From Sphingopyxis sp. (GTDB taxonomy: Bacteria; Pseudomonadota; Alphaproteobacteria; Sphingomonadales; Sphingomonadaceae), in the NCBI RefSeq assembly GCF_016463645.1, contig NZ_JAEMQX010000004.1, positions 1 to 64,000 of the forward strand: a DNA stretch of 64,000 nucleotides. The letters are read 5' to 3'. Under the pieces are notes generated by a model, which was not told the DNA's origin, did not search any database, and saw only the letters and a program-made list of their open reading frames with translations. Made by a program: the position numbers and the translations under genes. Shown here piece after piece: positions 1 through 64,000 of the stretch (positions are counted from its first letter, which is position 1; the number at the start of each line of letters is the position of its first letter).

Positions 1-89
1 CCCCGCGCCACACGCCGCGGGCGTATGGGCGTCAGATCCCCGGCAAGGTCGTCGATCAGATCGTCGATCGATGCGTCCTTCATCGTCAT
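1..89 (-). CDS. NrsF-like anti-sigma factor, N-terminal fragment
   Basis: Only the first 29 codons lie in the window; the gene runs off the left edge. The readable peptide begins MTMKDASIDDLIDDLAGDL and continues with TPIRP, which resembles the start of NrsF/DUF1109 membrane anti-sigma factors, where a short cytoplasmic N-terminus rich in Asp and Leu leads into six membrane helices. Its ATG overlaps the TGA of the upstream ECF sigma gene (ATGA), so the two are translationally coupled, as is usual for a sigma/anti-sigma pair. The assignment rests on a short peptide plus gene context; the membrane helices that would confirm it are outside the window. Confidence 0.6.
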   Translation of the reverse strand, partial: MTMKDASIDDLIDDLAGDLTPIRPRRVAR

Positions 90-607
90 TCACTTTCAAT
101 CAGTTCGGCGAGCTTCTTGAGCCCGCGATGGATATTCACCTTAACGAGGGATTCGCTCTGGCCACAGATTTGCGAGGCTTCGGCGATCGAGGCCCCCTCG
201 ATCTTGACCAGCATGATCGCCTGCGCCTGCCCGGGGGGCAACAGGGTCAGCAGATGATCGATGCTCAGCCGCGCGTGGACCGCCTCGTCGTCGGCGCCGA
301 CCGCGGCGTCATTGTCGCCCAGTTCGGCCTCGTCGCGCTGGCGGCGCAGCATATCGATCCAGCGATAGCGCGCAATGGCGGCGAGCCAGGGCAGAAAGGC
401 GCGCCCCGCATCCCATGTCGCGAGCTTGCGGTGCATCGACACCAGGGTTTCCTGCACCAGGTCGTCGATATGGTGCGGCGCGATGCGGCGGGCGAAATAG
501 CGTTCGAGCCATTTGCGGCAGGCAGTCAACAGCGCGCGATAGGCCGCCCGGTCGCCGCGCTGCGACGCCGTCATCAGGCGCGCCAACGACGGTTCGTCGA
601 TGCTCAT
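86..607 (-). CDS. ECF-type RNA polymerase sigma factor (sigma-F/NrsF group)
   Basis: This is a sigma-70 family protein of about 173 residues with only regions 2 and 4, as in ECF sigma factors. Region 2 is seen around HHIDDLVQETLVSMHRK and WLAAIARYRWIDMLRR. Region 4 is seen in LLPPGQAQAIMLVKIEG followed by the helix-turn-helix SESLVKVNIHRGLKKL. The start at MSIDEPSLARL (607) was chosen because the open frame upstream (to 679) encodes a signal-peptide-like stretch that makes no sense on a sigma factor; no strong ribosome binding site favours either start. The gene overlaps the following anti-sigma gene by 4 bp. A promoter-like element at 708-733 suggests that it activates its own transcription. 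Family knowledge suggests a metal or oxidative stress regulon; the inducing signal here is unknown. Confidence 0.85.
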   Translation of the reverse strand: MSIDEPSLARLMTASQRGDRAAYRALLTACRKWLERYFARRIAPHHIDDLVQETLVSMHRKLATWDAGRAFLPWLAAIARYRWIDMLRRQRDEAELGDNDAAVGADDEAVHARLSIDHLLTLLPPGQAQAIMLVKIEGASIAEASQICGQSESLVKVNIHRGLKKLAELIESE

Positions 608-707
608 GGCATATGCGTGCCGCATGAGCGCGCCGGGAACGGCAAGGACAAGCGCGGTTGCAAACAACGATCCCTTCATGAAGCGGGTGATGGCGTTTCA
701 TGACCTG

Positions 708-733
708 TTCGCCGATATCACCGCAAAGGTTAC
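708..733 (-). promoter_or_regulatory. Candidate sigma-F-type ECF promoter (GTAACC-N16-CGAA)
   Basis: Read on the minus strand, GTAACC (733-728) is followed after exactly 16 bases by CGAA (711-708), about 100 bp upstream of the ECF sigma start. As I recall it, the motif reported for Caulobacter sigma-F, which also pairs with an NrsF anti-sigma factor, is GTAACC-N16-CGAA. Position and orientation fit autoregulation of the sigma/anti-sigma operon. The match is seen directly; its use is inferred. Confidence 0.55.
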
Positions 734-833
734 ATCGAAACCGGCCATTGGCGGCGGACAATGATTTGGCAGTCCGTCGCGGATGGAATAGGGCCGCGAA
801 CAAGGCTGCGGACGAACGGAGGCAGGTCGACGC

Positions 834-1850
834 ATGAACATTCTTCTGACGGGCGGCGCGGGGTATATCGGCAGCCATGTCGCGGCGCCGCTGGTATCGG
901 CCGGCCACAATGTCGTGTGCTTCGACAATCTGTCGAACAGCGATCCTTCGGTCATGGAGCGGCTCGAAGCCATCACCGGCCGCGCCGTCCCGCTCGTCAC
1001 GGGCGATATCCGCGACGGCGACGCGCTGCGCCAGACAATCCGCGACCATGCGATCGAGGCCGTGATCCATTTCGCCGGCCTGAAAGCCGTCGGCGAATCG
1101 GTCGCCGAGCCGATGAAATATTACGACAACAATGTGCGTGGCACGCTGTCGCTGCTCGAAGCGATGGCCGATTGCGGTGCAAAGACGCTCGTCTTCTCGT
1201 CGAGCGCGACCGTCTATGGCCATCCGCAATATCTGCCGCTCGACGAAAATCACCCGACCTCGGCGACCAATCCCTATGGCCGCACCAAGCTGATGATCGA
1301 GGAAATGCTTGCCGACGTCGCCGCCGCCGACCCCGAATGGCGCATTGCGATCCTGCGCTATTTCAATCCCGTCGGCGCGCATGACAGCGGGCTGATCGGC
1401 GAGAATCCGAACGGCGTCCCGAACAATCTGATGCCCTTCATCAGCCGCGTTGCCGCAGGGCGGCTGGGTGAGCTGTCGGTGTTCGGCAACGATTACGACA
1501 CGCCCGACGGCACCGGCGTGCGCGACTATATCCATGTCGTCGATTTGGCCGACGGCCATGTCGCCGCGCTCGACGCGATTGCGAAAAGCGACCGGCCGCT
1601 GTCGACCTGGAACCTCGGCACCGGCCAGGGCTATTCGGTACTCGACATGCTCAAGGCCTTCGAGCGCGTGAACGGGGTCTCTATCCCCTATCGCATCGCC
1701 CCGCGCCGCGACGGCGACGTCGCGAGCTGCTTCGCCAGCCCCGAACTCGCCGCGAACGAGCTCGGCTGGACGGCCGAGCGCGATCTCGACGCCATGTGTT
1801 CGTCGAGCTGGCGCTTCGAACGCATGCTCGCGACGCGCAACGCCGACTAG
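834..1850 (+). CDS. galE: UDP-glucose 4-epimerase
   Basis: GalE interconverts UDP-glucose and UDP-galactose, feeding galactose into surface polysaccharides. The 338-residue length is standard. The NAD-binding motif TGGAGYIGSH lies at residues 6-15, the catalytic Ser is in SSSATVYG (122-129), and the Tyr/Lys pair is Y148 and K152 in YGRTK. The substrate-binding NPVGAHDSG segment follows at about residue 180. GGAGG lies upstream of the ATG. It is the only plus-strand gene among minus-strand neighbours, and its TAG stop overlaps the TAG stop of the convergent manganese exporter within the tetramer CTAG. It stands about 8 kb from the polysaccharide genes but probably supplies them. Confidence 0.93.
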   Translation: MNILLTGGAGYIGSHVAAPLVSAGHNVVCFDNLSNSDPSVMERLEAITGRAVPLVTGDIRDGDALRQTIRDHAIEAVIHFAGLKAVGESVAEPMKYYDNNVRGTLSLLEAMADCGAKTLVFSSSATVYGHPQYLPLDENHPTSATNPYGRTKLMIEEMLADVAAADPEWRIAILRYFNPVGAHDSGLIGENPNGVPNNLMPFISRVAAGRLGELSVFGNDYDTPDGTGVRDYIHVVDLADGHVAALDAIAKSDRPLSTWNLGTGQGYSVLDMLKAFERVNGVSIPYRIAPRRDGDVASCFASPELAANELGWTAERDLDAMCSSSWRFERMLATRNAD

Positions 1851-2419
1851 CCCAGCCAGCCTGCCGTCTGCACGAGCACCCACAGGCCGATCACGAAAAA
1901 CAGCCCCGCCGCGACGAGGCGTACCTTTGCGAGGTCGACCCGCTTGAGCAGCTCGTGACCAAGGAAGATCGCGGGCACATTGGCGATCATCATCCCGAGC
2001 GTCGTGCCCGCGGTGACCAGAAGAACATTATGATATTGCGCGCCGAGCGCGATCGTCGCGACCTGCGTCTTGTCGCCCATCTCGACGAGGAAGAAGGCGA
2101 CGAGCGTGGTCAGGAAGGCCCCGAACCGGGGCTTCGGCGCCTCATCGTCGTCGAACTTGTCGGGGATCAACGTCCACGCCGCCATCGCGATAAACGACGC
2201 GCCGATCACATAACGGAAGATGTCGCTGTCGAGAAACGCGGCCGCCGACGCACCGAGCAGCGCCGCGAGCGCATGATTGGCGAGCGTCGCGACCAATATG
2301 CCGAGAATGATCGGCATCGGCCGGTTGAAGCGCGTCGCGAGCAGGATCGCAAGCAACTGCGTCTTGTCGCCGATTTCGGCGAGCGCGACGACGGCGGTCG
2401 AGGTGAACAGGGCTTCCAT
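1847..2419 (-). CDS. UPF0016/TMEM165-GDT1 family manganese exporter
   Basis: This is an integral membrane cation exporter of 190 residues with the two signature repeats of the family, EIGDKTQ near residue 16 and EMGDKTQ in the second half, each followed by hydrophobic helices (six predicted in total). Bacterial members such as MneA export Mn2+, and several are controlled by the yybP-ykoY riboswitch; such an element lies directly upstream here (2496-2609), which strongly supports manganese as substrate. The start MEALFTSTAVVAL at 2419 fits the family; a longer frame to 2566 would run back through the riboswitch. GGAG lies 9 nt upstream of the ATG and may be masked by a hairpin (2429-2486). The gene is last in a tamA-tamB-lipoprotein operon. 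Confidence 0.9.
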   Translation of the reverse strand: MEALFTSTAVVALAEIGDKTQLLAILLATRFNRPMPIILGILVATLANHALAALLGASAAAFLDSDIFRYVIGASFIAMAAWTLIPDKFDDDEAPKPRFGAFLTTLVAFFLVEMGDKTQVATIALGAQYHNVLLVTAGTTLGMMIANVPAIFLGHELLKRVDLAKVRLVAAGLFFVIGLWVLVQTAGWLG

Positions 2420-2428
2420 TAATAGACT

Positions 2429-2486
2429 CCGGGGCCGGACGGCTTCGCGATACCAAGTGACATCGAACCCGCCGCCCGGCCCGGAC
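2429..2486 (-). promoter_or_regulatory. Possible expression platform: hairpin masking the exporter's ribosome binding site
   Basis: In the RNA, the arm CCGGGCCGG (2484-2476) can pair with CCGGCCCCGG (2438-2429) with one bulged C. The 3' arm includes the first two bases of the GGAG ribosome binding site (2430-2427) of the manganese exporter gene. It lies just 3' of the riboswitch aptamer, so manganese binding could expose the site by preventing this pairing. The complementarity is seen; the switch mechanism is inferred. Confidence 0.45.
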
Positions 2487-2495
2487 GTAGGTCGA

Positions 2496-2609
2496 CGCCA
2501 TTGGTCTCGCCCAAGCGGTATCCCGCTTCCACCGCGCCACGACCTCTCGGCCGAGTATGTTGACACGGTGGCCCGCCCCGAAGGACGGCTGGCTACTCCC
2601 CAGATGACG
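2496..2609 (-). promoter_or_regulatory. yybP-ykoY manganese riboswitch
   Basis: The minus-strand RNA carries both conserved loops of the class: GGGGAGTAG (2601-2593), whose GAGTA can pair with the TACTC in GTCAACATACTC, and GCGAGACC (2510-2503). Between them lie a hairpin closed by a UUCG tetraloop (CCGTCC/GGGCGG) and a perfect hairpin AAGCGG-GATA-CCGCTT. An outer helix forms between CGTCAT (2609-2604) and ATGGCG (2501-2496). Known members bind Mn2+ and switch on exporter genes, which fits the UPF0016 gene starting at 2419. The aptamer overlaps the end of the upstream lipoprotein gene: the GGGGAGTAG loop contains its last codons and stop. Confidence 0.92.
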
Positions 2610-2814
2610 GAGGCGCGTTAGACGGCCTGGCGTCCGGAGGCAAGCCCTCCGATGCCGACGCTGCTGCCCGGTCGGATTCAGCGATGTCGGCATCCATCGC
2701 CTTCGCGCGCGCCTCGATCTCCTTCGCCGCCTTCTCGTAGCGCTCCTCGAAGCGCGGCTCGTCCTTGCACGCCGCAAGCAGCAACAACGGCACGAGCAGG
2801 ATCGCAGCGCGCAT
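2593..2814 (-). CDS. Small predicted lipoprotein
   Basis: This 73-residue protein begins with a short hydrophobic signal and a lipobox LLAAC at about residues 12-16, so the mature protein would be lipidated at Cys. The rest is charged and predicted helical (EERYEKAAKEIEARAKAM), followed by a Pro/Ser-rich tail. I do not recognise a named family. The ATG at 2814 overlaps the tamB stop (TGATG), indicating translational coupling, so it may be an accessory of the TamAB complex. Its last codons TCT GGG GAG TAG form the invariant loop of the downstream manganese riboswitch, so translating ribosomes would pass over the aptamer's 5' side. Confidence 0.65.
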   Translation of the reverse strand: MRAAILLVPLLLLAACKDEPRFEERYEKAAKEIEARAKAMDADIAESDRAAASASEGLPPDARPSNAPPSSGE

Positions 2815-5800
2815 CAATAATCCTTGCGGTAACGGACGCTGAGATTCGATCCACCCGATCCGCCCGCCTGACTCAGCAGCGACAGCGCCGGGGTCAGGCT
2901 GATTTCGAGCTGGGTCGCGGTATAGCCGCGCGCGTCGGTTATCACCTCCAGATAGATATCCTTGGTGATATACTGCCCCGCCGCCAGCGCCGCGCCGCGC
3001 CCTACCGTGTCGTCGGGACCGAGTACGCGCAGCCGGTCGATCCCCGTCGCCGACTGGAGCGAGCCCAGCGGGCTCAGCCCCCCGCCCCCGCTGCTCAGCG
3101 TGTTGAGCGACGAGGCCAGCTGGACGGCCTGCAGCGGCGACAGCGTCGTGATCGAATCGCCGAACAGGATGCGCGAGACGATTTCATCCTGCGGCAGGCC
3201 GGGAACGCTCGAGAAGGCGATTTGCGGATTGCTCGCGCGACCGGTGACGCTGATACTGACCGTCACGGTCTCGATCGTATCGCTGGCCAGCAGGCGGATC
3301 GCCGGGTCGAAGGCTTCGCCGGTCGGGAAGGTCACCCTGCCCTCCTCGAGCTCGAACGAGCGACCCGCGAAACCCAGCGTCCCGCGCACCAGTTGGATCT
3401 CGCCGGTCACGCGCGGGTCCTGCGTCGTACCGCGCAGCACGACGTCGGCCTTCCATTCGGATTCGAGCCCCATCCCGCTGACATAGATTTCGTCAGGGGC
3501 CTTCAATGCGATATCGAGACGAATGAGGTCGAACAGGCTGCCGCCGACGGCCGCCAGCCCGTCGCCGCTGACGCGGGGGCGCCCTGCGGGAGGCTTGCGC
3601 CGCACGCCGGTGAGCACGGGAACCTGCGCCGCCCCCTCGCGCACGATGCGATAGCGTGTTTCGGGAAGGCGCAGGCTGCCCGACAGCAAGGCGGTCTGCC
3701 CCGCAACCTTTTCGAGCCGTAAATTGCCTGTCGCACGCGCCGCGATATTTTCGCTCCGCGCGAGCCGGGCATTGTCGAGCGTCGCGCTGATGTCCATCGG
3801 ATAGCCGTCGGCCGACGCGAGGCTGACATAACCCTTGGCCTGGATAGTGCCCTCACCGGCACTCGCCGTCAGCTGCTCGATCTCGAGCCGGTTGCCGGTG
3901 AAGCGGCCGTTGACGACCATGCCCGTCAGCCGCGTGCCGAACGCCTGATTCTCGTAGACCATGTCCTTGCCGCGCACGACGCCCTGCAGGCACGGATTCG
4001 AAACGCTGCAGCTGAAATCGGCGGCGACGGCGATCGGTCCCGTCACATGCTGGTCGGCGGGGCCGAAAAAGGAATAGAGCGTGTCGGCGGGGCCGTTGTA
4101 GCGGATGCCGCCGCCGAGCGGGGCCGCCATCAGCCGTTCGGTCCAGCCGCCCGCGCCGGCGCCGAGCGGACGGAGCGACGCCTGCAGCCGCCCGATCACG
4201 CTACCGCGCTTGCGCATCACCGCGCGCGCTTCGCCGCCGTCGGCGAGCAACTTTCCGGCGAAATTGACGTCGACCGGCTGGCTGACCGACGCCGCGGTGG
4301 TGCGCGTGAAGTCGGTGATCGTCAGCCGCGCGTCGGCGCGCGGAAAGCTCTCCGAATCCCTTTGCTCGAAATCGAGGCTGCCCGTCGCACGGCCGCCGAG
4401 CCCCATGTCGGGATAGACGGCGTTGAGGATCGCCATGTTGACGCGCTCGAGCCGGCTCTGGATCATGATCCCGTCGCCGAAACGTCCCGCGATGCGCGCG
4501 CTGCTGCCGCGGCCGAGGCTGACGTTGGTCGGCAGAAGCTCGTAACCGTCGGCACCCGGGATAATGCGCGCGGGCGAGGTGGTGCGGAAATTGATGCCGG
4601 TCGCGCGACCCTGCACCGACGCGCGCCACAGCTTGGGCTGGAGGTCGGCATTCGCCGCGATCCGGAAGGGTACGCCGCTGGTACCCTCAACCAGCGCCTG
4701 CGCGCGGCCCGCGCCGTCGCGATAGTCGATCTTCGCGCGCGCGACGGCGATGTCGAATTCGCGGATCTGCGTTTCGGCGATCTGGATGTCGGCGACGATA
4801 TGCGGCGTGTCGTAAAGCGTGACGTCGGCATCGACGATCGCCGAACCGATCGCGAGCTGCGCCGCTCCGGGCAATACGACGTCGTTCGCGCGGACGTTGA
4901 TCGCCGCCGCCTGATATTGCCCGGCCGCACTCAGCCGGACGAGACCGCCAAGCCCCTGCCCGGCGGCGTTGAGCTCGCCGACGAACGGCCCGGCGTCGCT
5001 CTTCACCAGCCGCCCGTTGAAGCCGATCCCCGACAGGTCGCCCCGCTCGACATCGATCGTCAGCGGGCCTTTGGCCGTGAGCAGCACGACATCGGCGGAT
5101 AGCGGCCCATAGTCGGTTTCGCCCGTCGCCGCGAGGCGGTAACCGTTCGGCGCGCCATTGATCCGCGCGACGAGATTGGCGAGCCCGATCCCGAGCCCCG
5201 GCCGGGCGGCGGTCACCACCGCGCGCGGGTCGCTGATCGTTCCCGCCAGCCGGACGCCGACCGGACCATAGTCGGTCGAATTGGCGCGCGCGGTCAGCCG
5301 GATCTGGCCGTTCGGGGCGTAGCTGCCCTCGCCGCCGGTCACGCGCAGACGCGGCGCCGACAGGCGCAGACCGGAAAAGCGGATGATGCCATCGGTGCCA
5401 TAGCGTACCGCGCTCGACGCCGTCGCGTTGCCGCCGAGGAAATCGCGGACCCCCGAATTGAACAGGCGGGTCGAGCGGGCGCGAACATTGCCGACGATCT
5501 CGAAGCCGCCGCGCGGCGCGGTCTTCAGGTCGGCATCGGTGTCGATATCGAAGATGCCGACGCTCTCGATACGATAATCGTTGATCCGCCCGTCGATCGC
5601 GCCCGTGTAGAATCCCTTGTTGAGGTCGGCGATGACGATCGCCTTCGCGTCGATCCGCGGCGAGCGCAGGCGCAGATTGTCGCTGAGGATACGGCCGTTG
5701 CTGTACGCGAGGTCGCCGTCGAGCCGCACCTGCGCCAGCGTCCCGCCCGCGACGGTATCGAGCCCGCGAATGCGCGCCGCGCGTCCGGCGACGGGGATCA

Positions 5801-7055
5801 CGATCTGGTCGGCATCTACCCGGGCCTTGCCGGCAAGAACGATCTGCTCGACGATGATATCGTTGACCGCGAGGCTGTTCGCATTCGCCTGATAGTCGAC
5901 CGTCGGCAAGGCGAAGGCGCCGTCGAGCGTCGCGGTGGCGCGCAGGCCGTTCGCACGCACCGCCGGCGCGATCGCGCCGGGGCGGAGGATATTGGCGGCA
6001 AGTTTCAGGCCTTCGTAGCGGTTGGTGCCGAGGTCGACCCCGCCGCTGATCCCGAGTTGCGCGGCGTCGGAAGACAGTCGCCCGTCGATCGCCGCCTTGC
6101 GCTTGTCGAGCCGCGCGGTCAGGTCGATCGTCGTTTCGTCGCCCAGCAGCTCGGCGGCCGGCCCATCGGCCAGCATGCGCGACGCTTGCGCCGCGCCCTT
6201 CGCGGTGAAAATGCCGTCACGCCCCGTCAGCGCGACACGCGCGAGCGGCGCCGCGCCGAGGTTCGCGGTCAGATCGCCGTTCCACGCCTTCCAGTCGCCC
6301 CGCCCGTCGAGCTTTGCGGTCAGCGTTTCCTCGAACCCGCCCATCGCCGCGAACACGCCGCCCTTCGGCGCGGCGAGGTCGAGCTTGACCGCGAGCCGGT
6401 TCGCCTCGGGCACCGCATCGAGCACCAGCTTGAGCGCATCGCCCTGGCCGCCGCCGCCCGCAATCGTTTCGGCATCGGCGGTCACCTGCGCGCGGCGATC
6501 GGCGATCGCGACCTTGCCGTTCAGTCGCGCGACCTGCCGCGTTCCGGCGACCGGTGGTTCGAAGATGAAGCGGTCGACGCGAACCAGTCCGACGTCGATG
6601 TCGATATCGGGGAGCAGCGGTTCGCCCGTATCGGGCACGGGTTTGAACTCGGGCAGCTTCCGCATCGTCATCGTCGCGGCAGTCGCCGAGCGGACATCGA
6701 CATGGTTCGCAAGATAACGGATCGGCCGCCAGTCGACCCTCACCTCGGGCGACGCAAGGAAAACGCCCTTGGGATCGGACAGCGTGAAATCGCGAATGAT
6801 CATCCGGCCGTAAAGCGACCCGTCGAGCCGGCCGATGCCGATCTTCATCCCGTTTTCAAATTCATATTTCTCGACCTGGGTGACGACGAAGCGCCGTCCC
6901 GCATCGCTGTTGAGACCGACGAGAAACAGCGCAAAGAGCAGAACGAGGCCAAGGAACGACAGGCCGACCCAGCGCAGGATCGTGAGCGGCCAGGACCGCG
7001 ACGTCTTCGCCGGCGCAGCACCGATGTCTTCGGCGAAGGGCGCCTCGTCCGCCAT
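2814..7055 (-). CDS. tamB: TamB family translocation and assembly module protein
   Basis: TamB is a very large inner-membrane-anchored periplasmic protein that works with TamA in outer membrane protein assembly and, in newer models, in phospholipid transport to the outer membrane. The 1,413-residue product has one N-terminal membrane helix (about residues 24-46, LTILRWVGLSFLGLVLLF), a long region of repeated short beta-strand units with AsmA-like character, and the C-terminal DUF490/TamB domain containing DPRVTGEIQLVRGTLGFAGR and ending with the family-typical ...LSVRYRKDY. It is longer than the roughly 1,260 residues of the E. coli protein. Its ATG overlaps the tamA stop (TGATG), placing it second in the operon. 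Confidence 0.9.
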   Translation of the reverse strand: MADEAPFAEDIGAAPAKTSRSWPLTILRWVGLSFLGLVLLFALFLVGLNSDAGRRFVVTQVEKYEFENGMKIGIGRLDGSLYGRMIIRDFTLSDPKGVFLASPEVRVDWRPIRYLANHVDVRSATAATMTMRKLPEFKPVPDTGEPLLPDIDIDVGLVRVDRFIFEPPVAGTRQVARLNGKVAIADRRAQVTADAETIAGGGGQGDALKLVLDAVPEANRLAVKLDLAAPKGGVFAAMGGFEETLTAKLDGRGDWKAWNGDLTANLGAAPLARVALTGRDGIFTAKGAAQASRMLADGPAAELLGDETTIDLTARLDKRKAAIDGRLSSDAAQLGISGGVDLGTNRYEGLKLAANILRPGAIAPAVRANGLRATATLDGAFALPTVDYQANANSLAVNDIIVEQIVLAGKARVDADQIVIPVAGRAARIRGLDTVAGGTLAQVRLDGDLAYSNGRILSDNLRLRSPRIDAKAIVIADLNKGFYTGAIDGRINDYRIESVGIFDIDTDADLKTAPRGGFEIVGNVRARSTRLFNSGVRDFLGGNATASSAVRYGTDGIIRFSGLRLSAPRLRVTGGEGSYAPNGQIRLTARANSTDYGPVGVRLAGTISDPRAVVTAARPGLGIGLANLVARINGAPNGYRLAATGETDYGPLSADVVLLTAKGPLTIDVERGDLSGIGFNGRLVKSDAGPFVGELNAAGQGLGGLVRLSAAGQYQAAAINVRANDVVLPGAAQLAIGSAIVDADVTLYDTPHIVADIQIAETQIREFDIAVARAKIDYRDGAGRAQALVEGTSGVPFRIAANADLQPKLWRASVQGRATGINFRTTSPARIIPGADGYELLPTNVSLGRGSSARIAGRFGDGIMIQSRLERVNMAILNAVYPDMGLGGRATGSLDFEQRDSESFPRADARLTITDFTRTTAASVSQPVDVNFAGKLLADGGEARAVMRKRGSVIGRLQASLRPLGAGAGGWTERLMAAPLGGGIRYNGPADTLYSFFGPADQHVTGPIAVAADFSCSVSNPCLQGVVRGKDMVYENQAFGTRLTGMVVNGRFTGNRLEIEQLTASAGEGTIQAKGYVSLASADGYPMDISATLDNARLARSENIAARATGNLRLEKVAGQTALLSGSLRLPETRYRIVREGAAQVPVLTGVRRKPPAGRPRVSGDGLAAVGGSLFDLIRLDIALKAPDEIYVSGMGLESEWKADVVLRGTTQDPRVTGEIQLVRGTLGFAGRSFELEEGRVTFPTGEAFDPAIRLLASDTIETVTVSISVTGRASNPQIAFSSVPGLPQDEIVSRILFGDSITTLSPLQAVQLASSLNTLSSGGGGLSPLGSLQSATGIDRLRVLGPDDTVGRGAALAAGQYITKDIYLEVITDARGYTATQLEISLTPALSLLSQAGGSGGSNLSVRYRKDY

Positions 7056-9394
7056 CAGAAGGCCTGCCCGATCGAGACATAGACACTGACGCGCGCCTCA
7101 CCCGGCTTGCGGCCGATCGGTGTCGCGATATCGAAGCGCATCGGGCCGAAATTGGTGTAGTAGCGCGCACCGATTCCCGCGCCGAAGCGCAGATTCTGGA
7201 AGGTCGGCGCCGACGAGCGATAGACTTGTCCCGCATCGACGAAACCGACGACGCCGAAATTGCCGAACCGATAGCGCGCCTCGAACGCCGCTTCGTTGAC
7301 GCTGCGCCCGCCGATCGGGTCGTTGTTCGGATCCTTTGGCCCCAGTTCCTGATAACCGAAGCCGCGTACGGACCCGCCGCCGCCGGCATAGAAGCGCCGT
7401 GATGGCGCCAGCCGTTCGCGCGCCGCGCCAAGGATCGAACCGAGGCGGATGCGTCCCGCGAGCACGATGCTGTCGGTGACGGGGTAATAACCGCTGATGT
7501 CGGTCCGCAGGCGCGCATAGGGCGAGAAGCGACCGGCGAGCGAACCCTCGGGCTGGATCAGGCTCGTGATACGAAAACCCTTGGTCGGATCGAGCAGGCT
7601 GTCGGTCCTATCCATGCCGACCTGCCCCGTCAGGCCAAGGATCGTGTAGAAGTCGTAGGACCGCTCGCCCTTCGTGAAATCATAGTCGTCCTCGCGCGTC
7701 GCGATCAACTCGACACCATAGGCATAGGTGAATTTCTTCTGCCAGATCGGCGTCGAGTCATAGCTGACGCGCGCGCCGACGCGGCCCGTGATCGCATTGA
7801 ACGCGTCATAGGTGCTGCGGGTGATTTCGGTGGTGAGTTCGAAGGTCCGGTCGCGGCGCCCCGCATTCGAGCGGCGCAGCGTCGCGCCGACCCCCTGCTC
7901 CTGCGTCCCGAGCACGCCGCGAAAGGTCAGCGCCCCCTCGGGTGGCAGGAAATTCCGGTGCGTCCAGCTACCCTCGAGGCGAATGCCCTCGCCGGTGCCA
8001 TAGCCCGCGCTCGCCGCGAGCGTCCGTGGCGGCCCCGCCTGCTGCGTGACGAGCATGGTGACATATTCGGTGTCATCGCCCGCGCTCTCGCCGGTCGGCT
8101 GCGGTTCGGCCGCGATGGTCGAGAAGAGCCCGGTCGCAACGAGCGCCTGCCGCAGATCGTCAACCTTGCGGCTGTCATACAGGTCGCCGCGCTTGAAGCG
8201 CGCCAGCACCTCGACATGCTCGGCGTCGAAAGCAAGGTCGCCCGTCGTTTCGATCCCGCCGAAGCGCGAGCGTTTGCCGATATCGACCGGCAGGGTGTAG
8301 ACGCCATCGCCCGTCGCACCGTCGAGCAATATGTCGCGCTGGCCGACCTTGGCGAAGGGATAGCCCTCCTGCGGCAGCTTGAGTGCGATCGCCGCCTCGG
8401 CTCCCTGAATCCGCTGCGCCACGATCGGCTCGCCCACGCTCAAAGGGAAATTGTCGGCGATCAGATTCGGCGGAACCGTCGGCGCCGCATCGACGATGAT
8501 GTCGGACAGCGTGTAGCGCCTGCCCGGCTTTACATCGATCACCGCGGTGATCGCGCGGCGCTGGCGCGGCTGTCCTTCCTGGCCTTCGACGCGCTCGCCG
8601 CGATCGATCCGCGTATCGACGATCGCGTCATAATATCCCTCGGACGCGAGGATACGCTGCATCAATTCGCCGTCGGCGGAGAGGCGCGCGCGGATCATCG
8701 CCGCATTCTCGGCCTTTCCATCACCGTCATAGAGCGCCGACAGGTCGCCGAACAGGTCGGCAAGATCGATGTCGGTGCTGTCGTCGGCAGCGTCCAGCCC
8801 ATTGACCTTCACCGAATAGGCGACCTCGACATTATCCTTGTCGGCCTCGGCCTCGGCGAACTGAACCGGCTCGACATCGAAATTTTCGAGCGGTGGCAAC
8901 GGCGCGGCGAGTTCGACGTCGCTGATCGGCGCATCGCCGATAGCCTCGACGGCATCGCCGTCGGCAAGCGCGGGAACGGGGACGCCCCCCACCTCCGGCG
9001 GTCGCGCCTCGACCCCGGACTCGGCCGCCTGCGCCGGCTTGGCCGCGGCTTCGGCGGCTTGGCGTTTTTCGAAATCTGCGATCGATTCGAGCGGGCGGTC
9101 GAGTTCGGGATCATCCTCGGCACCGATCGGCGGGATCGCCTTGTCGAACTCGTCATCCTCGATGATCGGTTCGACCGCGGGGAGCACGACATCGGGCGGC
9201 GGTGGTGAAGGCGCGGCGATCGGCTCGTCGGGACTGGTCTGGATCGTCGGGACGACCTTCGGCGGCTCGACCTGCCCTGCGTGCGCTATCGCGGTAGCGC
9301 CGAAGCAAATTGCCGAAACCGGGATCGTCGACAGAAAACGCCACCGCGCCGATCGGCGGAACTGGAACTCGCAGGGTTTTTCAGGTTTCCGCAT
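7055..9394 (-). CDS. tamA: TamA, BamA-family outer membrane protein
   Basis: TamA is the outer membrane partner of TamB. The start MRKPEKPCEFQF (9394) gives 779 residues with a signal peptide ending near AIAHA. About 170 acidic and Pro-rich residues follow (QVEPPKVVPTIQTSPDEP, then several EFDKAIPPIG-like stretches) before the POTRA region, roughly residues 190-440. The C-terminal 16-strand barrel contains the RFYAGGGGSVRGFGYQELGP motif characteristic of the BamA/TamA lid loop and ends in Phe (SIGQAF), as outer membrane barrels do. E. coli TamA is 577 residues, so the N-terminal extension accounts for most of the extra length. It is first gene of the operon with tamB. Confidence 0.9.
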   Translation of the reverse strand: MRKPEKPCEFQFRRSARWRFLSTIPVSAICFGATAIAHAGQVEPPKVVPTIQTSPDEPIAAPSPPPPDVVLPAVEPIIEDDEFDKAIPPIGAEDDPELDRPLESIADFEKRQAAEAAAKPAQAAESGVEARPPEVGGVPVPALADGDAVEAIGDAPISDVELAAPLPPLENFDVEPVQFAEAEADKDNVEVAYSVKVNGLDAADDSTDIDLADLFGDLSALYDGDGKAENAAMIRARLSADGELMQRILASEGYYDAIVDTRIDRGERVEGQEGQPRQRRAITAVIDVKPGRRYTLSDIIVDAAPTVPPNLIADNFPLSVGEPIVAQRIQGAEAAIALKLPQEGYPFAKVGQRDILLDGATGDGVYTLPVDIGKRSRFGGIETTGDLAFDAEHVEVLARFKRGDLYDSRKVDDLRQALVATGLFSTIAAEPQPTGESAGDDTEYVTMLVTQQAGPPRTLAASAGYGTGEGIRLEGSWTHRNFLPPEGALTFRGVLGTQEQGVGATLRRSNAGRRDRTFELTTEITRSTYDAFNAITGRVGARVSYDSTPIWQKKFTYAYGVELIATREDDYDFTKGERSYDFYTILGLTGQVGMDRTDSLLDPTKGFRITSLIQPEGSLAGRFSPYARLRTDISGYYPVTDSIVLAGRIRLGSILGAARERLAPSRRFYAGGGGSVRGFGYQELGPKDPNNDPIGGRSVNEAAFEARYRFGNFGVVGFVDAGQVYRSSAPTFQNLRFGAGIGARYYTNFGPMRFDIATPIGRKPGEARVSVYVSIGQAF

Positions 9395-9554
9395 CTTGGG
9401 TCCGCCGGTGATGCATCTGTGGCTTGGGTGCGTCGGCGGCGCAACCGGTTTCTCCGGCAATTCGGTCCTGATACGCCCTCATATCCACGAATATCCCCTG
9501 CCCGGTCCGTCGGTTACCTCGTTCAACGAGCCCGGCGGGATCAAGTTCCTTCGG

Positions 9555-10775
9555 TCAGCTATCGACCCCGAACAGATCGCGGCTGTAGACCTTGTCCGCA
9601 ACGTCGGCCAGTTCGCCGGTCACCCGGTTCGCAATGATCACGTCGGCCTCGGCCTTGAAGGCGCCCAGGTCGCGTACCACGCGGGAATTGAACAGCATGT
9701 CATCCTCGATCAGCGGTTCGTAGACGATGACTTCGATGCCCTTCGCCTTGATCCGCTTCATCACCCCCAGAATGCTGCTCGCCCGGAAATTGTCCGACCC
9801 CGCCTTCATCGCCAGACGATGGATACCCACCACGCGCGGCGCGCGCTTCAATATCTCCGACGCCACGAAATCCTTTCGTGTGGTGTTCGACGATACGATT
9901 GCCTGGATCAGATTCTGGGGAACTTCCTTGTAGTTCGCCAGCATCTGCTTCGTATCCTTGGGCAGGCAATAGCCGCCGTAACCGAAGGAGGGATTGTTGT
10001 AGAACTGGCCGATGCGCGGATCGAGGCAGACGCCTTCGATGATCTGCCGCGAATCCGCGTCGTGCATGGCGGCATAGGTGTCGAGTTCGTTGAAGAAGGC
10101 GACACGCATTGCGAGATAGGTGTTCGCGAACAGCTTGATCGCCTCGGCCTCGGTATTGCCGGTCTGGAGGACCGCCGCATCGGGAGTCAGCGATGCCTCG
10201 AGCAGCAGTTGGGCGAAGACGCGCGCGCGGGAGTGCGTATTGCCGACGATGATCCGCGACGGATGCAGATTGTCGAACAGCGCGCGCCCTTCGCGCAGGA
10301 ATTCGGGCGAGAAGACGATGTCGTCGGTACCAAGCTCGGCGCGCAGCCGCTCGGTGAACCCGACGGGTACGGTCGATTTGATGACGATCAGCGCGCCAGG
10401 CGCCAGTTTCAACGCATCGGCAACGACCGCCTCGACGGTGCTCGTGTTGAAATAGTTGCTCTCGATATCATAGTCGGTCGGCGTGGCGACGATCACGAAG
10501 TCGGCGCCGGCATAGGCGGCTTCGCGATCGGTCGTGGCTACGAGGTTCAACGGCCGGTTCGCCAGATAATCCTCGATTTCGGGGTCAACGATCGGCGACT
10601 GTTTCGCGTTGATCTGCTCGACCTTGTGCGCATCGATGTCGAGCGCGACGACTTCGTTGCGCTGGGCCAGCAGGACCGCATTCGAAATACCGACGTAGCC
10701 GGTACCGACGACCGTGATCCTGGCCGGGGCCGCGGCTCCGGTCGTCTGCTGTGCTTGGGTATCGGACAAATTCAT
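9555..10775 (-). CDS. ugd: UDP-glucose 6-dehydrogenase
   Basis: Ugd oxidises UDP-glucose twice to UDP-glucuronate using NAD+. The 406-residue protein closely follows the short E. coli-type Ugd. The dinucleotide motif VGTGYVG lies at about residues 22-28, followed by [25 protein letters not shown] and the catalytic loop [12 protein letters not shown] with Cys270; the end KVYSRDLFG is also typical. About 16 residues precede the Rossmann fold. The UDP-GlcA produced can be used directly or epimerised to UDP-GalA by the product of the gene at 12490. AGAGGAAG lies just upstream of the ATG. Confidence 0.95.
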
Positions 10776-10781
10776 CTTCCT

Positions 10782-10811
10782 CTAGGAGCAGGGGCGCGAC
10801 CACTCCCCTAG
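10782..10811 (-). other. Stem-loop between selO and ugd
   Basis: CTAGGGGAG (10811-10803) can pair with CTCCTAG (10788-10782) across a 14-nt loop, immediately before the ugd ribosome binding site. It could end selO transcripts or affect ugd translation; there is no U-tract, so either role is speculative. Confidence 0.3.
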
Positions 10812-10845
10812 CAAGCGTCGGAGACGCGCTCAACCACGGCGGCCC

Positions 10846-12309
10846 TCAGGTGCCGCAGAAGGTCGTATAAGGGCCCGCGTCGGCCGGGGCCGGCTCCGCA
10901 AAACCGGCCCATTCCGCTCGCTCGACGAAGGGATTGCGTACAACTTCCAGCAGTTCGAGCCACGGCGCCATATCGCCCGCCTCCGCGCTCGCGAGCGCGG
11001 CCTCGACCCGGTGGTTTCGCGGAATATAGACCGGATTGACCGCATCCATCGCGTCTGCCCGTTCGAGCGGCGCGTCGGTTTCCTGCGCCAGCCGCGCCCA
11101 CCAGTCCGCGATCCATGGCGCCATCGCCTCGGGATCCTCCGACAGGCCTTCGAGCATCGCTCCGTCGCCGCGCAGCATCATCGCCAGCCCGCGAAAGAAG
11201 CCCGTGAAATCGATCTGGCGCTTTTCGAGCTCGTCGAACAGCGCGTCGATCAGCACCTCGTCGCCCTCGCCGGCTTCGAGAAGGCCCAGCTTTCGCCGCA
11301 TGGTCACCACCCATGCCGCGCTGAACCGTTTGGGGATCGCCTCGACCATCGCCTTCGCCGTGTCGACGCCGGCGGGCTCGACGGCATGGATCGCCGGCAG
11401 CAGGGCTTCGGCGAAACGTGCCATGTTCCAGTGCATGATCTGCGGCTGGCGGCCGTATGCATAGCGGCCATTGGCGTCGATCGAGCTGAAGACGGTGTTG
11501 ATCGCAAAACGGTCCATGAAAGCGCAGGGGCCATAATCGATCGTTTCGCCGCTGATCGCGACATTGTCGGTGTTCATCACGCCGTGGATGAACCCGATAC
11601 CGAGCCAGTGCGCCACCAGCTCGCATTGCAGGCCGATGACCCTGTCGAGAAGCGCGAGCGGCGGGTTCGCGGCCTCGGCCAGATCGGGAAAGTGGCGGCG
11701 AATGCTGTACGCCGACAGCTGCGCGACATGCTCGGCGCCGAAATGCGCCGCAAAGAACTGGAAGGTGCCGACGCGGATATGGCTGCTCGCGACCCGCGTG
11801 AGCACGGCGCCGGGGTGCGCGCGTTCGCGCTGCACGCGGTCGCCCGTCGCTACCGCCGCCAGTGCCCGCGTCGTCGGCACGCCCATCGCGGCCATCGCTT
11901 CCGACACCAGAAACTCGCGCAGCACAGGGCCGATCGCCGCCCGGCCATCGCCGTTGCGCGAGAAGGCGGTGGGCCCCGATCCCTTGAGCTGCAGGTCGAA
12001 CCGCGCGCCGTCGGGCGCGACCACCTCGCCGATCAGCAGCGCACGGCCATCGCCAAGCTGCGAGGAAAAATGGCCGAACTGGTGTCCGGCATAGGCGAAG
12101 GCGAGCGGATTGGCCCCCTCGGGCAGGTCCTGCCCCGAAAAGATCCGCGCCAATTCGTCGTCGCCGGTATCGCCAACCGCAATGCCGAGCCGCGCGGCGA
12201 GCGCATGGTTGAAAGCCAGCAGCGTGGGCGACGACGGCTTCGCAGCCTCGGCCGGCGCGTAAAAGCCTTCCATCGAATCGTGAAAGCTGTTGTCGAACGC
12301 AAAATCCAT
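10846..12309 (-). CDS. selO: SelO (YdiU/UPF0061) protein adenylyltransferase
   Basis: SelO is a pseudokinase-fold enzyme that transfers AMP from ATP to Ser, Thr or Tyr of client proteins, linked in E. coli to redox defence. The 487-residue length is normal. Hallmarks seen are QLGDGRALLIGEV, LKGSGPTAFSRNGDGRA, SEAMAAMGVPTTRAL and the metal-binding catalytic segment HGVMNTDNVAISGETIDYGP. The start MDFAFDNSF (12309) fits the family; an in-frame ATG at 12402 would add an unrelated leader. The protein ends FCGT with a normal stop, so the C-terminal selenocysteine of eukaryotic SelO is absent, as in most bacteria. It lies among sugar genes, but no functional link is evident. Confidence 0.92.
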   Translation of the reverse strand: MDFAFDNSFHDSMEGFYAPAEAAKPSSPTLLAFNHALAARLGIAVGDTGDDELARIFSGQDLPEGANPLAFAYAGHQFGHFSSQLGDGRALLIGEVVAPDGARFDLQLKGSGPTAFSRNGDGRAAIGPVLREFLVSEAMAAMGVPTTRALAAVATGDRVQRERAHPGAVLTRVASSHIRVGTFQFFAAHFGAEHVAQLSAYSIRRHFPDLAEAANPPLALLDRVIGLQCELVAHWLGIGFIHGVMNTDNVAISGETIDYGPCAFMDRFAINTVFSSIDANGRYAYGRQPQIMHWNMARFAEALLPAIHAVEPAGVDTAKAMVEAIPKRFSAAWVVTMRRKLGLLEAGEGDEVLIDALFDELEKRQIDFTGFFRGLAMMLRGDGAMLEGLSEDPEAMAPWIADWWARLAQETDAPLERADAMDAVNPVYIPRNHRVEAALASAEAGDMAPWLELLEVVRNPFVERAEWAGFAEPAPADAGPYTTFCGT

Positions 12310-12489
12310 CACGGCTCCTTCACCCCTATTTCGAGCGTTGACGCCATGAATGCAAGATGCCGAGCCGCTCTGTGCGGCAGCGGCCGACGCGGAAATATCC
12401 ACCGCCCGGCAACCGGTTTTTCATTTCTGCCCCGCTAGACAGCGGCGCGCGCCGGAATAGAGTGCCCAGCCAGAAGGAAAGAAGGCAAT

Positions 12490-13494
12490 ATGGCGATCCT
12501 CGTCACGGGCATTGCAGGCTTCATCGGCATGCATGTTGCAGCTGGCCTGCTCGCGCGCGGCGAAACCGTGATCGGTATCGACAATTTCAACGACTATTAC
12601 CCGCCCGCGCTCAAGGAGGCGCGACTTGCCGAGTTGCAGCGTATCGACAGCGAACGGCTGACCATATATCGCGCCGATATTGGCGACGAAGCGGCGCTGG
12701 CGGCCGTCTTCGCGGGAACCGCCTTCGATCGCATCGTCCATCTCGCCGCGCAGGCGGGCGTGCGCTATTCGATCGACAATCCCGCCGCCTATCTGCGCTC
12801 CAACCTCGCGGGCCATCTCAACATCCTGGAGCTCGCGCGCCATCGCGGCGTTCGGCATCTCGTCTACGCCTCTTCCTCGTCGGTCTACGGCGCCAACAGG
12901 ACGATGCCCTTCCGTGTCGAGGACCGCGTCGATCGTCCGATCTCGCTCTATGCCGCGACGAAGCGCGCCGACGAGCTGATGAGCGAAACCTACGCCCATC
13001 TATTTCGGTTGCCGCAGACGGGTCTGCGTTTTTTCACCGTTTACGGCCCTTGGGGCCGGCCCGACATGGCGCTCTGGAAATTCACCGCCAACATCCTCGC
13101 CGGCAGGCCGATCGACGTCTATAATCGCGGCGATATGAAGCGCGACTTCACCTATGTCGACGATATCGTCGCGGGTGTAATCGCCAGTCTCGACAATCCG
13201 CCCGCCGACGATGGCGCTGAGAAGACGGGCGGCTTCACGACGCCGCACCGTCTCTACAATATCGGTAACAACCGCCCCGAGCCGTTGATGGACCTGATCG
13301 GCGAGATCGAGCGGGCATGCGGACGCAAGGCCACGCTCAATCTGCTCCCGATGCAGGACGGCGACGTTTATGAAACCTTCGCCGATATCGAGGCGATCCA
13401 ACGCGACCTGGGTTATGCGCCGCGAACCGGGATCGCAGTCGGCGTTCCCGAATTCGTCGACTGGTTCAGGAGGATCGGCAGTCGCTACGCGTGA
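12490..13494 (+). CDS. UDP-glucuronate 4-epimerase-type SDR
   Basis: This is an extended short-chain dehydrogenase of 334 residues, closest in pattern to UDP-glucuronate 4-epimerases (LpsL/Cap1J type), which make UDP-galacturonate. Seen are the NAD motif TGIAGFIGMH (residues 6-15), DNFNDYYPP typical of this group, the catalytic Ser in SSSSVYG, the Tyr/Lys pair in YAATK, and RFFTVYGPWGRPDMA, which in this group contacts the uronate. AAGGAAAGAAGG lies just upstream of the ATG. With ugd 1.7 kb away it would complete UDP-Glc to UDP-GlcA to UDP-GalA. A related 4-epimerase specificity cannot be excluded. Confidence 0.8.
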   Translation: MAILVTGIAGFIGMHVAAGLLARGETVIGIDNFNDYYPPALKEARLAELQRIDSERLTIYRADIGDEAALAAVFAGTAFDRIVHLAAQAGVRYSIDNPAAYLRSNLAGHLNILELARHRGVRHLVYASSSSVYGANRTMPFRVEDRVDRPISLYAATKRADELMSETYAHLFRLPQTGLRFFTVYGPWGRPDMALWKFTANILAGRPIDVYNRGDMKRDFTYVDDIVAGVIASLDNPPADDGAEKTGGFTTPHRLYNIGNNRPEPLMDLIGEIERACGRKATLNLLPMQDGDVYETFADIEAIQRDLGYAPRTGIAVGVPEFVDWFRRIGSRYA

Positions 13495-13509
13495 AGCCGC
13501 GCCCCCGCG

Positions 13510-14448
13510 TTATGCCCGATTTTCCAGATACCAGCGATAGACGCCCCTGATTCCCTCATCGAGGTCGATCGAGGCGCGCCAGCCGAGGCCCTCGAGCTTC
13601 GACGTGTCGAGCCGTTTGCGCGGCGTTCCGTCGGGCTTCGACGCGTCGCGCAGGATCGCGCCTTCGAAGCCGACGGCGCGGCCGATCATTTCGGCCAGAT
13701 CGCCGATCGCGATTTCGGCGCCGCTGCCGATATTGACGATTTCGGGCGCCGAATAATTTTGCGCCAGGAAGACCAGCGCATCGGCGAGATCGTCGACGTG
13801 CAGGAATTCGCGCAACGGCGTGCCGCTGCCCCAGATGGTGAAATCGCTGGCGTTCGCCAGCTTCGCCTCATGCGCCTTGCGGATCAGCGCCGGCAGCACG
13901 TGGCTTGAGGTCAGGTCGAAATTGTCGAACGGACCGTAAAGATTCGTCGGCTGCGCCGAAATGAAGTCGAGGCCATATTGCTGACGATAGGCCTGGCACA
14001 GCTTGATGCCCGCGATCTTGGCGATCGCATACCATTCGTTGGTCGGCTCGAGCGGGCCGGTCAGCAGCGCGTTCTCGCCGATCGGCTGCGGCGCGAATTT
14101 GGGATAGATGCACGACGAGCCGAGGAAGACGAGCTTCGAGGTGCCGGCATGCCGCGCCGCCTCGATGATGTTCGCCTCGATCATCAGATTGTCGTAGAGG
14201 AATTCGGCCGGGCGCGTGTCGTTGGCGTGAATGCCGCCGACCTTCGCGGCCGCCACGAAAACGAGGTCGGGCCGCACCTCCGCCATCCATGTCTCGACCG
14301 CTGCCTGCCGGCGAAGGTCGACGCGTTCGCGGGGAGCTTCGATCAGTTCGCATCCCTCGCGCGCCAGCCTGCGGACGAGCGCCTGCCCGACCATGCCCCT
14401 GTGTCCGGCCACCCATACGCGGCGACCCGTCAGATCGAATTGCGACAT
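13510..14448 (-). CDS. fcl: GDP-L-fucose synthase
   Basis: This bifunctional 3,5-epimerase/4-reductase converts GDP-4-keto-6-deoxymannose to GDP-L-fucose. The 312-residue product has the family's VAGHRGMVG nucleotide motif at residues 13-21, AAAKVGGIHAN, the catalytic Ser in GSSCIYP and the Tyr/Lys pair in YAIAK, and TNLYGPFDNFD. It starts 4 bp after the gmd stop, with GGTGG inside the gmd 3' end as likely ribosome binding site, so the two steps of fucose activation are co-expressed. It is the last gene of a four-gene minus-strand run (sugar transferase, FlaA1-like, gmd, fcl) and meets the plus-strand epimerase gene tail to tail. Confidence 0.93.
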   Translation of the reverse strand: MSQFDLTGRRVWVAGHRGMVGQALVRRLAREGCELIEAPRERVDLRRQAAVETWMAEVRPDLVFVAAAKVGGIHANDTRPAEFLYDNLMIEANIIEAARHAGTSKLVFLGSSCIYPKFAPQPIGENALLTGPLEPTNEWYAIAKIAGIKLCQAYRQQYGLDFISAQPTNLYGPFDNFDLTSSHVLPALIRKAHEAKLANASDFTIWGSGTPLREFLHVDDLADALVFLAQNYSAPEIVNIGSGAEIAIGDLAEMIGRAVGFEGAILRDASKPDGTPRKRLDTSKLEGLGWRASIDLDEGIRGVYRWYLENRA

Positions 14449-14452
14449 GGCG

Positions 14453-15550
14453 TCAGGCCACCGAACGGGGCAGCAGGGATTGTTCCTCGTCGACGCGCCG
14501 GTGCTCGGCTTCGCGCGCCACGGTCCTGAGGTCGGCCTCCATCATGTCGGTCACAAGCTGTTCGAAGCTCGTTTCGGCGACCCAGCCGAGTTCGGCCTTG
14601 GCCTTGGCGGGATCGCCGATCAGCAGGTCGACCTCGGTGGGGCGGAAATAGCGCGGATCGACCTCGACCAGCGTTTTCCCGCTCTTCGTGCAGACGCCGC
14701 GTTCTTCGACGCCGCTCCCCTGCCAGTCGAGTTCGACGCCGACATGCGCGAAGGCGCGCTCGACGAAAAGCCGGACGGTCTGCGTTTGCCCGGTCGCCAG
14801 CACGAAGTCGTCGGGTCGGTCGTGCTGCAGGATGCGCCACATCCCCTCGACATAGTCGCGCGCATGGCCCCAGTCGCGCTTGGCGTCGAGGTTGCCCAGC
14901 CACAACTTTTCCTGAATGCCCAGATGGATCGCCGACACCGCCCGCGTGATCTTGCGCGTCACGAAGGTTTCGCCGCGGATCGGACTTTCGTGATTGAAGA
15001 GAATCCCGTTCGAGGCGAACATGTCGTACGCCTCGCGATAGTTGACGGTGATCCAGTATGCATAGAGCTTCGCCGCGGCATAGGGCGAGCGCGGATAGAA
15101 GGGCGTCGTTTCGCGCTGCGGCACTTCCTGCACCAGCCCGTAGAGTTCGGACGTCGACGCCTGATAGAAACGCGTCTTTTGCGTCAGGCCGAGGATCTTG
15201 ATCGCCTCGAGCAGCCGGAGCGTGCCGATCGCATCGGCATTGGCGGTATATTCGGGCGTATCGAAGCTGACCTGGACGTGGCTCTGCGCCGCGAGGTTAT
15301 AGATTTCGTCGGGGGCGACCTCCTGCACGATGCGGATCAGGTTGGTCGAATCAGTCATGTCGCCATAGTGAAGATGCAGTTTCGGCGCACTCTCGTGCGG
15401 ATCCTGATAGATATGGTCGATCCGGCCGGTGTTGAATGACGAAGACCGGCGCTTCACTCCGTGCACCTGATAGCCCTTGGCGAGCAGGAGCTCCGCCAGA
15501 TAGGCGCCGTCCTGGCCGGTGACACCGGTAATGAGCGCGGTTTTGGTCAT
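14453..15550 (-). CDS. gmd: GDP-mannose 4,6-dehydratase
   Basis: Gmd converts GDP-mannose to GDP-4-keto-6-deoxymannose, the first step to GDP-L-fucose. The start [15 protein letters not shown] (15550) is the family's standard N-terminus and GGAAAAA lies just upstream. The 365-residue product shows [11 protein letters not shown] (residues 9-19), [14 protein letters not shown], the catalytic Thr/Glu segment in STSELYG, the Tyr/Lys pair in [10 protein letters not shown], and the substrate-binding [16 protein letters not shown]. Immediately downstream is fcl. A class I mannose-6-phosphate isomerase gene at 46561 may supply mannose; the GDP-mannose-forming enzymes are not in this window. Confidence 0.95.
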
Positions 15551-15626
15551 ATATTTTTCCGATTTTCGATACGGTTCGTAAGGGTATATTTCGGCGCGCG
15601 CGCTAGCACAGGCGCCGACGGAAGGT

Positions 15627-17552
15627 CTAGCTGCTAACCGCCCCTTCGTCGCGCCGGAGCGCCACGAAATCGACGAGGTCGCCATTCTGCTCGAATTCCA
15701 CCACGAGCTTGCGGAGAAGCTCGCGCGCCGGCAGCGATTCACGGCGCCCGATCATCGCATCGAGCTGCTCGAGGGCGAGACGCAGCTCGGCCCAGGCGAT
15801 AAAGGGTTCGCTGGCGCGCAGGATGCGCGGATGCGCCGACGGCATGGGATCGTTGCCGATCAGCAGCTCTTCATAGAGCTTCTCGCCCGGCCGCAGCCCG
15901 ACATATTCGATCGCGATGTCACCGTCGGCCTGCCCCTCTTCGCGGACACTGAGGCCCGAGAGTTCGACCATCGAGCGGGCGAGATCGACGATCTTCACCG
16001 GCTCGCCCATATCGAGGACGAAAACATCGCCGCCATTCGCCATCGCACCCGCCTGGATGACGAGCTGCGCCGCTTCCGGAATGGTCATGAAATAGCGCGT
16101 GATCTCGCGATGGGTGATCGTGATCGGCCCCCCCGCCGCGATCTGGTTGCGGAACAGCGGCACGACCGAGCCGCTGGAGCCGAGCACATTGCCGAAACGG
16201 ACCATCGAGAATTTTGTCGGAAGCCCGTCGGCGTTCAGCGCCTGAAGGATGATTTCAGCGAGCCGCTTGGTCGCGCCCATGACGTTGGTCGGGCGAACCG
16301 CCTTGTCGGTGCTGATCAGGACGAAGGCCGACACGCCATGTTCGCGCGCAGCCAGCGCGGTGTTCAACGTTCCGAAGACGTTGTTTGCGACCCCTTCGAG
16401 CAGATTATGCTCGACCAGCGGAACATGCTTGTACGCCGCGGCATGATAGATGGTATGCGGGCGCCAGGCCCCGATGATCTCGTTCAATCGGCAGCGATCG
16501 CGCACGGTCGCGAGCAACGGGACGACCGACCGAACCGTCGCGAGGCCGCTCTCCATGTCGCGCACCAGTTCCTGATGCATCGCATAGAGATTATATTCGC
16601 TTGAATCGACGAGCAGCAGGACATCGGGCGACAGCCGCGCGATCTGGCGGCAGATTTCGCTGCCGATCGAGCCCCCGGCGCCGGTCACCATGACCACCTT
16701 GCCCGTGACATTCTTGCGCAGCAGTCCGTCGTCGGGAGGGATGGGCGCACGACCGAGCAAATCCTCGATATCGAGATCGCGAAGATCGCCGAACGACACG
16801 ATCCCGCGCGCCAGCTGATCGACGCCCGGCATGGTGCGGATGTGCAGCCCCGATCCCTTCAGGCGCGATATGATCGACGCGCGCTGCGCACGGCTGGCCT
16901 GGTTGATCGCCAGCAGCACATCGGTAATGCGATGACGCGCAACGAGTGCATCGAGCTTGTCCGGCGAATGGACGTTGAGACCGTTGATCGTCGCTTTCCA
17001 CAAGGTCGGATCGTCGTCAAGGAAGCCGACGACGTGCACCTGCGCGCTGAGCTGCAAGGCCGATGCCAGCTGGCGGCCCGACGCGCCGGCGCCATAGATG
17101 ATCGCCTGCGGCCGGTCGGCATCGGCAATCGCGCTCCGATAACTGCCGCCCAGCCAGCCGCTGACGATACCGCGCGACCCGACGACGAAGAACATGAGCA
17201 ATATCGGCTGGATCAGGCCTATGGTCCGCGGCACCGGCGGCATGCCGATGAACGTGTAGACAACCGCGAAAGGCACCGCATAGATTGCCACCGCCTTGAC
17301 GATCGCGAGCAGCGCAGCGCCGCCGCTGTAACGGAAAATAGCGCGATAAAGTCCTGAAATCACGAAAATCGGTAGTGCCAGAAACACCGATGTGATCGCC
17401 GGATACAACATCGGCCCCTGAAGATCGGCCCACTCGTTGGTGCGAAGATAATAAGCGACATGAACGCTGATCACGCAAAGCAACGCATCGGCAGCAAGGG
17501 CGATCGTCCGCTTGGCGGGGCGCGACAGACCCAGAACCTTTTCAGAAAACAT
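15627..17552 (-). CDS. FlaA1/WbpM-like membrane nucleotide-sugar 4,6-dehydratase
   Basis: This 641-residue protein has four N-terminal membrane helices (about residues 15-130), a CoA-binding-like Rossmann domain ([16 protein letters not shown]) and a catalytic SDR domain with [14 protein letters not shown] near residues 288-301, as in WbpM, PglF and CapD. These enzymes usually turn UDP-GlcNAc into UDP-4-keto-6-deoxy-HexNAc. The catalytic triad carries Met in place of Tyr: STDKAV is followed by NVMGATK, as in WbpM. It lies between the PglC-like transferase gene and gmd, and opposite a reductase gene at 18290 that could finish UDP-QuiNAc or a similar sugar. The start is uncertain: ATG 17552 lacks a clear ribosome binding site, and GTG 17561 is an alternative. 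Confidence 0.9.
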
Positions 17553-17626
17553 AGCTATCACGGGAAAAATATCTGTCCCTTCTGACAGGCGGCATTTCAA
17601 ATAGTTACGCGGCCGAGCAGCGATGT

Positions 17627-18226
17627 TTAGTGCATTACGGACTTGTCGCCAAGCAACTTCCCCGCCGTACGCAATATGATGCCGAGATCGAAAAGCAGCG
17701 ATTGGCGATCGAGATACTCGCGGTCGAAAGCCACTTTCACGGGTATGGGAAGCTCGTCGCGACCATTGACTTGCGCCCATCCGGTGATGCCCGGACGAAG
17801 CGTGTCCACGCCCTGCTCCCGACGCAGCGCGATCAGATCGTCCTGGTTGAACAGCGCCGGACGCGGACCGACGAAACTCATGTCGCCGGCCAATACGCTC
17901 CAGAGCTGCGGAATTTCGTCGAGGCTGGTGCGGCGAAGGAAGCCGCCGATCGGCGTCAGCGCGGAAGCGGCATCGACCATCAGATGCGTCGGCACGGCGG
18001 GCGTGCCGACCTTCATCGTGCGGAACTTCGGCATGCGAAAGATTGCCCCGCCGCGCCCCACGCGGTCGGACCAGTAGAGTGCGGGCCCGGACGAAGTGAA
18101 TTTGACGGCCAGTGCGACGCCAAGAGCGATCGGCAGCAACAGGAATCCGCCCGCAATCACCAGCACCAGATCGATTGCACGCTTCACCTTGACCCCATGA
18201 TATCGGTACCGGACGGGCGCTCGCAT
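17627..18226 (-). CDS. PglC-like initiating sugar-1-phosphate transferase
   Basis: This is a monotopic phosphoglycosyltransferase of 199 residues (PF02397 type) that transfers a sugar-1-phosphate from a UDP-sugar to undecaprenyl phosphate and so starts each repeat unit. One N-terminal membrane segment (AIDLVLVIAGGFLLLPIAL) is followed by the usual motifs PKFRTM, RRTSLDEIPQLWSVLAGDM with the catalytic Asp-Glu pair, SFVGPRPAL and LRPGITGWAQVNGR. The minimal length resembles PglC rather than the multi-helix WbaP type. GGAAGGAAG precedes the ATG. It heads the minus-strand run with the FlaA1-like gene, and diverges by 63 bp from the reductase gene, suggesting that a 6-deoxy-HexNAc is the first sugar. 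Confidence 0.88.
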   Translation of the reverse strand: MRAPVRYRYHGVKVKRAIDLVLVIAGGFLLLPIALGVALAVKFTSSGPALYWSDRVGRGGAIFRMPKFRTMKVGTPAVPTHLMVDAASALTPIGGFLRRTSLDEIPQLWSVLAGDMSFVGPRPALFNQDDLIALRREQGVDTLRPGITGWAQVNGRDELPIPVKVAFDREYLDRQSLLFDLGIILRTAGKLLGDKSVMH

Positions 18227-18289
18227 ACGCGCTTCCTTCCGGCCGGGGAAGGGCTGTTTTTGTCGGGCGGCCTGTGTATAGCGACCGCC

Positions 18290-19153
18290 ATGGCGGCGCG
18301 GCGCGACAACATCCTGATAGTCGGAGGAGGCAGCCGTATCGCGACGTCGCTCGCTCCACTGCTGGGCGAACGCGCGCGCATTGTATCGCGCCGGCCGTCG
18401 GGACTGGCCCGCGAAACAACGGTCGAAGACTATGGCCTGCTTCCGGAACCGATATTCGACGGCATCGGATATGTGATCAATTGCGTCGGGACCAGCGTCG
18501 GCGACGCAGCGCTGCTGCAGCGGGTCAATGTCGAGATCCCGCTCGCGCTCGCCAGCGCGGCGCGAACGGCGGGCGTGCGGCGGATGATCCACATCTCATC
18601 CTTCTCGGTCTATGGGGGCGCGCGGCTGATCGACGCGACGACGCCCGCCGCTCCGACAAGCGTCTATGGCTGTTCGAAACTCGAAGCCGATACCGCCCTG
18701 CTGGCGATGAACGGCGACGGTTTCGCCGTGGCGACGCTCCGCCTCCCCCTGATCTACGCCCCGGATTCGCTCGGCAAGCTGGGGCAGCTCCTCAGACTCT
18801 GGACGCGCCTGCGCGTGCTGCCGGTCCCCGCTGCCGATGTTTCGCGCGCAATGATCAGCGCCGACCTGTCGGCCGAAGTCGTCGCGGCGCTTTGCGACGA
18901 TTTTCGCCCCGGCGTCCGGTTCGCTGCGGACCCCGTGCCCTTCACCTATGCCCGGGCGGCCGTGTCACGGCCGGAAACGCTCTTCCGTCTCCCCTTGCCT
19001 CGCATCGCGACACGCACGGCGGAACGGGTTGCGCCTGCCCTCGCCGCGCGGCTATTCGCCGACAGCCATCTCGCCGACGCGGACAATCTTGCGATCGGCT
19101 ATGGCATCGCGTCGCGGCTGTACCGCGACATCGCCGAAGCCGCCCTCCGCTGA
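18290..19153 (+). CDS. SDR nucleotide-sugar 4-ketoreductase/epimerase
   Basis: This is an NAD-dependent epimerase/dehydratase-family protein of 287 residues. The N-terminal NILIVGGGSRIATSL is a degenerate dinucleotide motif. The catalytic triad is intact, with Ser in ISSFSVYGGA and Tyr/Lys in VYGCSKLE. Small enzymes of this kind (WbpV, WbjF type) next to a FlaA1/WbpM-like dehydratase reduce the 4-keto group to give UDP-QuiNAc or UDP-FucNAc; that role is inferred from context. The C-terminal half diverges from GalE-type enzymes. No clear ribosome binding site precedes the ATG. Only 15 bp separate it from the following glycosyltransferase gene. Confidence 0.75.
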   Translation: MAARRDNILIVGGGSRIATSLAPLLGERARIVSRRPSGLARETTVEDYGLLPEPIFDGIGYVINCVGTSVGDAALLQRVNVEIPLALASAARTAGVRRMIHISSFSVYGGARLIDATTPAAPTSVYGCSKLEADTALLAMNGDGFAVATLRLPLIYAPDSLGKLGQLLRLWTRLRVLPVPAADVSRAMISADLSAEVVAALCDDFRPGVRFAADPVPFTYARAAVSRPETLFRLPLPRIATRTAERVAPALAARLFADSHLADADNLAIGYGIASRLYRDIAEAALR

Positions 19154-19168
19154 TCACCGAAGGAAAAT

Positions 19169-20401
19169 ATGACGTCTGACCGCCGCCTCTGGGTCGTATC
19201 CGAACTCTATTATCCCGAACAGACATCGACCGGCTATTTCCTGACGCGCATCGCCGAGGGCCTTGCCACGTCCATGCCGGTCGAGGTCGTCTGCGGCCAG
19301 CCGACCTACAGCGAACATGGCGTGCGTGCGCCGGCGCGCGAAGAGCGGGGCGGCGTACGGATCCACCGCGTGCGCGCGACGCATTTCGGCAAGGACCGAC
19401 TGCTCATGCGCGCGCTCAACATCGTCACGCTGACGCTGTCGGTAGCCTGGTTCGCGCTTTTCCATTTCCGCCGCGGCGACCGCCTGCTCATCGTGACCAA
19501 TCCGCCGACGCTGCCCCCGCTGGTGGGGCTCATCGCGCGCTGGAAGGGCATGGATGCGCATCTTCTGGTTCACGACGTTTACCCCGAAGTGCTTGCGGCG
19601 ACGGGCTTCATGCGACGGGACAGCCTGCCCTATCGCCTGCTCGAGCGGCTGTTTTCGGCGACCTTCGCGCTGTACGGATCGATCGTCGTTCTCGGCCGCG
19701 ACATGGCCGACCTCGTCCACCAAAAGCTGCGCGGGGCCCATCGGCGGATCACGATCATTCCCAATTGGGGCGACGTCGACGAGGTTGTGCCGCTTGTCCG
19801 CGAAGAAAATCCCTTTTTCGATCTGAACCGGATCGACGCTCCTTGCGTGATCCAGTTCTCGGGCAATATCGGCCGCACGCATGACGTCGAGACGATCATC
19901 GCCGCGGCCCGGCGGCTCGGGACCCGCGACGACATCCTCTTCGTCTTCGCGGGTTATGGCGGCAAGACCGACGTCATCGGACAGGCGATCGCATCCGGCG
20001 AACTGCCGAATATCCGCCTCTTGCCGCGCCAGCCGCGCGAACTGCTCGGACCGATGCTGGCCAGCGCGACGGCAACGATCATCTCGTTCGTCGACGAAAT
20101 GAAGGGCCTCTCGGTGCCCAGCCGCATGTATAATGTGCTGTCGGCGGGCACTCCGATCATCGCTATTGCCGATGCGGATTCCGAACTCGCGCTCGTGGTC
20201 GGAGAGGAAAAAGCAGGCTGGGTGCTGCCCACCGGCGATGCCGAGGCGCTGCTGACGCTGATCATGCGCATCGCCAGCCCCGCGGGCGCCGAAGAAGCCG
20301 CACGCTTCGGTGCCAACGGACGCGCCGCGGTCGAAGCGCGCTATACGTTCGAAAGCGTGGTGGCCCGGTTCCGTTCCCTGATCGAGGCGGAACCCGTCTG
20401 A
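19169..20401 (+). CDS. WbuB-like GT4 glycosyltransferase
   Basis: This is a GT-B fold glycosyltransferase of 410 residues. The N-terminus WVVSELYYPEQTSTGYFLT is characteristic of the WbuB/WcaI group of family 4. The C-terminal nucleotide-sugar domain holds IIPNWGD, FSGNIGRTHDVE and EMKGLSVPSRMYNVLSAG, the last matching the E-x7-E region. It forms a two-gene unit with the upstream ketoreductase (AAGGAAAA as ribosome binding site) and diverges from the initiating transferase gene, so it is a good candidate for adding the second sugar of the repeat unit. The sugar specificity cannot be read from sequence. Confidence 0.88.
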   Translation: MTSDRRLWVVSELYYPEQTSTGYFLTRIAEGLATSMPVEVVCGQPTYSEHGVRAPAREERGGVRIHRVRATHFGKDRLLMRALNIVTLTLSVAWFALFHFRRGDRLLIVTNPPTLPPLVGLIARWKGMDAHLLVHDVYPEVLAATGFMRRDSLPYRLLERLFSATFALYGSIVVLGRDMADLVHQKLRGAHRRITIIPNWGDVDEVVPLVREENPFFDLNRIDAPCVIQFSGNIGRTHDVETIIAAARRLGTRDDILFVFAGYGGKTDVIGQAIASGELPNIRLLPRQPRELLGPMLASATATIISFVDEMKGLSVPSRMYNVLSAGTPIIAIADADSELALVVGEEKAGWVLPTGDAEALLTLIMRIASPAGAEEAARFGANGRAAVEARYTFESVVARFRSLIEAEPV

Positions 20402-20405
20402 CCGG

Positions 20406-22298
20406 CTAGCCGGCGCCCCACCGGTGGCCGCCCAGACATCGCCACGCCGCGGGTTCGCCCGACGCGCGTTCGAGATTCTGGATCGACTGGCCCGTGTCGC
20501 ATGCAAAAGCCGGACGTCCGCGACCGAGTTGCGATACGTCGCGTCCAGCCGGCAGCGTGCGCGACGCGCCGAAGAACTGCAGTCCGCGAACCGCCCCCTT
20601 CGACCCGCCGAGATCGATTCCGATGCCCTGCTGCCCCGGCGACCGGAAGGTCGCGTCGCTGAGGTCCAGCCGGGCGCAGTTCCGGAGCGACGCGGCCGGC
20701 ATGCCGGGCATCGTTCCCAGGTCGCGCACGTCGCATTTCCGTATGCGGAGCGATCCTCCGACATCGAGGGCAAACAGGGGGTTGGTGCCCGAAAGGATGC
20801 ACTCCTCGATGACGAAATTGCCAGCCGGCAATCCCGGCGCACCCCAGATTTCAATGGCACGAGCGCCGGCGCCCGCATCGAAGCGGCAGTTTTGAAAGGC
20901 GATGTCGCTGACATAGCCGGCATTTGCCGCGGCCGTCTGCGCGTCCTGAATATTGTCGACGAGCACGGTGCGACCGCGCGTTCGCCATTGACAATCGCGG
21001 ATCGCGATCCCCCTTGCCGCATGGCCGCGCGCGTGATGGATCAGAATGCCGCTTTCCCCGCCTTCCGCACGGATGCCGCGCACGCTGCCCTCGACGATCG
21101 CGGGCGCTGCAGCATCGCCCGAGGCATGCGGCACGATATGCAGGTCGCGCCAGTTGCCGCTGAGGCGCCCGCCCTCGACCGACCATTGCCGCGCGCCATT
21201 GAACACGATCGCGGCCTTGGGCAGGTTCGTGTCGCGACGATCGGTCTGCCCGATGACAACCGGATCGACGATCGATACTCCGGCGGCGCTCGCGACATAT
21301 ATGCCGGCCGACCGCGGCGCGGCGAGAACGGGGTTTCTTACGGTGATCCCCTGCATGCGAGAGACATTGTCGTAAATCTGGATCGCATAGGCGCCGACAT
21401 CGTCGCTTATCCCGTCGCGCCCGGCGTTCGCGACCGTCACGCGATCGAGCACCGCGTCGAGTACCGCGTGGTAAAGGATGACGCCCGACTTGATGTGGCG
21501 CGCGTCGCCGCTGAACAGGCTGACATTGACGTCGCGGATCACCCCCGAATGACCGTTGACGCAAAGCACCGCCGCGTTGAGGCTGATATTGTCGGTTCCG
21601 ACGCAATTGCCCGGCCGGCTGCGAAATGTGACATCGGCGATATCGATGCCGCGCATTTCGCGCCCCGTATCGAACCCCGCGGCGTTCTCGATCGCCACCC
21701 AATCGGGGCCCCGGAAATTCTCCAGATGTACCCGGCGGAGTGCAAAATCCGATACGTCCGCCGTCGCCTGCGCGTCGAGAACCCAGCGGATCGCGCTGCC
21801 GCTGCCGTAGATGGTTGCGCCGGCCATCGCGACATTGTTGCCGATGATCGCCAAATCCTCGACGGCGATCCGGCCGGCATTGGTGGCGACGAACAGGTTG
21901 CAGACCTTGTCGCCCGTGATCGCGAGAATGGTTCGCTCGCGCCCGGCGCCGCTGAGCGTGACGCCCGAGGGCAGGACGATGCCCCCCTGGCCGAGCGACG
22001 ACGAGAGAAAGCGGTGGGTGCCCGCCGCCAGGACAAGGGCACCGCCGCCGGTGCGGGCGAGCTCGGCGAGCGCCGCCCTCAGTGCCGCGCTATTGTCGCC
22101 GACGAGCGGCCCGCCCCCGAAATCGGCGAGCGCAATCCGGCGGACGGGGCCGGCGGGTGCGGGTTCCTGCGCAGCGGCGCCGACGAGACCTGCCAGCCCG
22201 GCGGCCAGCGCGCCGTGGACCATCGCGCGCCGGCTCATTCCGAAGGATCTGGCGGGCGCACCCGCAGGGCCAGCTTTCAACACCGGGAAACTCCGCAT
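20406..22298 (-). CDS. Secreted right-handed beta-helix (pectate lyase-like) protein
   Basis: This 630-residue protein has a twin-arginine-type leader (MSRRAMVHGALAAGLAGL, hydrophobic core, AxA-like end), then DFGGGPLVGDNSAALRAAL and GGGALVLAAGTHRF, the start of the Pectate_lyase_3/GH28-related fold. The rest is a repetitive series of short Asn/Ile/Val-rich rungs typical of parallel beta-helices. The start is uncertain: 22298 gives a longer n-region, while ATG 22238 places SRR directly at the N-terminus. The protein could be a lyase, hydrolase or epimerase acting on the exported polysaccharide, but I see no diagnostic catalytic residues. It lies tail to tail with the WbuB-like transferase gene. 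Confidence 0.75.
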   Translation of the reverse strand: MRSFPVLKAGPAGAPARSFGMSRRAMVHGALAAGLAGLVGAAAQEPAPAGPVRRIALADFGGGPLVGDNSAALRAALAELARTGGGALVLAAGTHRFLSSSLGQGGIVLPSGVTLSGAGRERTILAITGDKVCNLFVATNAGRIAVEDLAIIGNNVAMAGATIYGSGSAIRWVLDAQATADVSDFALRRVHLENFRGPDWVAIENAAGFDTGREMRGIDIADVTFRSRPGNCVGTDNISLNAAVLCVNGHSGVIRDVNVSLFSGDARHIKSGVILYHAVLDAVLDRVTVANAGRDGISDDVGAYAIQIYDNVSRMQGITVRNPVLAAPRSAGIYVASAAGVSIVDPVVIGQTDRRDTNLPKAAIVFNGARQWSVEGGRLSGNWRDLHIVPHASGDAAAPAIVEGSVRGIRAEGGESGILIHHARGHAARGIAIRDCQWRTRGRTVLVDNIQDAQTAAANAGYVSDIAFQNCRFDAGAGARAIEIWGAPGLPAGNFVIEECILSGTNPLFALDVGGSLRIRKCDVRDLGTMPGMPAASLRNCARLDLSDATFRSPGQQGIGIDLGGSKGAVRGLQFFGASRTLPAGRDVSQLGRGRPAFACDTGQSIQNLERASGEPAAWRCLGGHRWGAG

Positions 22299-22576
22299 CC
22301 ATCTGACAGTCCGCGCCGGTCATCAAACCGTCCCGCGCGGCGTGCATCTGCAGTAGCTTGGGCGCTGTACGTCCGCGAGGCAACCGCTTCATGCTCCGGC
22401 CCCGTCCGCGCCGGCAAATCCCCTTCGCTCCACCATAAAGCCGGTTGTAAAGTCAAATCCAATGGATCATGTGGGCGCGCCTTGCAGAGCGTTTCCGGTT
22501 CGGCAACGGTTAGTCGATTCGGCCAGATAGCCGGACGGACGATGCAGATTTTGAACTTGGAATGCGACGGAGCAGC

Positions 22577-23521
22577 ATGCAGAAAATAGTGATCACGGGC
22601 GGCCTCGGCTATGTCGGCCATGAACTCGTCCGCCAGCTGGCCGCAAAGGGCGATGCCGAACTCCACGTCATCGACAATCTCGACAGCGGCGGCCAGCGGC
22701 TGCAGATGGTTCCGCTGAACGCGTTCAAGCTCCATATCGTCGATATCCGCGATCGTGAGGCGGTCGCAAAGGCGATGGCCGAAATCCGGCCCGACATCGT
22801 CTATCACCTCGCCGCCATCCATTTCATTCCGCTTTGCGAAAGCGATCCGGGCAATGCCGTCGCGGTCAACGTGTCGGGCACGGTCAACATGCTCGACGCG
22901 ACGCCGAAGGGCGCGCGTTTCGTCTTCGCATCGACCGCCGCGGTCTATGCACCCGAAGACGATGCCCATGTCGAGGGCAAAAGCGTCGAACGGCCGATGG
23001 ATATCTATGGCTGGACCAAATATCACGGCGAACAGTTCGTCCGCTATTACCACGAAAGCGGCAAGATCGACGGCGTGATCGTCCGTCTGTTCAACGTCGT
23101 CGGCAGCGGCGAAACCAACCCCCATCTTGCTCCCGCGATCATCGAGCAGCTCGATCAGGGCGACGCCAACGTCAAGCTCGGCAATCTCTTCCCGCATCGC
23201 GACTATATCGACGTGTCCGACGCGGCCGAGGGCTTCCAGCGCCTCGGCGCCGCAGCCAACGGAGGCGATGCCCCGGTACTCAGCAATCTCGGGACGGGGC
23301 GCAGCCGCGAAGTGGGCGACGTCGTCAAGCTGATCGCCAGGGCGGCCAATATCGATATCCGCATCGAACAGGATGCGACGCGCGTGCGCGCCGTCGACCG
23401 GCCGATGCTCAAGGCATCGACCGACCGGCTGAAGTCACTGACCGGCTGGGTGCCCGCCATCGAACTCGACCAGAGCATGGCGAACGCCTGGGCGACACGG
23501 GCCCAGGACCGGCTCTCCTGA
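22577..23521 (+). CDS. NAD-dependent nucleotide-sugar epimerase/dehydratase
   Basis: This is an extended SDR of 314 residues. Seen are the NAD motif TGGLGYVGHELV near the N-terminus, VYHLAAIHFIPLCE, the catalytic Thr/Ser in STAAVYA and the Tyr/Lys pair in YGWTKYHGEQ, plus GNLFPHRDYIDVSD typical of GalE-like substrate domains. The start MQKIVITG (22577) has GGAG a few bases upstream; an in-frame ATG 15 bp earlier is possible. It heads a plus-strand run with a GT4 transferase, a methyltransferase and an acyltransferase. The substrate is not identifiable; the LAAIHF segment differs from the usual LAA(L/Q)xxV of GalE and may reflect another sugar. Confidence 0.8.
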   Translation: MQKIVITGGLGYVGHELVRQLAAKGDAELHVIDNLDSGGQRLQMVPLNAFKLHIVDIRDREAVAKAMAEIRPDIVYHLAAIHFIPLCESDPGNAVAVNVSGTVNMLDATPKGARFVFASTAAVYAPEDDAHVEGKSVERPMDIYGWTKYHGEQFVRYYHESGKIDGVIVRLFNVVGSGETNPHLAPAIIEQLDQGDANVKLGNLFPHRDYIDVSDAAEGFQRLGAAANGGDAPVLSNLGTGRSREVGDVVKLIARAANIDIRIEQDATRVRAVDRPMLKASTDRLKSLTGWVPAIELDQSMANAWATRAQDRLS

Positions 23522-23528
23522 GCGCCTC

Positions 23529-24761
23529 ATGACGATCGGGGTTGCCGGCATCGCCATCACCCCGCCGGGCATCAAGGCCAGCGGCGGGGTTTCGGCGGGC
23601 ATTCAGCTGATGAAACGCGTCGCCGAACGCGCCGAAACGCACATGCTGGTAATGGCCGATGCGGACGGTGTCGAACAGGATGGCGCGCTCTCGATCCATC
23701 GGTTGAAGGCGACCAACGCCGTTCAGCGCGCCGGTATCGGTCGCGTCGTTCCCCGCGGCCTGGTGACGCTGTTCTGGCGCGTCGATTTCGGCGCCTGGCT
23801 CGACAAGATAAAGCCCGATATCGTCCACATCCATAATCCGCACCCGCCGGGCGCGCTGCTCGCCGCCGCGCGCGCCTGCGATGCCCGCGGCATTCCCTAT
23901 GTCATTTCGACCCACGGCTTCGTCGAATTCGACGACTATGCCACCGCCTTCGGGGCCAAGCCCTGGCAGGGGCCGATCATCGACCGGTTGATCCGCGCGC
24001 CGCTGGTCCGCGCGACACGCGGCGCCGCGCGCGTGTTGATGCTCTCGCCCGAGGAAACGCCGATCTTCGACGGCATGGATATCGCGCCGGACCGCCTCGG
24101 CGTCGTTCCCAACGGCGTCGATCCCTGGTTTCTGGACAATCTTGACGAGTCCGACCGGATTGCCGCGGTCGCGCGCTTCAACCTCCCGGCTGACAAGCCC
24201 AAGATCCTGTTCGTCGGCAATCACACGCCGAACAAGGGTATCGATGTGCTGCTGAAGGCGATGACCCGCATGCGCGAGGACGCCGTCGCGGTGATCGGCG
24301 GCGGTATCCGGTCGCCCGAGGAACATCGGGCGATGCTGGCCGACGCGGGTTTCGACATGGCGTCGGGCCGCGCCATCTTTACCGATTTCCTGTCGCGCGA
24401 CGAGCTCAAGGGGCTTTACCAGTCGTGCGACATTTTCGCTTTCCCCTCGCGCGCCGACACGCTGCCGCTCGTCATTCTCGAGGCGATGGTCAGCCGGCTG
24501 CCCGTGGTCGCGACGCGGATCGGCGGAATCCCGTTCGAGGTGACGGAAGAGACCGGTGCGCTCATCGCCTCGGGCGACGCCGACGGCCTCGCGCGCGAAC
24601 TCGACCGGCTCGCTGCCGATCCGGCGCTGCGCCGCCGCATGGGAACGGCGGGCCGCCAGCGCGCGATCGACATTTTCAACTGGGATCGGTCGGCCGAAGA
24701 ATCTATCCGGATATATTCGGAAATATTGGGCGAGCGGTCCGATCCGGCACCGCACGCCTGA
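23529..24761 (+). CDS. GT4 family glycosyltransferase
   Basis: This is a GT-B glycosyltransferase of 410 residues. The N-terminal acceptor domain has GGVSAGIQL and HIHNPHPPGALL; the C-terminal donor domain has VVPNGVDPWF, ILFVGNHTPNKGIDVLLKA and the E-x7-E motif in FPSRADTLPLVILEAM, all typical of family 4 retaining enzymes. It begins 7 bp after the preceding epimerase stop and is followed 22 bp later by the methyltransferase gene, so the three are almost certainly co-transcribed. It probably adds one sugar of the polysaccharide repeat on the cytoplasmic side. Donor and acceptor are unknown. Confidence 0.88.
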   Translation: MTIGVAGIAITPPGIKASGGVSAGIQLMKRVAERAETHMLVMADADGVEQDGALSIHRLKATNAVQRAGIGRVVPRGLVTLFWRVDFGAWLDKIKPDIVHIHNPHPPGALLAAARACDARGIPYVISTHGFVEFDDYATAFGAKPWQGPIIDRLIRAPLVRATRGAARVLMLSPEETPIFDGMDIAPDRLGVVPNGVDPWFLDNLDESDRIAAVARFNLPADKPKILFVGNHTPNKGIDVLLKAMTRMREDAVAVIGGGIRSPEEHRAMLADAGFDMASGRAIFTDFLSRDELKGLYQSCDIFAFPSRADTLPLVILEAMVSRLPVVATRIGGIPFEVTEETGALIASGDADGLARELDRLAADPALRRRMGTAGRQRAIDIFNWDRSAEESIRIYSEILGERSDPAPHA

Positions 24762-24783
24762 AAGCCATAGTGGGACAATCCGC

Positions 24784-25476
24784 ATGAACATGTACACTGA
24801 CGGACGCTATCTCGACAGCAACCCGACCTGGCACGAAGAGCATTCCGAATGGAAAGCCGACTTTACCAAGCGCATGCTGCAAAAGCATGGCATCGCGCCG
24901 CGCCGGCTCGCCGAGATCGGTTGCGGCGCCGGCCAGATTCTGATCGAGCTTGCGGCCAAGATGCCGGCGATCGAACAGCTCGACGGCTATGAGATCTCGC
25001 CTCAGGCCTTTGCCCGTGCGAAGACCAAGGCGACCGACCGTGTCGCCTATCACAATGCCGACATTCTCGCGAACCCGCCGGCCGAGCCCTATGACGTCGC
25101 GATGGCGATGGACGTGTTCGAACATGTCGACGATTATCTTGGCTTCATTGCGAAGATGAAGAGCGTCGCCCGCTACAAGATCTTCCACGTCCCGCTCGAG
25201 CTTTCGGTATCGAGCATGCTGCGCCCCGGCACGCTGACGCGCGCACGCGAAGAGGTCGGGCATATCCATTATTTCACGCGCGAGACGGCGCTGGCGACGA
25301 TCGAACATGCGGGCCTCAAGGTCGTCGACGAACACTATACCAGCGTGTCGCTCGACCATGCCGTCGAACTCAGGACGAAACTCATGCGCCTGCCGCGCCA
25401 GCTCGTCGCGGCAATGTCCAGGGGGCTCGCCGCGCGAACGTTCGGCGGTTTCAGCCTGCTCGTTCTGGCGGAATAA
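24784..25476 (+). CDS. SAM-dependent class I methyltransferase
   Basis: This is a 230-residue Methyltransf_11/23-type protein. Motif I is LAEIGCGAGQILIEL at about residues 40-54, the acidic end of strand 2 is in DGYEISPQAF, and motif II is YDVAMAMDVFEHVDDYLGF, which has the EHV signature common to ubiquinone/sugar methyltransferases. The tail VSLDHAVELRTKLMRLP is characteristic of methyltransferases found in O-antigen clusters, suggesting O-methylation of a sugar or of the chain end. It begins soon after the glycosyltransferase gene and precedes an acyltransferase gene, a typical decoration module. Confidence 0.85.
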   Translation: MNMYTDGRYLDSNPTWHEEHSEWKADFTKRMLQKHGIAPRRLAEIGCGAGQILIELAAKMPAIEQLDGYEISPQAFARAKTKATDRVAYHNADILANPPAEPYDVAMAMDVFEHVDDYLGFIAKMKSVARYKIFHVPLELSVSSMLRPGTLTRAREEVGHIHYFTRETALATIEHAGLKVVDEHYTSVSLDHAVELRTKLMRLPRQLVAAMSRGLAARTFGGFSLLVLAE

Positions 25477-25524
25477 TTCCCGGGCGCGGACCTCGCAGCG
25501 GTGGGATCATCAGGTGGCGATAGA

Positions 25525-26691
25525 ATGCACGTGAACTCGAACAGCGACGCGGGGAAAGAGCCGGTCACCGGCCAGCCCTATCTGAAAACGATAGCGGCAA
25601 GTTATGAGCATGTTCCGAGCCTCGACGGGCTGCGTGCCATATCGATCGCCGCGGTGCTCTTCACACATTTCGTCGCGCCGCACGGCCCTGGCGGTTACGG
25701 GGTCTTCCTGTTCTTCATCATCAGCGGCTTCCTGATCACCCGCCTTCTGTTCGCCGAACAGAACCGGCGCGAGATAAGCATAAAGGACTTCTATCTCAGG
25801 AGATTCTTCAGGCTTTATCCGGTGCTGGTGGTCTTCACTCTGTTTGCCGTCACCGTGAGCTATTTCCGGTACGGGCATTTCAGCCTCGACGAAGCCTTTG
25901 CCGCGTTGTTCTATTACGCGAACTTCCTGATCGTTCACAAGGAGCTGACCGGACAACCACTGGATTTCGAGGCATTTCAGGTTTTCTGGTCGCTCTCGGT
26001 CGAGGAGCATTTCTACCTCTTCTTTCCGGTGATTTTCTTCTTCCTCAAGAAGGCCGAACGGGTCGCCATTCTCGCGATCGTCGTGATCGTGGCGTGCACG
26101 GCGGCGCGCTATCTGATGGCAAGCGCCCATCCCGAACTCATCGGAACGCACTATTTCGGGATGCTGACGCAGTACCGGATCGACTCGATCGCGCTCGGCG
26201 TCCTGCTCGCTGCCATGTGTGAAATTCCGGCGGGCCAGCGGATCGTGATGCTGGCCGACCGCTACTGGATGCTGGCGCTCGCGTTCGTCGTCCTGGCCGC
26301 AGGCTTCATCCTGATACGCGACCCCGCTTTGAAGACGGCACTCCGGTGGCCGATGCTCGGCTTCCCGATATTGGTCATGATTGCGGCGGTGGTCTTCTCG
26401 CCCCGGCATCGCCTCGCAATTGCCGCCCTGAATCACCCCGCCGCCGTCTGGACCGGCAAGCTCAGCTATTCGCTCTACGTCTGGCACACGCTGGCCGGTT
26501 ACGCGGCGCACGACCTTCTCGCGAACCCGGTTCTCGCGACGGCGGGCGCCGTGTTCTTTTCGTACCTGTTCGCCGCCCTGTCCTATTTTCTCATCGAGCA
26601 ACCGATGATCCGGGCCGGCAAGCGTATGCGCAAGAAGACCGGACCTCACGTCCCGCCGGGCGGGCCCGCCGAAGCGACGCTGGCGGGGTGA
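25525..26691 (+). CDS. Membrane acyltransferase 3 family protein (OafA-like)
   Basis: This is an integral membrane O-acyltransferase of 388 residues that moves acyl groups, commonly acetyl, across the membrane onto exported glycans. It has about ten predicted helices. Family motifs are VPSLDGLRAISIAAVLFTHF with the catalytic His near residue 46, the R-x10-R segment FYLRRFFRLYPVL, and WSLSVEEHFYLFFPV. The start ATGCACGTG (25525) has AGGTGG about 8 nt upstream; GTG 25501 would add eight residues. It is the last gene of the plus-strand run and meets the large minus-strand operon tail to tail, with a shared hairpin between (26693-26718). Confidence 0.88.
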   Translation: MHVNSNSDAGKEPVTGQPYLKTIAASYEHVPSLDGLRAISIAAVLFTHFVAPHGPGGYGVFLFFIISGFLITRLLFAEQNRREISIKDFYLRRFFRLYPVLVVFTLFAVTVSYFRYGHFSLDEAFAALFYYANFLIVHKELTGQPLDFEAFQVFWSLSVEEHFYLFFPVIFFFLKKAERVAILAIVVIVACTAARYLMASAHPELIGTHYFGMLTQYRIDSIALGVLLAAMCEIPAGQRIVMLADRYWMLALAFVVLAAGFILIRDPALKTALRWPMLGFPILVMIAAVVFSPRHRLAIAALNHPAAVWTGKLSYSLYVWHTLAGYAAHDLLANPVLATAGAVFFSYLFAALSYFLIEQPMIRAGKRMRKKTGPHVPPGGPAEATLAG

Positions 26692-26692
26692 C

Positions 26693-26718
26693 ACCGGCGC
26701 GCTGATCCGCGGGCCGGT
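26693..26718. terminator. Possible bidirectional terminator
   Basis: ACCGGC (26693-26698) and GCCGGT (26713-26718) form a perfect 6-bp stem over a 14-nt GC-rich loop, between the convergent stops of the acyltransferase and FkbM-like genes. There is no U-tract on either side, so confidence is limited. Confidence 0.4.
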
Positions 26719-26735
26719 CGCAACCGCGCACGCGA

Positions 26736-27647
26736 TCAATCCGGTGGAAGATCCGCCACGCGCAGCATATCCCCGCTCGCCACATCGACGAGCGGCAGGT
26801 CTGCAACCAGATTCCGCCGATCCTTCCCGCGAACGAGATTCAATGTACCGTCGGTATCGCGCCCTTCTGCGAAGGGAGTCTCGCGGAACGCCGCCGCCAC
26901 CGGAACGGCGCGAATCTTGTCGTTGAGCAAGTCGTTGCGGACGAAGAAGGCGTTGTTGCCGCCGGAATTGCCGCCGACCAGCGAATAGCCGCGCCCGGAC
27001 AGCAGATGGTCGAACGCGGCAATGCTCGCGCCATAATAGAGGTTCGAATGATGTGCCTTCGACCGCTGGAATGCGGGATCATAGGGCACCGATACCCGGG
27101 CCGTCGGGCCGAACAGCCCGTTATATTCGACGATGATGATCGAAGGCTGCAGATGACCGAGCGCTTCGAGGACGAAATAGTCGACGCCGTCGATATCGAC
27201 CGACAGGATGCCGACGTCGCTGAACGGCGCGCGGGCTATCAGTTCGGCGATATTGTCCTTTGAAATAAAGGCTTCGAGCGCCGTGAGCCGGTATTTCCAA
27301 TGGATTTCCGACTGCCGGATCTTGGCTATATTTTCGGGCGACCCGTCGATGACCATGCCTTGCCAGAAATCCTTGAGCATCAGGTAACGGCAATTGGCTT
27401 CGATGAAGGTCTCGACGCCGAATTCGACGAAGGTCTTGTGCTCGATCGCCAGATTCCGGACCAGATACTGGATGATCCCGTCCTCCCCCCATTGCGAGAA
27501 AATCTGGAACTCGGCCTCGCTGATGTCGGCGAAACGGCGTTCGGCATAGTCGCGCGAAAGGATGCGGCCCTGATTGATCAGAATCTTGTCCAGATCGCGC
27601 AGATTCCGCGCGAGGCGACGGACGAGATTCAGTTGACGGCTCAGCAT
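26736..27647 (-). CDS. FkbM-like putative methyltransferase of the polysaccharide locus
   Basis: This is a 303-residue protein with FQIFSQWGEDGIIQYLV followed by KTFVEFGVETFIEANCRYL and GMVIDGSPENI, a pattern seen in FkbM-type SAM-dependent methyltransferases and in unnamed relatives in capsule loci. The SVDIDGVDYFVLEAL segment corresponds to the FkbM DVEGxE strand, but the canonical glycine-rich SAM loop is weak. The last ~60 residues have no match I recognise. It is the final gene of the long minus-strand operon and overlaps the preceding acyltransferase gene by 7 bp. Sugar O-methylation is the best guess; the activity is not established by sequence. Confidence 0.55.
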   Translation of the reverse strand: MLSRQLNLVRRLARNLRDLDKILINQGRILSRDYAERRFADISEAEFQIFSQWGEDGIIQYLVRNLAIEHKTFVEFGVETFIEANCRYLMLKDFWQGMVIDGSPENIAKIRQSEIHWKYRLTALEAFISKDNIAELIARAPFSDVGILSVDIDGVDYFVLEALGHLQPSIIIVEYNGLFGPTARVSVPYDPAFQRSKAHHSNLYYGASIAAFDHLLSGRGYSLVGGNSGGNNAFFVRNDLLNDKIRAVPVAAAFRETPFAEGRDTDGTLNLVRGKDRRNLVADLPLVDVASGDMLRVADLPPD

Positions 27648-28255
27648 TGGGTTTCTTCGCTTTCGTTGAGGGGCTCGGCCTGGATTTCACGGATTACGGC
27701 GGCGGGATTGCCTCCGACGATCGTATCGGCGGGAACGTCGCGCGTGACGACCGATCCGGCGGCGACGACCGCGCGCGGTCCGATGGTCACACCGCGCAAG
27801 ACCAGTGCATGCGCACCGATCCAGGCGTCGTCCCCTATGGTCACGGGCCGGTCGCCGAGATCGATATCGTGCGGATGCCCTGCAAAGGCGATGGATTCAA
27901 AGTGACGACGACGCGACCGCCAATCCATGGGGTGGGTCAGATTGTCGAAAATCGAGACGTTGTGCGCGATCAGCACATGGTCGCCGATCGAGATGCTCGC
28001 ACCCGACCAGATCCGGCTGCCTTCGCCGATGTAGCAATGTCGGCCGATCGTGATGCGGCCGCCGTGCGCGAAGCGAAGCAGTTCGCCCCGAACCAGCGAG
28101 CCTTCGCCAATCGAGATATCGCTGTTCTCGGTTCCCATATTGTATATCCGCGCCGTCGGGAACAGACGCGCGCCGGCCCCGAGGGCGGCGGTCGGTCGCC
28201 CCCGGAGGCGCGCGATGAGGCGCTGGAACGCCCCGGCGTTGAGCTTATGCAACAT
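27641..28255 (-). CDS. Hexapeptide-repeat O-acetyltransferase (WcaF/CatB-like)
   Basis: This is a left-handed beta-helix acyltransferase of 204 residues. Hexapeptide units run through ITIGRHCYIGEGSRIWSGA, SISIGDHVLIAHNVSIFDN and VTIGDDAWIGAHALVLRGV to VTIGPRAVVAAGSVVTRDV, and the closing VGGNPAAVIR is typical of sugar acetyltransferases; H of NLTHPMD is a candidate catalytic residue. Acetyl-CoA would be the donor and a nucleotide sugar or glycan the acceptor. The start at 28255 (MLHKLNAG) has GGAAG upstream and begins 11 bp after the upstream glycosyltransferase stop; the frame extends to 28297 but that would overlap it. Confidence 0.85.
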   Translation of the reverse strand: MLHKLNAGAFQRLIARLRGRPTAALGAGARLFPTARIYNMGTENSDISIGEGSLVRGELLRFAHGGRITIGRHCYIGEGSRIWSGASISIGDHVLIAHNVSIFDNLTHPMDWRSRRRHFESIAFAGHPHDIDLGDRPVTIGDDAWIGAHALVLRGVTIGPRAVVAAGSVVTRDVPADTIVGGNPAAVIREIQAEPLNESEETQC

Positions 28256-28266
28256 ACCGCTTCCGA

Positions 28267-29352
28267 TCAGCTCGCCAGAAGCGCGAACGCTTCCCATTGC
28301 GCTGTCTTGGAATAGGCGGTCGAAATCATCGCATAGCCCTCCCCGGCCATTTTCTGCCGGCGGCTGTCATCTGCCAGAAGACCCAGCGCCTTTTCGACGA
28401 CTTGTTCGGAATTGGCATAGGTTTCGAAATGCACATCGGCGCGCATATGCTCAGGATAGCTTCCGGTGTCGCTCAGCAACGCGGCGCCGCAGCCCATTGC
28501 CTCCCATACGCGCATGTTCCCGCGCTCGGTACCCACCATGTCGATGGCGCCGTTCACGACGATTTTTGCGCGGCCGATGGCGCTTAACAGGTCGCGCCCG
28601 AATACGGGACCCTGCGCTACCCGCCGGATATTCGGGGGACGGCGGTGCTCGCGCAGCGGCCCCACCCAGCCCAGCGGCGTTTCGGCAAGCCGCGTGAAAC
28701 GCGACCGGTCGAGAAACATCACGACATTGGCGGTTCCGCGAAGGCTCGCAATGGCCTCTAGCATTGCGGCGCGCCTGAGATGGTATCGCGAATAGCTTCC
28801 GACGAAAAGCAGATCGATGTCCCGGTCCTCCCGTGCGGCATAACCGTCCATTACGGGATCGTGCGCCGGAAAGAAGGCGGCCGTGTTCGCCCCTTGATCG
28901 CGATAGGCAGCGAGGATCGCGGGGAAGTTGTTTACGACCAGATCATGCTTCAGAAACTGGCCGCCTTCCGACGGCGCTGCTCGCCACGCGATCGTCCTTC
29001 GAACGCTCCCCGGCAAACGCGCAAGGAAGCTGTCGCCATAGCGCATCGGGTCGATGTTGTAGAAGACCTCGGTGCGATGCTCCTCGATCTGCGCCAGCAG
29101 GATATCGGACAGCGTCGCCGATACCGGCAGCCCGTTTTCCTTTGCCCACAATCGCTGCGAATATTCATCGTCGCCATTGGCGAAAAAGGCGGACGGATCG
29201 CGTTCGAGGATCGGTTTCAGCAGATGTGCGGCGCCGAAACGATCGTCGAGGAACGCCGATATGGCGGCGTCGAAGGTGCCGCAATCGCGCGTCAGCCGAT
29301 CGAGGCGCGGGCGGTAGGAGCGATACACTCCGCTATTCTGGAACAGACGCAT
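28267..29352 (-). CDS. CgeB-like glycosyltransferase
   Basis: This 361-residue protein looks like a GT-B glycosyltransferase of the group annotated as glycosyltransferase family 1/CgeB. The C-terminal half has DLLFVGSYSRYHLRRA, VFGRDLLSAIGRAKIVVNG and GNMRVWEAMGCGAALLSDTGSYPEHM, the last being the donor-binding E-x-MG-CG segment. The N-terminal half (DPSAFFANGDDEYSQRLWA) is divergent. It starts 6 bp downstream of the Wzy-like gene and is followed by the acetyltransferase gene, so it probably adds a sugar of the same repeat unit. The specificity is unknown. Confidence 0.65.
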   Translation of the reverse strand: MRLFQNSGVYRSYRPRLDRLTRDCGTFDAAISAFLDDRFGAAHLLKPILERDPSAFFANGDDEYSQRLWAKENGLPVSATLSDILLAQIEEHRTEVFYNIDPMRYGDSFLARLPGSVRRTIAWRAAPSEGGQFLKHDLVVNNFPAILAAYRDQGANTAAFFPAHDPVMDGYAAREDRDIDLLFVGSYSRYHLRRAAMLEAIASLRGTANVVMFLDRSRFTRLAETPLGWVGPLREHRRPPNIRRVAQGPVFGRDLLSAIGRAKIVVNGAIDMVGTERGNMRVWEAMGCGAALLSDTGSYPEHMRADVHFETYANSEQVVEKALGLLADDSRRQKMAGEGYAMISTAYSKTAQWEAFALLAS

Positions 29353-29358
29353 CGGAAG

Positions 29359-30711
29359 CTACTTTCGCTTGAGCGGCGCGGCGGCGACGAGAGCCGTCAA
29401 AATAAGACCGCCGCCGGTCACGAGCGAGGTCAGCAAGCTGGTATTGGCGAGCGAAAGAAGAAAACCGGTGCCGCACGCGGTGAACAACATGGTTCTTTCC
29501 TCGGGAAGAAATTTCGACATGAGCCGCAGGATCAGCGCACAGAAGGTTGCGGCGATCGGCACCCCCCACAAGCCGAGCGCCGCCACACCGTCGGTCGCAA
29601 GGAAATTCGCGTTGAGCTCGCCGATGTCGGCGCTGGTCGGCGCGATGAGCGAACTCTGGACCGCCTGCCCGACGCTGAGGTCGCCGTAGGGGTAGGTAAT
29701 AAACCACGAAATGATGTTGTTGTTCGAAAAATAGGTCAGCGGGTAGATGGCGAAAAACTGTTCGTACACGCCGAATGTCGCGCCCGAGATCAACAGCGTG
29801 CGCATATAGATCAGCGAAGTGAGCTGATCGAGATCGGTGCCGATCGGATTATAGGTAGCGAGCAACGGGCTGGTAACGACGAAGACGCCGAGCAAGCCGA
29901 CAAGCAGCAGGTTCCCCCGCATCCGATTCTGGCGGTCGCCGAGGAAATAGACGCCGACCACAAAGACGGGCGAGAGCAGGACGGCCTTTGCCGCAAGCGT
30001 ACCGAACAGCACGACCTGCGATCCGATCCCCAGGCCGGTGACCCAATATCGTCTGGTGAAAAGGCCGAGGCCGATCATGAACGGATTGATCGAGCTGGCA
30101 AGCAGCGCGATCGAATAACGAACGATGGGATTGCCGACAACGCTCGCGCCGATGAAGCGCTGATTGTAGATATCGTCGCTACCGACGATCTGGAATGACG
30201 TGCGGAACGAGTACAGAACGAGCGTCATCAATACGAGCCATAGGCCGAGAAGGCCGAGCCAGAATGCCCGGGCCGGAATTTCCGGAATATTCCATCTGCT
30301 GACTTCGCCGCGGGCGATCACCATGAACAGCAGGCACGCGATGAAGATCGAAGCGAAAACCTTGATCACGGCGTCGGTGCCGCCCGAAAACTGCATCACC
30401 GTCACCAGCATGCACGGCAGGAAGACGAGGATGTAGAGGAACCAGGATGATGCCTGGGCGAACGTCGACGGGCGCGGCGAGAGCAACACCGCGGGAAGCG
30501 CCGCCACGATGCAGGCCGCATAGAGCATCCACTCGTCATCGAGCAGATAGGTGAAGCCGAAATAGGCCCACCAGTCCGATATCACGTCATAGGCATAGCA
30601 GAGCGCGAAGGCGTAAAGGAGTGCCAGCACATAACGCACGAGCCCGCCGGCGAGCGATCGTCCGCCCGCCGCGATCTCATCATTCGGTTTCAACTTGGCA
30701 AGCGCGGTCAT
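29359..30711 (-). CDS. Multi-pass membrane protein, candidate Wzy polysaccharide polymerase
   Basis: The 450-residue product is strongly hydrophobic with about ten to twelve predicted helices (for example YVLALLYAFALCYAYDV and LGLLGLWLVLMTLVLYSF) and large periplasmic loops rich in Tyr, Phe and Asn (QIVGSDDIYNQRF, LTYFSNNNIISWFITYP). Wzy proteins are poorly conserved and are recognised by this topology and by position, here between asnB and a glycosyltransferase gene with wzx two genes upstream. The start at 30711 was chosen because its ATG overlaps the asnB stop (ATGA); ATGs at 30717 and 30735 are possible. The other candidate polymerase or ligase is at 40623-42023. Confidence 0.55.
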   Translation of the reverse strand: MTALAKLKPNDEIAAGGRSLAGGLVRYVLALLYAFALCYAYDVISDWWAYFGFTYLLDDEWMLYAACIVAALPAVLLSPRPSTFAQASSWFLYILVFLPCMLVTVMQFSGGTDAVIKVFASIFIACLLFMVIARGEVSRWNIPEIPARAFWLGLLGLWLVLMTLVLYSFRTSFQIVGSDDIYNQRFIGASVVGNPIVRYSIALLASSINPFMIGLGLFTRRYWVTGLGIGSQVVLFGTLAAKAVLLSPVFVVGVYFLGDRQNRMRGNLLLVGLLGVFVVTSPLLATYNPIGTDLDQLTSLIYMRTLLISGATFGVYEQFFAIYPLTYFSNNNIISWFITYPYGDLSVGQAVQSSLIAPTSADIGELNANFLATDGVAALGLWGVPIAATFCALILRLMSKFLPEERTMLFTACGTGFLLSLANTSLLTSLVTGGGLILTALVAAAPLKRK

Positions 30712-32549
30712 GGGCATCGCCGGTCCAGATACCATTTGAGGTTGATGTAAGGCCAGAGCCTTCCGACCGAGGTCCAGTCCCAGGCTCCGCGCGCCGTCAG
30801 CGCCGAAACCCGCGCGCGCAACGCCGCACGATCGACCAGTTCGTCGAACGCACCGTGCGGCGTCGACAGCACGCCGTCCACCCAGCGCCCGAGCGATCCG
30901 TTGAGCCAGGCCGGCATCTGCGAATTGAAGCCGACCTTGCGGGTGGCGGTCCGGATCGATTCGGGCATGATGCCCGCCATCGCATGCCGCGCGACGAGCT
31001 TGGAGTGCGTATCGTCGGATTTCATGTCTGCCGGCAGGCTCATCGCGTGGGTGACGAGACGCCAGTCCATGAAGGGCATGCGGACCTCGACCCCATGCGC
31101 CATCGAAAGCCGGTCGAAATTGCGCAGGATCGTCGGCAGTACGCTGCCGTGGAACATCGCATAGAGTCGCCGGTCGAACCCCGAATAATCGGCGGGCAAT
31201 TCATCGCGATAGGCCGCGATCGGCATGCGCTCGGGCGCGCCGAAACCATGGCCGCGCAGAAAATGGCTGCGATCGATGCGCAGCGCGGCGAGCTTCGCCG
31301 TGTCGCTGAACCGCGAGAAGGCCGCGCTGCCCGCCTGATCGCCGATCAGGTTGCGCAGCGCGAACGCCAGATTGCGCCCGCCCTGGCGATAGCCGCCGAT
31401 CATCTCGTCGGCGCCATGTCCGTCGAGCGTGACGCGAACCCCGCCGCGACGGACCTCCTGATAGATGCGCCAGGGCGCGGTCAGCAGGCTGATGTAGACA
31501 TCGTCGAGGCTATCGAGCACCACATCGGCGAGTTCGCCCCCGTCATCGTGCCCGAGATCGAAGAAATGGGGCGTGACCCCGGCGTAGCGCGCGGCTTCGG
31601 TCGCCTCCGGTGTTTCATCCTGCGGCTGTCCGCTGAAGGTCGCGATAAAGGCGTGGCGCCAGTCTTCACTTTCGCGGTCATGCGCGCCGCCGCCGGCCGC
31701 GATATGCGCCATCGCCGAAACCACCGCGGTCGAATCGAAACCGCCCGACAGGCAGCTGCCGATCGCCACGTCGCTGCGCATGCGGAGCCGCGTGGAGTCG
31801 AGAAAAAGTTCGCGAAACTGTTCGGCAGCATCTTCCATCGAAGCGGGCCGTGATCGGCCGAGATGGTCCGCCGTCACCCACCAGCGCGTGACCGACAGGC
31901 GGCCGTCCGCGAGCTTCGCATGATGGCCGCCCGGCAAGCGCCGAATTCCCTCGTGAAGCGTATATTCCGACGCTTCGATGCCAAAGGGATCGAACAGCAG
32001 GCGGCGCGCGACATCCATCGCCGGCGCGCGGTTTACCCACGGCACATCGAGCAGCGCCCGGACTTCGGACGCAAAGGCAAAGCGCTCGCCCCGTTGGGCA
32101 TAAAGCAAGGGTTTGATCCCGAACCGGTCGCGCGCGAAGAAGATCGACCCGTCGGCATTGTCGCGGATCGCCAGCGCCCACATCCCGTTGAGCCTGGGCA
32201 ACATCGCCGGCCCCCAGGCGATGTAGCTTTGCAGCAGAACCTCGGTGTCCCCCTCGGTGCGGAAGCGCGCACCCAGCGTCTCCAGCTCGGCGCGCAGCTC
32301 GAGGAAGTTGAAAATCTCGCCGTTAAAAACGATCGTATAGCGTCCGTCGTCGCTGACGAAGGGCTGATCGGAGCGCGCCTCGGTATCGATGATCGCCAGC
32401 CGCGCATGGACGAAGCCGCACTGCCGGTCCTCCGAAACCCATATCTGCTGGCCGTCGGGGCCACGATGCGACAGCGACACGCCGAGCCGCTCGAGGACCG
32501 CCTGATCGACGGGGCCGCCCTTGTCCAGAATACCGGCAATGCCGCACAT
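30708..32549 (-). CDS. asnB: AsnB-type glutamine-hydrolysing amidotransferase
   Basis: This class II amidotransferase of 613 residues resembles asparagine synthetase B. Mature Cys2 in MCGIAGIL is the glutaminase nucleophile, followed by SHRGPDG, FNGEIFNF and GDTEVLL. The synthetase domain has the ATP pyrophosphatase loop CLSGGFDSTAVVSA near residue 268 and DGHGADEMIGGYRQG. In polysaccharide loci such enzymes (for example WbpS) are linked to conversion of uronic acids to uronamides. Here it lies directly after wzx and before a Wzy-like gene, and this locus makes several uronic acids, so a glycan role is more likely than asparagine supply. GGAGG precedes the ATG. Confidence 0.93.
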   Translation of the reverse strand: MCGIAGILDKGGPVDQAVLERLGVSLSHRGPDGQQIWVSEDRQCGFVHARLAIIDTEARSDQPFVSDDGRYTIVFNGEIFNFLELRAELETLGARFRTEGDTEVLLQSYIAWGPAMLPRLNGMWALAIRDNADGSIFFARDRFGIKPLLYAQRGERFAFASEVRALLDVPWVNRAPAMDVARRLLFDPFGIEASEYTLHEGIRRLPGGHHAKLADGRLSVTRWWVTADHLGRSRPASMEDAAEQFRELFLDSTRLRMRSDVAIGSCLSGGFDSTAVVSAMAHIAAGGGAHDRESEDWRHAFIATFSGQPQDETPEATEAARYAGVTPHFFDLGHDDGGELADVVLDSLDDVYISLLTAPWRIYQEVRRGGVRVTLDGHGADEMIGGYRQGGRNLAFALRNLIGDQAGSAAFSRFSDTAKLAALRIDRSHFLRGHGFGAPERMPIAAYRDELPADYSGFDRRLYAMFHGSVLPTILRNFDRLSMAHGVEVRMPFMDWRLVTHAMSLPADMKSDDTHSKLVARHAMAGIMPESIRTATRKVGFNSQMPAWLNGSLGRWVDGVLSTPHGAFDELVDRAALRARVSALTARGAWDWTSVGRLWPYINLKWYLDRRCP

Positions 32550-32551
32550 GA

Positions 32552-33826
32552 TCAGGCCTCCGCAGCTTCGGGCGTCGATGCGCCGCGCAGCTTCGCGATG
32601 CACAGCAGGATGAAGATCAACCCGAGCAGCGAAACCGCCGCCGCGTGGAGGCTGATCGCCGTGTAGAGGTCGAGGCCCTGCGTCACGACGAGAATCCACG
32701 CAAGCCCGATACACACCGGCCAGCCGAAGTCCCACGCCGACTGGAGCCGAAAGGCGCGCAGCGCAATCAGCGTCTGGTTGACGATCCCCATGACCAGCGC
32801 GACGGCGTAGCCGAAGATCATGATCCGGGCGATTTCGATCGCGGGTCCCCATCCCGGTCCGAAAGCGATATCGAACGCGAAGGGGATCAAGGCGCGTGCA
32901 ACGAGGACACCCACGCCGCAGATGACGGCACCCGCAACCACGATCTTCACGAATATATTCAGCACTGCCGCACGATTCCCGGCCCGGATCTGTTCGGTAA
33001 CCCGCCCCAGAAAGACCTGGCTCCCCGCGACGACGATCATCGCGACGGGAACGCCCATGGCGCGATCGACCAGGCCGTACTGCCCCGCGGCAGCCGCGCC
33101 GAAGACGTGAAATATCATGAACGGGGTCAGCATCGCCCCGCCCGAATTGGCGAGCGCGCCGGGCAGCGAGATGATCGCGAGCTCCCAGTTCTGCCGCACG
33201 AAGGATGGCAATCCGCGCAGCCGGACGAGCGGCGCCGTCCGCTCGGCTTTCGTGGGCTGGACCGCAAAAAGCCCGTAGGCTCCCGCCGTCAGGCGACCGA
33301 TCACGTCGGCGACGATGATCCCCCACAGCGTCGGGTTCAGCGCCGCCATCGCCAATGCGACGAGCGCATATATCAGAACCTGCCCGACCTTCAGTTTTGC
33401 GAGGCGCGAAAAGCTCTGGTCGCGGATCAGCTTGTAGGACGCAATCTGGATGCAGCCGTTGCCGATCAACCCCAGGCCCAGCAACGCCGCCGGAAAGCCG
33501 AGGCTCGCACCGAACGCGCTGTACAGCGACAGCGCGGCCGTGACGAACAGCGCGACGACGAGCACCAGTCCGAACAGCGAGGCGAGCGTATGGTGGACCT
33601 CATCGTCGTGGCGCGAAACGAGCGTCAGCTCGATGCGCAGCGCGATCCCGACGCTGCAGAAGATCAGGAGCGACAGGTAGAGCTGGAAGACGCCAAAGGC
33701 TTCGGGAACGAAGACACGCGCGAGCACCGGCAGGATCAGCAGGCCGATCGCCTGTGCCCCCGCCGTTCCCGACATGACGGTCAGCAGATCGCGAACCGTC
33801 GAGCGCCTCGAAGCCGTTGCCGTCAC
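32552..33826 (-). CDS. Wzx-like lipid-linked oligosaccharide flippase
   Basis: This 424-residue membrane protein has about twelve helices of the MOP/polysaccharide transporter superfamily. The N-terminus LLTVMSGTAGAQAIGLLILPVLAR is typical of Wzx-type proteins, and the conserved FGVFQLYLSL and AAAAGQYGLVDRAMGVP segments are present. It would move the undecaprenyl-linked repeat unit to the periplasm for polymerisation. The start is GTG at 33826, 12 bp after the aminotransferase stop, with GGACGG as likely ribosome binding site; the end lies 2 bp before asnB. Its exact substrate follows from the repeat unit, which can only be predicted. Confidence 0.8.
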   Translation of the reverse strand: MTATASRRSTVRDLLTVMSGTAGAQAIGLLILPVLARVFVPEAFGVFQLYLSLLIFCSVGIALRIELTLVSRHDDEVHHTLASLFGLVLVVALFVTAALSLYSAFGASLGFPAALLGLGLIGNGCIQIASYKLIRDQSFSRLAKLKVGQVLIYALVALAMAALNPTLWGIIVADVIGRLTAGAYGLFAVQPTKAERTAPLVRLRGLPSFVRQNWELAIISLPGALANSGGAMLTPFMIFHVFGAAAAGQYGLVDRAMGVPVAMIVVAGSQVFLGRVTEQIRAGNRAAVLNIFVKIVVAGAVICGVGVLVARALIPFAFDIAFGPGWGPAIEIARIMIFGYAVALVMGIVNQTLIALRAFRLQSAWDFGWPVCIGLAWILVVTQGLDLYTAISLHAAAVSLLGLIFILLCIAKLRGASTPEAAEA

Positions 33827-33838
33827 GCGCCGTCCGTT

Positions 33839-34945
33839 CTAGGCCGCCGCCTCGCGCACCGACGCCGCGACATGATCCTGCTGCGCTTCGGTCAGTTCGG
33901 CGAAGATCGGAAGCGAGAGGATGCGGTCCTGCAGGCGATGCGCGACCGGAAAATCCTCCGGCCGGTGGCCGAGATGCGCATAGCATGGCAGGAACGGAAG
34001 AGCGCGCTTGTAATTCACGACGGTCGGAACCCCGCGATCCTTGAGCGCCGCGGCAAGACCGTCGCGATCGTCGGCTTCGATCACATAAAGGTGATAGACA
34101 TGCTCGCGCCCCGCAACCTCGGTGGGAAGCGCGACGCCGGCTATGCCCGACAACAGTCCGTCATAACGTTTCGCGATCGCGCGGCGCCGCGCCGTCCAGC
34201 CCGCGAGGCGCGGCAGCTTCACGTTCAGGATCGCCGCCTGCAGCCCGTCGAGGCGCGAATTGATGCCTTCCATCTCGTGATCGCCCTTCACCAGCCCGCC
34301 GTGGCGCGCGAAGCACGCCATGTGGCGCGCCAGCGCGGCGTCGTCGGTCGTGATCGCGCCCGCATCGCCCATCGCGCCCAGATTCTTGCCCGGATAGAAG
34401 GACCAGGTCGCAATGTTGCCGAAGCTGCCGGCCTTGCGGCCGTCGATCGCCGCGAGATGCGCCTGCGCGCAATCCTCGATGACCCACAGGCCGCGCCTTT
34501 CGGCAATCGCCATGATCGCGGGCATGTCGGCCATCTGGCCATAGAGATGGACCGGGATGATGCCGACGGTGCGGCTCGTGATCTTTTCCTCGATCTTCGA
34601 CACGTCGATCGTCGAGGTGACGGGGTCGATATCGACGAAGATCGGCTTCGCGCCGTGCTGCCCGATCGTCTCCGACGTCGATATCCACGTCTGTGCGGTG
34701 GTGATCACCTCGTCGCCGGGCTTGATGCCGAGCGCCTTCATCGCGATGTAGATCGCGTCGGTGCCGTTCGCGCACGACACCGTATGTTCCGCTCCCATCA
34801 ACCGCGAATATTCGGCCTCGAAACTTTCGACGTCGGGACCGCGCACGAAGCTGCTGGTCGCGATGACGCGCGCGATCGCCTCGTCGATCTCGGTCTTGAT
34901 CGACAGATATTGCGCGTGAAGATCGACAAAGGGGACAGCAACCAT
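33839..34945 (-). CDS. DegT/DnrJ/EryC1/StrS sugar aminotransferase (WlbC/WbpE-like)
   Basis: This PLP-dependent aminotransferase of 368 residues aminates a keto group on a nucleotide sugar using glutamate. Seen are VPFVDLHAQYL at the start, CANGTDAIYIAMKALGI, EDCAQAHLA (Asp contacting PLP), and the PLP-binding Lys187 in FYPGKNLGAMGDAG, a sequence typical of the WlbC/WbpE subgroup. GGAG precedes the ATG at 34945. It lies in a cassette with a WlbA-like dehydrogenase gene and a formyltransferase gene, so its likely substrate is a 3-keto uronic acid nucleotide and its product a 3-amino sugar. Action on the 4-keto product of the FlaA1-like enzyme is the main alternative. Confidence 0.92.
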   Translation of the reverse strand: MVAVPFVDLHAQYLSIKTEIDEAIARVIATSSFVRGPDVESFEAEYSRLMGAEHTVSCANGTDAIYIAMKALGIKPGDEVITTAQTWISTSETIGQHGAKPIFVDIDPVTSTIDVSKIEEKITSRTVGIIPVHLYGQMADMPAIMAIAERRGLWVIEDCAQAHLAAIDGRKAGSFGNIATWSFYPGKNLGAMGDAGAITTDDAALARHMACFARHGGLVKGDHEMEGINSRLDGLQAAILNVKLPRLAGWTARRRAIAKRYDGLLSGIAGVALPTEVAGREHVYHLYVIEADDRDGLAAALKDRGVPTVVNYKRALPFLPCYAHLGHRPEDFPVAHRLQDRILSLPIFAELTEAQQDHVAASVREAAA

Positions 34946-34997
34946 AAAATCTCCGTGAATGAATGCGGGGACGCGCGAACGGTGGCGAGGAACCGCC

Positions 34998-35711
34998 TTA
35001 TTTCCGCCCCGCGGCAAATCGGGCCTTATAGTCTTCGAATGCCGGCCGGAGCTGTTCCTGCACCGCCAGCGGCATGCGCATCCGTGCGGGACGAACGTCA
35101 TATGCCCCGGGATCGGCAGCGCCGGCCACGAACTCATCGAAATTCACGGCCATCATGATTTCGATTTCATAGTGCCGCTGCGCGAAGGATTCCAAGGTGT
35201 CGGTCTCGAACAACGGCGTCTCGACGATCGACAGCACCTCGCCCGCGTCGGCTTCCTCGTCGATCGTGTGCATCGTCACGCCCATCGGCATGCCGTCGAC
35301 GATCGCCCATTTGAACGCGTCGAGGCCGCGAACCAGCGGGATGATGCCGGGATGGATATTGATCACTCTCCCCCGCGTCGCGCCGACAAAGGCGGGCGGC
35401 AGGATACCCGCGCCCGCCACGAGGAACAGATCGGCCTCGTCGGCAGGAATCTGATCGGCCGCCGCGCAGGCAACGAAGCGGGCGCCGACCGCTTCGGCAA
35501 CCGACCGCGTATGCGCACCGCCACTCATGTCCGGGCGGTGCTCGAACAAAATCTCGCGGCCCGGACGCGGTGCGAACGGCAGCGTATAGAAGGTCAGCGC
35601 TTCGAACCCGCGCGCATGCAGGCCCAGCGCGACCTGCTCGGTTTTCAGATGGCGATAATCATACGAAATGATGCCAAGCTTTGTCCGCTTGGTGATCGGT
35701 GCCAGACTCAT
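34998..35711 (-). CDS. Formyltransferase-family protein, probable sugar N-formyltransferase
   Basis: This 237-residue protein has the formyl-transferase fold of FMT and sugar formyltransferases. The catalytic triad is visible as Asn118 and His120 in VINIHPG and Asp155 in EADAGEVL, spaced as in the family, with IPLVRGLDAFKWAI between. These enzymes use N10-formyltetrahydrofolate to formylate an amino sugar. Flanked by the aminotransferase and WlbA-like dehydrogenase genes, it occupies the place of the acetyltransferase (WlbB/WbpD) in known 2,3-diamino uronate pathways. The divergent N-terminal third (LGIISYDYRHLKTEQVAL) sets it apart from VioF and FdtF types. GGGGAA precedes the ATG. Confidence 0.8.
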   Translation of the reverse strand: MSLAPITKRTKLGIISYDYRHLKTEQVALGLHARGFEALTFYTLPFAPRPGREILFEHRPDMSGGAHTRSVAEAVGARFVACAAADQIPADEADLFLVAGAGILPPAFVGATRGRVINIHPGIIPLVRGLDAFKWAIVDGMPMGVTMHTIDEEADAGEVLSIVETPLFETDTLESFAQRHYEIEIMMAVNFDEFVAGAADPGAYDVRPARMRMPLAVQEQLRPAFEDYKARFAAGRK

Positions 35712-35736
35712 CGCAACATTCCCCGGCCAGACCGTC

Positions 35737-36795
35737 TCAAATCCGGCCCAGCTTCGCGACCTTGGGACTGAAGCGCAGGTCGACCCGCCGCCCGGTCTCG
35801 ATCGATTCATAGATGGCGGAGATCAGTTCGAGGCTGCGCCGTCCCTGCATTCCGTCGACCAGCTGGGGGCCGCCGTTACGGATCACATCGACGACATGTT
35901 CGTAATATGCCTGGTGGCCGAAGCCATAGACGCTCGGCGGGTTGACCGAGTATTTCTCGATCACCTCGTCGTCATCGGCATCGGCGTCGAGGAAATTCCA
36001 TGTCTCGAGCTTGTTGACCGCGAAGCCGCCGATCACGACCGTCCCGCCCTCGCCGAGGATCGAGATCGACCCCTCGAGATCCTTGGGCCGCGTGCCGCCG
36101 GTCGCCTCGATGATGCCGAGCGCGCCGTTCGCAAAGGTCAGGATCACCGCGGCGGTATCCTCCGCCTCGATATCGACGAGCCGCGTCGCGCTCATCGCCG
36201 AAACCGAAACAACGTCGCCCATCATCCATTCGAGCAGATCGACATGGTGGCTCGCCTGGTTTGTCAGCACGCCGCCGTCGAACGCCCAGGTACCGCGCCA
36301 CGCGTCCTGGTCGTAATAGGCCTGCGGACGGCACCAGCGCACCCGCACGGTGCCCATCACGAGCTTGCCGAAGCGGCCCGCTTCCAGCGCCTCGCGCAGC
36401 TTGACGACCGGTACGTTGAACCGGTTCTGCTTGACCACGAACAGCTTGACGCCGGCCTTGTCGCACGCGGCGATCATGCGGTCCGCATCGTCCAGCGTCA
36501 GCGCCATCGGTTTTTCGACGACGATATGCTTGCCGTATGGCGCAAGGTCGATGACGTTGCGCGCGTGATTGCCGCTCTCGGTCAGAACGACGAAGGCATC
36601 GATTTCGGCCTCGCGCGCCATTTCGTGCATGTCGGTGAACCAGGGCACGCCGAACTGCTCGCCGATCGCCCGTGCTTTCGCTTCGACGACATCGCAGACG
36701 GCGGCAAGCCCGGCGTTCGCGATCTGCTGGTTACCGAGCAGTTCCGAGTGCCGTTTCGCGATCCGGCCGCATCCAACCAATGCAAATTTAATCAT
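35737..36795 (-). CDS. WlbA-like Gfo/Idh/MocA nucleotide-sugar 3-dehydrogenase
   Basis: This is a 352-residue Gfo/Idh/MocA oxidoreductase. The N-terminal NAD motif is FALVGCGRIAKRH, then EKPMALTLDDADRM, VKQNRFNVPV, and WAFDGGVLTNQASHHVDLLEWMMG carrying the active-site Lys/His region. The segments ILGEGGTVVIGGFAVNKLE and SVYGFGHQAYYEHV closely follow Bordetella WlbA, which oxidises C3 of UDP-GlcNAcA. It is probably the first step of a cassette continuing with the formyltransferase and aminotransferase. No WbpA-like UDP-GlcNAc 6-dehydrogenase gene is in the window; the WecC product UDP-ManNAcA is a possible substitute substrate. GAAGG precedes the ATG. Confidence 0.8.
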   Translation of the reverse strand: MIKFALVGCGRIAKRHSELLGNQQIANAGLAAVCDVVEAKARAIGEQFGVPWFTDMHEMAREAEIDAFVVLTESGNHARNVIDLAPYGKHIVVEKPMALTLDDADRMIAACDKAGVKLFVVKQNRFNVPVVKLREALEAGRFGKLVMGTVRVRWCRPQAYYDQDAWRGTWAFDGGVLTNQASHHVDLLEWMMGDVVSVSAMSATRLVDIEAEDTAAVILTFANGALGIIEATGGTRPKDLEGSISILGEGGTVVIGGFAVNKLETWNFLDADADDDEVIEKYSVNPPSVYGFGHQAYYEHVVDVIRNGGPQLVDGMQGRRSLELISAIYESIETGRRVDLRFSPKVAKLGRI

Positions 36796-36865
36796 CGCTA
36801 ACCTTCAAAGAAAGAGGACCATATCGCGAACCTGAAACGGCCAGCGTCACCCGCCCGGGCTTCGA

Positions 36866-39079
36866 TCAGCGATCCTTGGCCCCTTCGGAATCCTGCCCGT
36901 AGCCATAACCATAGCCATAACCATAGCCATAGCCGGCCTGGCGGGTCTTGAGCTTGGTCAGGATCAGGCCGAACACATGGGCGTGGACAGCGTGCAGACG
37001 TCCGAGCGATGCCTTGATGCCACGAACCGCGACGCCCTCGGCCTCGGCGACGAAGATGCAGCCCTCGACCGACCGCGCCAGCAAGGGTGCGTCGGCAAGG
37101 CCCAGAATCGGCGGAGAGTCGATGATGACATGATCATATTGCTTGAGCACGTCCTCGACGAGGAGGAGCATGCGGTCGCTGCTGAGCAGTTCGGCGGCGC
37201 TCGGCGGCATCGGTCCCGCGGGCATCAGGGTAAGCCCCTTTGAATCGACCGGAACCACAAGCTGGCGCCAGTCGTTCTCGCCGGCCAGGAAATTGCTGAG
37301 ACCGGCCTTGTTCGGCTTGTCAACGAACTGGTGCATCGACGGCGAACGCATGTCGGCGTCGATCAGCAGCACATTCTTGCCCGTCCGGCCCAGCACGGTC
37401 GCGAGGGCGAAGCTGGTCGTGCTCTTCCCTTCGGCCGGCCGCGTGCTCGTCACCATCAGCGACTTGGGCACGCCATGATCGGTCGAAAAGGCCAGGTTGG
37501 ACCGGATGCTGAGATAGGCTTCGGACAATGGCGACTTCGCATCGCGCAAAAGATCGAGCGCGAAGCCGTCCTCGGCGTCGGGAATGCTGCCGAGCAGCGG
37601 CACCTGCAGCAAGCGGTTGACCTGGCTCGGGTCGCGCAATCCTTCGTCGATCTGGTCGAGCGCGATCGTCGCCACCGCCGCGAGGGCAAGGCCCGCCAGT
37701 AGCGCGAGCGCGAGGTTCAGGATGAGGCGCGGCGAGGATGGCTTGTCGGGGACCCCGGCCGTGTCGACGATCGAGATATTGTTCGCGCCGACACCGGCGA
37801 CGCCGATTTCCTTGTAGCGCTGGAGCAGGCCATCATACAGTTCGCGGTTCGTATCAACTTCGCGCTGCACGATATTGTACTGGATATTGTCGCGCTGCTG
37901 TTGATTCATGCGCCCCTTGAGCTGTTCGACGCGAGCGCGCAGCTCATCCTCGCGGATCGAAGCTTCGTCATACTCCGCCGACCGGCTCGACAGCACGCGC
38001 CCTTCCTCGCGCTTGATGCTCGCATCGAGCGCGCGGATCTGTTCCGACAGGGCCTTCGCAGGGGGATAATCGGGCTCGAATTGCACGAGCATCTTGGCAT
38101 ATTCGCCCGCGATCTCGGCACGCTGCTGACGAATCTGGTTAATCGCCATATTGTCGAGGGCATCGCTGCTGACGCCGCGGCTGCGCGCCTTGCTCTCCGC
38201 TGCGATACGATCCGCGGTCGCCTTTGCGAGCGCCTCGTTGAGCGCTTCGAGGTCGCTCGATACCAGCGTACGGTCAATTTCGGTCCGGCCGTCGAGACTC
38301 TTGCTCTTGCCGAGCGCGACGATCCCCTTCTTTGCGGCGTAGCTGACCAGTTCGCGCTCCGAGCTTTCGAGACGGAGGCGAAGGTCGGCCAAGCGTCCTT
38401 CAAGGAAGGTACGGGCATCGGCAGTCGAGGCGAAGCGGCGATCCATGCTCTGCACGATGAACTGCTGCGTCCATGCGTTGGCGATTTCGGACGACAGTTC
38501 GGGCGATGCGCTCGAATAGCTGACGTCGACCAGCGACGACCCGCGAATCGGCGACACCGCAATATGTTCAAGGAGCGTGTCGACGGTCAGCTTTTCGCGC
38601 TTCTGGCGCGCTGCGGCGCTCAACTGCCGGCCCGAGTTGCCCGAAAAGAGCAGGCTGTCGTCCGGATCGACGCCATGCGCGGCAAAGAAGGCATCATTCG
38701 ACGCGAGCCGCATTTTCCGCGACACCCGCTCGGCCAGTGATCGCGCCGTCAGCAGCGAATATTGCGTCTGGTAGAACTCGATATCGCGGCCGGCATCTGC
38801 CGATTCCAGCCCTTCCACATTGGTGATCTTCTTCTGGTCGCGGCTGATCTCGATCCGCGACGTCGCGGTATATTGCGGCGTGGCGAGCAGGGTCGCCACC
38901 AGCCCCAGCGCGAGCACGGCAACGACGATGCCCGCGATGACCCACTTCCACCGCAGCACAACCTGCCAATATTGAAGCAGGATCGGCGGCGCCAGATTGA
39001 ACTGCTCGCCGGCCGCGTCTCCCGGGTTGTCGCCGGTCACTGCCGACCGGTCCGCCTTCGAATTCATTGATTGCAACAT
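36866..39079 (-). CDS. wzc: Wzc-like polysaccharide co-polymerase/tyrosine autokinase
   Basis: This inner membrane protein of 737 residues couples polysaccharide polymerisation and export. The N-terminal Wzz domain is framed by two membrane helices (WVIAGIVVAVLALGLVATLL and LALALLAGLALAAVATIAL), with a long coiled-coil periplasmic region between. The cytoplasmic BY-kinase domain has Walker A TRPAEGKSTTSF near residue 550, Walker A' LLIDADMRSP and Walker B VIIDSPPILG. The C-terminal tail is GYGYGYGYGYGYG, a regular cluster of six Tyr as autophosphorylation sites. The start MLQSMNSKAD (39079) has AGGGA upstream; ATG 39067 is possible. Neighbouring genes encode a TPR-like protein, an O-antigen ligase-like protein and Wza upstream, and sugar enzymes downstream. 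Confidence 0.92.
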   Translation of the reverse strand: MLQSMNSKADRSAVTGDNPGDAAGEQFNLAPPILLQYWQVVLRWKWVIAGIVVAVLALGLVATLLATPQYTATSRIEISRDQKKITNVEGLESADAGRDIEFYQTQYSLLTARSLAERVSRKMRLASNDAFFAAHGVDPDDSLLFSGNSGRQLSAAARQKREKLTVDTLLEHIAVSPIRGSSLVDVSYSSASPELSSEIANAWTQQFIVQSMDRRFASTADARTFLEGRLADLRLRLESSERELVSYAAKKGIVALGKSKSLDGRTEIDRTLVSSDLEALNEALAKATADRIAAESKARSRGVSSDALDNMAINQIRQQRAEIAGEYAKMLVQFEPDYPPAKALSEQIRALDASIKREEGRVLSSRSAEYDEASIREDELRARVEQLKGRMNQQQRDNIQYNIVQREVDTNRELYDGLLQRYKEIGVAGVGANNISIVDTAGVPDKPSSPRLILNLALALLAGLALAAVATIALDQIDEGLRDPSQVNRLLQVPLLGSIPDAEDGFALDLLRDAKSPLSEAYLSIRSNLAFSTDHGVPKSLMVTSTRPAEGKSTTSFALATVLGRTGKNVLLIDADMRSPSMHQFVDKPNKAGLSNFLAGENDWRQLVVPVDSKGLTLMPAGPMPPSAAELLSSDRMLLLVEDVLKQYDHVIIDSPPILGLADAPLLARSVEGCIFVAEAEGVAVRGIKASLGRLHAVHAHVFGLILTKLKTRQAGYGYGYGYGYGYGQDSEGAKDR
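36899..36934 (-). repeat. 12-bp tandem repeat encoding the (Gly-Tyr)6 tail of Wzc
   Basis: Three copies of a 12-bp unit, with alternating GGC/GGT and TAT/TAC codons, encode the six-Tyr tail of the kinase. The perfect periodicity suggests it can expand or contract by slippage in steps of four residues without a frameshift. Confidence 0.9.
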
Positions 39080-39298
39080 TCTGTTCCCTGCCTCGAAGGC
39101 CAATATTCTGCAGGATGGCCAAGAAGGATCACCCGCCATCCGAAGCCGCGACGATGCGCCCGACAGCGCCCATGTTTGGCGGCTCAGCTAGCTGATAACC
39201 AATTTCATTGCCACTCTTTTCCTTGTCCGGCCGGCGCATCCCCAAAATATCGACAACACGCTGCACGAACCACTAAGCCACGACAATTACTCTGTTTT

Positions 39299-40621
39299 CT
39301 ACGTGTCCGGTCTTTGCGCCGCCTTGTCGACAACGCGCTCCCCGGACCGAGGAGAAGCGCGCGCGCCCGACCGCGCGAGCGCGACGTCCGACAGCACCGC
39401 CTCCATGCCCGTCTGGCCGCGACCGCCTGTTGCGACGATTTCGAGAAGTTGCACCGGACAGCCCTGCCCCACATTCCATTCCGCACTACCGCTCGCCATG
39501 ACGCCGTCGAGACGCCACAGGGTCGAGACTTTCGGCTGAATGCATCGCAGATGCCATCCTATCGCCCCGCCCTCACCTCGGTCGAGGGGGGCCAGCCTGA
39601 ACGAGAAGCGATATCGCCCGGGTGAAAGGAGGAGCAGCTTGCGCGCCACCGGCCGCGACGTTTCGGGGTTCGCGTAGATCGTCATCGTCGCCGCTTTCGC
39701 GTCGACCTGGCCCGACGCGCCGACCTCGGCATCGTTGAGCAATTGCCATCCCGCCGGGCCAAGCCCCTTCGTCTGGTCCAGCGTTTCGAGGCCGACGCCG
39801 GTCAGCGCAGCCGTGCCGCCGGGCGCCGGACGCAGCAGCCGGGCTATCTGGGTATATTGCTGCCGGTCGTTGAGCGCCGAAACGACATTGGCGCGCAACG
39901 CGCGCGCGGTAGCGGGATCGGGCGAACCGCCGGTTTCGAGCATCAGATCGACAAGAGCCGTCAGATCCTTGCCCTGATCCTTGGAAAAATTGACGAAGTC
40001 GGTCGTCCATTGCTCGCCGTCGCGCATATAGGGCCTGAGCGCGGTACGAACCTCCGGAAGCTCGATCGCCTTCAACAGCCGGGGAAACAATATTTGCGGC
40101 GCGATCGAGCTGGTTCGCAGCGCGAGATCATAATGAACCAGTGCTGTTTTGAGGTCGTCGCGACGCGCCGCTTCCTCGATCAGGAACACATGCGTCAGCG
40201 CGTCGCGGCGCGTCAATGCCGCCGCCTTGTGAACCAGCTTGCTCGCCCGGTCTTCATCGCCGTCCATCGCCGCCGAAATCGCGAGCAGCCGGACGGCCTT
40301 CGGGTTGAGCGGCGCGCTACGGAGCGACGCCCGCGCCGTGTTGGCCAGCACCTTCGCCGGAATCTTTTTCCCCGACAGCAATGCGATATCGGCCTTGTTC
40401 GCCAGCGCATTGCCTTCCGAGGGAACGAAGGCCAGCGCCCGGTCGGGCGCCTTCGATCGCGCAATGCCCGAAACCGCTAGCGCGAAAGCGAACCAGGCCC
40501 CGATCAGGCCCAGGACTGCAATCACCGCATATTTCGCAAGCGCCGCGCCGCTGAGCTGAATGCGCGGCGCTTCGGGTGCAGCGCTGCGCCGGCTCTTTCG
40601 CCTTTTGAAACCAAGCGCCAT
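39299..40621 (-). CDS. Membrane-anchored TPR-like protein of the polysaccharide operon
   Basis: This 440-residue protein has a basic N-terminus (FKRRKSRRS), one membrane helix (YAVIAVLGLIGAWFAFALAV) and a periplasmic helical region resembling degenerate tetratricopeptide repeats (NPKAVRLLAISAAMDGDEDRA, RDDLKTALVHYDLALR). The C-terminal domain has beta character, with LLLSPGRYRFSFRLAPL and two Cys, CIQPKV and GCPVQL, possibly disulfide-bonded. I recognise no named family. It begins 1 bp after the ligase-like stop, with AGGGG 9 nt upstream of the ATG at 40621; ATG 40630 is also possible. A role alongside Wzc and the polymerase in chain-length control or assembly is inferred from position. Confidence 0.45.
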   Translation of the reverse strand: MALGFKRRKSRRSAAPEAPRIQLSGAALAKYAVIAVLGLIGAWFAFALAVSGIARSKAPDRALAFVPSEGNALANKADIALLSGKKIPAKVLANTARASLRSAPLNPKAVRLLAISAAMDGDEDRASKLVHKAAALTRRDALTHVFLIEEAARRDDLKTALVHYDLALRTSSIAPQILFPRLLKAIELPEVRTALRPYMRDGEQWTTDFVNFSKDQGKDLTALVDLMLETGGSPDPATARALRANVVSALNDRQQYTQIARLLRPAPGGTAALTGVGLETLDQTKGLGPAGWQLLNDAEVGASGQVDAKAATMTIYANPETSRPVARKLLLLSPGRYRFSFRLAPLDRGEGGAIGWHLRCIQPKVSTLWRLDGVMASGSAEWNVGQGCPVQLLEIVATGGRGQTGMEAVLSDVALARSGARASPRSGERVVDKAAQRPDT

Positions 40622-40622
40622 G

Positions 40623-42023
40623 TCATGCATCCCCTGCGGATTTGTTGCGCCCGCCCTGATCGGGCCCCGCGAGCCAGATCAGGAATATGGCCGCGACACA
40701 CATCATGCTGGGAATCCGCGCCGGATAATCGGGAATGCTCGCCAGTCCGAGCATGACGATCAGCACGGTAGCCAGCCGCGCAAACTGCGTCGCGCGCCCG
40801 GTTCCCGCTCCCTTGCTCCAGACGTGGACCGAACGGCGGAGGAACGCCACGAGCGCGACCGCCAGCAGCAGAAGCCCGGGCAAGCCATAGGTGACGGCTA
40901 TTTCCAGCCAGTCGTTGTGCGCCCGGTTCACATAAGCGAGCTTCAATATCCGCGCCGGCTCGAGAATCTGGAACGCCTCGACAAAAGATCCGGACCCCGA
41001 TCCGAACGGGAAGTAGCGCCAGACCAGATCGGCCGAAACCTGCCAGAAATCGCTTCGTGATCCGTCGGCCGCATTCGGCCTGAGCAGGCGATCGAGCGCC
41101 TCCGCGCGCGAGAAGACAATGAACAGGATCGCCAGCGAGGCAAGGCCCACGACCGCGAGGACGGGAAGCAGGGTGATCTGGAACTTGCGGCCGCCGCGGC
41201 GCACCGTCAGCCCCTCGGGCGGGCGCCGGTAAAGCAGCGCGGCCGATGCCAGCCCGACAAGCGCGAAAATCAGCCCGGAGCGCGAGCCGCTGACGAGTAT
41301 CAGCGGAATCAGCACGGCCGCGACAGCGACCGCCAGAACCCGCCGCCCCCTCTGGCGATCGGCCGTGCCGTCGGGGTTCGCAGCGAACACGGCGAGCATC
41401 GGAAACAGCATCGTCAGCAGCACCGCGGAATGGTTGCGGTTGGCAAAGAAGCCGACCGCGGAACCATGGTTGGTCAGCCGGTAAAGATAGAGCGGTCCTT
41501 GAGATCCGCCGATCACCTGAAGCAAGCCAAGGATACCCGAAGCGACGCCGAGGCCGATCACCACCAGCAGCAGCGCATAGCGCTCCTGCCGGCGCAACTG
41601 CACGCCGAGCAGGATCACCGCGAGCGGCGCGAAAAGCGCGCTCAGCGCATGCCATCCGTTCATCGGCGTAAGCGTCAGCGGACGCCAGATATCGCCGAGC
41701 CCGGCCAGCCGGTCGGTCGCGGCGACGTCCGCCCGCCCGGGCAGCGACTGCCAGATGCCGGGCGGCAGCGGAATGAGGTGAAGCAGGTTGAGACCGATTA
41801 TCGCGGCCGCGAGCGCCAGCAGCCAGCGCCGCCCCTCGAAATGCTCGCGGCGCAGCGTCGCCAGCGCGACCGCGCACATCAGAACCGAAGCCGGCCGCAG
41901 AATGACCAACGAGGATACATCGACCCGCGACGACCCGCCGGTCAGAAAGACGAGTATCAGAAAGCCCGTCAGGAGCCAGAATTGAAGCGTCCAGGACTCG
42001 CGCGAATGAGAGGAAGGCTGCAA
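40623..42023 (-). CDS. O-antigen ligase/Wzy-family membrane protein
   Basis: This 466-residue polytopic protein has about twelve helices and the Wzy_C/O-antigen ligase domain (PF04932 type): the signature GFFANRNHSAVLLTMLFPML in the centre, SGSRSGLIFALVGLASA, and a large periplasmic loop with YFPFGSGSGSFVEAF and YVNRAHNDWLEIAVTYG, whose Arg/His residues are typical of this family. It either polymerises repeat units or ligates chains to an acceptor. Its position between the wza and wzc genes, rather than among the glycosyltransferase genes, is common in exopolysaccharide operons of sphingomonads. A second candidate polymerase is at 29359-30711. Confidence 0.8.
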   Translation of the reverse strand: MQPSSHSRESWTLQFWLLTGFLILVFLTGGSSRVDVSSLVILRPASVLMCAVALATLRREHFEGRRWLLALAAAIIGLNLLHLIPLPPGIWQSLPGRADVAATDRLAGLGDIWRPLTLTPMNGWHALSALFAPLAVILLGVQLRRQERYALLLVVIGLGVASGILGLLQVIGGSQGPLYLYRLTNHGSAVGFFANRNHSAVLLTMLFPMLAVFAANPDGTADRQRGRRVLAVAVAAVLIPLILVSGSRSGLIFALVGLASAALLYRRPPEGLTVRRGGRKFQITLLPVLAVVGLASLAILFIVFSRAEALDRLLRPNAADGSRSDFWQVSADLVWRYFPFGSGSGSFVEAFQILEPARILKLAYVNRAHNDWLEIAVTYGLPGLLLLAVALVAFLRRSVHVWSKGAGTGRATQFARLATVLIVMLGLASIPDYPARIPSMMCVAAIFLIWLAGPDQGGRNKSAGDA

Positions 42024-42131
42024 GCGGTGTATCCGTTCGATAACAAGCGGCCGGCGCGGCGCCGAACCGGAATCACAGTATTGCCCGTCCCCTCCGGCTC
42101 TACGCCGTCAGGAGCGGCGGCGCCCCCGCCA

Positions 42132-42875
42132 TCAATTCTGGAAAGCCACGATGATCGGCGTGGTCAGCAACGGAATGATCTGGATGAAATCGCGGAACAG
42201 ACGGCGAGCGGCGGAATCGCCGATCACGATCCGGTCGTCTGCAAACACCGCGGGGTCGGCATAATTGCCCCGCCGTATCGCACTCAGGTCATACAGGGCG
42301 GCATATTTCTGGCCGTTCACCGTACGGAAAATCACGACTTCGCGCTGCCGCGCATTTTCGGTCGTTCCTTCGGCGCTGGCTACCGCCTCGATCAGCGTCA
42401 TGTCGGGCGTAACCGGATAACGGCCCGGCTTCGTCACCTGACCGTCGAGGGTCAGTTTCGCACTCTCGACCTCGATCAGATTCACCGACACCTGCGGATT
42501 GCGGAAATAATTCGCGCGCAGACGGGCTTCCAGCTGGTCTTCGAGTTCTTCGATCGACAGGCCGTTCGCATTGACGACGCCGGCGACCGGTGCCGACAGG
42601 CGCCCGCTCTTGTCGATCCGCACCCGATCGACGCTCGCATCCTCGCTTCCGAAAACCTTGATCGAAAGCAGGTCGTCGGCACCGAGCCGGAACGGCATGA
42701 GCTGGCCGGATGCGTCGCGAACGACGGGCTCGGGCAGTTCGCTGACGACTTCCATCTTGCCGCCGGCATTTCCAACCGCGGGCTTGCCGCCGCAGGCCGA
42801 AACTGCCGTGAGCGTGGCGGCGACCAAAATCATGCGAAAAGCCTTAGCCGCGGCCCATGTCGAAATCGGCTTCAT
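42132..42875 (-). CDS. wza: Wza-like polysaccharide export lipoprotein
   Basis: This outer membrane export channel component of 247 residues has a lipoprotein signal ending in the lipobox TAVSAC (Cys at about residue 28), then the Poly_export domain (FRLGADDLLSIKVFGSEDAS, SGRLSAPVAGVVNANGLSIEEL) and one SLBB domain (LTLDGQVTKPGRYPVTPDMTLIEAVASA). The C-terminus IIPLLTTPIIVAF is hydrophobic and may form the membrane helix of the pore. It is shorter than E. coli Wza (379 residues), as in exopolysaccharide systems with a single SLBB domain. The start MKPIST was chosen for its signal peptide. About 180 bp separate it from the phosphatase gene, enough for its own promoter. Confidence 0.9.
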   Translation of the reverse strand: MKPISTWAAAKAFRMILVAATLTAVSACGGKPAVGNAGGKMEVVSELPEPVVRDASGQLMPFRLGADDLLSIKVFGSEDASVDRVRIDKSGRLSAPVAGVVNANGLSIEELEDQLEARLRANYFRNPQVSVNLIEVESAKLTLDGQVTKPGRYPVTPDMTLIEAVASAEGTTENARQREVVIFRTVNGQKYAALYDLSAIRRGNYADPAVFADDRIVIGDSAARRLFRDFIQIIPLLTTPIIVAFQN

Positions 42876-43055
42876 GAGGTGACTGCTCTTCTCTCTGATT
42901 CCAGATAATAATGTCATGAGCGGCTTTGCCAGAGAATATCCGGCACCGAACGACGAATGCTGTCCACTAGCCTGCGCGGCCTTCGGGTCAAGCCGTTATT
43001 GAGCGCGAGCGGCCAAAAACACCGCTTGCCGGTCGATCCGAACGTCGATGTCACA

Positions 43056-43829
43056 CTATACTTTTTGCTGAACCTGTACGAACCACTGATCGGCCTCGCT
43101 CAATCCGATCGCGGTCAACTTGCCGGTGGCGTAGGCGCCCGTATCGATACCGATTCGATTGCCCCGGTTCTCGACGTCCTCGCTGATCGTGTGCCCGTGC
43201 ACGACCGTTCGGCCATGTTCGAATTCGCTCGCCAGGAAATCCTCGCGAATCCAGCGAAGGTCGCTGGTCTTTTGGCGATCGAGCGCGACCCCGGGGCGCA
43301 CTCCCGCGTGGACGAAGACATAATCGCCATATTCGACCATATCCTCGCCGCGCCCCAGGAAATCGATATGCGACTGCGGAACCCGTCCCGGGAATATTGC
43401 CGCGAGTTCCTCAAAGCTGGTCGCATCGTACAGCACATCGTCGCGCAAATAGCTGCGCACCGTCGCGTCGCCGCCGATGCGGATGAAATAGCGAAGCGCG
43501 CGAACCTCGCCGGCGAGCGCCGCCAGCATGCATTCCTCGTGATTGCCGATCAGATGGTGCACGCGGTCGAACCGCTCGCGCAGGCCGATCGCGCGGTCGA
43601 CGACCTTGTCCGAATCGGGGCCACGATCGACGAGGTCGCCGAGGAGTATCAATATGCAGCTCGCGTGCGGACGCCGGGCCCGATCGGCGTCGATTTCGTC
43701 GAGCAACGCGGCGAACAGATCATCGCGGCCGTGAATATCGCCGATGGCGTATATCAGCAGGCCCTCGGGAACGCGGCGCGAAACCGGCGGCGTGGGCTGC
43801 TTTTTGGCAAAACGCGAAAAGAAACTCAT
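43056..43829 (-). CDS. PPP-family metallophosphoesterase (serine/threonine phosphatase-like)
   Basis: This is a calcineurin-like phosphoesterase of 257 residues with all PPP signature motifs: GDIHGR (residues 30-35), GDLVDRGPDS (64-73) and GNHE (95-98), then VFVHAGVRPG and TVVHGHT supplying the remaining metal-binding His. It resembles bacterial protein phosphatases of the PrpA/ApaH type. It is upstream of wza on the same strand. No low-molecular-weight or PHP-type tyrosine phosphatase (Wzb/CpsB) is visible in the locus, so it is a candidate for reversing Wzc phosphorylation, but diadenosine tetraphosphate hydrolysis is equally possible on motif alone. Confidence 0.88.
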   Translation of the reverse strand: MSFFSRFAKKQPTPPVSRRVPEGLLIYAIGDIHGRDDLFAALLDEIDADRARRPHASCILILLGDLVDRGPDSDKVVDRAIGLRERFDRVHHLIGNHEECMLAALAGEVRALRYFIRIGGDATVRSYLRDDVLYDATSFEELAAIFPGRVPQSHIDFLGRGEDMVEYGDYVFVHAGVRPGVALDRQKTSDLRWIREDFLASEFEHGRTVVHGHTISEDVENRGNRIGIDTGAYATGKLTAIGLSEADQWFVQVQQKV

Positions 43830-44108
43830 GATCCGATCAAAATCCCTGTCATGCCGGTTCGATCCGGCAGACGTCGTAAAAGGCGCCGGCCCATAGCAAT
43901 CACGGCTCGCCTATGCCACACTTTCCGCCCCTTCCCGCCACCCCTTCCTGCAGGTTCGGCCTTGCCCGGAGCTGAACGATTCGGCACGATGATCGACGCC
44001 GCGCGCATAGTTAAAGCTATTACAACGGTTTCGCGCTATCCGAAGGAACAAGTTCGGCACCCTTGGGGCGCGCCGACAGGTAAACCGACAAGACAGGGCG
44101 AGATCCGC

Positions 44109-45230
44109 GTGCCATCCAAGGTCATAGTCATATTCGGCACCCGGCCCGAAGCGATCAAGATGTTCCCGGTCGTGCACGCACTGCGCGCGCAGCCCGGCAT
44201 CGACGCGCGGCTCTGCGTGACCGCCCAGCACCGCGAGATGCTCGACCAGGTTCTGGAAATCGCCCGGATCTCGCCCGACATCGACCTCGATATCATGACG
44301 CCCAACCAGTCGCTCGACGCGCTGCTCGCGCGGCTCGTCACCGGTCTCGGCGAGGCGCTCGATACCGAAAGGCCCCACCGCGTCCTCGTCCATGGTGACA
44401 CGCTGACCACCATGGCGGCCACGCTCGCCGCCTATTTCCGCAAGATACCCGTCGGGCATGTCGAGGCAGGCCTGCGCAGCGGCAATATCTACCATCCCTG
44501 GCCCGAAGAGGTGAACCGCAAGGTCGCCGGCGCCGTCGCCGATCTGCACTTCGCGCCGACGGAAACCGCCGCCGCGGCACTACGCGCGGAAAATGTCGAT
44601 ACCGGCCATATCCACGTCACCGGCAACACCGTCATCGACGCCCTGCTCGCGACCAACGCGCGGATCGCGGACGAGCCGTCGCTTGCCGCCAAACTCGACC
44701 CGCTGGTCGCGCGTTTTGCCGGCAAGCGGATCATCGCCGTCACTTCGCACCGGCGCGAGAATTTCGGCGACGGGATGAAAGCCATCGCCGATGCGATCGC
44801 GGCGATCGCGGCGCGCCCCGACGTCGCGGTCGTCTTTCCCGTTCATCCCAACCCCCACGTCCGCAGCGCGATGGAGCCGATCCTCGGCGATCTCGCCAAT
44901 GTCGCGCTGACCGATCCGCTCGATTATCCGCACTTCGTCCGTCTGCTCGGCATTTCTACGCTCGTCCTCACCGACAGCGGCGGCGTGCAGGAGGAGGCTC
45001 CCTCGCTCGGCAAGCCCGTCCTCGTGATGCGCGAGACGACCGAGCGCCCCGAGGGCATAGAGGCCGGTACCGCGCGGCTCGTCGGCACCGACAAGAATCG
45101 CATCGTTGCCGAAATTTTCAGCCTTTTGGACGATGAAGCGGCCTATAATGCCATGGCCCGCGCCCACAATCCCTTCGGCGACGGCAAGGCTGCACAGAGA
45201 ATAGCGGAGATTGTTGCGCGTGCCCATTGA
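44109..45230 (+). CDS. wecB: UDP-N-acetylglucosamine 2-epimerase (non-hydrolysing)
   Basis: This enzyme interconverts UDP-GlcNAc and UDP-ManNAc. Motifs match E. coli WecB: IFGTRPEAIKMFPVV at the N-terminus, TAQHREMLDQVL, VHGDTLTTMAAT, GHVEAGLRSGNIYHPWPEE, HRRENFGD and LTDSGGVQEEAPSLGKPVLV. The start was set at GTG 44109 (VPSKVIVIFG), giving 373 residues like E. coli WecB, with AGGGCGA upstream. An in-frame ATG at 43989 would add 40 residues without family counterpart. The end overlaps the wecC start by 11 bp. It diverges from the phosphatase gene across about 280 bp in which I recognise no clear promoter. Confidence 0.92.
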   Translation: MPSKVIVIFGTRPEAIKMFPVVHALRAQPGIDARLCVTAQHREMLDQVLEIARISPDIDLDIMTPNQSLDALLARLVTGLGEALDTERPHRVLVHGDTLTTMAATLAAYFRKIPVGHVEAGLRSGNIYHPWPEEVNRKVAGAVADLHFAPTETAAAALRAENVDTGHIHVTGNTVIDALLATNARIADEPSLAAKLDPLVARFAGKRIIAVTSHRRENFGDGMKAIADAIAAIAARPDVAVVFPVHPNPHVRSAMEPILGDLANVALTDPLDYPHFVRLLGISTLVLTDSGGVQEEAPSLGKPVLVMRETTERPEGIEAGTARLVGTDKNRIVAEIFSLLDDEAAYNAMARAHNPFGDGKAAQRIAEIVARAH

Positions 45231-46515
45231 TAGCGAACAGAAGGTTACCGTCCTCGGGCTCGGCTACATCGGCCTCCCCACCGCCGCGCTGATCGCGCGC
45301 TCGGGCAGCAAGGTGACCGGGATCGACGTCAGCCGGCATGTCGTCGACACCGTCAACAACGGCAAGGTGCATATCGAGGAGGTCGATCTCGATGGCCTCG
45401 TCCAGGGCGTCGTGTCGCGCGGGTTGCTTGTCGCCTCGACCGAGGTCGCCCCCGCCGACGTCTTCGTGATCGCGGTTCCGACGCCGCACGACGAGGAGCA
45501 CCGCCCCGACATCAGCCATGTCCTGTCGGCTGCGCGCGCGATCGCCCCGAAGCTCGAGGCCGGCAATCTCGTCATCCTCGAATCGACCTCGCCCGTCGGC
45601 ACGACCGAAAAGGTCGCCGCGCTGCTCGCCGAACTGCGCCCCGATCTGAAAGTCCCCGGCACGTGCACCGGCGCCGCCGACATCTTCGTCGCCTATTGCC
45701 CCGAGCGGGTGCTTCCCGGACGCATCCTCGTCGAACTCGTCGACAACGACCGCTGCATCGGCGGCATCACGCCGCGCTGCGCGCGCCGCGCGATGACCTT
45801 CTATCGCCAGTTCGTCCGCGGCGCCTGCGTCACCACGTCGGCACGCGCCGCCGAAATGGTCAAGCTGGTCGAGAACAGCTACCGCGACGTCAACATCGCC
45901 TTCGCCAACGAACTGTCGATGATGGCCGAACATATGGGCGTCGACGTCTGGGAGGTGATCCGCCTCGCCAACCGCCACCCGCGCGTCAACATCCTCCAGC
46001 CCGGGCCAGGCGTCGGCGGCCATTGCATCGCGGTCGACCCCTGGTTCCTCGTCCATGGCGCGCCCGAGCACAGCCGGCTGATCCGCACGGCGCGCGAGGT
46101 CAATCTTGCCAAGACCGCGCATGTCATCGGGGCCGCCGAAATGCTCGTATCGCAGCATCCGAAGGCGCGCGTCGCGTGCCTCGGCCTCGCCTTCAAGCCC
46201 AATATCGACGATTTCCGCGAAAGCCCCGCGGTCGAGGTGGCCGCCGCGCTCGCGCGCCGTTTCGGCAAGCAGATCGAGATCGTGGAGCCCTACGCCCGCG
46301 GTCTGCCGATGGAATTCGCCGGTACCGGCGCCGAACTGATCGATCTCGACAGCGCGCTCGCCGAATGCGACCTGCTCATCGTCCTCGTCGACCACGACCT
46401 CTTCAAATCGATCCCGATCGAGGAGCGCGGCGACAAGATCGTTTACGACACGCGCGGCCTGTGGCTCGACCAGCCGAACGGCGGCGGCAGCAATCGTTTG
46501 CATCGCGCGGCCTGA
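45220..46515 (+). CDS. wecC: UDP-N-acetyl-D-mannosamine dehydrogenase
   Basis: WecC oxidises UDP-ManNAc to UDP-ManNAcA with NAD+. The 431-residue protein follows E. coli WecC closely: VLGLGYIGLPTAAL near the start, VPTPHDEEHRPD, ILESTSPVGTTEK, YCPERVLPG, KLVENSYRDVNIAFANEL, ANRHPRVNILQPGPGVGG and the catalytic Cys269 in GGHCIAVDPWF, then GLAFKPNIDDFRESP. The start is GTG 45220, inside the end of wecB, with GGAG 11 nt upstream. The wecBC pair gives this locus UDP-ManNAcA, which may enter the polymer directly or serve the 3-amino uronate cassette at 33.8-36.8 kb. Confidence 0.93.
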   Translation: MPIDSEQKVTVLGLGYIGLPTAALIARSGSKVTGIDVSRHVVDTVNNGKVHIEEVDLDGLVQGVVSRGLLVASTEVAPADVFVIAVPTPHDEEHRPDISHVLSAARAIAPKLEAGNLVILESTSPVGTTEKVAALLAELRPDLKVPGTCTGAADIFVAYCPERVLPGRILVELVDNDRCIGGITPRCARRAMTFYRQFVRGACVTTSARAAEMVKLVENSYRDVNIAFANELSMMAEHMGVDVWEVIRLANRHPRVNILQPGPGVGGHCIAVDPWFLVHGAPEHSRLIRTAREVNLAKTAHVIGAAEMLVSQHPKARVACLGLAFKPNIDDFRESPAVEVAAALARRFGKQIEIVEPYARGLPMEFAGTGAELIDLDSALAECDLLIVLVDHDLFKSIPIEERGDKIVYDTRGLWLDQPNGGGSNRLHRAA

Positions 46516-46560
46516 CGCTCTTCGCTTGACCCCCTCGCGTCGCGCCCGCATCTGTGCGCC

Positions 46561-47367
46561 ATGCTGACTCGTCTCGAAACCATCGTCGTCGAAAAACCTT
46601 GGGGCCGCACCGACATTCCCGAAGCTTTCGGGGATTTCGAAGGCCGCCGCATCGGCGAGATCTGGTTCTCGAACCCCGCGGGCGACGACGCCCCGATCAT
46701 GGTCAAATTCCTCTTCACCTCGGAACGCCTGTCGATTCAGGTTCACCCCGACGATGCCGCGGCGCAGGCAGCCGGCTATCCGCGCGGCAAGGAGGAATGC
46801 TGGCTGATCCTCTCGGCCGAGCCCGAGGCCGAACTCGGCGTCGGCCTCAACCGCCCGAGCAGCCGCGAAGAGCTCCACGCCGCCGCACTCGACGGATCGA
46901 TCGTCGACATGATCGACTGGCGCCCCTCGAAGACCGACGATTTCGTCTATAACCGGGCCGGCACGATCCACGCGATCGGCCCGGGCCTCACCGTCGTCGA
47001 GGTGCAGCAGAATGTCGACTGCACCTACCGCCTCTACGATTACGGCCGCCCGCGCGAACTGCATCTCGACGCGGGGCTCAAGGTCTCGAACCCCGGCCCC
47101 GTCCACGATCCGCGCGACACCGTCGTCGATCCCGCCGCGAACCGCATGCTGGTGAGCGGCCCGCATTTCCATCTCGCGCAGCTTGCTGAGCCAATCGATC
47201 CGTCCTTGCTCGAACAGGCGGCCGGTGAGCTGACCTTCGTCCCGCTCTCGGCGGGCTGCAGCGTCGCGGGCGAACGCGTAGCGCTCGGCGAAGCGGTGCT
47301 GCTCACCGACCCGTCGGCGATCGAAATCGACAGGGGTGGCCGCGCGCTGCTGACCTGGCCCGCCTGA
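46561..47367 (+). CDS. Class I mannose-6-phosphate isomerase-like protein
   Basis: This 268-residue cupin-fold protein resembles short bacterial class I phosphomannose isomerases (YvyI/ManA type). Seen are [12 protein letters not shown], the zinc-binding region [17 protein letters not shown] (Glu ligand) and [28 protein letters not shown], where His is a further zinc ligand. Such enzymes interconvert fructose-6-phosphate and mannose-6-phosphate, the entry to GDP-mannose and hence GDP-fucose made by Gmd and Fcl. It follows wecC by 45 bp and precedes hslV, and may be the last gene of the wecBC transcript. The short length leaves some doubt about the sugar. Confidence 0.8.
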
Positions 47368-47423
47368 CGGCCCTGCACCCCCTCCCCTTGCGGGGCGCGG
47401 ACCCATCGCCCATATCCCGCCGC

Positions 47424-47990
47424 ATGACCAATCCCCATGCGCAAAGTGCCGCGCCCTGGCACGGAACCACCATCCTCTCCGCCCGCAGCGCCGACAAGGT
47501 CGTCATCATCGGCGACGGTCAGGTCTCGATGGGCCAGACGGTGATGAAGCCCAACGCGAAGAAGGTCCGCCGCCTCCACGACGGTAGCGTGATCGGCGGC
47601 TTTGCGGGCGCGACCGCCGACGCCTTCACGCTTTTCGAACGCCTCGAAGCCAAGCTCGAGCGCCACAACGGCCAGTTGCTCCGCGCTGCGGTCGAACTCG
47701 CCAAGGACTGGCGCACCGACAAATATCTCCGCAACCTCGAGGCGATGATGATCGTCGCCGACAAGGAGGTGACGCTCGTCATCACCGGCAACGGCGACGT
47801 GCTCGAACCCAAGGGCGGCATCGCCTCGATCGGCTCGGGCGGCAACTTCGCACTGTCCGCAGCGCGCGCGCTCGCCGACTATGAAAAGGATCCCGAGGTG
47901 CTGACGCGCAAGGCGATGGAGGTCGCGGCCGATATCTGCGTCTACACGAACGACCAGTTCACCTCCGAAACCATTGAAATCCGGAAATAA
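47424..47990 (+). CDS. hslV: HslV (ClpQ) ATP-dependent protease, peptidase subunit
   Basis: HslV is the N-terminal-Thr peptidase of the HslUV two-component protease. The 188-residue product has a propeptide of about 13 residues before the catalytic Thr of GTTILSARS, as is usual in alphaproteobacteria, then [29 protein letters not shown] and the C-terminal [11 protein letters not shown]. The start MTNPHAQSA was preferred over an upstream frame because it gives the family length. It is 2 bp from hslU, so both subunits are made together. Transcription may start in the 57 bp after the isomerase gene, where CCCCTCCCCTTGCGGGG can form a small hairpin. Confidence 0.96.
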
Positions 47991-47992
47991 GA

Positions 47993-49294
47993 ATGAACAA
48001 GAACCTGACTCCGAAGGCGATCGTCGCCGCCCTCGACACGCATATCATCGGCCAGAACGCTGCGAAGCGCGCGGTCGCCGTTGCGCTCCGCAACCGCTGG
48101 CGCCGCCAGCAACTGTCGCCTGATCTCCGCGACGAGGTGAGCCCCAAGAACATCCTGATGATCGGCCCCACGGGCTGCGGCAAGACCGAGATTTCGCGCC
48201 GTCTGGCGAAGCTCGCCGACGCGCCCTTCATCAAGGTCGAGGCGACCAAGTTCACCGAGGTCGGCTATGTCGGCCGTGACGTCGAGCAGATCGCACGCGA
48301 CCTCGTCGAGGAAGCGGTGCGGCTCGAAAAGGACCGCCGACGCGAAGCCGTGCGCGGCGCCGCCGAGGAGGCCGCCATGGAACGGCTGCTCGACGCGCTC
48401 ACCGGCAAGGGTGCGAGCGAGGCGACGCGCGAAAGCTTCCGCCAGCGTTTCCGCGACGGCCATCTCGCCGACAGCGATGTCGAGATCGAGGTCAGTGACG
48501 CCCCGTCGATGCCCTTCGAACTCCCGGGCCAGCCCGGTCAGGTCGGCATGATCAACCTCTCCGATATGCTCGGCAAGGCGCTCGGCAACGCGCCGAAGAA
48601 GCGCCGCCGCATGAAGGCGATGGACGCGTGGAAGCGCCTGCTCGAAGAAGAGCAGGACAAGCGCCTCGACCAGGACGATGTCGCGCGCGTCGCACTCGCC
48701 GACGCCGAGGCGAACGGCATCGTCTTCCTTGACGAGATAGACAAGATCGCGGTGAGCGACGTGCGCGGCGGCTCCGTGAGCCGCGAGGGCGTCCAGCGTG
48801 ACCTTTTGCCGCTGATCGAGGGCACCACCGTCGCGACCAAATATGGCCCGATGAAGACCGACCATATCCTCTTCATCGCTTCGGGCGCCTTTCATGTGGC
48901 GAAGCCGAGCGACCTGCTCCCCGAACTGCAGGGCCGCCTGCCGATCCGCGTCGAGCTCGGCGCGCTGACCGAGGAGGATTTCGTCCGTATCCTCAGCGAG
49001 ACCAAGGCCGGCCTGCCCGAACAATATGCCGCGCTGCTTGGCACCGAGGGCGTAACGTTGAACTTCACCGATGACGCAATCGCGCGCGTCGCGAAGCTCG
49101 CGGCGGACGTGAATGAAAAGGTCGAGAATATCGGCGCCCGCCGCCTCCAGACGATCATGGAGCGACTGGTCGAGGAGATCAGCTTCACCGCCGAGGACGC
49201 CGGCGGCACAACGCTCGATATCAACGCCGCCTATGTCGACAGCCAGCTTTCGGAGGTCGTCGGCGACACCGACCTCAGCAAGTACGTCCTTTGA
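47993..49294 (+). CDS. hslU: HslU (ClpY) ATPase subunit of HslUV protease
   Basis: HslU is the AAA+ unfoldase that feeds substrates into HslV. The 433-residue length is normal. Seen are Walker A GPTGCGKT (58-65), the pore motif GYVGRDVE, the I-domain (about residues 110-240), Walker [12 protein letters not shown], sensor regions and the C-terminal tail DLSKYVL that docks in HslV. The start [15 protein letters not shown] is standard. It follows hslV by 2 bp and is followed by a GC-rich hairpin at 49301-49327. FtsH is encoded 3 kb downstream, so two ATP-dependent proteases lie in this block. Confidence 0.97.
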
Positions 49295-49300
49295 CGAGCC

Positions 49301-49327
49301 CCTCCCCGTACCGGCGGCACGGGGAGG
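49301..49327 (+). terminator. Hairpin downstream of hslU
   Basis: CCTCCCCGT (49301-49309) and ACGGGGAGG (49319-49327) form a perfect 9-bp stem over a 9-nt loop, 7 bp after the hslU stop. No U-tract follows, so it may act as a terminator only with help, or protect the 3' end. Confidence 0.45.
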
Positions 49328-49469
49328 AAGCGAGCGCAGCCCAACAGTCTCGAATCTGCATCTTTTCAGCCGTCCTTTTGCCGAACTTCATTTGACTTTC
49401 TCGCGCCGTCAATGCGATGAACGGGTGACACGGTCGAACCTGGGTCACACGGCCGGCACGGAGACAGCA

Positions 49470-50318
49470 ATGACGGATGAGGACGTCGCCCCCGAGCAGG
49501 GCGAGCTGGCGATCACGCGCACCGGCGATCGGCTTCGGCTGGCGCGGGAGGCCGCGGGGCTGTCGCTCGCCGATGTGGCGACGCGGACGCGCATCACCCA
49601 GCGCCACCTCGCCGCGATAGAAAAGTCGGATTTTTCGGAGCTTCCCGGCCGGACCTACGTCACCGGCTTCGCGCGCGCATACGCCCGCGCCGTCGACCTG
49701 CCCGAAGCCGAAATCGGCGCGGCGGTACGACAGGAACTCGAAGAGGACGCCTATGGCTCGCGTCCGCTCTACGAAGCCTATGAACCGACCGATCCGGCGC
49801 GCCTGCCGACCGCCCGGCTGACCTGGACGCTCGTCGTCATCGCGCTGGTCCTCGTATCGGCCTATGGCGTCTGGCGCTTTCTCTCGGTCGAACCCGACGA
49901 AGCACTGATCGCGGCGCAGAACCGCGCAGCCGAGGCATCCGAAGCGCCGCAGAGCGACGCGGCGGCAACGCCCGCGACCAGGGCGGGCACCGCCGCCGTC
50001 GCGGCGAATGCGCCCGTCGTGCTGACCGGCCTGTCGGAAGTCTGGATAGGCTTTGACGATGCGCAGGGGAAAACCGAAAACTGGCGCACGCTCGACGCAG
50101 GCGAAACCTATCAGGTTCCGCCCGAATATATCGAACAGTTCACGCTGCGCACGAGCATCCCGCAGGCACTGAAGGTCACGGTCGGCGGACGCGACGTCGG
50201 CGCGATCGGCCCCGCGGACACACTCGTCAAGGGCGTCTCGCTGAAACCCGCCGATCTGGTGGCCAGCACCGAAGGTGGCGGCTCGGCGCCCGCGACGGGA
50301 CCGCGCCCCAAGGGCTGA
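49470..50318 (+). CDS. RodZ-like helix-turn-helix membrane protein
   Basis: This 282-residue bitopic protein has the RodZ layout: an N-terminal HTH_25 domain (RLRLAREAAGLSLADVATRTRI, then YVTGFARAYARAVDLP), one membrane helix (LTWTLVVIALVLVSAYGVW, about residues 112-130), an Ala/Thr-rich linker and a periplasmic DUF4115 domain (LTGLSEVWIGFDDAQGK to VGAIGPADTLVKGVSL). RodZ links MreB to the cell-wall elongation machinery. The start ATG 49470 has GGAG at the right distance. The proposed function follows the family; the N-terminal domain is truncated relative to E. coli RodZ linkers. It stands alone between hslU and cpoB. Confidence 0.75.
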   Translation: MTDEDVAPEQGELAITRTGDRLRLAREAAGLSLADVATRTRITQRHLAAIEKSDFSELPGRTYVTGFARAYARAVDLPEAEIGAAVRQELEEDAYGSRPLYEAYEPTDPARLPTARLTWTLVVIALVLVSAYGVWRFLSVEPDEALIAAQNRAAEASEAPQSDAAATPATRAGTAAVAANAPVVLTGLSEVWIGFDDAQGKTENWRTLDAGETYQVPPEYIEQFTLRTSIPQALKVTVGGRDVGAIGPADTLVKGVSLKPADLVASTEGGGSAPATGPRPKG

Positions 50319-50432
50319 AATACCGGTCGGCCGGGCCAGCCCACGCTGCAGCGCGCCGAAATGGGTTTGCGCTGCGGCGCTTCGCCGCGTTATGAATGGC
50401 AAAATGGTTAATAGTCGAGGACCCAACGGCAG

Positions 50433-51380
50433 ATGAAGATGCGTCAGATCACTTTTCTCGGAGCGGCAACGGTTGCGCTCGTCGCGGCCATGCCCACGGC
50501 GGCGCAGGACAATACGATCGGCAAGCGCGTCGAGCGGCTCGAAAAGGAAATGCGCGCGGTTCAGCGGTCGGTTTTCCCGGGCGGCAGCCCGACCTTCTTC
50601 GAGGGCGAGATCGCGCCCGACAACACGCCGGGTGAACGCTCGCGCACCAGCGCGCCGGTGATCGATCTGACCGCGCGTGTCGATGCGCTCGAATCGCAGT
50701 TGCAGACGCTGACGGGTCAGACCGAGCAGAATGCGTTCCAGCTTCGCGAACTCGAAAAGCAGTTTACAGCCTACAAGGCCGAGATGGAAAAGCGCTTCGC
50801 CGATCCCGCGACCGAGGCCGTTCCGGGCGCGACCCCCGCCAGCCTCGCGCCGACCGTGAAGCCGCCCGCAACAACGTCCACGACCGCCGCGGCTCCGGTC
50901 AGGAAACCCGCAGCGACACCGGCGGCCAAGCCCGCTACCTCGGATGCGGCGCGGCTCGCGCTCGTCAAGAAGGTCGAGGTTCCGGCCAGCGGCAACGAGA
51001 CCCAGGACGCCTATGATTATGGCTATCGCCTGTGGGACGCCAAACTCTATCCCGAGGCGCAGGCGCAATTGAAGACCGTCGTCGCCAAATGGCCGAAGAC
51101 CAGCCAGGCGAGCTTCGCCCAGAATCTGCTCGGCCGCGCCTATCTCGACGAAGGCAAGCCCAGCCTCGCCGCGGTCGCCTTCTATAATAATTACAAGGAT
51201 CGTCCGAGCGGCCCGCGTGCGCCGCACAGCCTGATGTATATGGGCGTCGCGCTCGACAAGCTCGGCCGCAAGGCCGACGCGTGCAAGGCGTTCCGCGAAC
51301 TCGACGAAGTCTATGGCGACAAGGCGCCGCAGGATGTCCGGACCGATGCTGCCGCCGCAAAAACAAAAGCAGGCTGCTGA
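50433..51380 (+). CDS. cpoB: CpoB/YbgF-like Tol-Pal system protein
   Basis: This periplasmic protein of 315 residues has a signal peptide ending AMPTAAQ (about residue 25), an N-terminal coiled coil (IGKRVERLEKEMRAVQRS and VDALESQLQTLTGQTEQNAF) that trimerises in CpoB, a Pro/Ala/Thr-rich linker, and C-terminal TPR repeats (DAYDYGYRLWDAKLYPEAQ, KTSQASFAQNLLGRAYLDEGK). CpoB coordinates outer membrane constriction with peptidoglycan synthesis. The tol-pal genes are not in this window. Its last codons overlap the tilS frame, an arrangement common in sphingomonads (cpoB-tilS-ftsH). Confidence 0.8.
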   Translation: MKMRQITFLGAATVALVAAMPTAAQDNTIGKRVERLEKEMRAVQRSVFPGGSPTFFEGEIAPDNTPGERSRTSAPVIDLTARVDALESQLQTLTGQTEQNAFQLRELEKQFTAYKAEMEKRFADPATEAVPGATPASLAPTVKPPATTSTTAAAPVRKPAATPAAKPATSDAARLALVKKVEVPASGNETQDAYDYGYRLWDAKLYPEAQAQLKTVVAKWPKTSQASFAQNLLGRAYLDEGKPSLAAVAFYNNYKDRPSGPRAPHSLMYMGVALDKLGRKADACKAFRELDEVYGDKAPQDVRTDAAAAKTKAGC

Positions 51381-52338
51381 CCGCGACGTCGCCGGCGGGC
51401 TTGCCGGCGACCTTCGCGCGCTTCTGGGGCCCGACTGGCATCGCCTCCACTATGGCGTCGCGGTTTCGGGGGGGCCCGACAGCATGGCATTGCTCTGGCT
51501 GATGGCGTCGCTGCTGCCCGGACAGGTCTGGGCGGCGACGGTCGATCACGGCCTGCGCCGGGGTTCCGACGAAGAGGCGCGGATGGTTGCGGGTTTTTGC
51601 GAGCGCGAGCATATCCCGCATTCGACGCTGCGCCCGCCCAAACCGATCAAGGGGTCGCAACAGGCGGCAGCGCGGGCCGAGCGCTACCGCCTGCTCGAAC
51701 AATGGCGCGAGGCGAACGCGCTCAATCATATCGTCACCGCGCATCATGCCGACGACCAGCTCGAGACGATCGTCATGCGCCTCAACCGGTCGAGCGGTGT
51801 GGGCGGCCTTGCCGCGATCCGCGTAAAGAACGGTGCGGTGCTGCGCCCCCTGCTTCACTGGCGGCGTCACGAGCTCGTCCACCTAGCGCTCGAAAACGAC
51901 CTGCCTTTCGTCGAAGATCCGTCGAACAGCGACAACCGCTTCGACCGCGCGCGCCTGCGCCACGCGTTGCGATCGCAGACCGCGCTCGATCCCGTCGCGG
52001 CGGCGAAATCGGCCGCGTGGCTTGCCGAGGCCGACGAGGCGCTCGACTGGGCGGTCGAGCGCGTGATCGCCTCCTGGCCCGATGCCTCCGACATCGCGGT
52101 GATCCGCAACGACGATTACCCGCCCGAGGTGTTTCGCCGCATCGTCGCGCTGCGCCTCCGAGCCAATGCGCCGCAACTCGTCCTCCGCGGCGCCTCGCTC
52201 GACGGCGTGATTGCGGCGATGCACGACGGGCGCCGCGCGATGGTCGGCGCGCTGCTGATCGATGCGGTGCGCGGCCTCGAAGGGACGATCTGGCGTATTT
52301 CCGCGGCGCCACGGCGGAAAGCGACGAAAAAGGCCTGA
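51346..52338 (+). CDS. tilS: tRNA(Ile)-lysidine synthase
   Basis: TilS adds lysine to C34 of the CAU-anticodon tRNA-Ile so that it reads AUA. The N-terminal PP-loop ATPase motif SGGPDS lies at residues 41-46, followed by TVDHGLRRGSDEEA, AHHADDQLETIVMRL and LRPLLHWRRHELVHLA with the conserved EDPSNSDNRFDRARLRH segment. It lacks the large C-terminal domain of E. coli TilS, as in other compact alphaproteobacterial enzymes. The start is uncertain because the frame is open into cpoB: ATG 51346 is used, with 51334 and 51313 as alternatives, each overlapping the cpoB end. Confidence 0.93.
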   Translation: MLPPQKQKQAADRDVAGGLAGDLRALLGPDWHRLHYGVAVSGGPDSMALLWLMASLLPGQVWAATVDHGLRRGSDEEARMVAGFCEREHIPHSTLRPPKPIKGSQQAAARAERYRLLEQWREANALNHIVTAHHADDQLETIVMRLNRSSGVGGLAAIRVKNGAVLRPLLHWRRHELVHLALENDLPFVEDPSNSDNRFDRARLRHALRSQTALDPVAAAKSAAWLAEADEALDWAVERVIASWPDASDIAVIRNDDYPPEVFRRIVALRLRANAPQLVLRGASLDGVIAAMHDGRRAMVGALLIDAVRGLEGTIWRISAAPRRKATKKA

Positions 52339-52346
52339 TTGCCTCA

Positions 52347-52374
52347 TTGTCATTTAACCCGATTATCCTATCTT
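52347..52374 (+). promoter_or_regulatory. Candidate sigma-70 promoter for ftsH
   Basis: TTGTCA (52347-52352) and TATCTT (52369-52374) are separated by 16 bp and lie 47 bp before the ftsH ATG in an unusually AT-rich stretch. Both boxes deviate by two bases or fewer from TTGACA/TATAAT. Confidence 0.5.
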
Positions 52375-52420
52375 GTTCGGAACAGGAGCGCAGCGCTGCG
52401 CCGTTGAAGAAAGAATCCGA

Positions 52421-54354
<1,934 letters not shown>

Positions 54355-54364
<10 letters not shown>

Positions 54365-54380
54365 GCGGGACGCCTAGCCC
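54355..54380 (+). terminator. Rho-independent-like terminator overlapping the ftsH stop
   Basis: CTAGGCG (54361-54367) and CGCCTAG (54371-54377) form a perfect 7-bp stem with loop GGA, extended by GGG/CCC across one bulged C. TTTC follows. The ftsH stop codon TAG (54362-54364) is part of the 5' arm. Confidence 0.6.
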
Positions 54381-54425
54381 TTTCGATTCAGGCGCTATTC
54401 ATTGGGTGAGGGCAAGTTGCGGCAT

Positions 54426-54812
54426 ATGACCAGACGGACATATGCGCGCCTCTTGCCTGCCCTCCTCGCCGCGCCTTTTCTCTGTGCGATGGCGCCCGGT
54501 GACATGAGCATCGCGGCATTCTTGGCACGCGCCGCCTCGCTCGAACGGCTCGGCCCGCTCGCGCTCGCGACACCACAGGGCAATCAGCTCAAGAGCGAAG
54601 TCGTCGCGGCGGGCAAACGCTACAAGGCGCGCATCGACGCCGAACGCCGCGCCGGCCGCAAGACGACGAGCTGCCCGCCCGAATCAGGGAGCCTGACCCC
54701 CGATCAGTGGCTCGCGCACTTGCGCAGCTATCCCGTTCCGATACGCAAGAAGGTCAGCGTCTATTCGGCGTTCGATGCGCTGATGAAGAAACGCTATCCC
54801 TGTCCCGCCTGA
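54426..54812 (+). CDS. Small exported protein of unknown function
   Basis: This 128-residue protein has a positively charged start (MTRRTYARL) and a hydrophobic signal sequence ending near FLCAMAPG. The mature part is basic and helical (KSEVVAAGKRYKARIDAERR) with two Cys (TSCPPESG and RYPCPA) that could form a disulfide in the periplasm, and ends with VYSAFDALMKKRYPCP. I do not recognise a family. It follows ftsH after a terminator and is probably transcribed separately. An in-frame TTG at 54402 would be an alternative start, but ATG 54426 gives a proper signal peptide. Confidence 0.5.
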   Translation: MTRRTYARLLPALLAAPFLCAMAPGDMSIAAFLARAASLERLGPLALATPQGNQLKSEVVAAGKRYKARIDAERRAGRKTTSCPPESGSLTPDQWLAHLRSYPVPIRKKVSVYSAFDALMKKRYPCPA

Positions 54813-54849
54813 TGCGCCAGAAGTGCTGCAAGGATCGGAGGAGAGCGCG

Positions 54850-55332
54850 ATGATCGGCAAGGCATGGATTGTTCTGGCGATGGCATCTGCTGCGACCGCA
54901 TCTGCTCCGGCGGCGGCACAGGGCGATGGATCGCTGACCAGCAAGATCGAGCTCGAGAAATCGACGCCGACAACCGCGGAAGGCCGGCCGGAGCAAAAAA
55001 TCTATGTTGCACCCGATGTCGTCGTCCCTGGCGACCGGGTCCGCGTCACCCTCACCTTTACCAACAAGGGCGCAGCGCCCGCTTCGGGCGTCAATCTCGT
55101 CAACCCGATCCCCGAGGGCCTCACCTACGACGACACCGCCGATGCCGCGGGCTTCGGGGTTTCGACCGACGGCAAGATTTTCGGCGAACTCGCCTCGCTG
55201 ACGGTGCCGGTCGAGGGTTCGGGTTCACGTCCCGCAACCGCTGCCGACGTCACTCATGTGCGCTGGCAGTGGCCCGATGCGATCGCGCCCGGCCAGAGCC
55301 GGTCGGTCGCTTTTTTCGGACGAGTGCGGTAA
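54850..55332 (+). CDS. Secreted DUF11-like protein
   Basis: This 160-residue protein has a signal peptide (MIGKAWIVLAMASAATASAPAAAQ) and one beta-sandwich domain resembling DUF11 repeats: DVVVPGDRVRVTLTFTNKG, ASGVNLVNPIPEGLTYDD and DAIAPGQSRSVAFFGRV. DUF11 domains occur as adhesive or structural modules of surface proteins; a single copy exported alone is common in sphingomonads, with unknown role. GGAGGAGAG lies just upstream of the ATG, a strong ribosome binding site that decides the start. It lies 37 bp after the preceding small exported protein gene and 9 bp before the DUF3800 gene. Confidence 0.55.
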   Translation: MIGKAWIVLAMASAATASAPAAAQGDGSLTSKIELEKSTPTTAEGRPEQKIYVAPDVVVPGDRVRVTLTFTNKGAAPASGVNLVNPIPEGLTYDDTADAAGFGVSTDGKIFGELASLTVPVEGSGSRPATAADVTHVRWQWPDAIAPGQSRSVAFFGRVR

Positions 55333-55341
55333 CCCCTCGGA

Positions 55342-55947
55342 ATGACGATCTATTGCGATGAATCGGGCGGCCTCAACGCCGGCGCGATGACCTTCTCCGC
55401 GGTGATGTTGACGCCTAGGGCGGCCACGGAGATCCATGAACGATTTCGCGGTGTCACCGGCTTGCGCGGCGAACTCAAAGGCAGCCGTATCAGCATCGTC
55501 GAGCGCGCCTATCTGCTCGAACTCTTCGATCGTGCCGGGGGACGCGCATGGGTCGCGGTCGCGGAGCGCGACAAGCTTGCGCAGAATCCCGGCGGCACCC
55601 TGCCCAGCGATCTCGCCCTCTACGGCGCCCTGCTCAACAGCGCGGTGGGCCGCTGGCTTCCCGAAACCGGCGGCGTCTGCACCGATGTCGTGATCGATGA
55701 CGGGCGCTATGACGCCAAGATTCTCGCGCATGTCCGCGAGGAGATTCAGGCGGGGCTCGGCCAGTGGGGGCGCGCCTCGCTCGCCGACAGTCGCCGCAGC
55801 GACGGCGTCCAGATCGCCGACGTCATCGCGAACAGCCTGTTCAACATCACCATCGGTTCGCCGCGCGCGCACCGCATCCGGCGCATCCTCGAACCGATGC
55901 TCCAGTCAAAGGCGATCCGGATCGCCGAACTCACGCAGGTTGAATAA
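55342..55947 (+). CDS. DUF3800 domain protein
   Basis: This 201-residue protein matches the DUF3800 pattern: YCDESGGLNAGAMTFSAVML at the N-terminus (acidic strand with Asp and Glu), VVIDDGRYDAKI in the middle and DGVQIADVIANSLFN near the end. The spaced acidic residues suggest an RNase H-like metal-dependent nuclease fold, but the molecular function of the family is not established and members occur both in mobile and stable genomic settings. No phage or transposon genes are nearby. It is followed by a strong hairpin shared with rpoZ. Confidence 0.7.
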   Translation: MTIYCDESGGLNAGAMTFSAVMLTPRAATEIHERFRGVTGLRGELKGSRISIVERAYLLELFDRAGGRAWVAVAERDKLAQNPGGTLPSDLALYGALLNSAVGRWLPETGGVCTDVVIDDGRYDAKILAHVREEIQAGLGQWGRASLADSRRSDGVQIADVIANSLFNITIGSPRAHRIRRILEPMLQSKAIRIAELTQVE

Positions 55948-55952
55948 CAAAA

Positions 55953-55974
55953 GGGCCGCAGTTTCCTGCGGCCC
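55953..55974. terminator. Bidirectional terminator between the DUF3800 gene and rpoZ
   Basis: GGGCCGCAG (55953-55961) and CTGCGGCCC (55966-55974) form a perfect 9-bp stem with loop TTTC. Read on the minus strand it is followed by TTTTG, so it fits best as the rpoZ terminator, but it also lies 5 bp after the stop of the DUF3800 gene. Confidence 0.65.
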
Positions 55975-56000
55975 CCTTGGTGATCGATTGTCAGCAGCGC

Positions 56001-56345
56001 TTATTCGAAATCGCCGCCGCCACCTGCGGGGCTGCGCGGCGGCGCGGCGGCGGTCAGGCGAAGCGCTTCGGCCGAACGGCTGATCGAGCTGATTTCATCG
56101 GGCGTATCGTCGTCGTCGACGACAACCTTCTGCATCGAGCCGACGAGCGTTTCCTGCAATTCCTTGGGGCGGATCGTCTGTTCGGCGATTTCGCGCAGGG
56201 CAACGACGGGGTTCTTGTCGCGGTCGCGGTCGACGGTCAGTTCCGAACCGCCCGAGATTTCGCGGGCGCGGTGCGCCGACAGCAGAACCAGGTCGAAGCG
56301 GTTGGGAACTTTGTCGACGCAATCCTCGACGGTAACGCGGGCCAT
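56001..56345 (-). CDS. rpoZ: RNA polymerase omega subunit
   Basis: Omega is the small subunit that helps assemble RNA polymerase and, in proteobacteria, forms part of a ppGpp site through its N-terminal MAR residues, present here as MARVTVEDC. The 114-residue protein has the conserved [35 protein letters not shown] and a disordered acidic and Gly-rich tail ending GGGGDFE. AAGGAAA precedes the ATG. It diverges from the phospholipase D-like gene. A spoT/relA gene, its usual neighbour in E. coli, is absent. Confidence 0.95.
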
Positions 56346-56485
56346 AGTGTTTCCTTAAGGTATAGGAGAGGCCAGCCCTTTGGCGGGGCATGGCAGCAAG
56401 CGCTGCGCGCTAGCAGGCCGCCCGCCCGATGTCAATAAAAGCGCTACCCTTGCGGGGTTTGCAGCTGCCAGCCTATGAGCGGGTC

Positions 56486-57676
56486 ATGAGCGACGCCTGC
56501 CCTCCCGCCGATCTGCATCAAAGGCTGACGGCGGATGTGGCCGGCCACCGGCTGGAACTGCTCTTCGACGGCGGCGACCGGCTGACCCGGCTGCTCGACC
56601 TGATCAACGGCGCCGCGCACAGCATCGACATCATCATGTATATCTTCGAGGGCGATACCGCCGGGCTGCGCATCCTCGATGCCTTGTTGACCGCCGCAAG
56701 GCGCGGCGTCCGCGTGCGTGCGGTGATCGACAGTTTCGGATCGGGCGATACGCCCGACAGCCTGTTCGCACCGCTTCGCGAGGCCGGCGGCAGCGTCACC
56801 TTTTTCTCGCGCCGCTGGCGCTCGACCTATCTGATCCGCAATCACCAGAAGCTGATCCTGGTCGACGAATATATCGCCGTTACCGGCGGGTTCAACATCG
56901 CCGACGACTATCTGAGCCCCCCGCGCAGCGACTGCTGGTTCGACATCGGAATGATTATCAAGGGACCGAGCATCGCGCGTGCCGCGCAATGGTTCGAGGA
57001 AATCCATGATTATGCCGTCAATGACGACGGCAAGGTGCTGACCCTGCGGCGGCTGATCCGCGAGTGGCCCATCGACGGCGGAGCGGTATCCTGGCTCGTC
57101 GGCGGGCCGACGCAGCGGCTTTCGCCATGGGCACGCGCGGTCCGCGCCGACCTCACGGATGCCCGGCAGCTCGACATGGCGATGGCCTATTTCTCGCCGG
57201 GCCAAGGCATGCTCCGCCGCCTCGGGCGCGTCGCGCAGCGGGGACGCGCGCGCTTCGTGATGGCGGGCAAGTCGGACAATCCCGCAACGATCGGCGCATC
57301 ACGGCTGCTCTACGGCTACCTTCTGCGCAAGACCGCCGATGTCTGGGAATATCGCCCCTGCCGGCTGCACATGAAGCTGATCGTCATCGACGATGTCGTC
57401 TACATCGGATCGGCCAATTTCGACGTCCGCAGCCTGTTCGTGAACGTCGAGGTGATGGTGCGGATCGCCGACGCCGGATTCGCCGGAAAAATGCGCAATT
57501 TTCTCGCGAGCTTGCGGCCCGATTGCGACATCATCACGTCCGAATCGCACAAGGCGCGCGGCAACTGGCTCACGCGGATACGCTGGACGCTCGCATGGTT
57601 CGTCGTGGGCGTTGTCGATTATACCGTGTCGCGGAAGCTCAACTTCGGTCTCGGCGATCCGGATCCGGAGGTATGA
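56486..57676 (+). CDS. Phospholipase D-like/cardiolipin synthase family protein
   Basis: This 396-residue protein has two PLD HKD motifs: NHQKLILVDE with His120 followed by GGFNIADDY, and LHMKLIVIDDVVYIGSANFD with His295. The layout matches bacterial cardiolipin synthases of the ClsB type (no N-terminal membrane helices), which join two phosphatidylglycerols. The C-terminal part (TRIRWTLAWFVVGVVDYTVSR) is amphipathic and may bind membrane. The start MSDACPPADLH was preferred to an in-frame ATG at 56429; GAGCGGG lies upstream. It is convergent with a phospholipid methyltransferase-like gene, suggesting a lipid module. Confidence 0.82.
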   Translation: MSDACPPADLHQRLTADVAGHRLELLFDGGDRLTRLLDLINGAAHSIDIIMYIFEGDTAGLRILDALLTAARRGVRVRAVIDSFGSGDTPDSLFAPLREAGGSVTFFSRRWRSTYLIRNHQKLILVDEYIAVTGGFNIADDYLSPPRSDCWFDIGMIIKGPSIARAAQWFEEIHDYAVNDDGKVLTLRRLIREWPIDGGAVSWLVGGPTQRLSPWARAVRADLTDARQLDMAMAYFSPGQGMLRRLGRVAQRGRARFVMAGKSDNPATIGASRLLYGYLLRKTADVWEYRPCRLHMKLIVIDDVVYIGSANFDVRSLFVNVEVMVRIADAGFAGKMRNFLASLRPDCDIITSESHKARGNWLTRIRWTLAWFVVGVVDYTVSRKLNFGLGDPDPEV

Positions 57677-57686
57677 TCGAAGGGGT

Positions 57687-58325
57687 CTAGTCCTTCCAGC
57701 CCCAGAAAAGGAAGCACGGCGGGACGTTCACCCATTCGAAGGCGTTGTCGATGCGCTTGAAATGCGCCGCGAGAAAATCGCGCGCGCGGGCGCGGAACTG
57801 GTAGACGAGAAATGCGCCGCCCGGGCGCAGCACGCGGTGCGTCGCGGCGGCGATCGCGGGACCGACACCGGCCGGCAGCGTCGAGAAGGGCAAGCCCGAG
57901 AGGACGTAATCGGCCTGCTCGAAGCCATGCGCGCGGACGATCTCCTCGACATCCGCCGCCGAGCCGTGGACCGCGATGAAGCGGCTGTCGCGAATGTCCT
58001 TCCGCAGATAGTCGATGAAATCCTCGTTCGTATCGATCGCGATCAGCGTCGCATCGCCCGCCATGCGCTCGAGAACGGGGCGGCAGAAAGTGCCGACGCC
58101 CGGACCATATTCGACGAACAGCCTGGTATTCTTCCAGTCGACGGGACGCAGCATGTGGCGGATCAGCGTCGGCGACGACGGCACGATCGATCCCACCATG
58201 ACCGGATGCTTGATGAAACCGCGGACGAACATGCCCCACGGCCCGAAAAAGCGTTTGAGGCCCTCGCGCAGCCGACGGGCCAGCGGGGCTTTCGATTGCT
58301 GGGCCTGCGCCCGGGGATTGGTCAT
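57687..58325 (-). CDS. PmtA-like phospholipid N-methyltransferase
   Basis: This class I SAM-dependent methyltransferase of 212 residues begins with a basic, membrane-binding stretch (LARRLREGLKRFFGPWGMFVRGF). The phrase VGSIVPSSPTLIRHML before the SAM site is characteristic of the PmtA group that methylates phosphatidylethanolamine. Motif I is LFVEYGPGVGTFCRPVL, then IAIDTNEDFIDYL, motif IV YVLSGLPFSTLP and HRVLRPGGAFLVYQF. Some members are annotated as rRNA adenine methylases by fold. It lies tail to tail with the cardiolipin synthase-like gene 10 bp away, fitting a role in membrane lipid composition. Confidence 0.7.
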   Translation of the reverse strand: MTNPRAQAQQSKAPLARRLREGLKRFFGPWGMFVRGFIKHPVMVGSIVPSSPTLIRHMLRPVDWKNTRLFVEYGPGVGTFCRPVLERMAGDATLIAIDTNEDFIDYLRKDIRDSRFIAVHGSAADVEEIVRAHGFEQADYVLSGLPFSTLPAGVGPAIAAATHRVLRPGGAFLVYQFRARARDFLAAHFKRIDNAFEWVNVPPCFLFWGWKD

Positions 58326-58392
58326 GATGGCTTTCGCGTTGTTGCGGTTGGTCAAATGCGTGGCAAAATCGTGACGGTCGCGCAAGAAAAGA

Positions 58393-58415
58393 GTCTGTCT
58401 TGACTCTGGACAGAC
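58393..58415. promoter_or_regulatory. Inverted repeat upstream of the MFS gene
   Basis: GTCTGTC (58393-58399) and GACAGAC (58409-58415) form a 7-9-7 inverted repeat that overlaps a TTGACT hexamer (58400-58405), about 60 bp upstream of the MFS gene. It could be an operator, but no good -10 box follows at 16-18 bp. Confidence 0.25.
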
Positions 58416-58474
58416 AGCCGCCCGCGTGTAGGGACAGGCGGCATTGACGGCCGGAACAACAGGGAGGGGCGGAC

Positions 58475-59773
58475 ATGGCGACACCATCGCATTCCATCCC
58501 TTCGGACCGCATGGCGGTGCTCTTTGCGGTGATGCTGGTCGCGGCGGCCGGCAATACCGCGATGCAATCGATCCTGCCCGCAATCGGCACCGAACTGAAA
58601 ATACCCGATGTCTGGGTCAGCCTTGCATTCAGCTGGTCGGCGCTGCTCTGGGTCCTGACCGCGCCACATTGGGCGCGCCAATCGGACAAGCGCGGCCGCA
58701 AGGCCCTGATGGCACTTGGCGTCATCGGTTTCCTGTCGTCGATGGCATTGTGCGGTCTCGTGCTGTGGGCAGGCCTGAAGGGCCTTGTCGGCGCCGGGAT
58801 CACCTTCATCATTTTCGCGCTGTTCCGCAGCCTTTACGGCGGATTGGGCTCGGCCGCCCCTCCCGCGGTACAGGCTTATGTCGCCTCGCGCACCGATCCC
58901 GAGCAACGCACACAGGCTCTTTCGCTCGTATCCTCGTCCTTCGGGATCGGGACGGTCATCGGGCCTGCGGTCGCGCCCTATTTCATTCTGCCGGTCGTCG
59001 GAATGGCAGGTCCGATGCTGATATTCGCGCTGATCGGACTGATCGTGCTGATCATGCTGCGCTGGCGACTGCCCAACGACACCCCTCGCTTCGCGGCGCG
59101 CGGCGCGATCGCTCCCTACCCCCTGTCGGCCGGCCCGAACGAGCCCTCGGGCGAGGAGGAGAATGACCCGAGCGCCCCTGTGCAGGAATCGCTGAGCTGG
59201 CGCGACACGCGGGTTCGGCCGTGGTTGCTCGCCGGCTTCCTCGGGGGGCAGGCGCAAGCGATGATGATTGGCGTCATCGGCTTCCTCATCCTCGACCGGC
59301 TTCATTTGCGCGGAGACCCGAAAACCGCTGCCGGGCTCACGGGAACGGTCCTGATGGCCAGCGCATTTGCCACTCTGTTGGCGCAATGGGGACTGATTCC
59401 GCTTTTCAGGATGACCCCGCGCCCGACGGTCCTCTGGGGCGCCGCTCTCGCCATCTGCGGGATATTGATGACCGGGCTTGCGCAGGACCTCCACGGCATC
59501 ATCATCGGCTTCGCCCTTGCCTCGCTCGGTTTCGGGCTGTTCCGCCCCGGCTTCACCGCGGGCGCGTCGCTATCGGTACCACGCCGCGATCAGGGCGCGG
59601 TCGCGGGGATGACCGCATCGATCAACGGATCGGCCTATATCATATCGCCCGCGATCGGCGTGCTGCTCTACAACTGGCACGCGATGGTCGCCTATGGCCT
59701 GATGGCGGGTTTTTGCGGCTGGCTGGCAATCTGGGGCTGGTCGGCACTCAAGCCGAACCAGCCCGGAACCTAG
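58475..59773 (+). CDS. Major facilitator superfamily transporter
   Basis: This 432-residue protein has twelve predicted membrane helices in two halves, split by a charged loop (NEPSGEEENDPSAPVQES) at about residues 215-245. The MFS signature between helices 2 and 3 is present as ARQSDKRGRKALM, and GGLGSAAPPAVQAYVASRTD resembles the helix 4-5 region of drug/H+ antiporters. It is probably a proton-driven exporter of unknown substrate. GGAGGGGCGG lies directly before the ATG. A 7-9-7 inverted repeat upstream may bind a regulator, but no regulator gene is adjacent. Confidence 0.85.
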   Translation: MATPSHSIPSDRMAVLFAVMLVAAAGNTAMQSILPAIGTELKIPDVWVSLAFSWSALLWVLTAPHWARQSDKRGRKALMALGVIGFLSSMALCGLVLWAGLKGLVGAGITFIIFALFRSLYGGLGSAAPPAVQAYVASRTDPEQRTQALSLVSSSFGIGTVIGPAVAPYFILPVVGMAGPMLIFALIGLIVLIMLRWRLPNDTPRFAARGAIAPYPLSAGPNEPSGEEENDPSAPVQESLSWRDTRVRPWLLAGFLGGQAQAMMIGVIGFLILDRLHLRGDPKTAAGLTGTVLMASAFATLLAQWGLIPLFRMTPRPTVLWGAALAICGILMTGLAQDLHGIIIGFALASLGFGLFRPGFTAGASLSVPRRDQGAVAGMTASINGSAYIISPAIGVLLYNWHAMVAYGLMAGFCGWLAIWGWSALKPNQPGT

Positions 59774-59780
59774 CTGAAAG

Positions 59781-62102
59781 TCAGTCCTTCGGTTCCTCAT
59801 GCTTGCGCTCGCGCGAGGGCTTGAGCATGCCGGGCGCGAAAAAGCCGATCGGATCGACGCTCATCGCCGCCTGCTTGATTTCGCCCTGGATCTTTTCATA
59901 ATCCTTTTCCATCGCCTCGGTCACCGACGCGCGCGTATCCTTCAGCGCGGCCTCGAAATCCTCCATCGTCACCGTCTCGCTGTCCATCGAGCGCTTGAGC
60001 GCGGCAAGGCCGGCACGACGGGTCAGATCCTCGAGGTCAGCGCCGGTAAAGCGATCCGACCTTTCGGCGAGGGCGCCCAGATCGACCTCCTCCGCCAGCG
60101 GCATCCTGGCCGTCTGGATTTCAAGGATGCGCTTGCGTCCCTCGGCGTTGGGGACCGAGACGTAGATGAGCTCGTCGAGCCGCCCTGGACGGAGCAGCGC
60201 GGGATCGATCAGGTTCGGACGGTTCGTCGCCCCGATCACGACTACCGACTGCATCTCCTCGATCCCGTCCATCTCGGCAAGGATCGTGTTGACGACGCGT
60301 TCGGTCACCTGCGGCTCGCCCGATGTCCCGCTGCCACGCGCGGGCACAAGGCTGTCGAGTTCGTCGATGAAGATGATCGTCGGCGCGACGGCACGCGCGC
60401 GCTGGAACAGCCGCGCGATCTGTTGCTCGCTCTCGCCATACCATTTCGAGAGGAGGTCCGACGATTTGATCGAGATGAAGTTCGCGTCGGATTCGCGTGC
60501 CGCCGCCTTCGCCAGCAGGGTCTTGCCGGTTCCGGGAGGCCCATAAAGCAGAAAGCCCTTGGCCGGGCGAATCCCGAGCCGCCGGAAGGCCGCGGGATTC
60601 TTCAACGGCAGTTCGATTCCCTCGATCAGCTTGTCGCGCGCGGCATCGAGTCCGCCGATGTCGCTCCAGCGCGTCTTCGGCGCCTGCACCATCACCTCGC
60701 GCATCGCCGACGGCTGGACGCGCTTCAGCGCATTGTTGAAGTCCTCGCGCGTGACGCGCAGTTCCTCGAGCACTTCGGGCGGGATCGTCCCGGCCTCGAG
60801 GTCGAGCTTGGGCATGATCCGCCGCACCGCCTCGATCGCGGCCTCGCGCGTGAGCGCCGCCATATCGGCTCCGACGAAGCCGAACGTCGTCCGCGCAAGC
60901 TCGTCGAGATCGACATTCTCGCCGAGCGGCATGCCGCGCGTATGGATGCCCAATATCTCGCGCCGCCCCTTCTCGTCGGGAACGCCGATCACGATTTCGC
61001 GATCGAAACGGCCGGGCCGCCGCAGCGCCTCGTCGATCGCGTCGGGGCGGTTGGTCGCCGCGATCACGACGAGGTTGGTGCGCGGTTCGAGCCCGTCCAT
61101 CAGCGTCAAAAGCTGCGCGACAATGCGTTTTTCGGCCTCGCCCTGCACCTGTCCGCGCTTGGGCGCGATCGAATCGATCTCGTCGATAAACAGGATCGAG
61201 GGCGCCGACTTCGTCGCCTCCTCGAAGATATCGCGCAGCCGCTTTTCGGATTCGCCATAAGCGCTGCCCATGATCTCGGGGCCGTTGATCAGGAAGAATT
61301 GCGCTTCGCTTTCATTGGCGACCGCGCGTGCAAGCCGCGTCTTGCCCGTACCCGGCGGGCCGTGCAGCAGCACGCCGCGCGGCGGATCGACGCCGAGGCG
61401 GCGGAACAGCTCGGGATAACGCAGCGGCAGCTCGACCATCTCGCGCAACTGGTCGATCGTCTCGCCCAGCCCGCCGAGATCGTCATAGGTGACGTCGGTG
61501 CGCCGCGCGTCCTGCGGCTCCTGATATTCGGGGAGCAGCTCGATTTCGGTATTTTCATCGATGAAGACGACACCCTTCGGGCTCGCCGACACGACGAGCA
61601 GGCGCACCTCGGCGAGCGCATAGGCCGGCGCGTTGAGCATCTGGCGAAGCTGCGGCGGCATATCGCCCGAGGGAAGCCGCTGCTGCCCTGCGGTGGCGAC
61701 CGTATCGCCCGCAACGAGCGGGCGCCCGAAAAAGCTGCGCTTCAGCGCGTTGGCCGAGCCCTGCAGCCGGAGGTTTTCCTGCGCGGGGGCAAAGACGACG
61801 CGCGTCGCGGGACGCGTTTCGACGCGGCTCAATACGACCATGTCGCCGGCGCCGGCGCCGGCATTGGCGCGCTGCAGGCCGTCGAGGCGAATGACTTCGA
61901 GCCCTTCATCCTCGGCATAGGGCAGGACAACACGCGACGCTGTGTCGCGCTTGCCTGTAATCTGGATGATATCACCCTCGGTGACGCCGAGTTCGGCCAT
62001 GGCGGATCGCGGAATACGCGCGATCCCGCCGCCGCTTTCCTCGGCCCGGGCATTGGCCACCTGCAGTTTGACCAGTTTTTCTTTTACCGCTGCATCGGCC
62101 AA
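59781..62102 (-). CDS. CDC48-family AAA ATPase
   Basis: This double-AAA unfoldase of 773 residues resembles archaeal/eukaryotic VAT/p97. The N-domain (residues 1-190) has a double-psi barrel look (LVKLQVANARAEESGGGIAR, GDIIQITGK). D1 has Walker A GPPGTGKT (248-255), FIDEIDSIAPKR, and the Arg-finger region RRPGRFDREIVIG. D2 has GPPGTGKT near residue 525, the pore loop KWYGESEQQIARLF, FIDELDSLVPARG and RPGRLDELIYV. Both ATP sites look intact. It is common in sphingomonads, but its substrates are not established. It diverges from the LysR gene, with a palindrome between (62169-62191). Confidence 0.93.
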   Translation of the reverse strand: MADAAVKEKLVKLQVANARAEESGGGIARIPRSAMAELGVTEGDIIQITGKRDTASRVVLPYAEDEGLEVIRLDGLQRANAGAGAGDMVVLSRVETRPATRVVFAPAQENLRLQGSANALKRSFFGRPLVAGDTVATAGQQRLPSGDMPPQLRQMLNAPAYALAEVRLLVVSASPKGVVFIDENTEIELLPEYQEPQDARRTDVTYDDLGGLGETIDQLREMVELPLRYPELFRRLGVDPPRGVLLHGPPGTGKTRLARAVANESEAQFFLINGPEIMGSAYGESEKRLRDIFEEATKSAPSILFIDEIDSIAPKRGQVQGEAEKRIVAQLLTLMDGLEPRTNLVVIAATNRPDAIDEALRRPGRFDREIVIGVPDEKGRREILGIHTRGMPLGENVDLDELARTTFGFVGADMAALTREAAIEAVRRIMPKLDLEAGTIPPEVLEELRVTREDFNNALKRVQPSAMREVMVQAPKTRWSDIGGLDAARDKLIEGIELPLKNPAAFRRLGIRPAKGFLLYGPPGTGKTLLAKAAARESDANFISIKSSDLLSKWYGESEQQIARLFQRARAVAPTIIFIDELDSLVPARGSGTSGEPQVTERVVNTILAEMDGIEEMQSVVVIGATNRPNLIDPALLRPGRLDELIYVSVPNAEGRKRILEIQTARMPLAEEVDLGALAERSDRFTGADLEDLTRRAGLAALKRSMDSETVTMEDFEAALKDTRASVTEAMEKDYEKIQGEIKQAAMSVDPIGFFAPGMLKPSRERKHEEPKD

Positions 62103-62168
62103 GGCGTGTCTCCCGCAAAATCGTCAGAATGCGAAAGATAGGATGGTGGTTCCCCTTTTGCGACCCCC

Positions 62169-62191
62169 CGGATGCAGCTTTGATACATCCG
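62169..62191. promoter_or_regulatory. Candidate LysR-type operator
   Basis: CGGATG (62169-62174) and CATCCG (62186-62191) form a perfect 6-11-6 inverted repeat in the 155-bp gap between the divergent CDC48-family and LysR genes, and T-N11-A is contained within it. Position and geometry fit an autoregulatory LysR box. Confidence 0.45.
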
Positions 62192-62257
62192 ATTTTATGA
62201 CGCACCGCACAAAATTCTGGCATGTCCGTGAGGCACATGCCATCATCGGCACCCGAT

Positions 62258-63136
62258 ATGCCACGCCTTCCTCCCATCAGCAGCATGGAAGCCTTTCTGG
62301 AGGTCGCCCGCCACGGCACGGTCAAGGCGGCGGCGCTCGAACTCGGCCTGTCGATGCCCGCGCTGTCGCGCCGGATCCAGACGCTGGAGCACGCCGTCGG
62401 CCGCCCGCTCTTCAATCGCCATCATCACGGGCTCAGCCTGACCGAAACCGGACGCGCGCTACACGAACAGCTGTCGCCCATCCTCGACGAATTGCGCACC
62501 GTGATCGGCCAGGTCGGCAGCCCCGATGCGTCGCTTCGCCTGCACCTCAATGTCCTGCCGCTCTTTGCGCAGCAGCGCCTGTTCCCGCGCCTTCCCGAAC
62601 TCCGCCGCCAGCATCCCGAACTGCATATCGACATCGACACCATGTCGCACGGCGAGGCGCGGCTGGGCGAAGGCATCGACGCGGCGATCGCGCTCGCGCG
62701 CTCGATCGACCCGGCGCTCTATGCGGCGCGGCTCGATCAGGACAAGGTGTTCCCGATCGCCTCGCGCGCGCTGACCGACGGCGACCGGACTATCACGGTC
62801 CCCGAACAGATGCAGCGGATGACGGTGCTGCTTCATCGTGAAATGCCCGAGACCTTTACCGAATGGAAGAAGGCGGTCGGCATGCCCTATCTGGAACCGG
62901 CGGGGATCGACTATTTCGATTCGGGACCGCTGATGCTCGAGGCCGCGGCGCAGGGCATCGGCGTCGCCTTCATGCACGGCCACCATTTCGACGACGCGCA
63001 CGACCCGCGGCTCGTCCGTCTCTTCGATTTCGACGTCGACAGCCCGTACAGCTACTGGTTCGTCTGTCGCCCGCGCGCGCTGCGCCAGCCCGCGGTGAAA
63101 CTCTTCCATGACTGGCTGCTGGCGGCAAAAATCTGA
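62258..63136 (+). CDS. LysR family transcriptional regulator (GcvA-like)
   Basis: This 292-residue regulator has an N-terminal winged helix-turn-helix (SSMEAFLEVARHGTVKAAALELGLSMPALSRRIQTLEHAVG; DNA-recognition helix at about residues 32-44) and a C-terminal effector-binding domain (LFPRLPELRRQHPELHIDI, AAAQGIGVAFMHGHHFDD). The start MPRLPPISS is the standard N-terminus of the GcvA-like subgroup; ATGs at 62222 and 62237 are alternatives. It is transcribed away from the CDC48-family gene, whose promoter it may control through the palindrome at 62169-62191. The effector is unknown. Confidence 0.9.
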   Translation: MPRLPPISSMEAFLEVARHGTVKAAALELGLSMPALSRRIQTLEHAVGRPLFNRHHHGLSLTETGRALHEQLSPILDELRTVIGQVGSPDASLRLHLNVLPLFAQQRLFPRLPELRRQHPELHIDIDTMSHGEARLGEGIDAAIALARSIDPALYAARLDQDKVFPIASRALTDGDRTITVPEQMQRMTVLLHREMPETFTEWKKAVGMPYLEPAGIDYFDSGPLMLEAAAQGIGVAFMHGHHFDDAHDPRLVRLFDFDVDSPYSYWFVCRPRALRQPAVKLFHDWLLAAKI

Positions 63137-63143
63137 GGAGAAA

Positions 63144-63218
63144 TGGTGCTGCTGGACAGGATTGAACTGTCGACCTCGTCATTACCAATGACGCGCTCTA
63201 CCACTGAGCTACAGCAGC
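63144..63218 (-). tRNA. tRNA-Thr(GGT)
   Basis: The minus strand folds as a 75-nt tRNA with the encoded CCA end. The acceptor stem is GCTGCTG/CAGCAGC, the D-loop region AGCTCAGTGGTAGAGC, the anticodon stem CGTCA/TGACG with loop TTGGTAA giving anticodon GGT, and the T-arm contains GTTCAATCC. It reads ACC and ACU threonine codons. It lies between the LysR gene and a small basic protein gene; no integrase or direct repeat suggests use as an attachment site. Confidence 0.96.
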
Positions 63219-63334
63219 AACCGATAAGCCCCGGAACGCATGTTCACTGGGCAGGCGCGGCCTATGGCGGGGCTCCCCTCGCCTGTCAAGGTGCGAGGCT
63301 TGACGATATGGCAATTTCGCGAGATTGGCCGCGT

Positions 63335-63463
63335 ATGAGCAAGACGCCCTCCCCCGCCGACATCGAACGCGAGCGTCGCCTCGCGGAAGCGCTGCGCGAC
63401 AATCTGCGCAAGCGCAAGGCGCAGGCGCGCGAAGCCAGGACCGGGACCCCGCCTAAAGACTGA
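63335..63463 (+). CDS. Small basic conserved-type protein
   Basis: This 42-residue peptide has a highly charged helix, DIERERRLAEALRDNLRKRK, and an Ala/Arg/Lys tail. Similar short proteins with the ERERRLAEALR phrase are, to my knowledge, frequent in sphingomonads, without known function; the charge suggests nucleic-acid or ribosome contact. An in-frame ATG at 63308 would add nine residues. Its end overlaps the convergent DUF1905 gene by 11 bp. Recognition of the family rests on memory only. Confidence 0.5.
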   Translation: MSKTPSPADIERERRLAEALRDNLRKRKAQAREARTGTPPKD

Positions 63464-63767
63464 CCGTCACCGTGACCTCGTCGCCTTCGACGAGGCTTTC
63501 GGCTTTCCGGACTGCGGCTTTGACCGGCAACAACCAGCCACCGCTTTCCTTGTGCGGGAAGACCGATGTACTCCAGCTCGTGCCGCCGATCGCCGCGCGC
63601 ACCTTCGCCGAGCCAAAACCCCTCCGCCCGTCGAGCCACTGTCCGCTAATCGCTGCAAGACGGATTCCGTCGCCTGCCTCGCCAGCGATAGTGACGAAGA
63701 ACCACGCCGCGGGCGCGGTCGCCGACTGCCAGCGCCAGAGCGGCGTCGTGACCGTGAAATCCTCCAA
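63453..63767 (-). CDS. DUF1905 domain protein
   Basis: This 104-residue protein matches DUF1905: an N-terminal WRWQSATAPAAWFFVTI, the core KVRAAIGGTSWSTSVFPHKESGGWLLPVKAAVRKAE and the end EGDEVTVTVSL. The domain forms a small beta-barrel of unknown function, often alone or fused to a YdeI-like C-terminus, which is absent here. No ATG is available; the start is probably TTG 63767, just after the stop of the upstream gene. The TTG start lowers confidence in the exact N-terminus, not in the gene. Confidence 0.75.
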   Translation of the reverse strand: MEDFTVTTPLWRWQSATAPAAWFFVTIAGEAGDGIRLAAISGQWLDGRRGFGSAKVRAAIGGTSWSTSVFPHKESGGWLLPVKAAVRKAESLVEGDEVTVTVSL

Positions 63768-63772
63768 ATGCG

Positions 63773-64000
63773 CTACTTCGCCGCCACCGGACGCACGGGC
63801 ACGGGTATATTGCAGATGTCCGCGCCGCCGGCGGGCCGGATGAAAAAGGGATCCCGGCGGTTCGCGCGCGCGTCGGCGTAGCGGGCGAAGCTGTCGCTGT
63901 CGGTCGACAGATATTCGAAGCGCGGCCGGTCGGCAGCAGGCAGGTCGGTCGCAATACGGATCGAAATGATCGCGACACGATCGGCCGCATCCTCGTAAAA
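63773..64000 (-). CDS. C-terminal fragment, possible peptidylprolyl isomerase
   Basis: The last 75 codons of a minus-strand gene are visible; the start lies beyond the window. The readable segments VAIISIRIATDLPAADRP, FARYADARANRRDPFFIRP and GADICNIPVPVR resemble, from memory, the C-terminal tails of sphingomonad cyclophilin-type peptidylprolyl isomerases. No catalytic residues of that family are in the fragment, so the assignment is tentative. It ends 6 bp before the TTG start of the DUF1905 gene, so the two are probably co-transcribed. Confidence 0.45.
   Translation of the reverse strand, partial: FYEDAADRVAIISIRIATDLPAADRPRFEYLSTDSDSFARYADARANRRDPFFIRPAGGADICNIPVPVRPVAAK

Follow-up and report, generated by a model that had tools for sequence, protein, structure and literature searches.

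In the 64,000-nucleotide stretch of Sphingopyxis sp. DNA analysed here (the window), a Mn2+ aptamer lies in front of gdt1, and very probably belongs to a self-contained promoter–riboswitch–gdt1 cassette situated behind tamB and a small lipoprotein gene, with the tail of the lipoprotein gene reading into the cassette and borrowing the UAG of the aptamer as its stop codon. In the mechanism that we propose, a σ70-type promoter within the lipoprotein codons would start the gdt1 RNA at the first paired base of the aptamer; Mn2+ would bind the aptamer, and a platform able to mask the Shine-Dalgarno sequence would then regulate gdt1 at that site; and the lipoprotein tail would run through the promoter into the aptamer, whose invariant UAG would serve as its stop. 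The overlap itself would be passive sequence economy. Some 50 bases would carry three readings, namely codons, a promoter, and a riboswitch ligand loop whose UAG ends the preceding gene.

Layout of the locus

The gene order, on the minus strand, is tamB, lipoprotein gene, aptamer, gdt1, with the following features:

2814..7055, minus: tamB; open reading frame, PF04357 match (E 5.1e-58)
2816-2814, minus: tamB stop codon TGA, overlapping the ATG of the lipoprotein gene
2593..2814, minus: lipoprotein gene, 73 amino acids, lipobox LLAAC, end SSGE*; open reading frame from ATG at 2814 to TAG at 2595-2593
2638..2643, minus: predicted −35 element TTGCCT of the riboswitch promoter, its TTG read as Leu in the lipoprotein
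2615..2620, minus: predicted −10 element TAACGC, without T at −7; CTA at 2621-2619 invariant
2608, minus: predicted transcription start, the G of GTCAT, placed 7 nt after the −10 hexamer
2604..2608, minus: 5′ strand of P1, GTCAT, coding; pairs with ATGGC
2593..2601, minus: conserved loop L1, GGGGAGTAG; its TAG is the lipoprotein stop
2497..2608, minus: putative Mn2+ aptamer, P1 to P1, from the RF00080 match and P1 pairing
2497..2501, minus: 3′ strand of P1, ATGGC, which also belongs to helix A
2453..2504, minus: helix A, CCAATGGCGTCG (2504-2493) with CGATGTCACTTGG (2465-2453), from paired cells and double-sided changes
2433..2481, minus: helix B, GGCCGGGCGGC (2481-2471) with GCCGTCCGGCC (2443-2433), from paired cells and double-sided changes
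2427..2430, minus: gdt1 Shine-Dalgarno sequence GGAG, read from the sequence
1847..2419, minus: gdt1/UPF0016, putative Mn2+ exporter gene; PF01169 match (E 3.7e-42)

The 73-amino-acid lipoprotein had no Pfam match, and its NCBIfam matches were all below cut-off, the best being to an EexN lipoprotein (E 0.013).

The aptamer is a probable, borderline-scoring member of RF00080

RF00080 (yybP-ykoY, Mn2+) matches positions 2614-2437 of the minus strand over the full model with 44.7 bits (E 8.9e-11 with 601 bases searched, 1.6e-10 with the genome searched), and this is the sole RF00080 match in the genome at E ≤ 0.001. The Rfam gathering score for the family is 45, which places the window aptamer 0.3 bit below it. 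The covariance search that an earlier note on this DNA had proposed therefore came out two ways, with a match at the locus but none at the gathering cut-off; taken to the letter, the outcome that the note had named as refuting it, no RF00080 hit above threshold, did occur. Judged by its relatives, we take 44.7 bits for the borderline score of a true family member. That the match is instead decayed or fortuitous, and that there is no functional riboswitch here, draws on this shortfall in score and is hardly credible beside the remaining evidence: RF00080 is matched in 74 of 80 genus genomes, in 48 of them above the cut-off; loop L1 is invariant in all 62 loci where the lipoprotein gene overlaps the aptamer; P1 is paired almost throughout; the platform helices covary; and a GDT1 gene lies downstream of the aptamer at every one of the 75 genus loci (and at 169 of the 192 loci collected over all genera). 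The 75 genus loci come from the 74 matching genomes, and 27 of them score below the gathering cut-off. Annotation by gathering score misses some Sphingopyxis members, since RF00080 leaves P1 unpaired and scores them near the cut-off.

Both of the conserved aptamer loops, which we take to be those called L1 (GGGGAGUAG) and L3 (UCAACAUAC), are present in the window. Although P1 is not paired in the Rfam model, GTCAT and ATGGC pair in 342 of 344 cells across 69 aligned loci, against 0, 17, 39 and 60% when the register is slid by one or two columns. Among its standard pairs just one position differs between loci (T-G or T-A), with no double-sided change, and P1 accordingly shows little covariation. 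The alignment termed A2 comprises 44 of the 72 lipoprotein-bearing genus loci and 26 (25 used) of the 94 GDT1 loci from other genera; L054 was left out of its counts, and L108 was kept, shifted by some bases. The claim that a yybP-ykoY aptamer precedes a UPF0016 exporter gene is borne out by the RF00080 match together with the PF01169 gene downstream, and we infer that the aptamer would bind Mn2+ and that gdt1 expression would depend on it.

The lipoprotein stop codon lies within the invariant loop

The in-frame stop of the lipoprotein gene is the TAG of GGGGAGTAG (2601-2593). The earlier note had placed the conserved loop exactly where the gene ends with GGG GAG TAG, and coordinates and frame agree; its further statement that the 5′ side of the outer helix is coding also holds, with GTCAT (2608-2604) falling within CCG TCA TCT GGG GAG TAG. 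The arrangement recurs in the genus. At 62 of the 75 aptamer loci the lipoprotein stop is the aptamer UAG, and the protein ends in SSGE* every time, a frequency that makes the shared stop more than a chance event. The motif GGAGTAG is present in 191 of 192 loci, an invariance that is partly by construction, since the loci were anchored on it; L191, which lacks it, was left out of all motif counts. G099, a partial match, is not among the loci collected.

A lipoprotein homolog lies upstream at 72 of the 75 genus loci. In ten of these 72 the lipoprotein gene has a stop of its own before the −35 element, and promoter and aptamer are kept; seven of these stops lie 51-74 nt before GGAGTAG and the remaining three at 149, 320 and 1250 nt. 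The three loci without the lipoprotein (L003, L013 and L015), which are filed under the genus, have a divergent gdt1, and the source genome of L013 has 8% contamination and two loci.

A chance reading of a random open reading frame as the source of the overlap was ruled out by the lipobox, the conserved core and the presence of homologs behind tamB elsewhere. Open reading frames ending on the aptamer TAG also exist in other genera; ten were viewed and none was counted as a shared stop. Two of them (L056 and L180) had no Pfam match, and the other eight looked like GC-rich noise on visual inspection.

A predicted σ70-type promoter is conserved within the lipoprotein codons

In an ungapped alignment anchored on GGAGTAG, the loci carry TTG at −44 and NTA at −22, 22 nt from TTG to NTA. 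In the window the corresponding hexamers are TTGCCT (2643-2638) and TAACGC (2620-2615), 17 nt apart. A spacer of about 17 nt is that of an alphaproteobacterial σ70 promoter, and TTGCCT-17-TAACGC combines it with a −35 TTG and a −10 TA lacking T at −7. Both TTG and the missing T are described as alphaproteobacterial σ70 traits in the portion of PMC8407463 drawn on here, according to which more than 80% of σ70 promoters in Novosphingobium aromaticivorans are without T at −7. An E. coli-type promoter scan found no promoter at the locus, because such a scan accepts a −10 element only if its sixth base is T, and that T is absent here.

A rule set after seeing the alignment (TTG at −48 to −40, and TA 21-26 nt further) picked out all 62 overlapping loci, all 13 other genus loci and, in other genera, 89 of 94 loci with GDT1 and 13 of 22 without it (misses, 5 and 9, respectively). 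Moved 100-500 nt upstream, the rule found 0-2 loci per set, and shuffled sequences averaged 0.24-1.7 per set. A further 28 usable loci (L240 was left out) were collected from the rest of the class once the rule had been fixed; of these, 23 fit and 5 did not, compared with 6 of 196 control places. By sequence, then, a conserved alphaproteobacterial σ70-type promoter is located directly upstream of the aptamer and within the lipoprotein codons.

This promoter is presumably active, with transcription predicted to start from G2608, the first base of P1. The predicted start is 6 nt inside the RF00080 match (2614), and for the Mn riboswitch of Magnetospirillum gryphiswaldense Table 1 of PMC9549626, the part of that source used here, places the mapped start 5 nt in from the 5′ end of the Rfam match. 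A literature search returned no mapped Sphingopyxis start site with a riboswitch among the matches listed. Together these data suggest that alphaproteobacterial Mn riboswitches often carry a promoter at a fixed distance, with the RNA starting at P1.

Constraint on the DNA outweighs codon choice

The promoter elements are held constant where the protein leaves the codon free. At −23 the codon is NCT in all 62 overlapping loci, with T as the third base every time, although the residue is Ser in 41, Ala in 12, Thr in 7 and Pro in 2, and NCT makes up 122 of 3627 NCN codons (3.4%) in gdt1. The CTA of the −10 region is likewise invariant in 62/62 despite this variation in residue, and TTG at −44 is invariant in 62/62, compared with 9.0% TTG among the Leu codons of gdt1 in the same loci. 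In gdt1, 63 columns hold an unchanging residue that has degenerate codons, and in every one of them the third base varies. Among 29 nearest pairs there were no changes in TTG (0/87), in CTA (0/87) or in positions −9 to +8 (0/522), and 117 changes in 435 within the 15-nt promoter spacer. Comparison with gdt1 shows that, at the level of sequence, DNA constraint outweighs codon choice at the putative promoter.

The same pairs bear on whether the overlap was instead selected for the protein, that is, whether the SSGE tail or its frame is functional in the lipoprotein, which we regard as very unlikely. Third codon positions do change somewhat more often than first and second positions in the spacer (35, 31 and 51 changes at positions 1, 2 and 3, of 145 each) and in the stretch before the −35 element (41, 30 and 49, of 145 each). 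However, this contrast is weak beside that in gdt1 (241, 83 and 1161) and is absent after the −10 element (22, 8 and 12, of 87 each), a comparison that indicates weak protein constraint on the lipoprotein tail; moreover, relatives and the loci with their own stops have different tails.

Lipoprotein and cassette occur apart in other genera

Lipoprotein matches were found in 50 of 298 family genomes, and the best 20 of these 50 were fetched, 5 from the genus and 15 from other genera. At all 15 inspected loci of other genera, tamB lies directly upstream of the lipoprotein homolog, and neither GGGGAGTAG nor a gdt1 match was found within ~1.5 kb. Conversely, in other genera the ~1.5 kb upstream of the aptamer lacked the lipoprotein at all 117 loci, and the cassette there is placed behind different upstream genes.

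On a gdt1 tree, parsimony requires 6 changes for the overlap state and 5 for the own-stop state, of which at least 3 for each state are forced by well-supported branches; the tree was taken as unrooted for these counts, 28 of its 78 inner branches lack resolution, and one of the own-stop rows, L077, sits on a long branch. The overlap is probably old in the genus, with one probable origin and several losses.

As a separate observation, a small lipoprotein encoded behind tamB (15 of 15 inspected, L198-L212) is a candidate TAM partner; the copy in the window has no Pfam match.

The expression platform fits a translational switch

Helix A, which competes with P1 for ATGGC, is paired in 256 of 276 cells in its outer part (6-50% when slid) and in 458 of 482 cells, with 29 double-sided changes, in its inner part (29-38% when slid). 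Helix B is paired in 720 of 759 cells with 22 double-sided changes (28-55% when slid), and its end adjoins the gdt1 Shine-Dalgarno sequence. This arrangement of P1, helix A and helix B fits a translational switch. The platform (2504-2427 in the window, and its homologs) is conserved across the family.

If P1 blocks helix A, helix B is left free and would mask the Shine-Dalgarno sequence, so that gdt1 would be OFF with Mn2+. The topology of the platform seems to point in this direction, contrary to what is expected for an exporter; in E. coli the mntP riboswitch is ON with Mn2+, according to the section of PMC11647493 consulted. Nested folding of 135 of the 169 GDT1 loci gave a mean unpaired value for the Shine-Dalgarno sequence of 0.15 with P1 enforced and 0.22 with the 5′ strand of P1 masked; masking left the site the more accessible in 46 loci, and enforcing P1 did so in 14. 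For the genus only (72 loci) the values were 0.15 enforced and 0.17 masked, with 11 loci each way. These models give no switch direction; if anything, the counts would lean against an ON switch.

Translational coupling or a self-contained cassette

With a promoter of its own at the 5′ end of the aptamer, the predicted main gdt1 RNA does not contain the lipoprotein start, and lipoprotein translation would therefore not touch it. The earlier note had regarded this riboswitch as unusual in that riboswitches usually sit in non-coding leaders; the sharing of codons is real, but the RNA predicted from the internal promoter has a largely non-coding leader. The overlap looks like thrifty reuse of DNA, not a new control mechanism.

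The note had further proposed that ribosomes finishing the lipoprotein would cover and unfold the aptamer, so that translating the upstream gene could reset or blind the sensor; taken as a coupling of tamAB-lipoprotein translation to the Mn2+ sensor, through ribosomes on L1 and P1, that is maintained by selection, this is unlikely. It would account for the keeping of the shared stop in 62 of 72 lipoprotein-bearing loci, and for a tail that keeps one frame in those 62 despite lengths of 29-59 codons after an AMD-like core (present in 61 of 62). As the main mechanism, however, it is not supported, in view of the predicted promoter within the lipoprotein gene, the ten non-overlapping loci that keep the cassette after at least three separate changes, and the cassettes of other genera, where the lipoprotein accompanies 0 of 117 loci. 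Because those ten loci retain the cassette, a terminating ribosome over L1 is not needed for its retention.

Coupling requires an RNA that holds both the lipoprotein start and the aptamer, and it could act only on a tamAB read-through RNA. A simple scan from the lipoprotein gene to gdt1 found no intrinsic terminator, so such an RNA may exist, a point in favour of coupling. A ribosome terminating on it should, from the size of its footprint, cover L1. That ribosomes ending at the aptamer UAG would hold the Mn2+ sensor open on this RNA is a conjecture to which we give little credence. Were it true, expression of TAM, and hence envelope assembly, would be linked to Mn2+ export, and ribosomes would read the RNA element on one transcript, whereas it could fold freely on another that starts inside the first. 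With the overlap conserved at 62 loci and ten natural non-overlapping controls, the locus is well suited to studying how the ends of proteins are moulded by regulatory DNA, and whether an aptamer is disturbed by ribosomes that terminate on it.

Comparison with known systems

The yybP-ykoY riboswitch of E. coli mntP, as described in the section of PMC11647493 consulted, likewise has the aptamer core sequence, a Mn exporter gene downstream and platform pairing beside the Shine-Dalgarno sequence, but in Sphingopyxis the 5′ part of the aptamer lies inside the upstream gene, which uses the aptamer UAG as its stop. The M. gryphiswaldense Mn riboswitch, compared by description, is likewise alphaproteobacterial and has a start at nearly the same place (5 nt inside the match, compared with the 6 nt predicted here), and the portion of PMC9549626 used mentions no overlap with an upstream gene. 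No earlier report of such an overlap appeared among the matches listed in an open-access literature search, a scope in which absence is weak evidence; the parts of PMC7266159, PMC7566282 and PMC7471390 that we drew on contain nothing on it.

Cassettes of other Sphingomonadaceae share the putative TTG-22-NTA promoter, the aptamer and gdt1 (89 of 94 by the promoter rule), but differ from those of Sphingopyxis in their upstream genes and sometimes in using a TGA within the −35 box as the upstream stop. Such a TGA (in TTGAC or TTGAT) ends the upstream gene in L041, L048, L106 and L156. By Pfam, these genes encode a ferritin-like protein in L041, a PEP carboxylase in L106 and a siroheme-synthase-like protein (NAD_binding_7) in L156; the upstream gene of L048 is, by eye, similar to that of L041.
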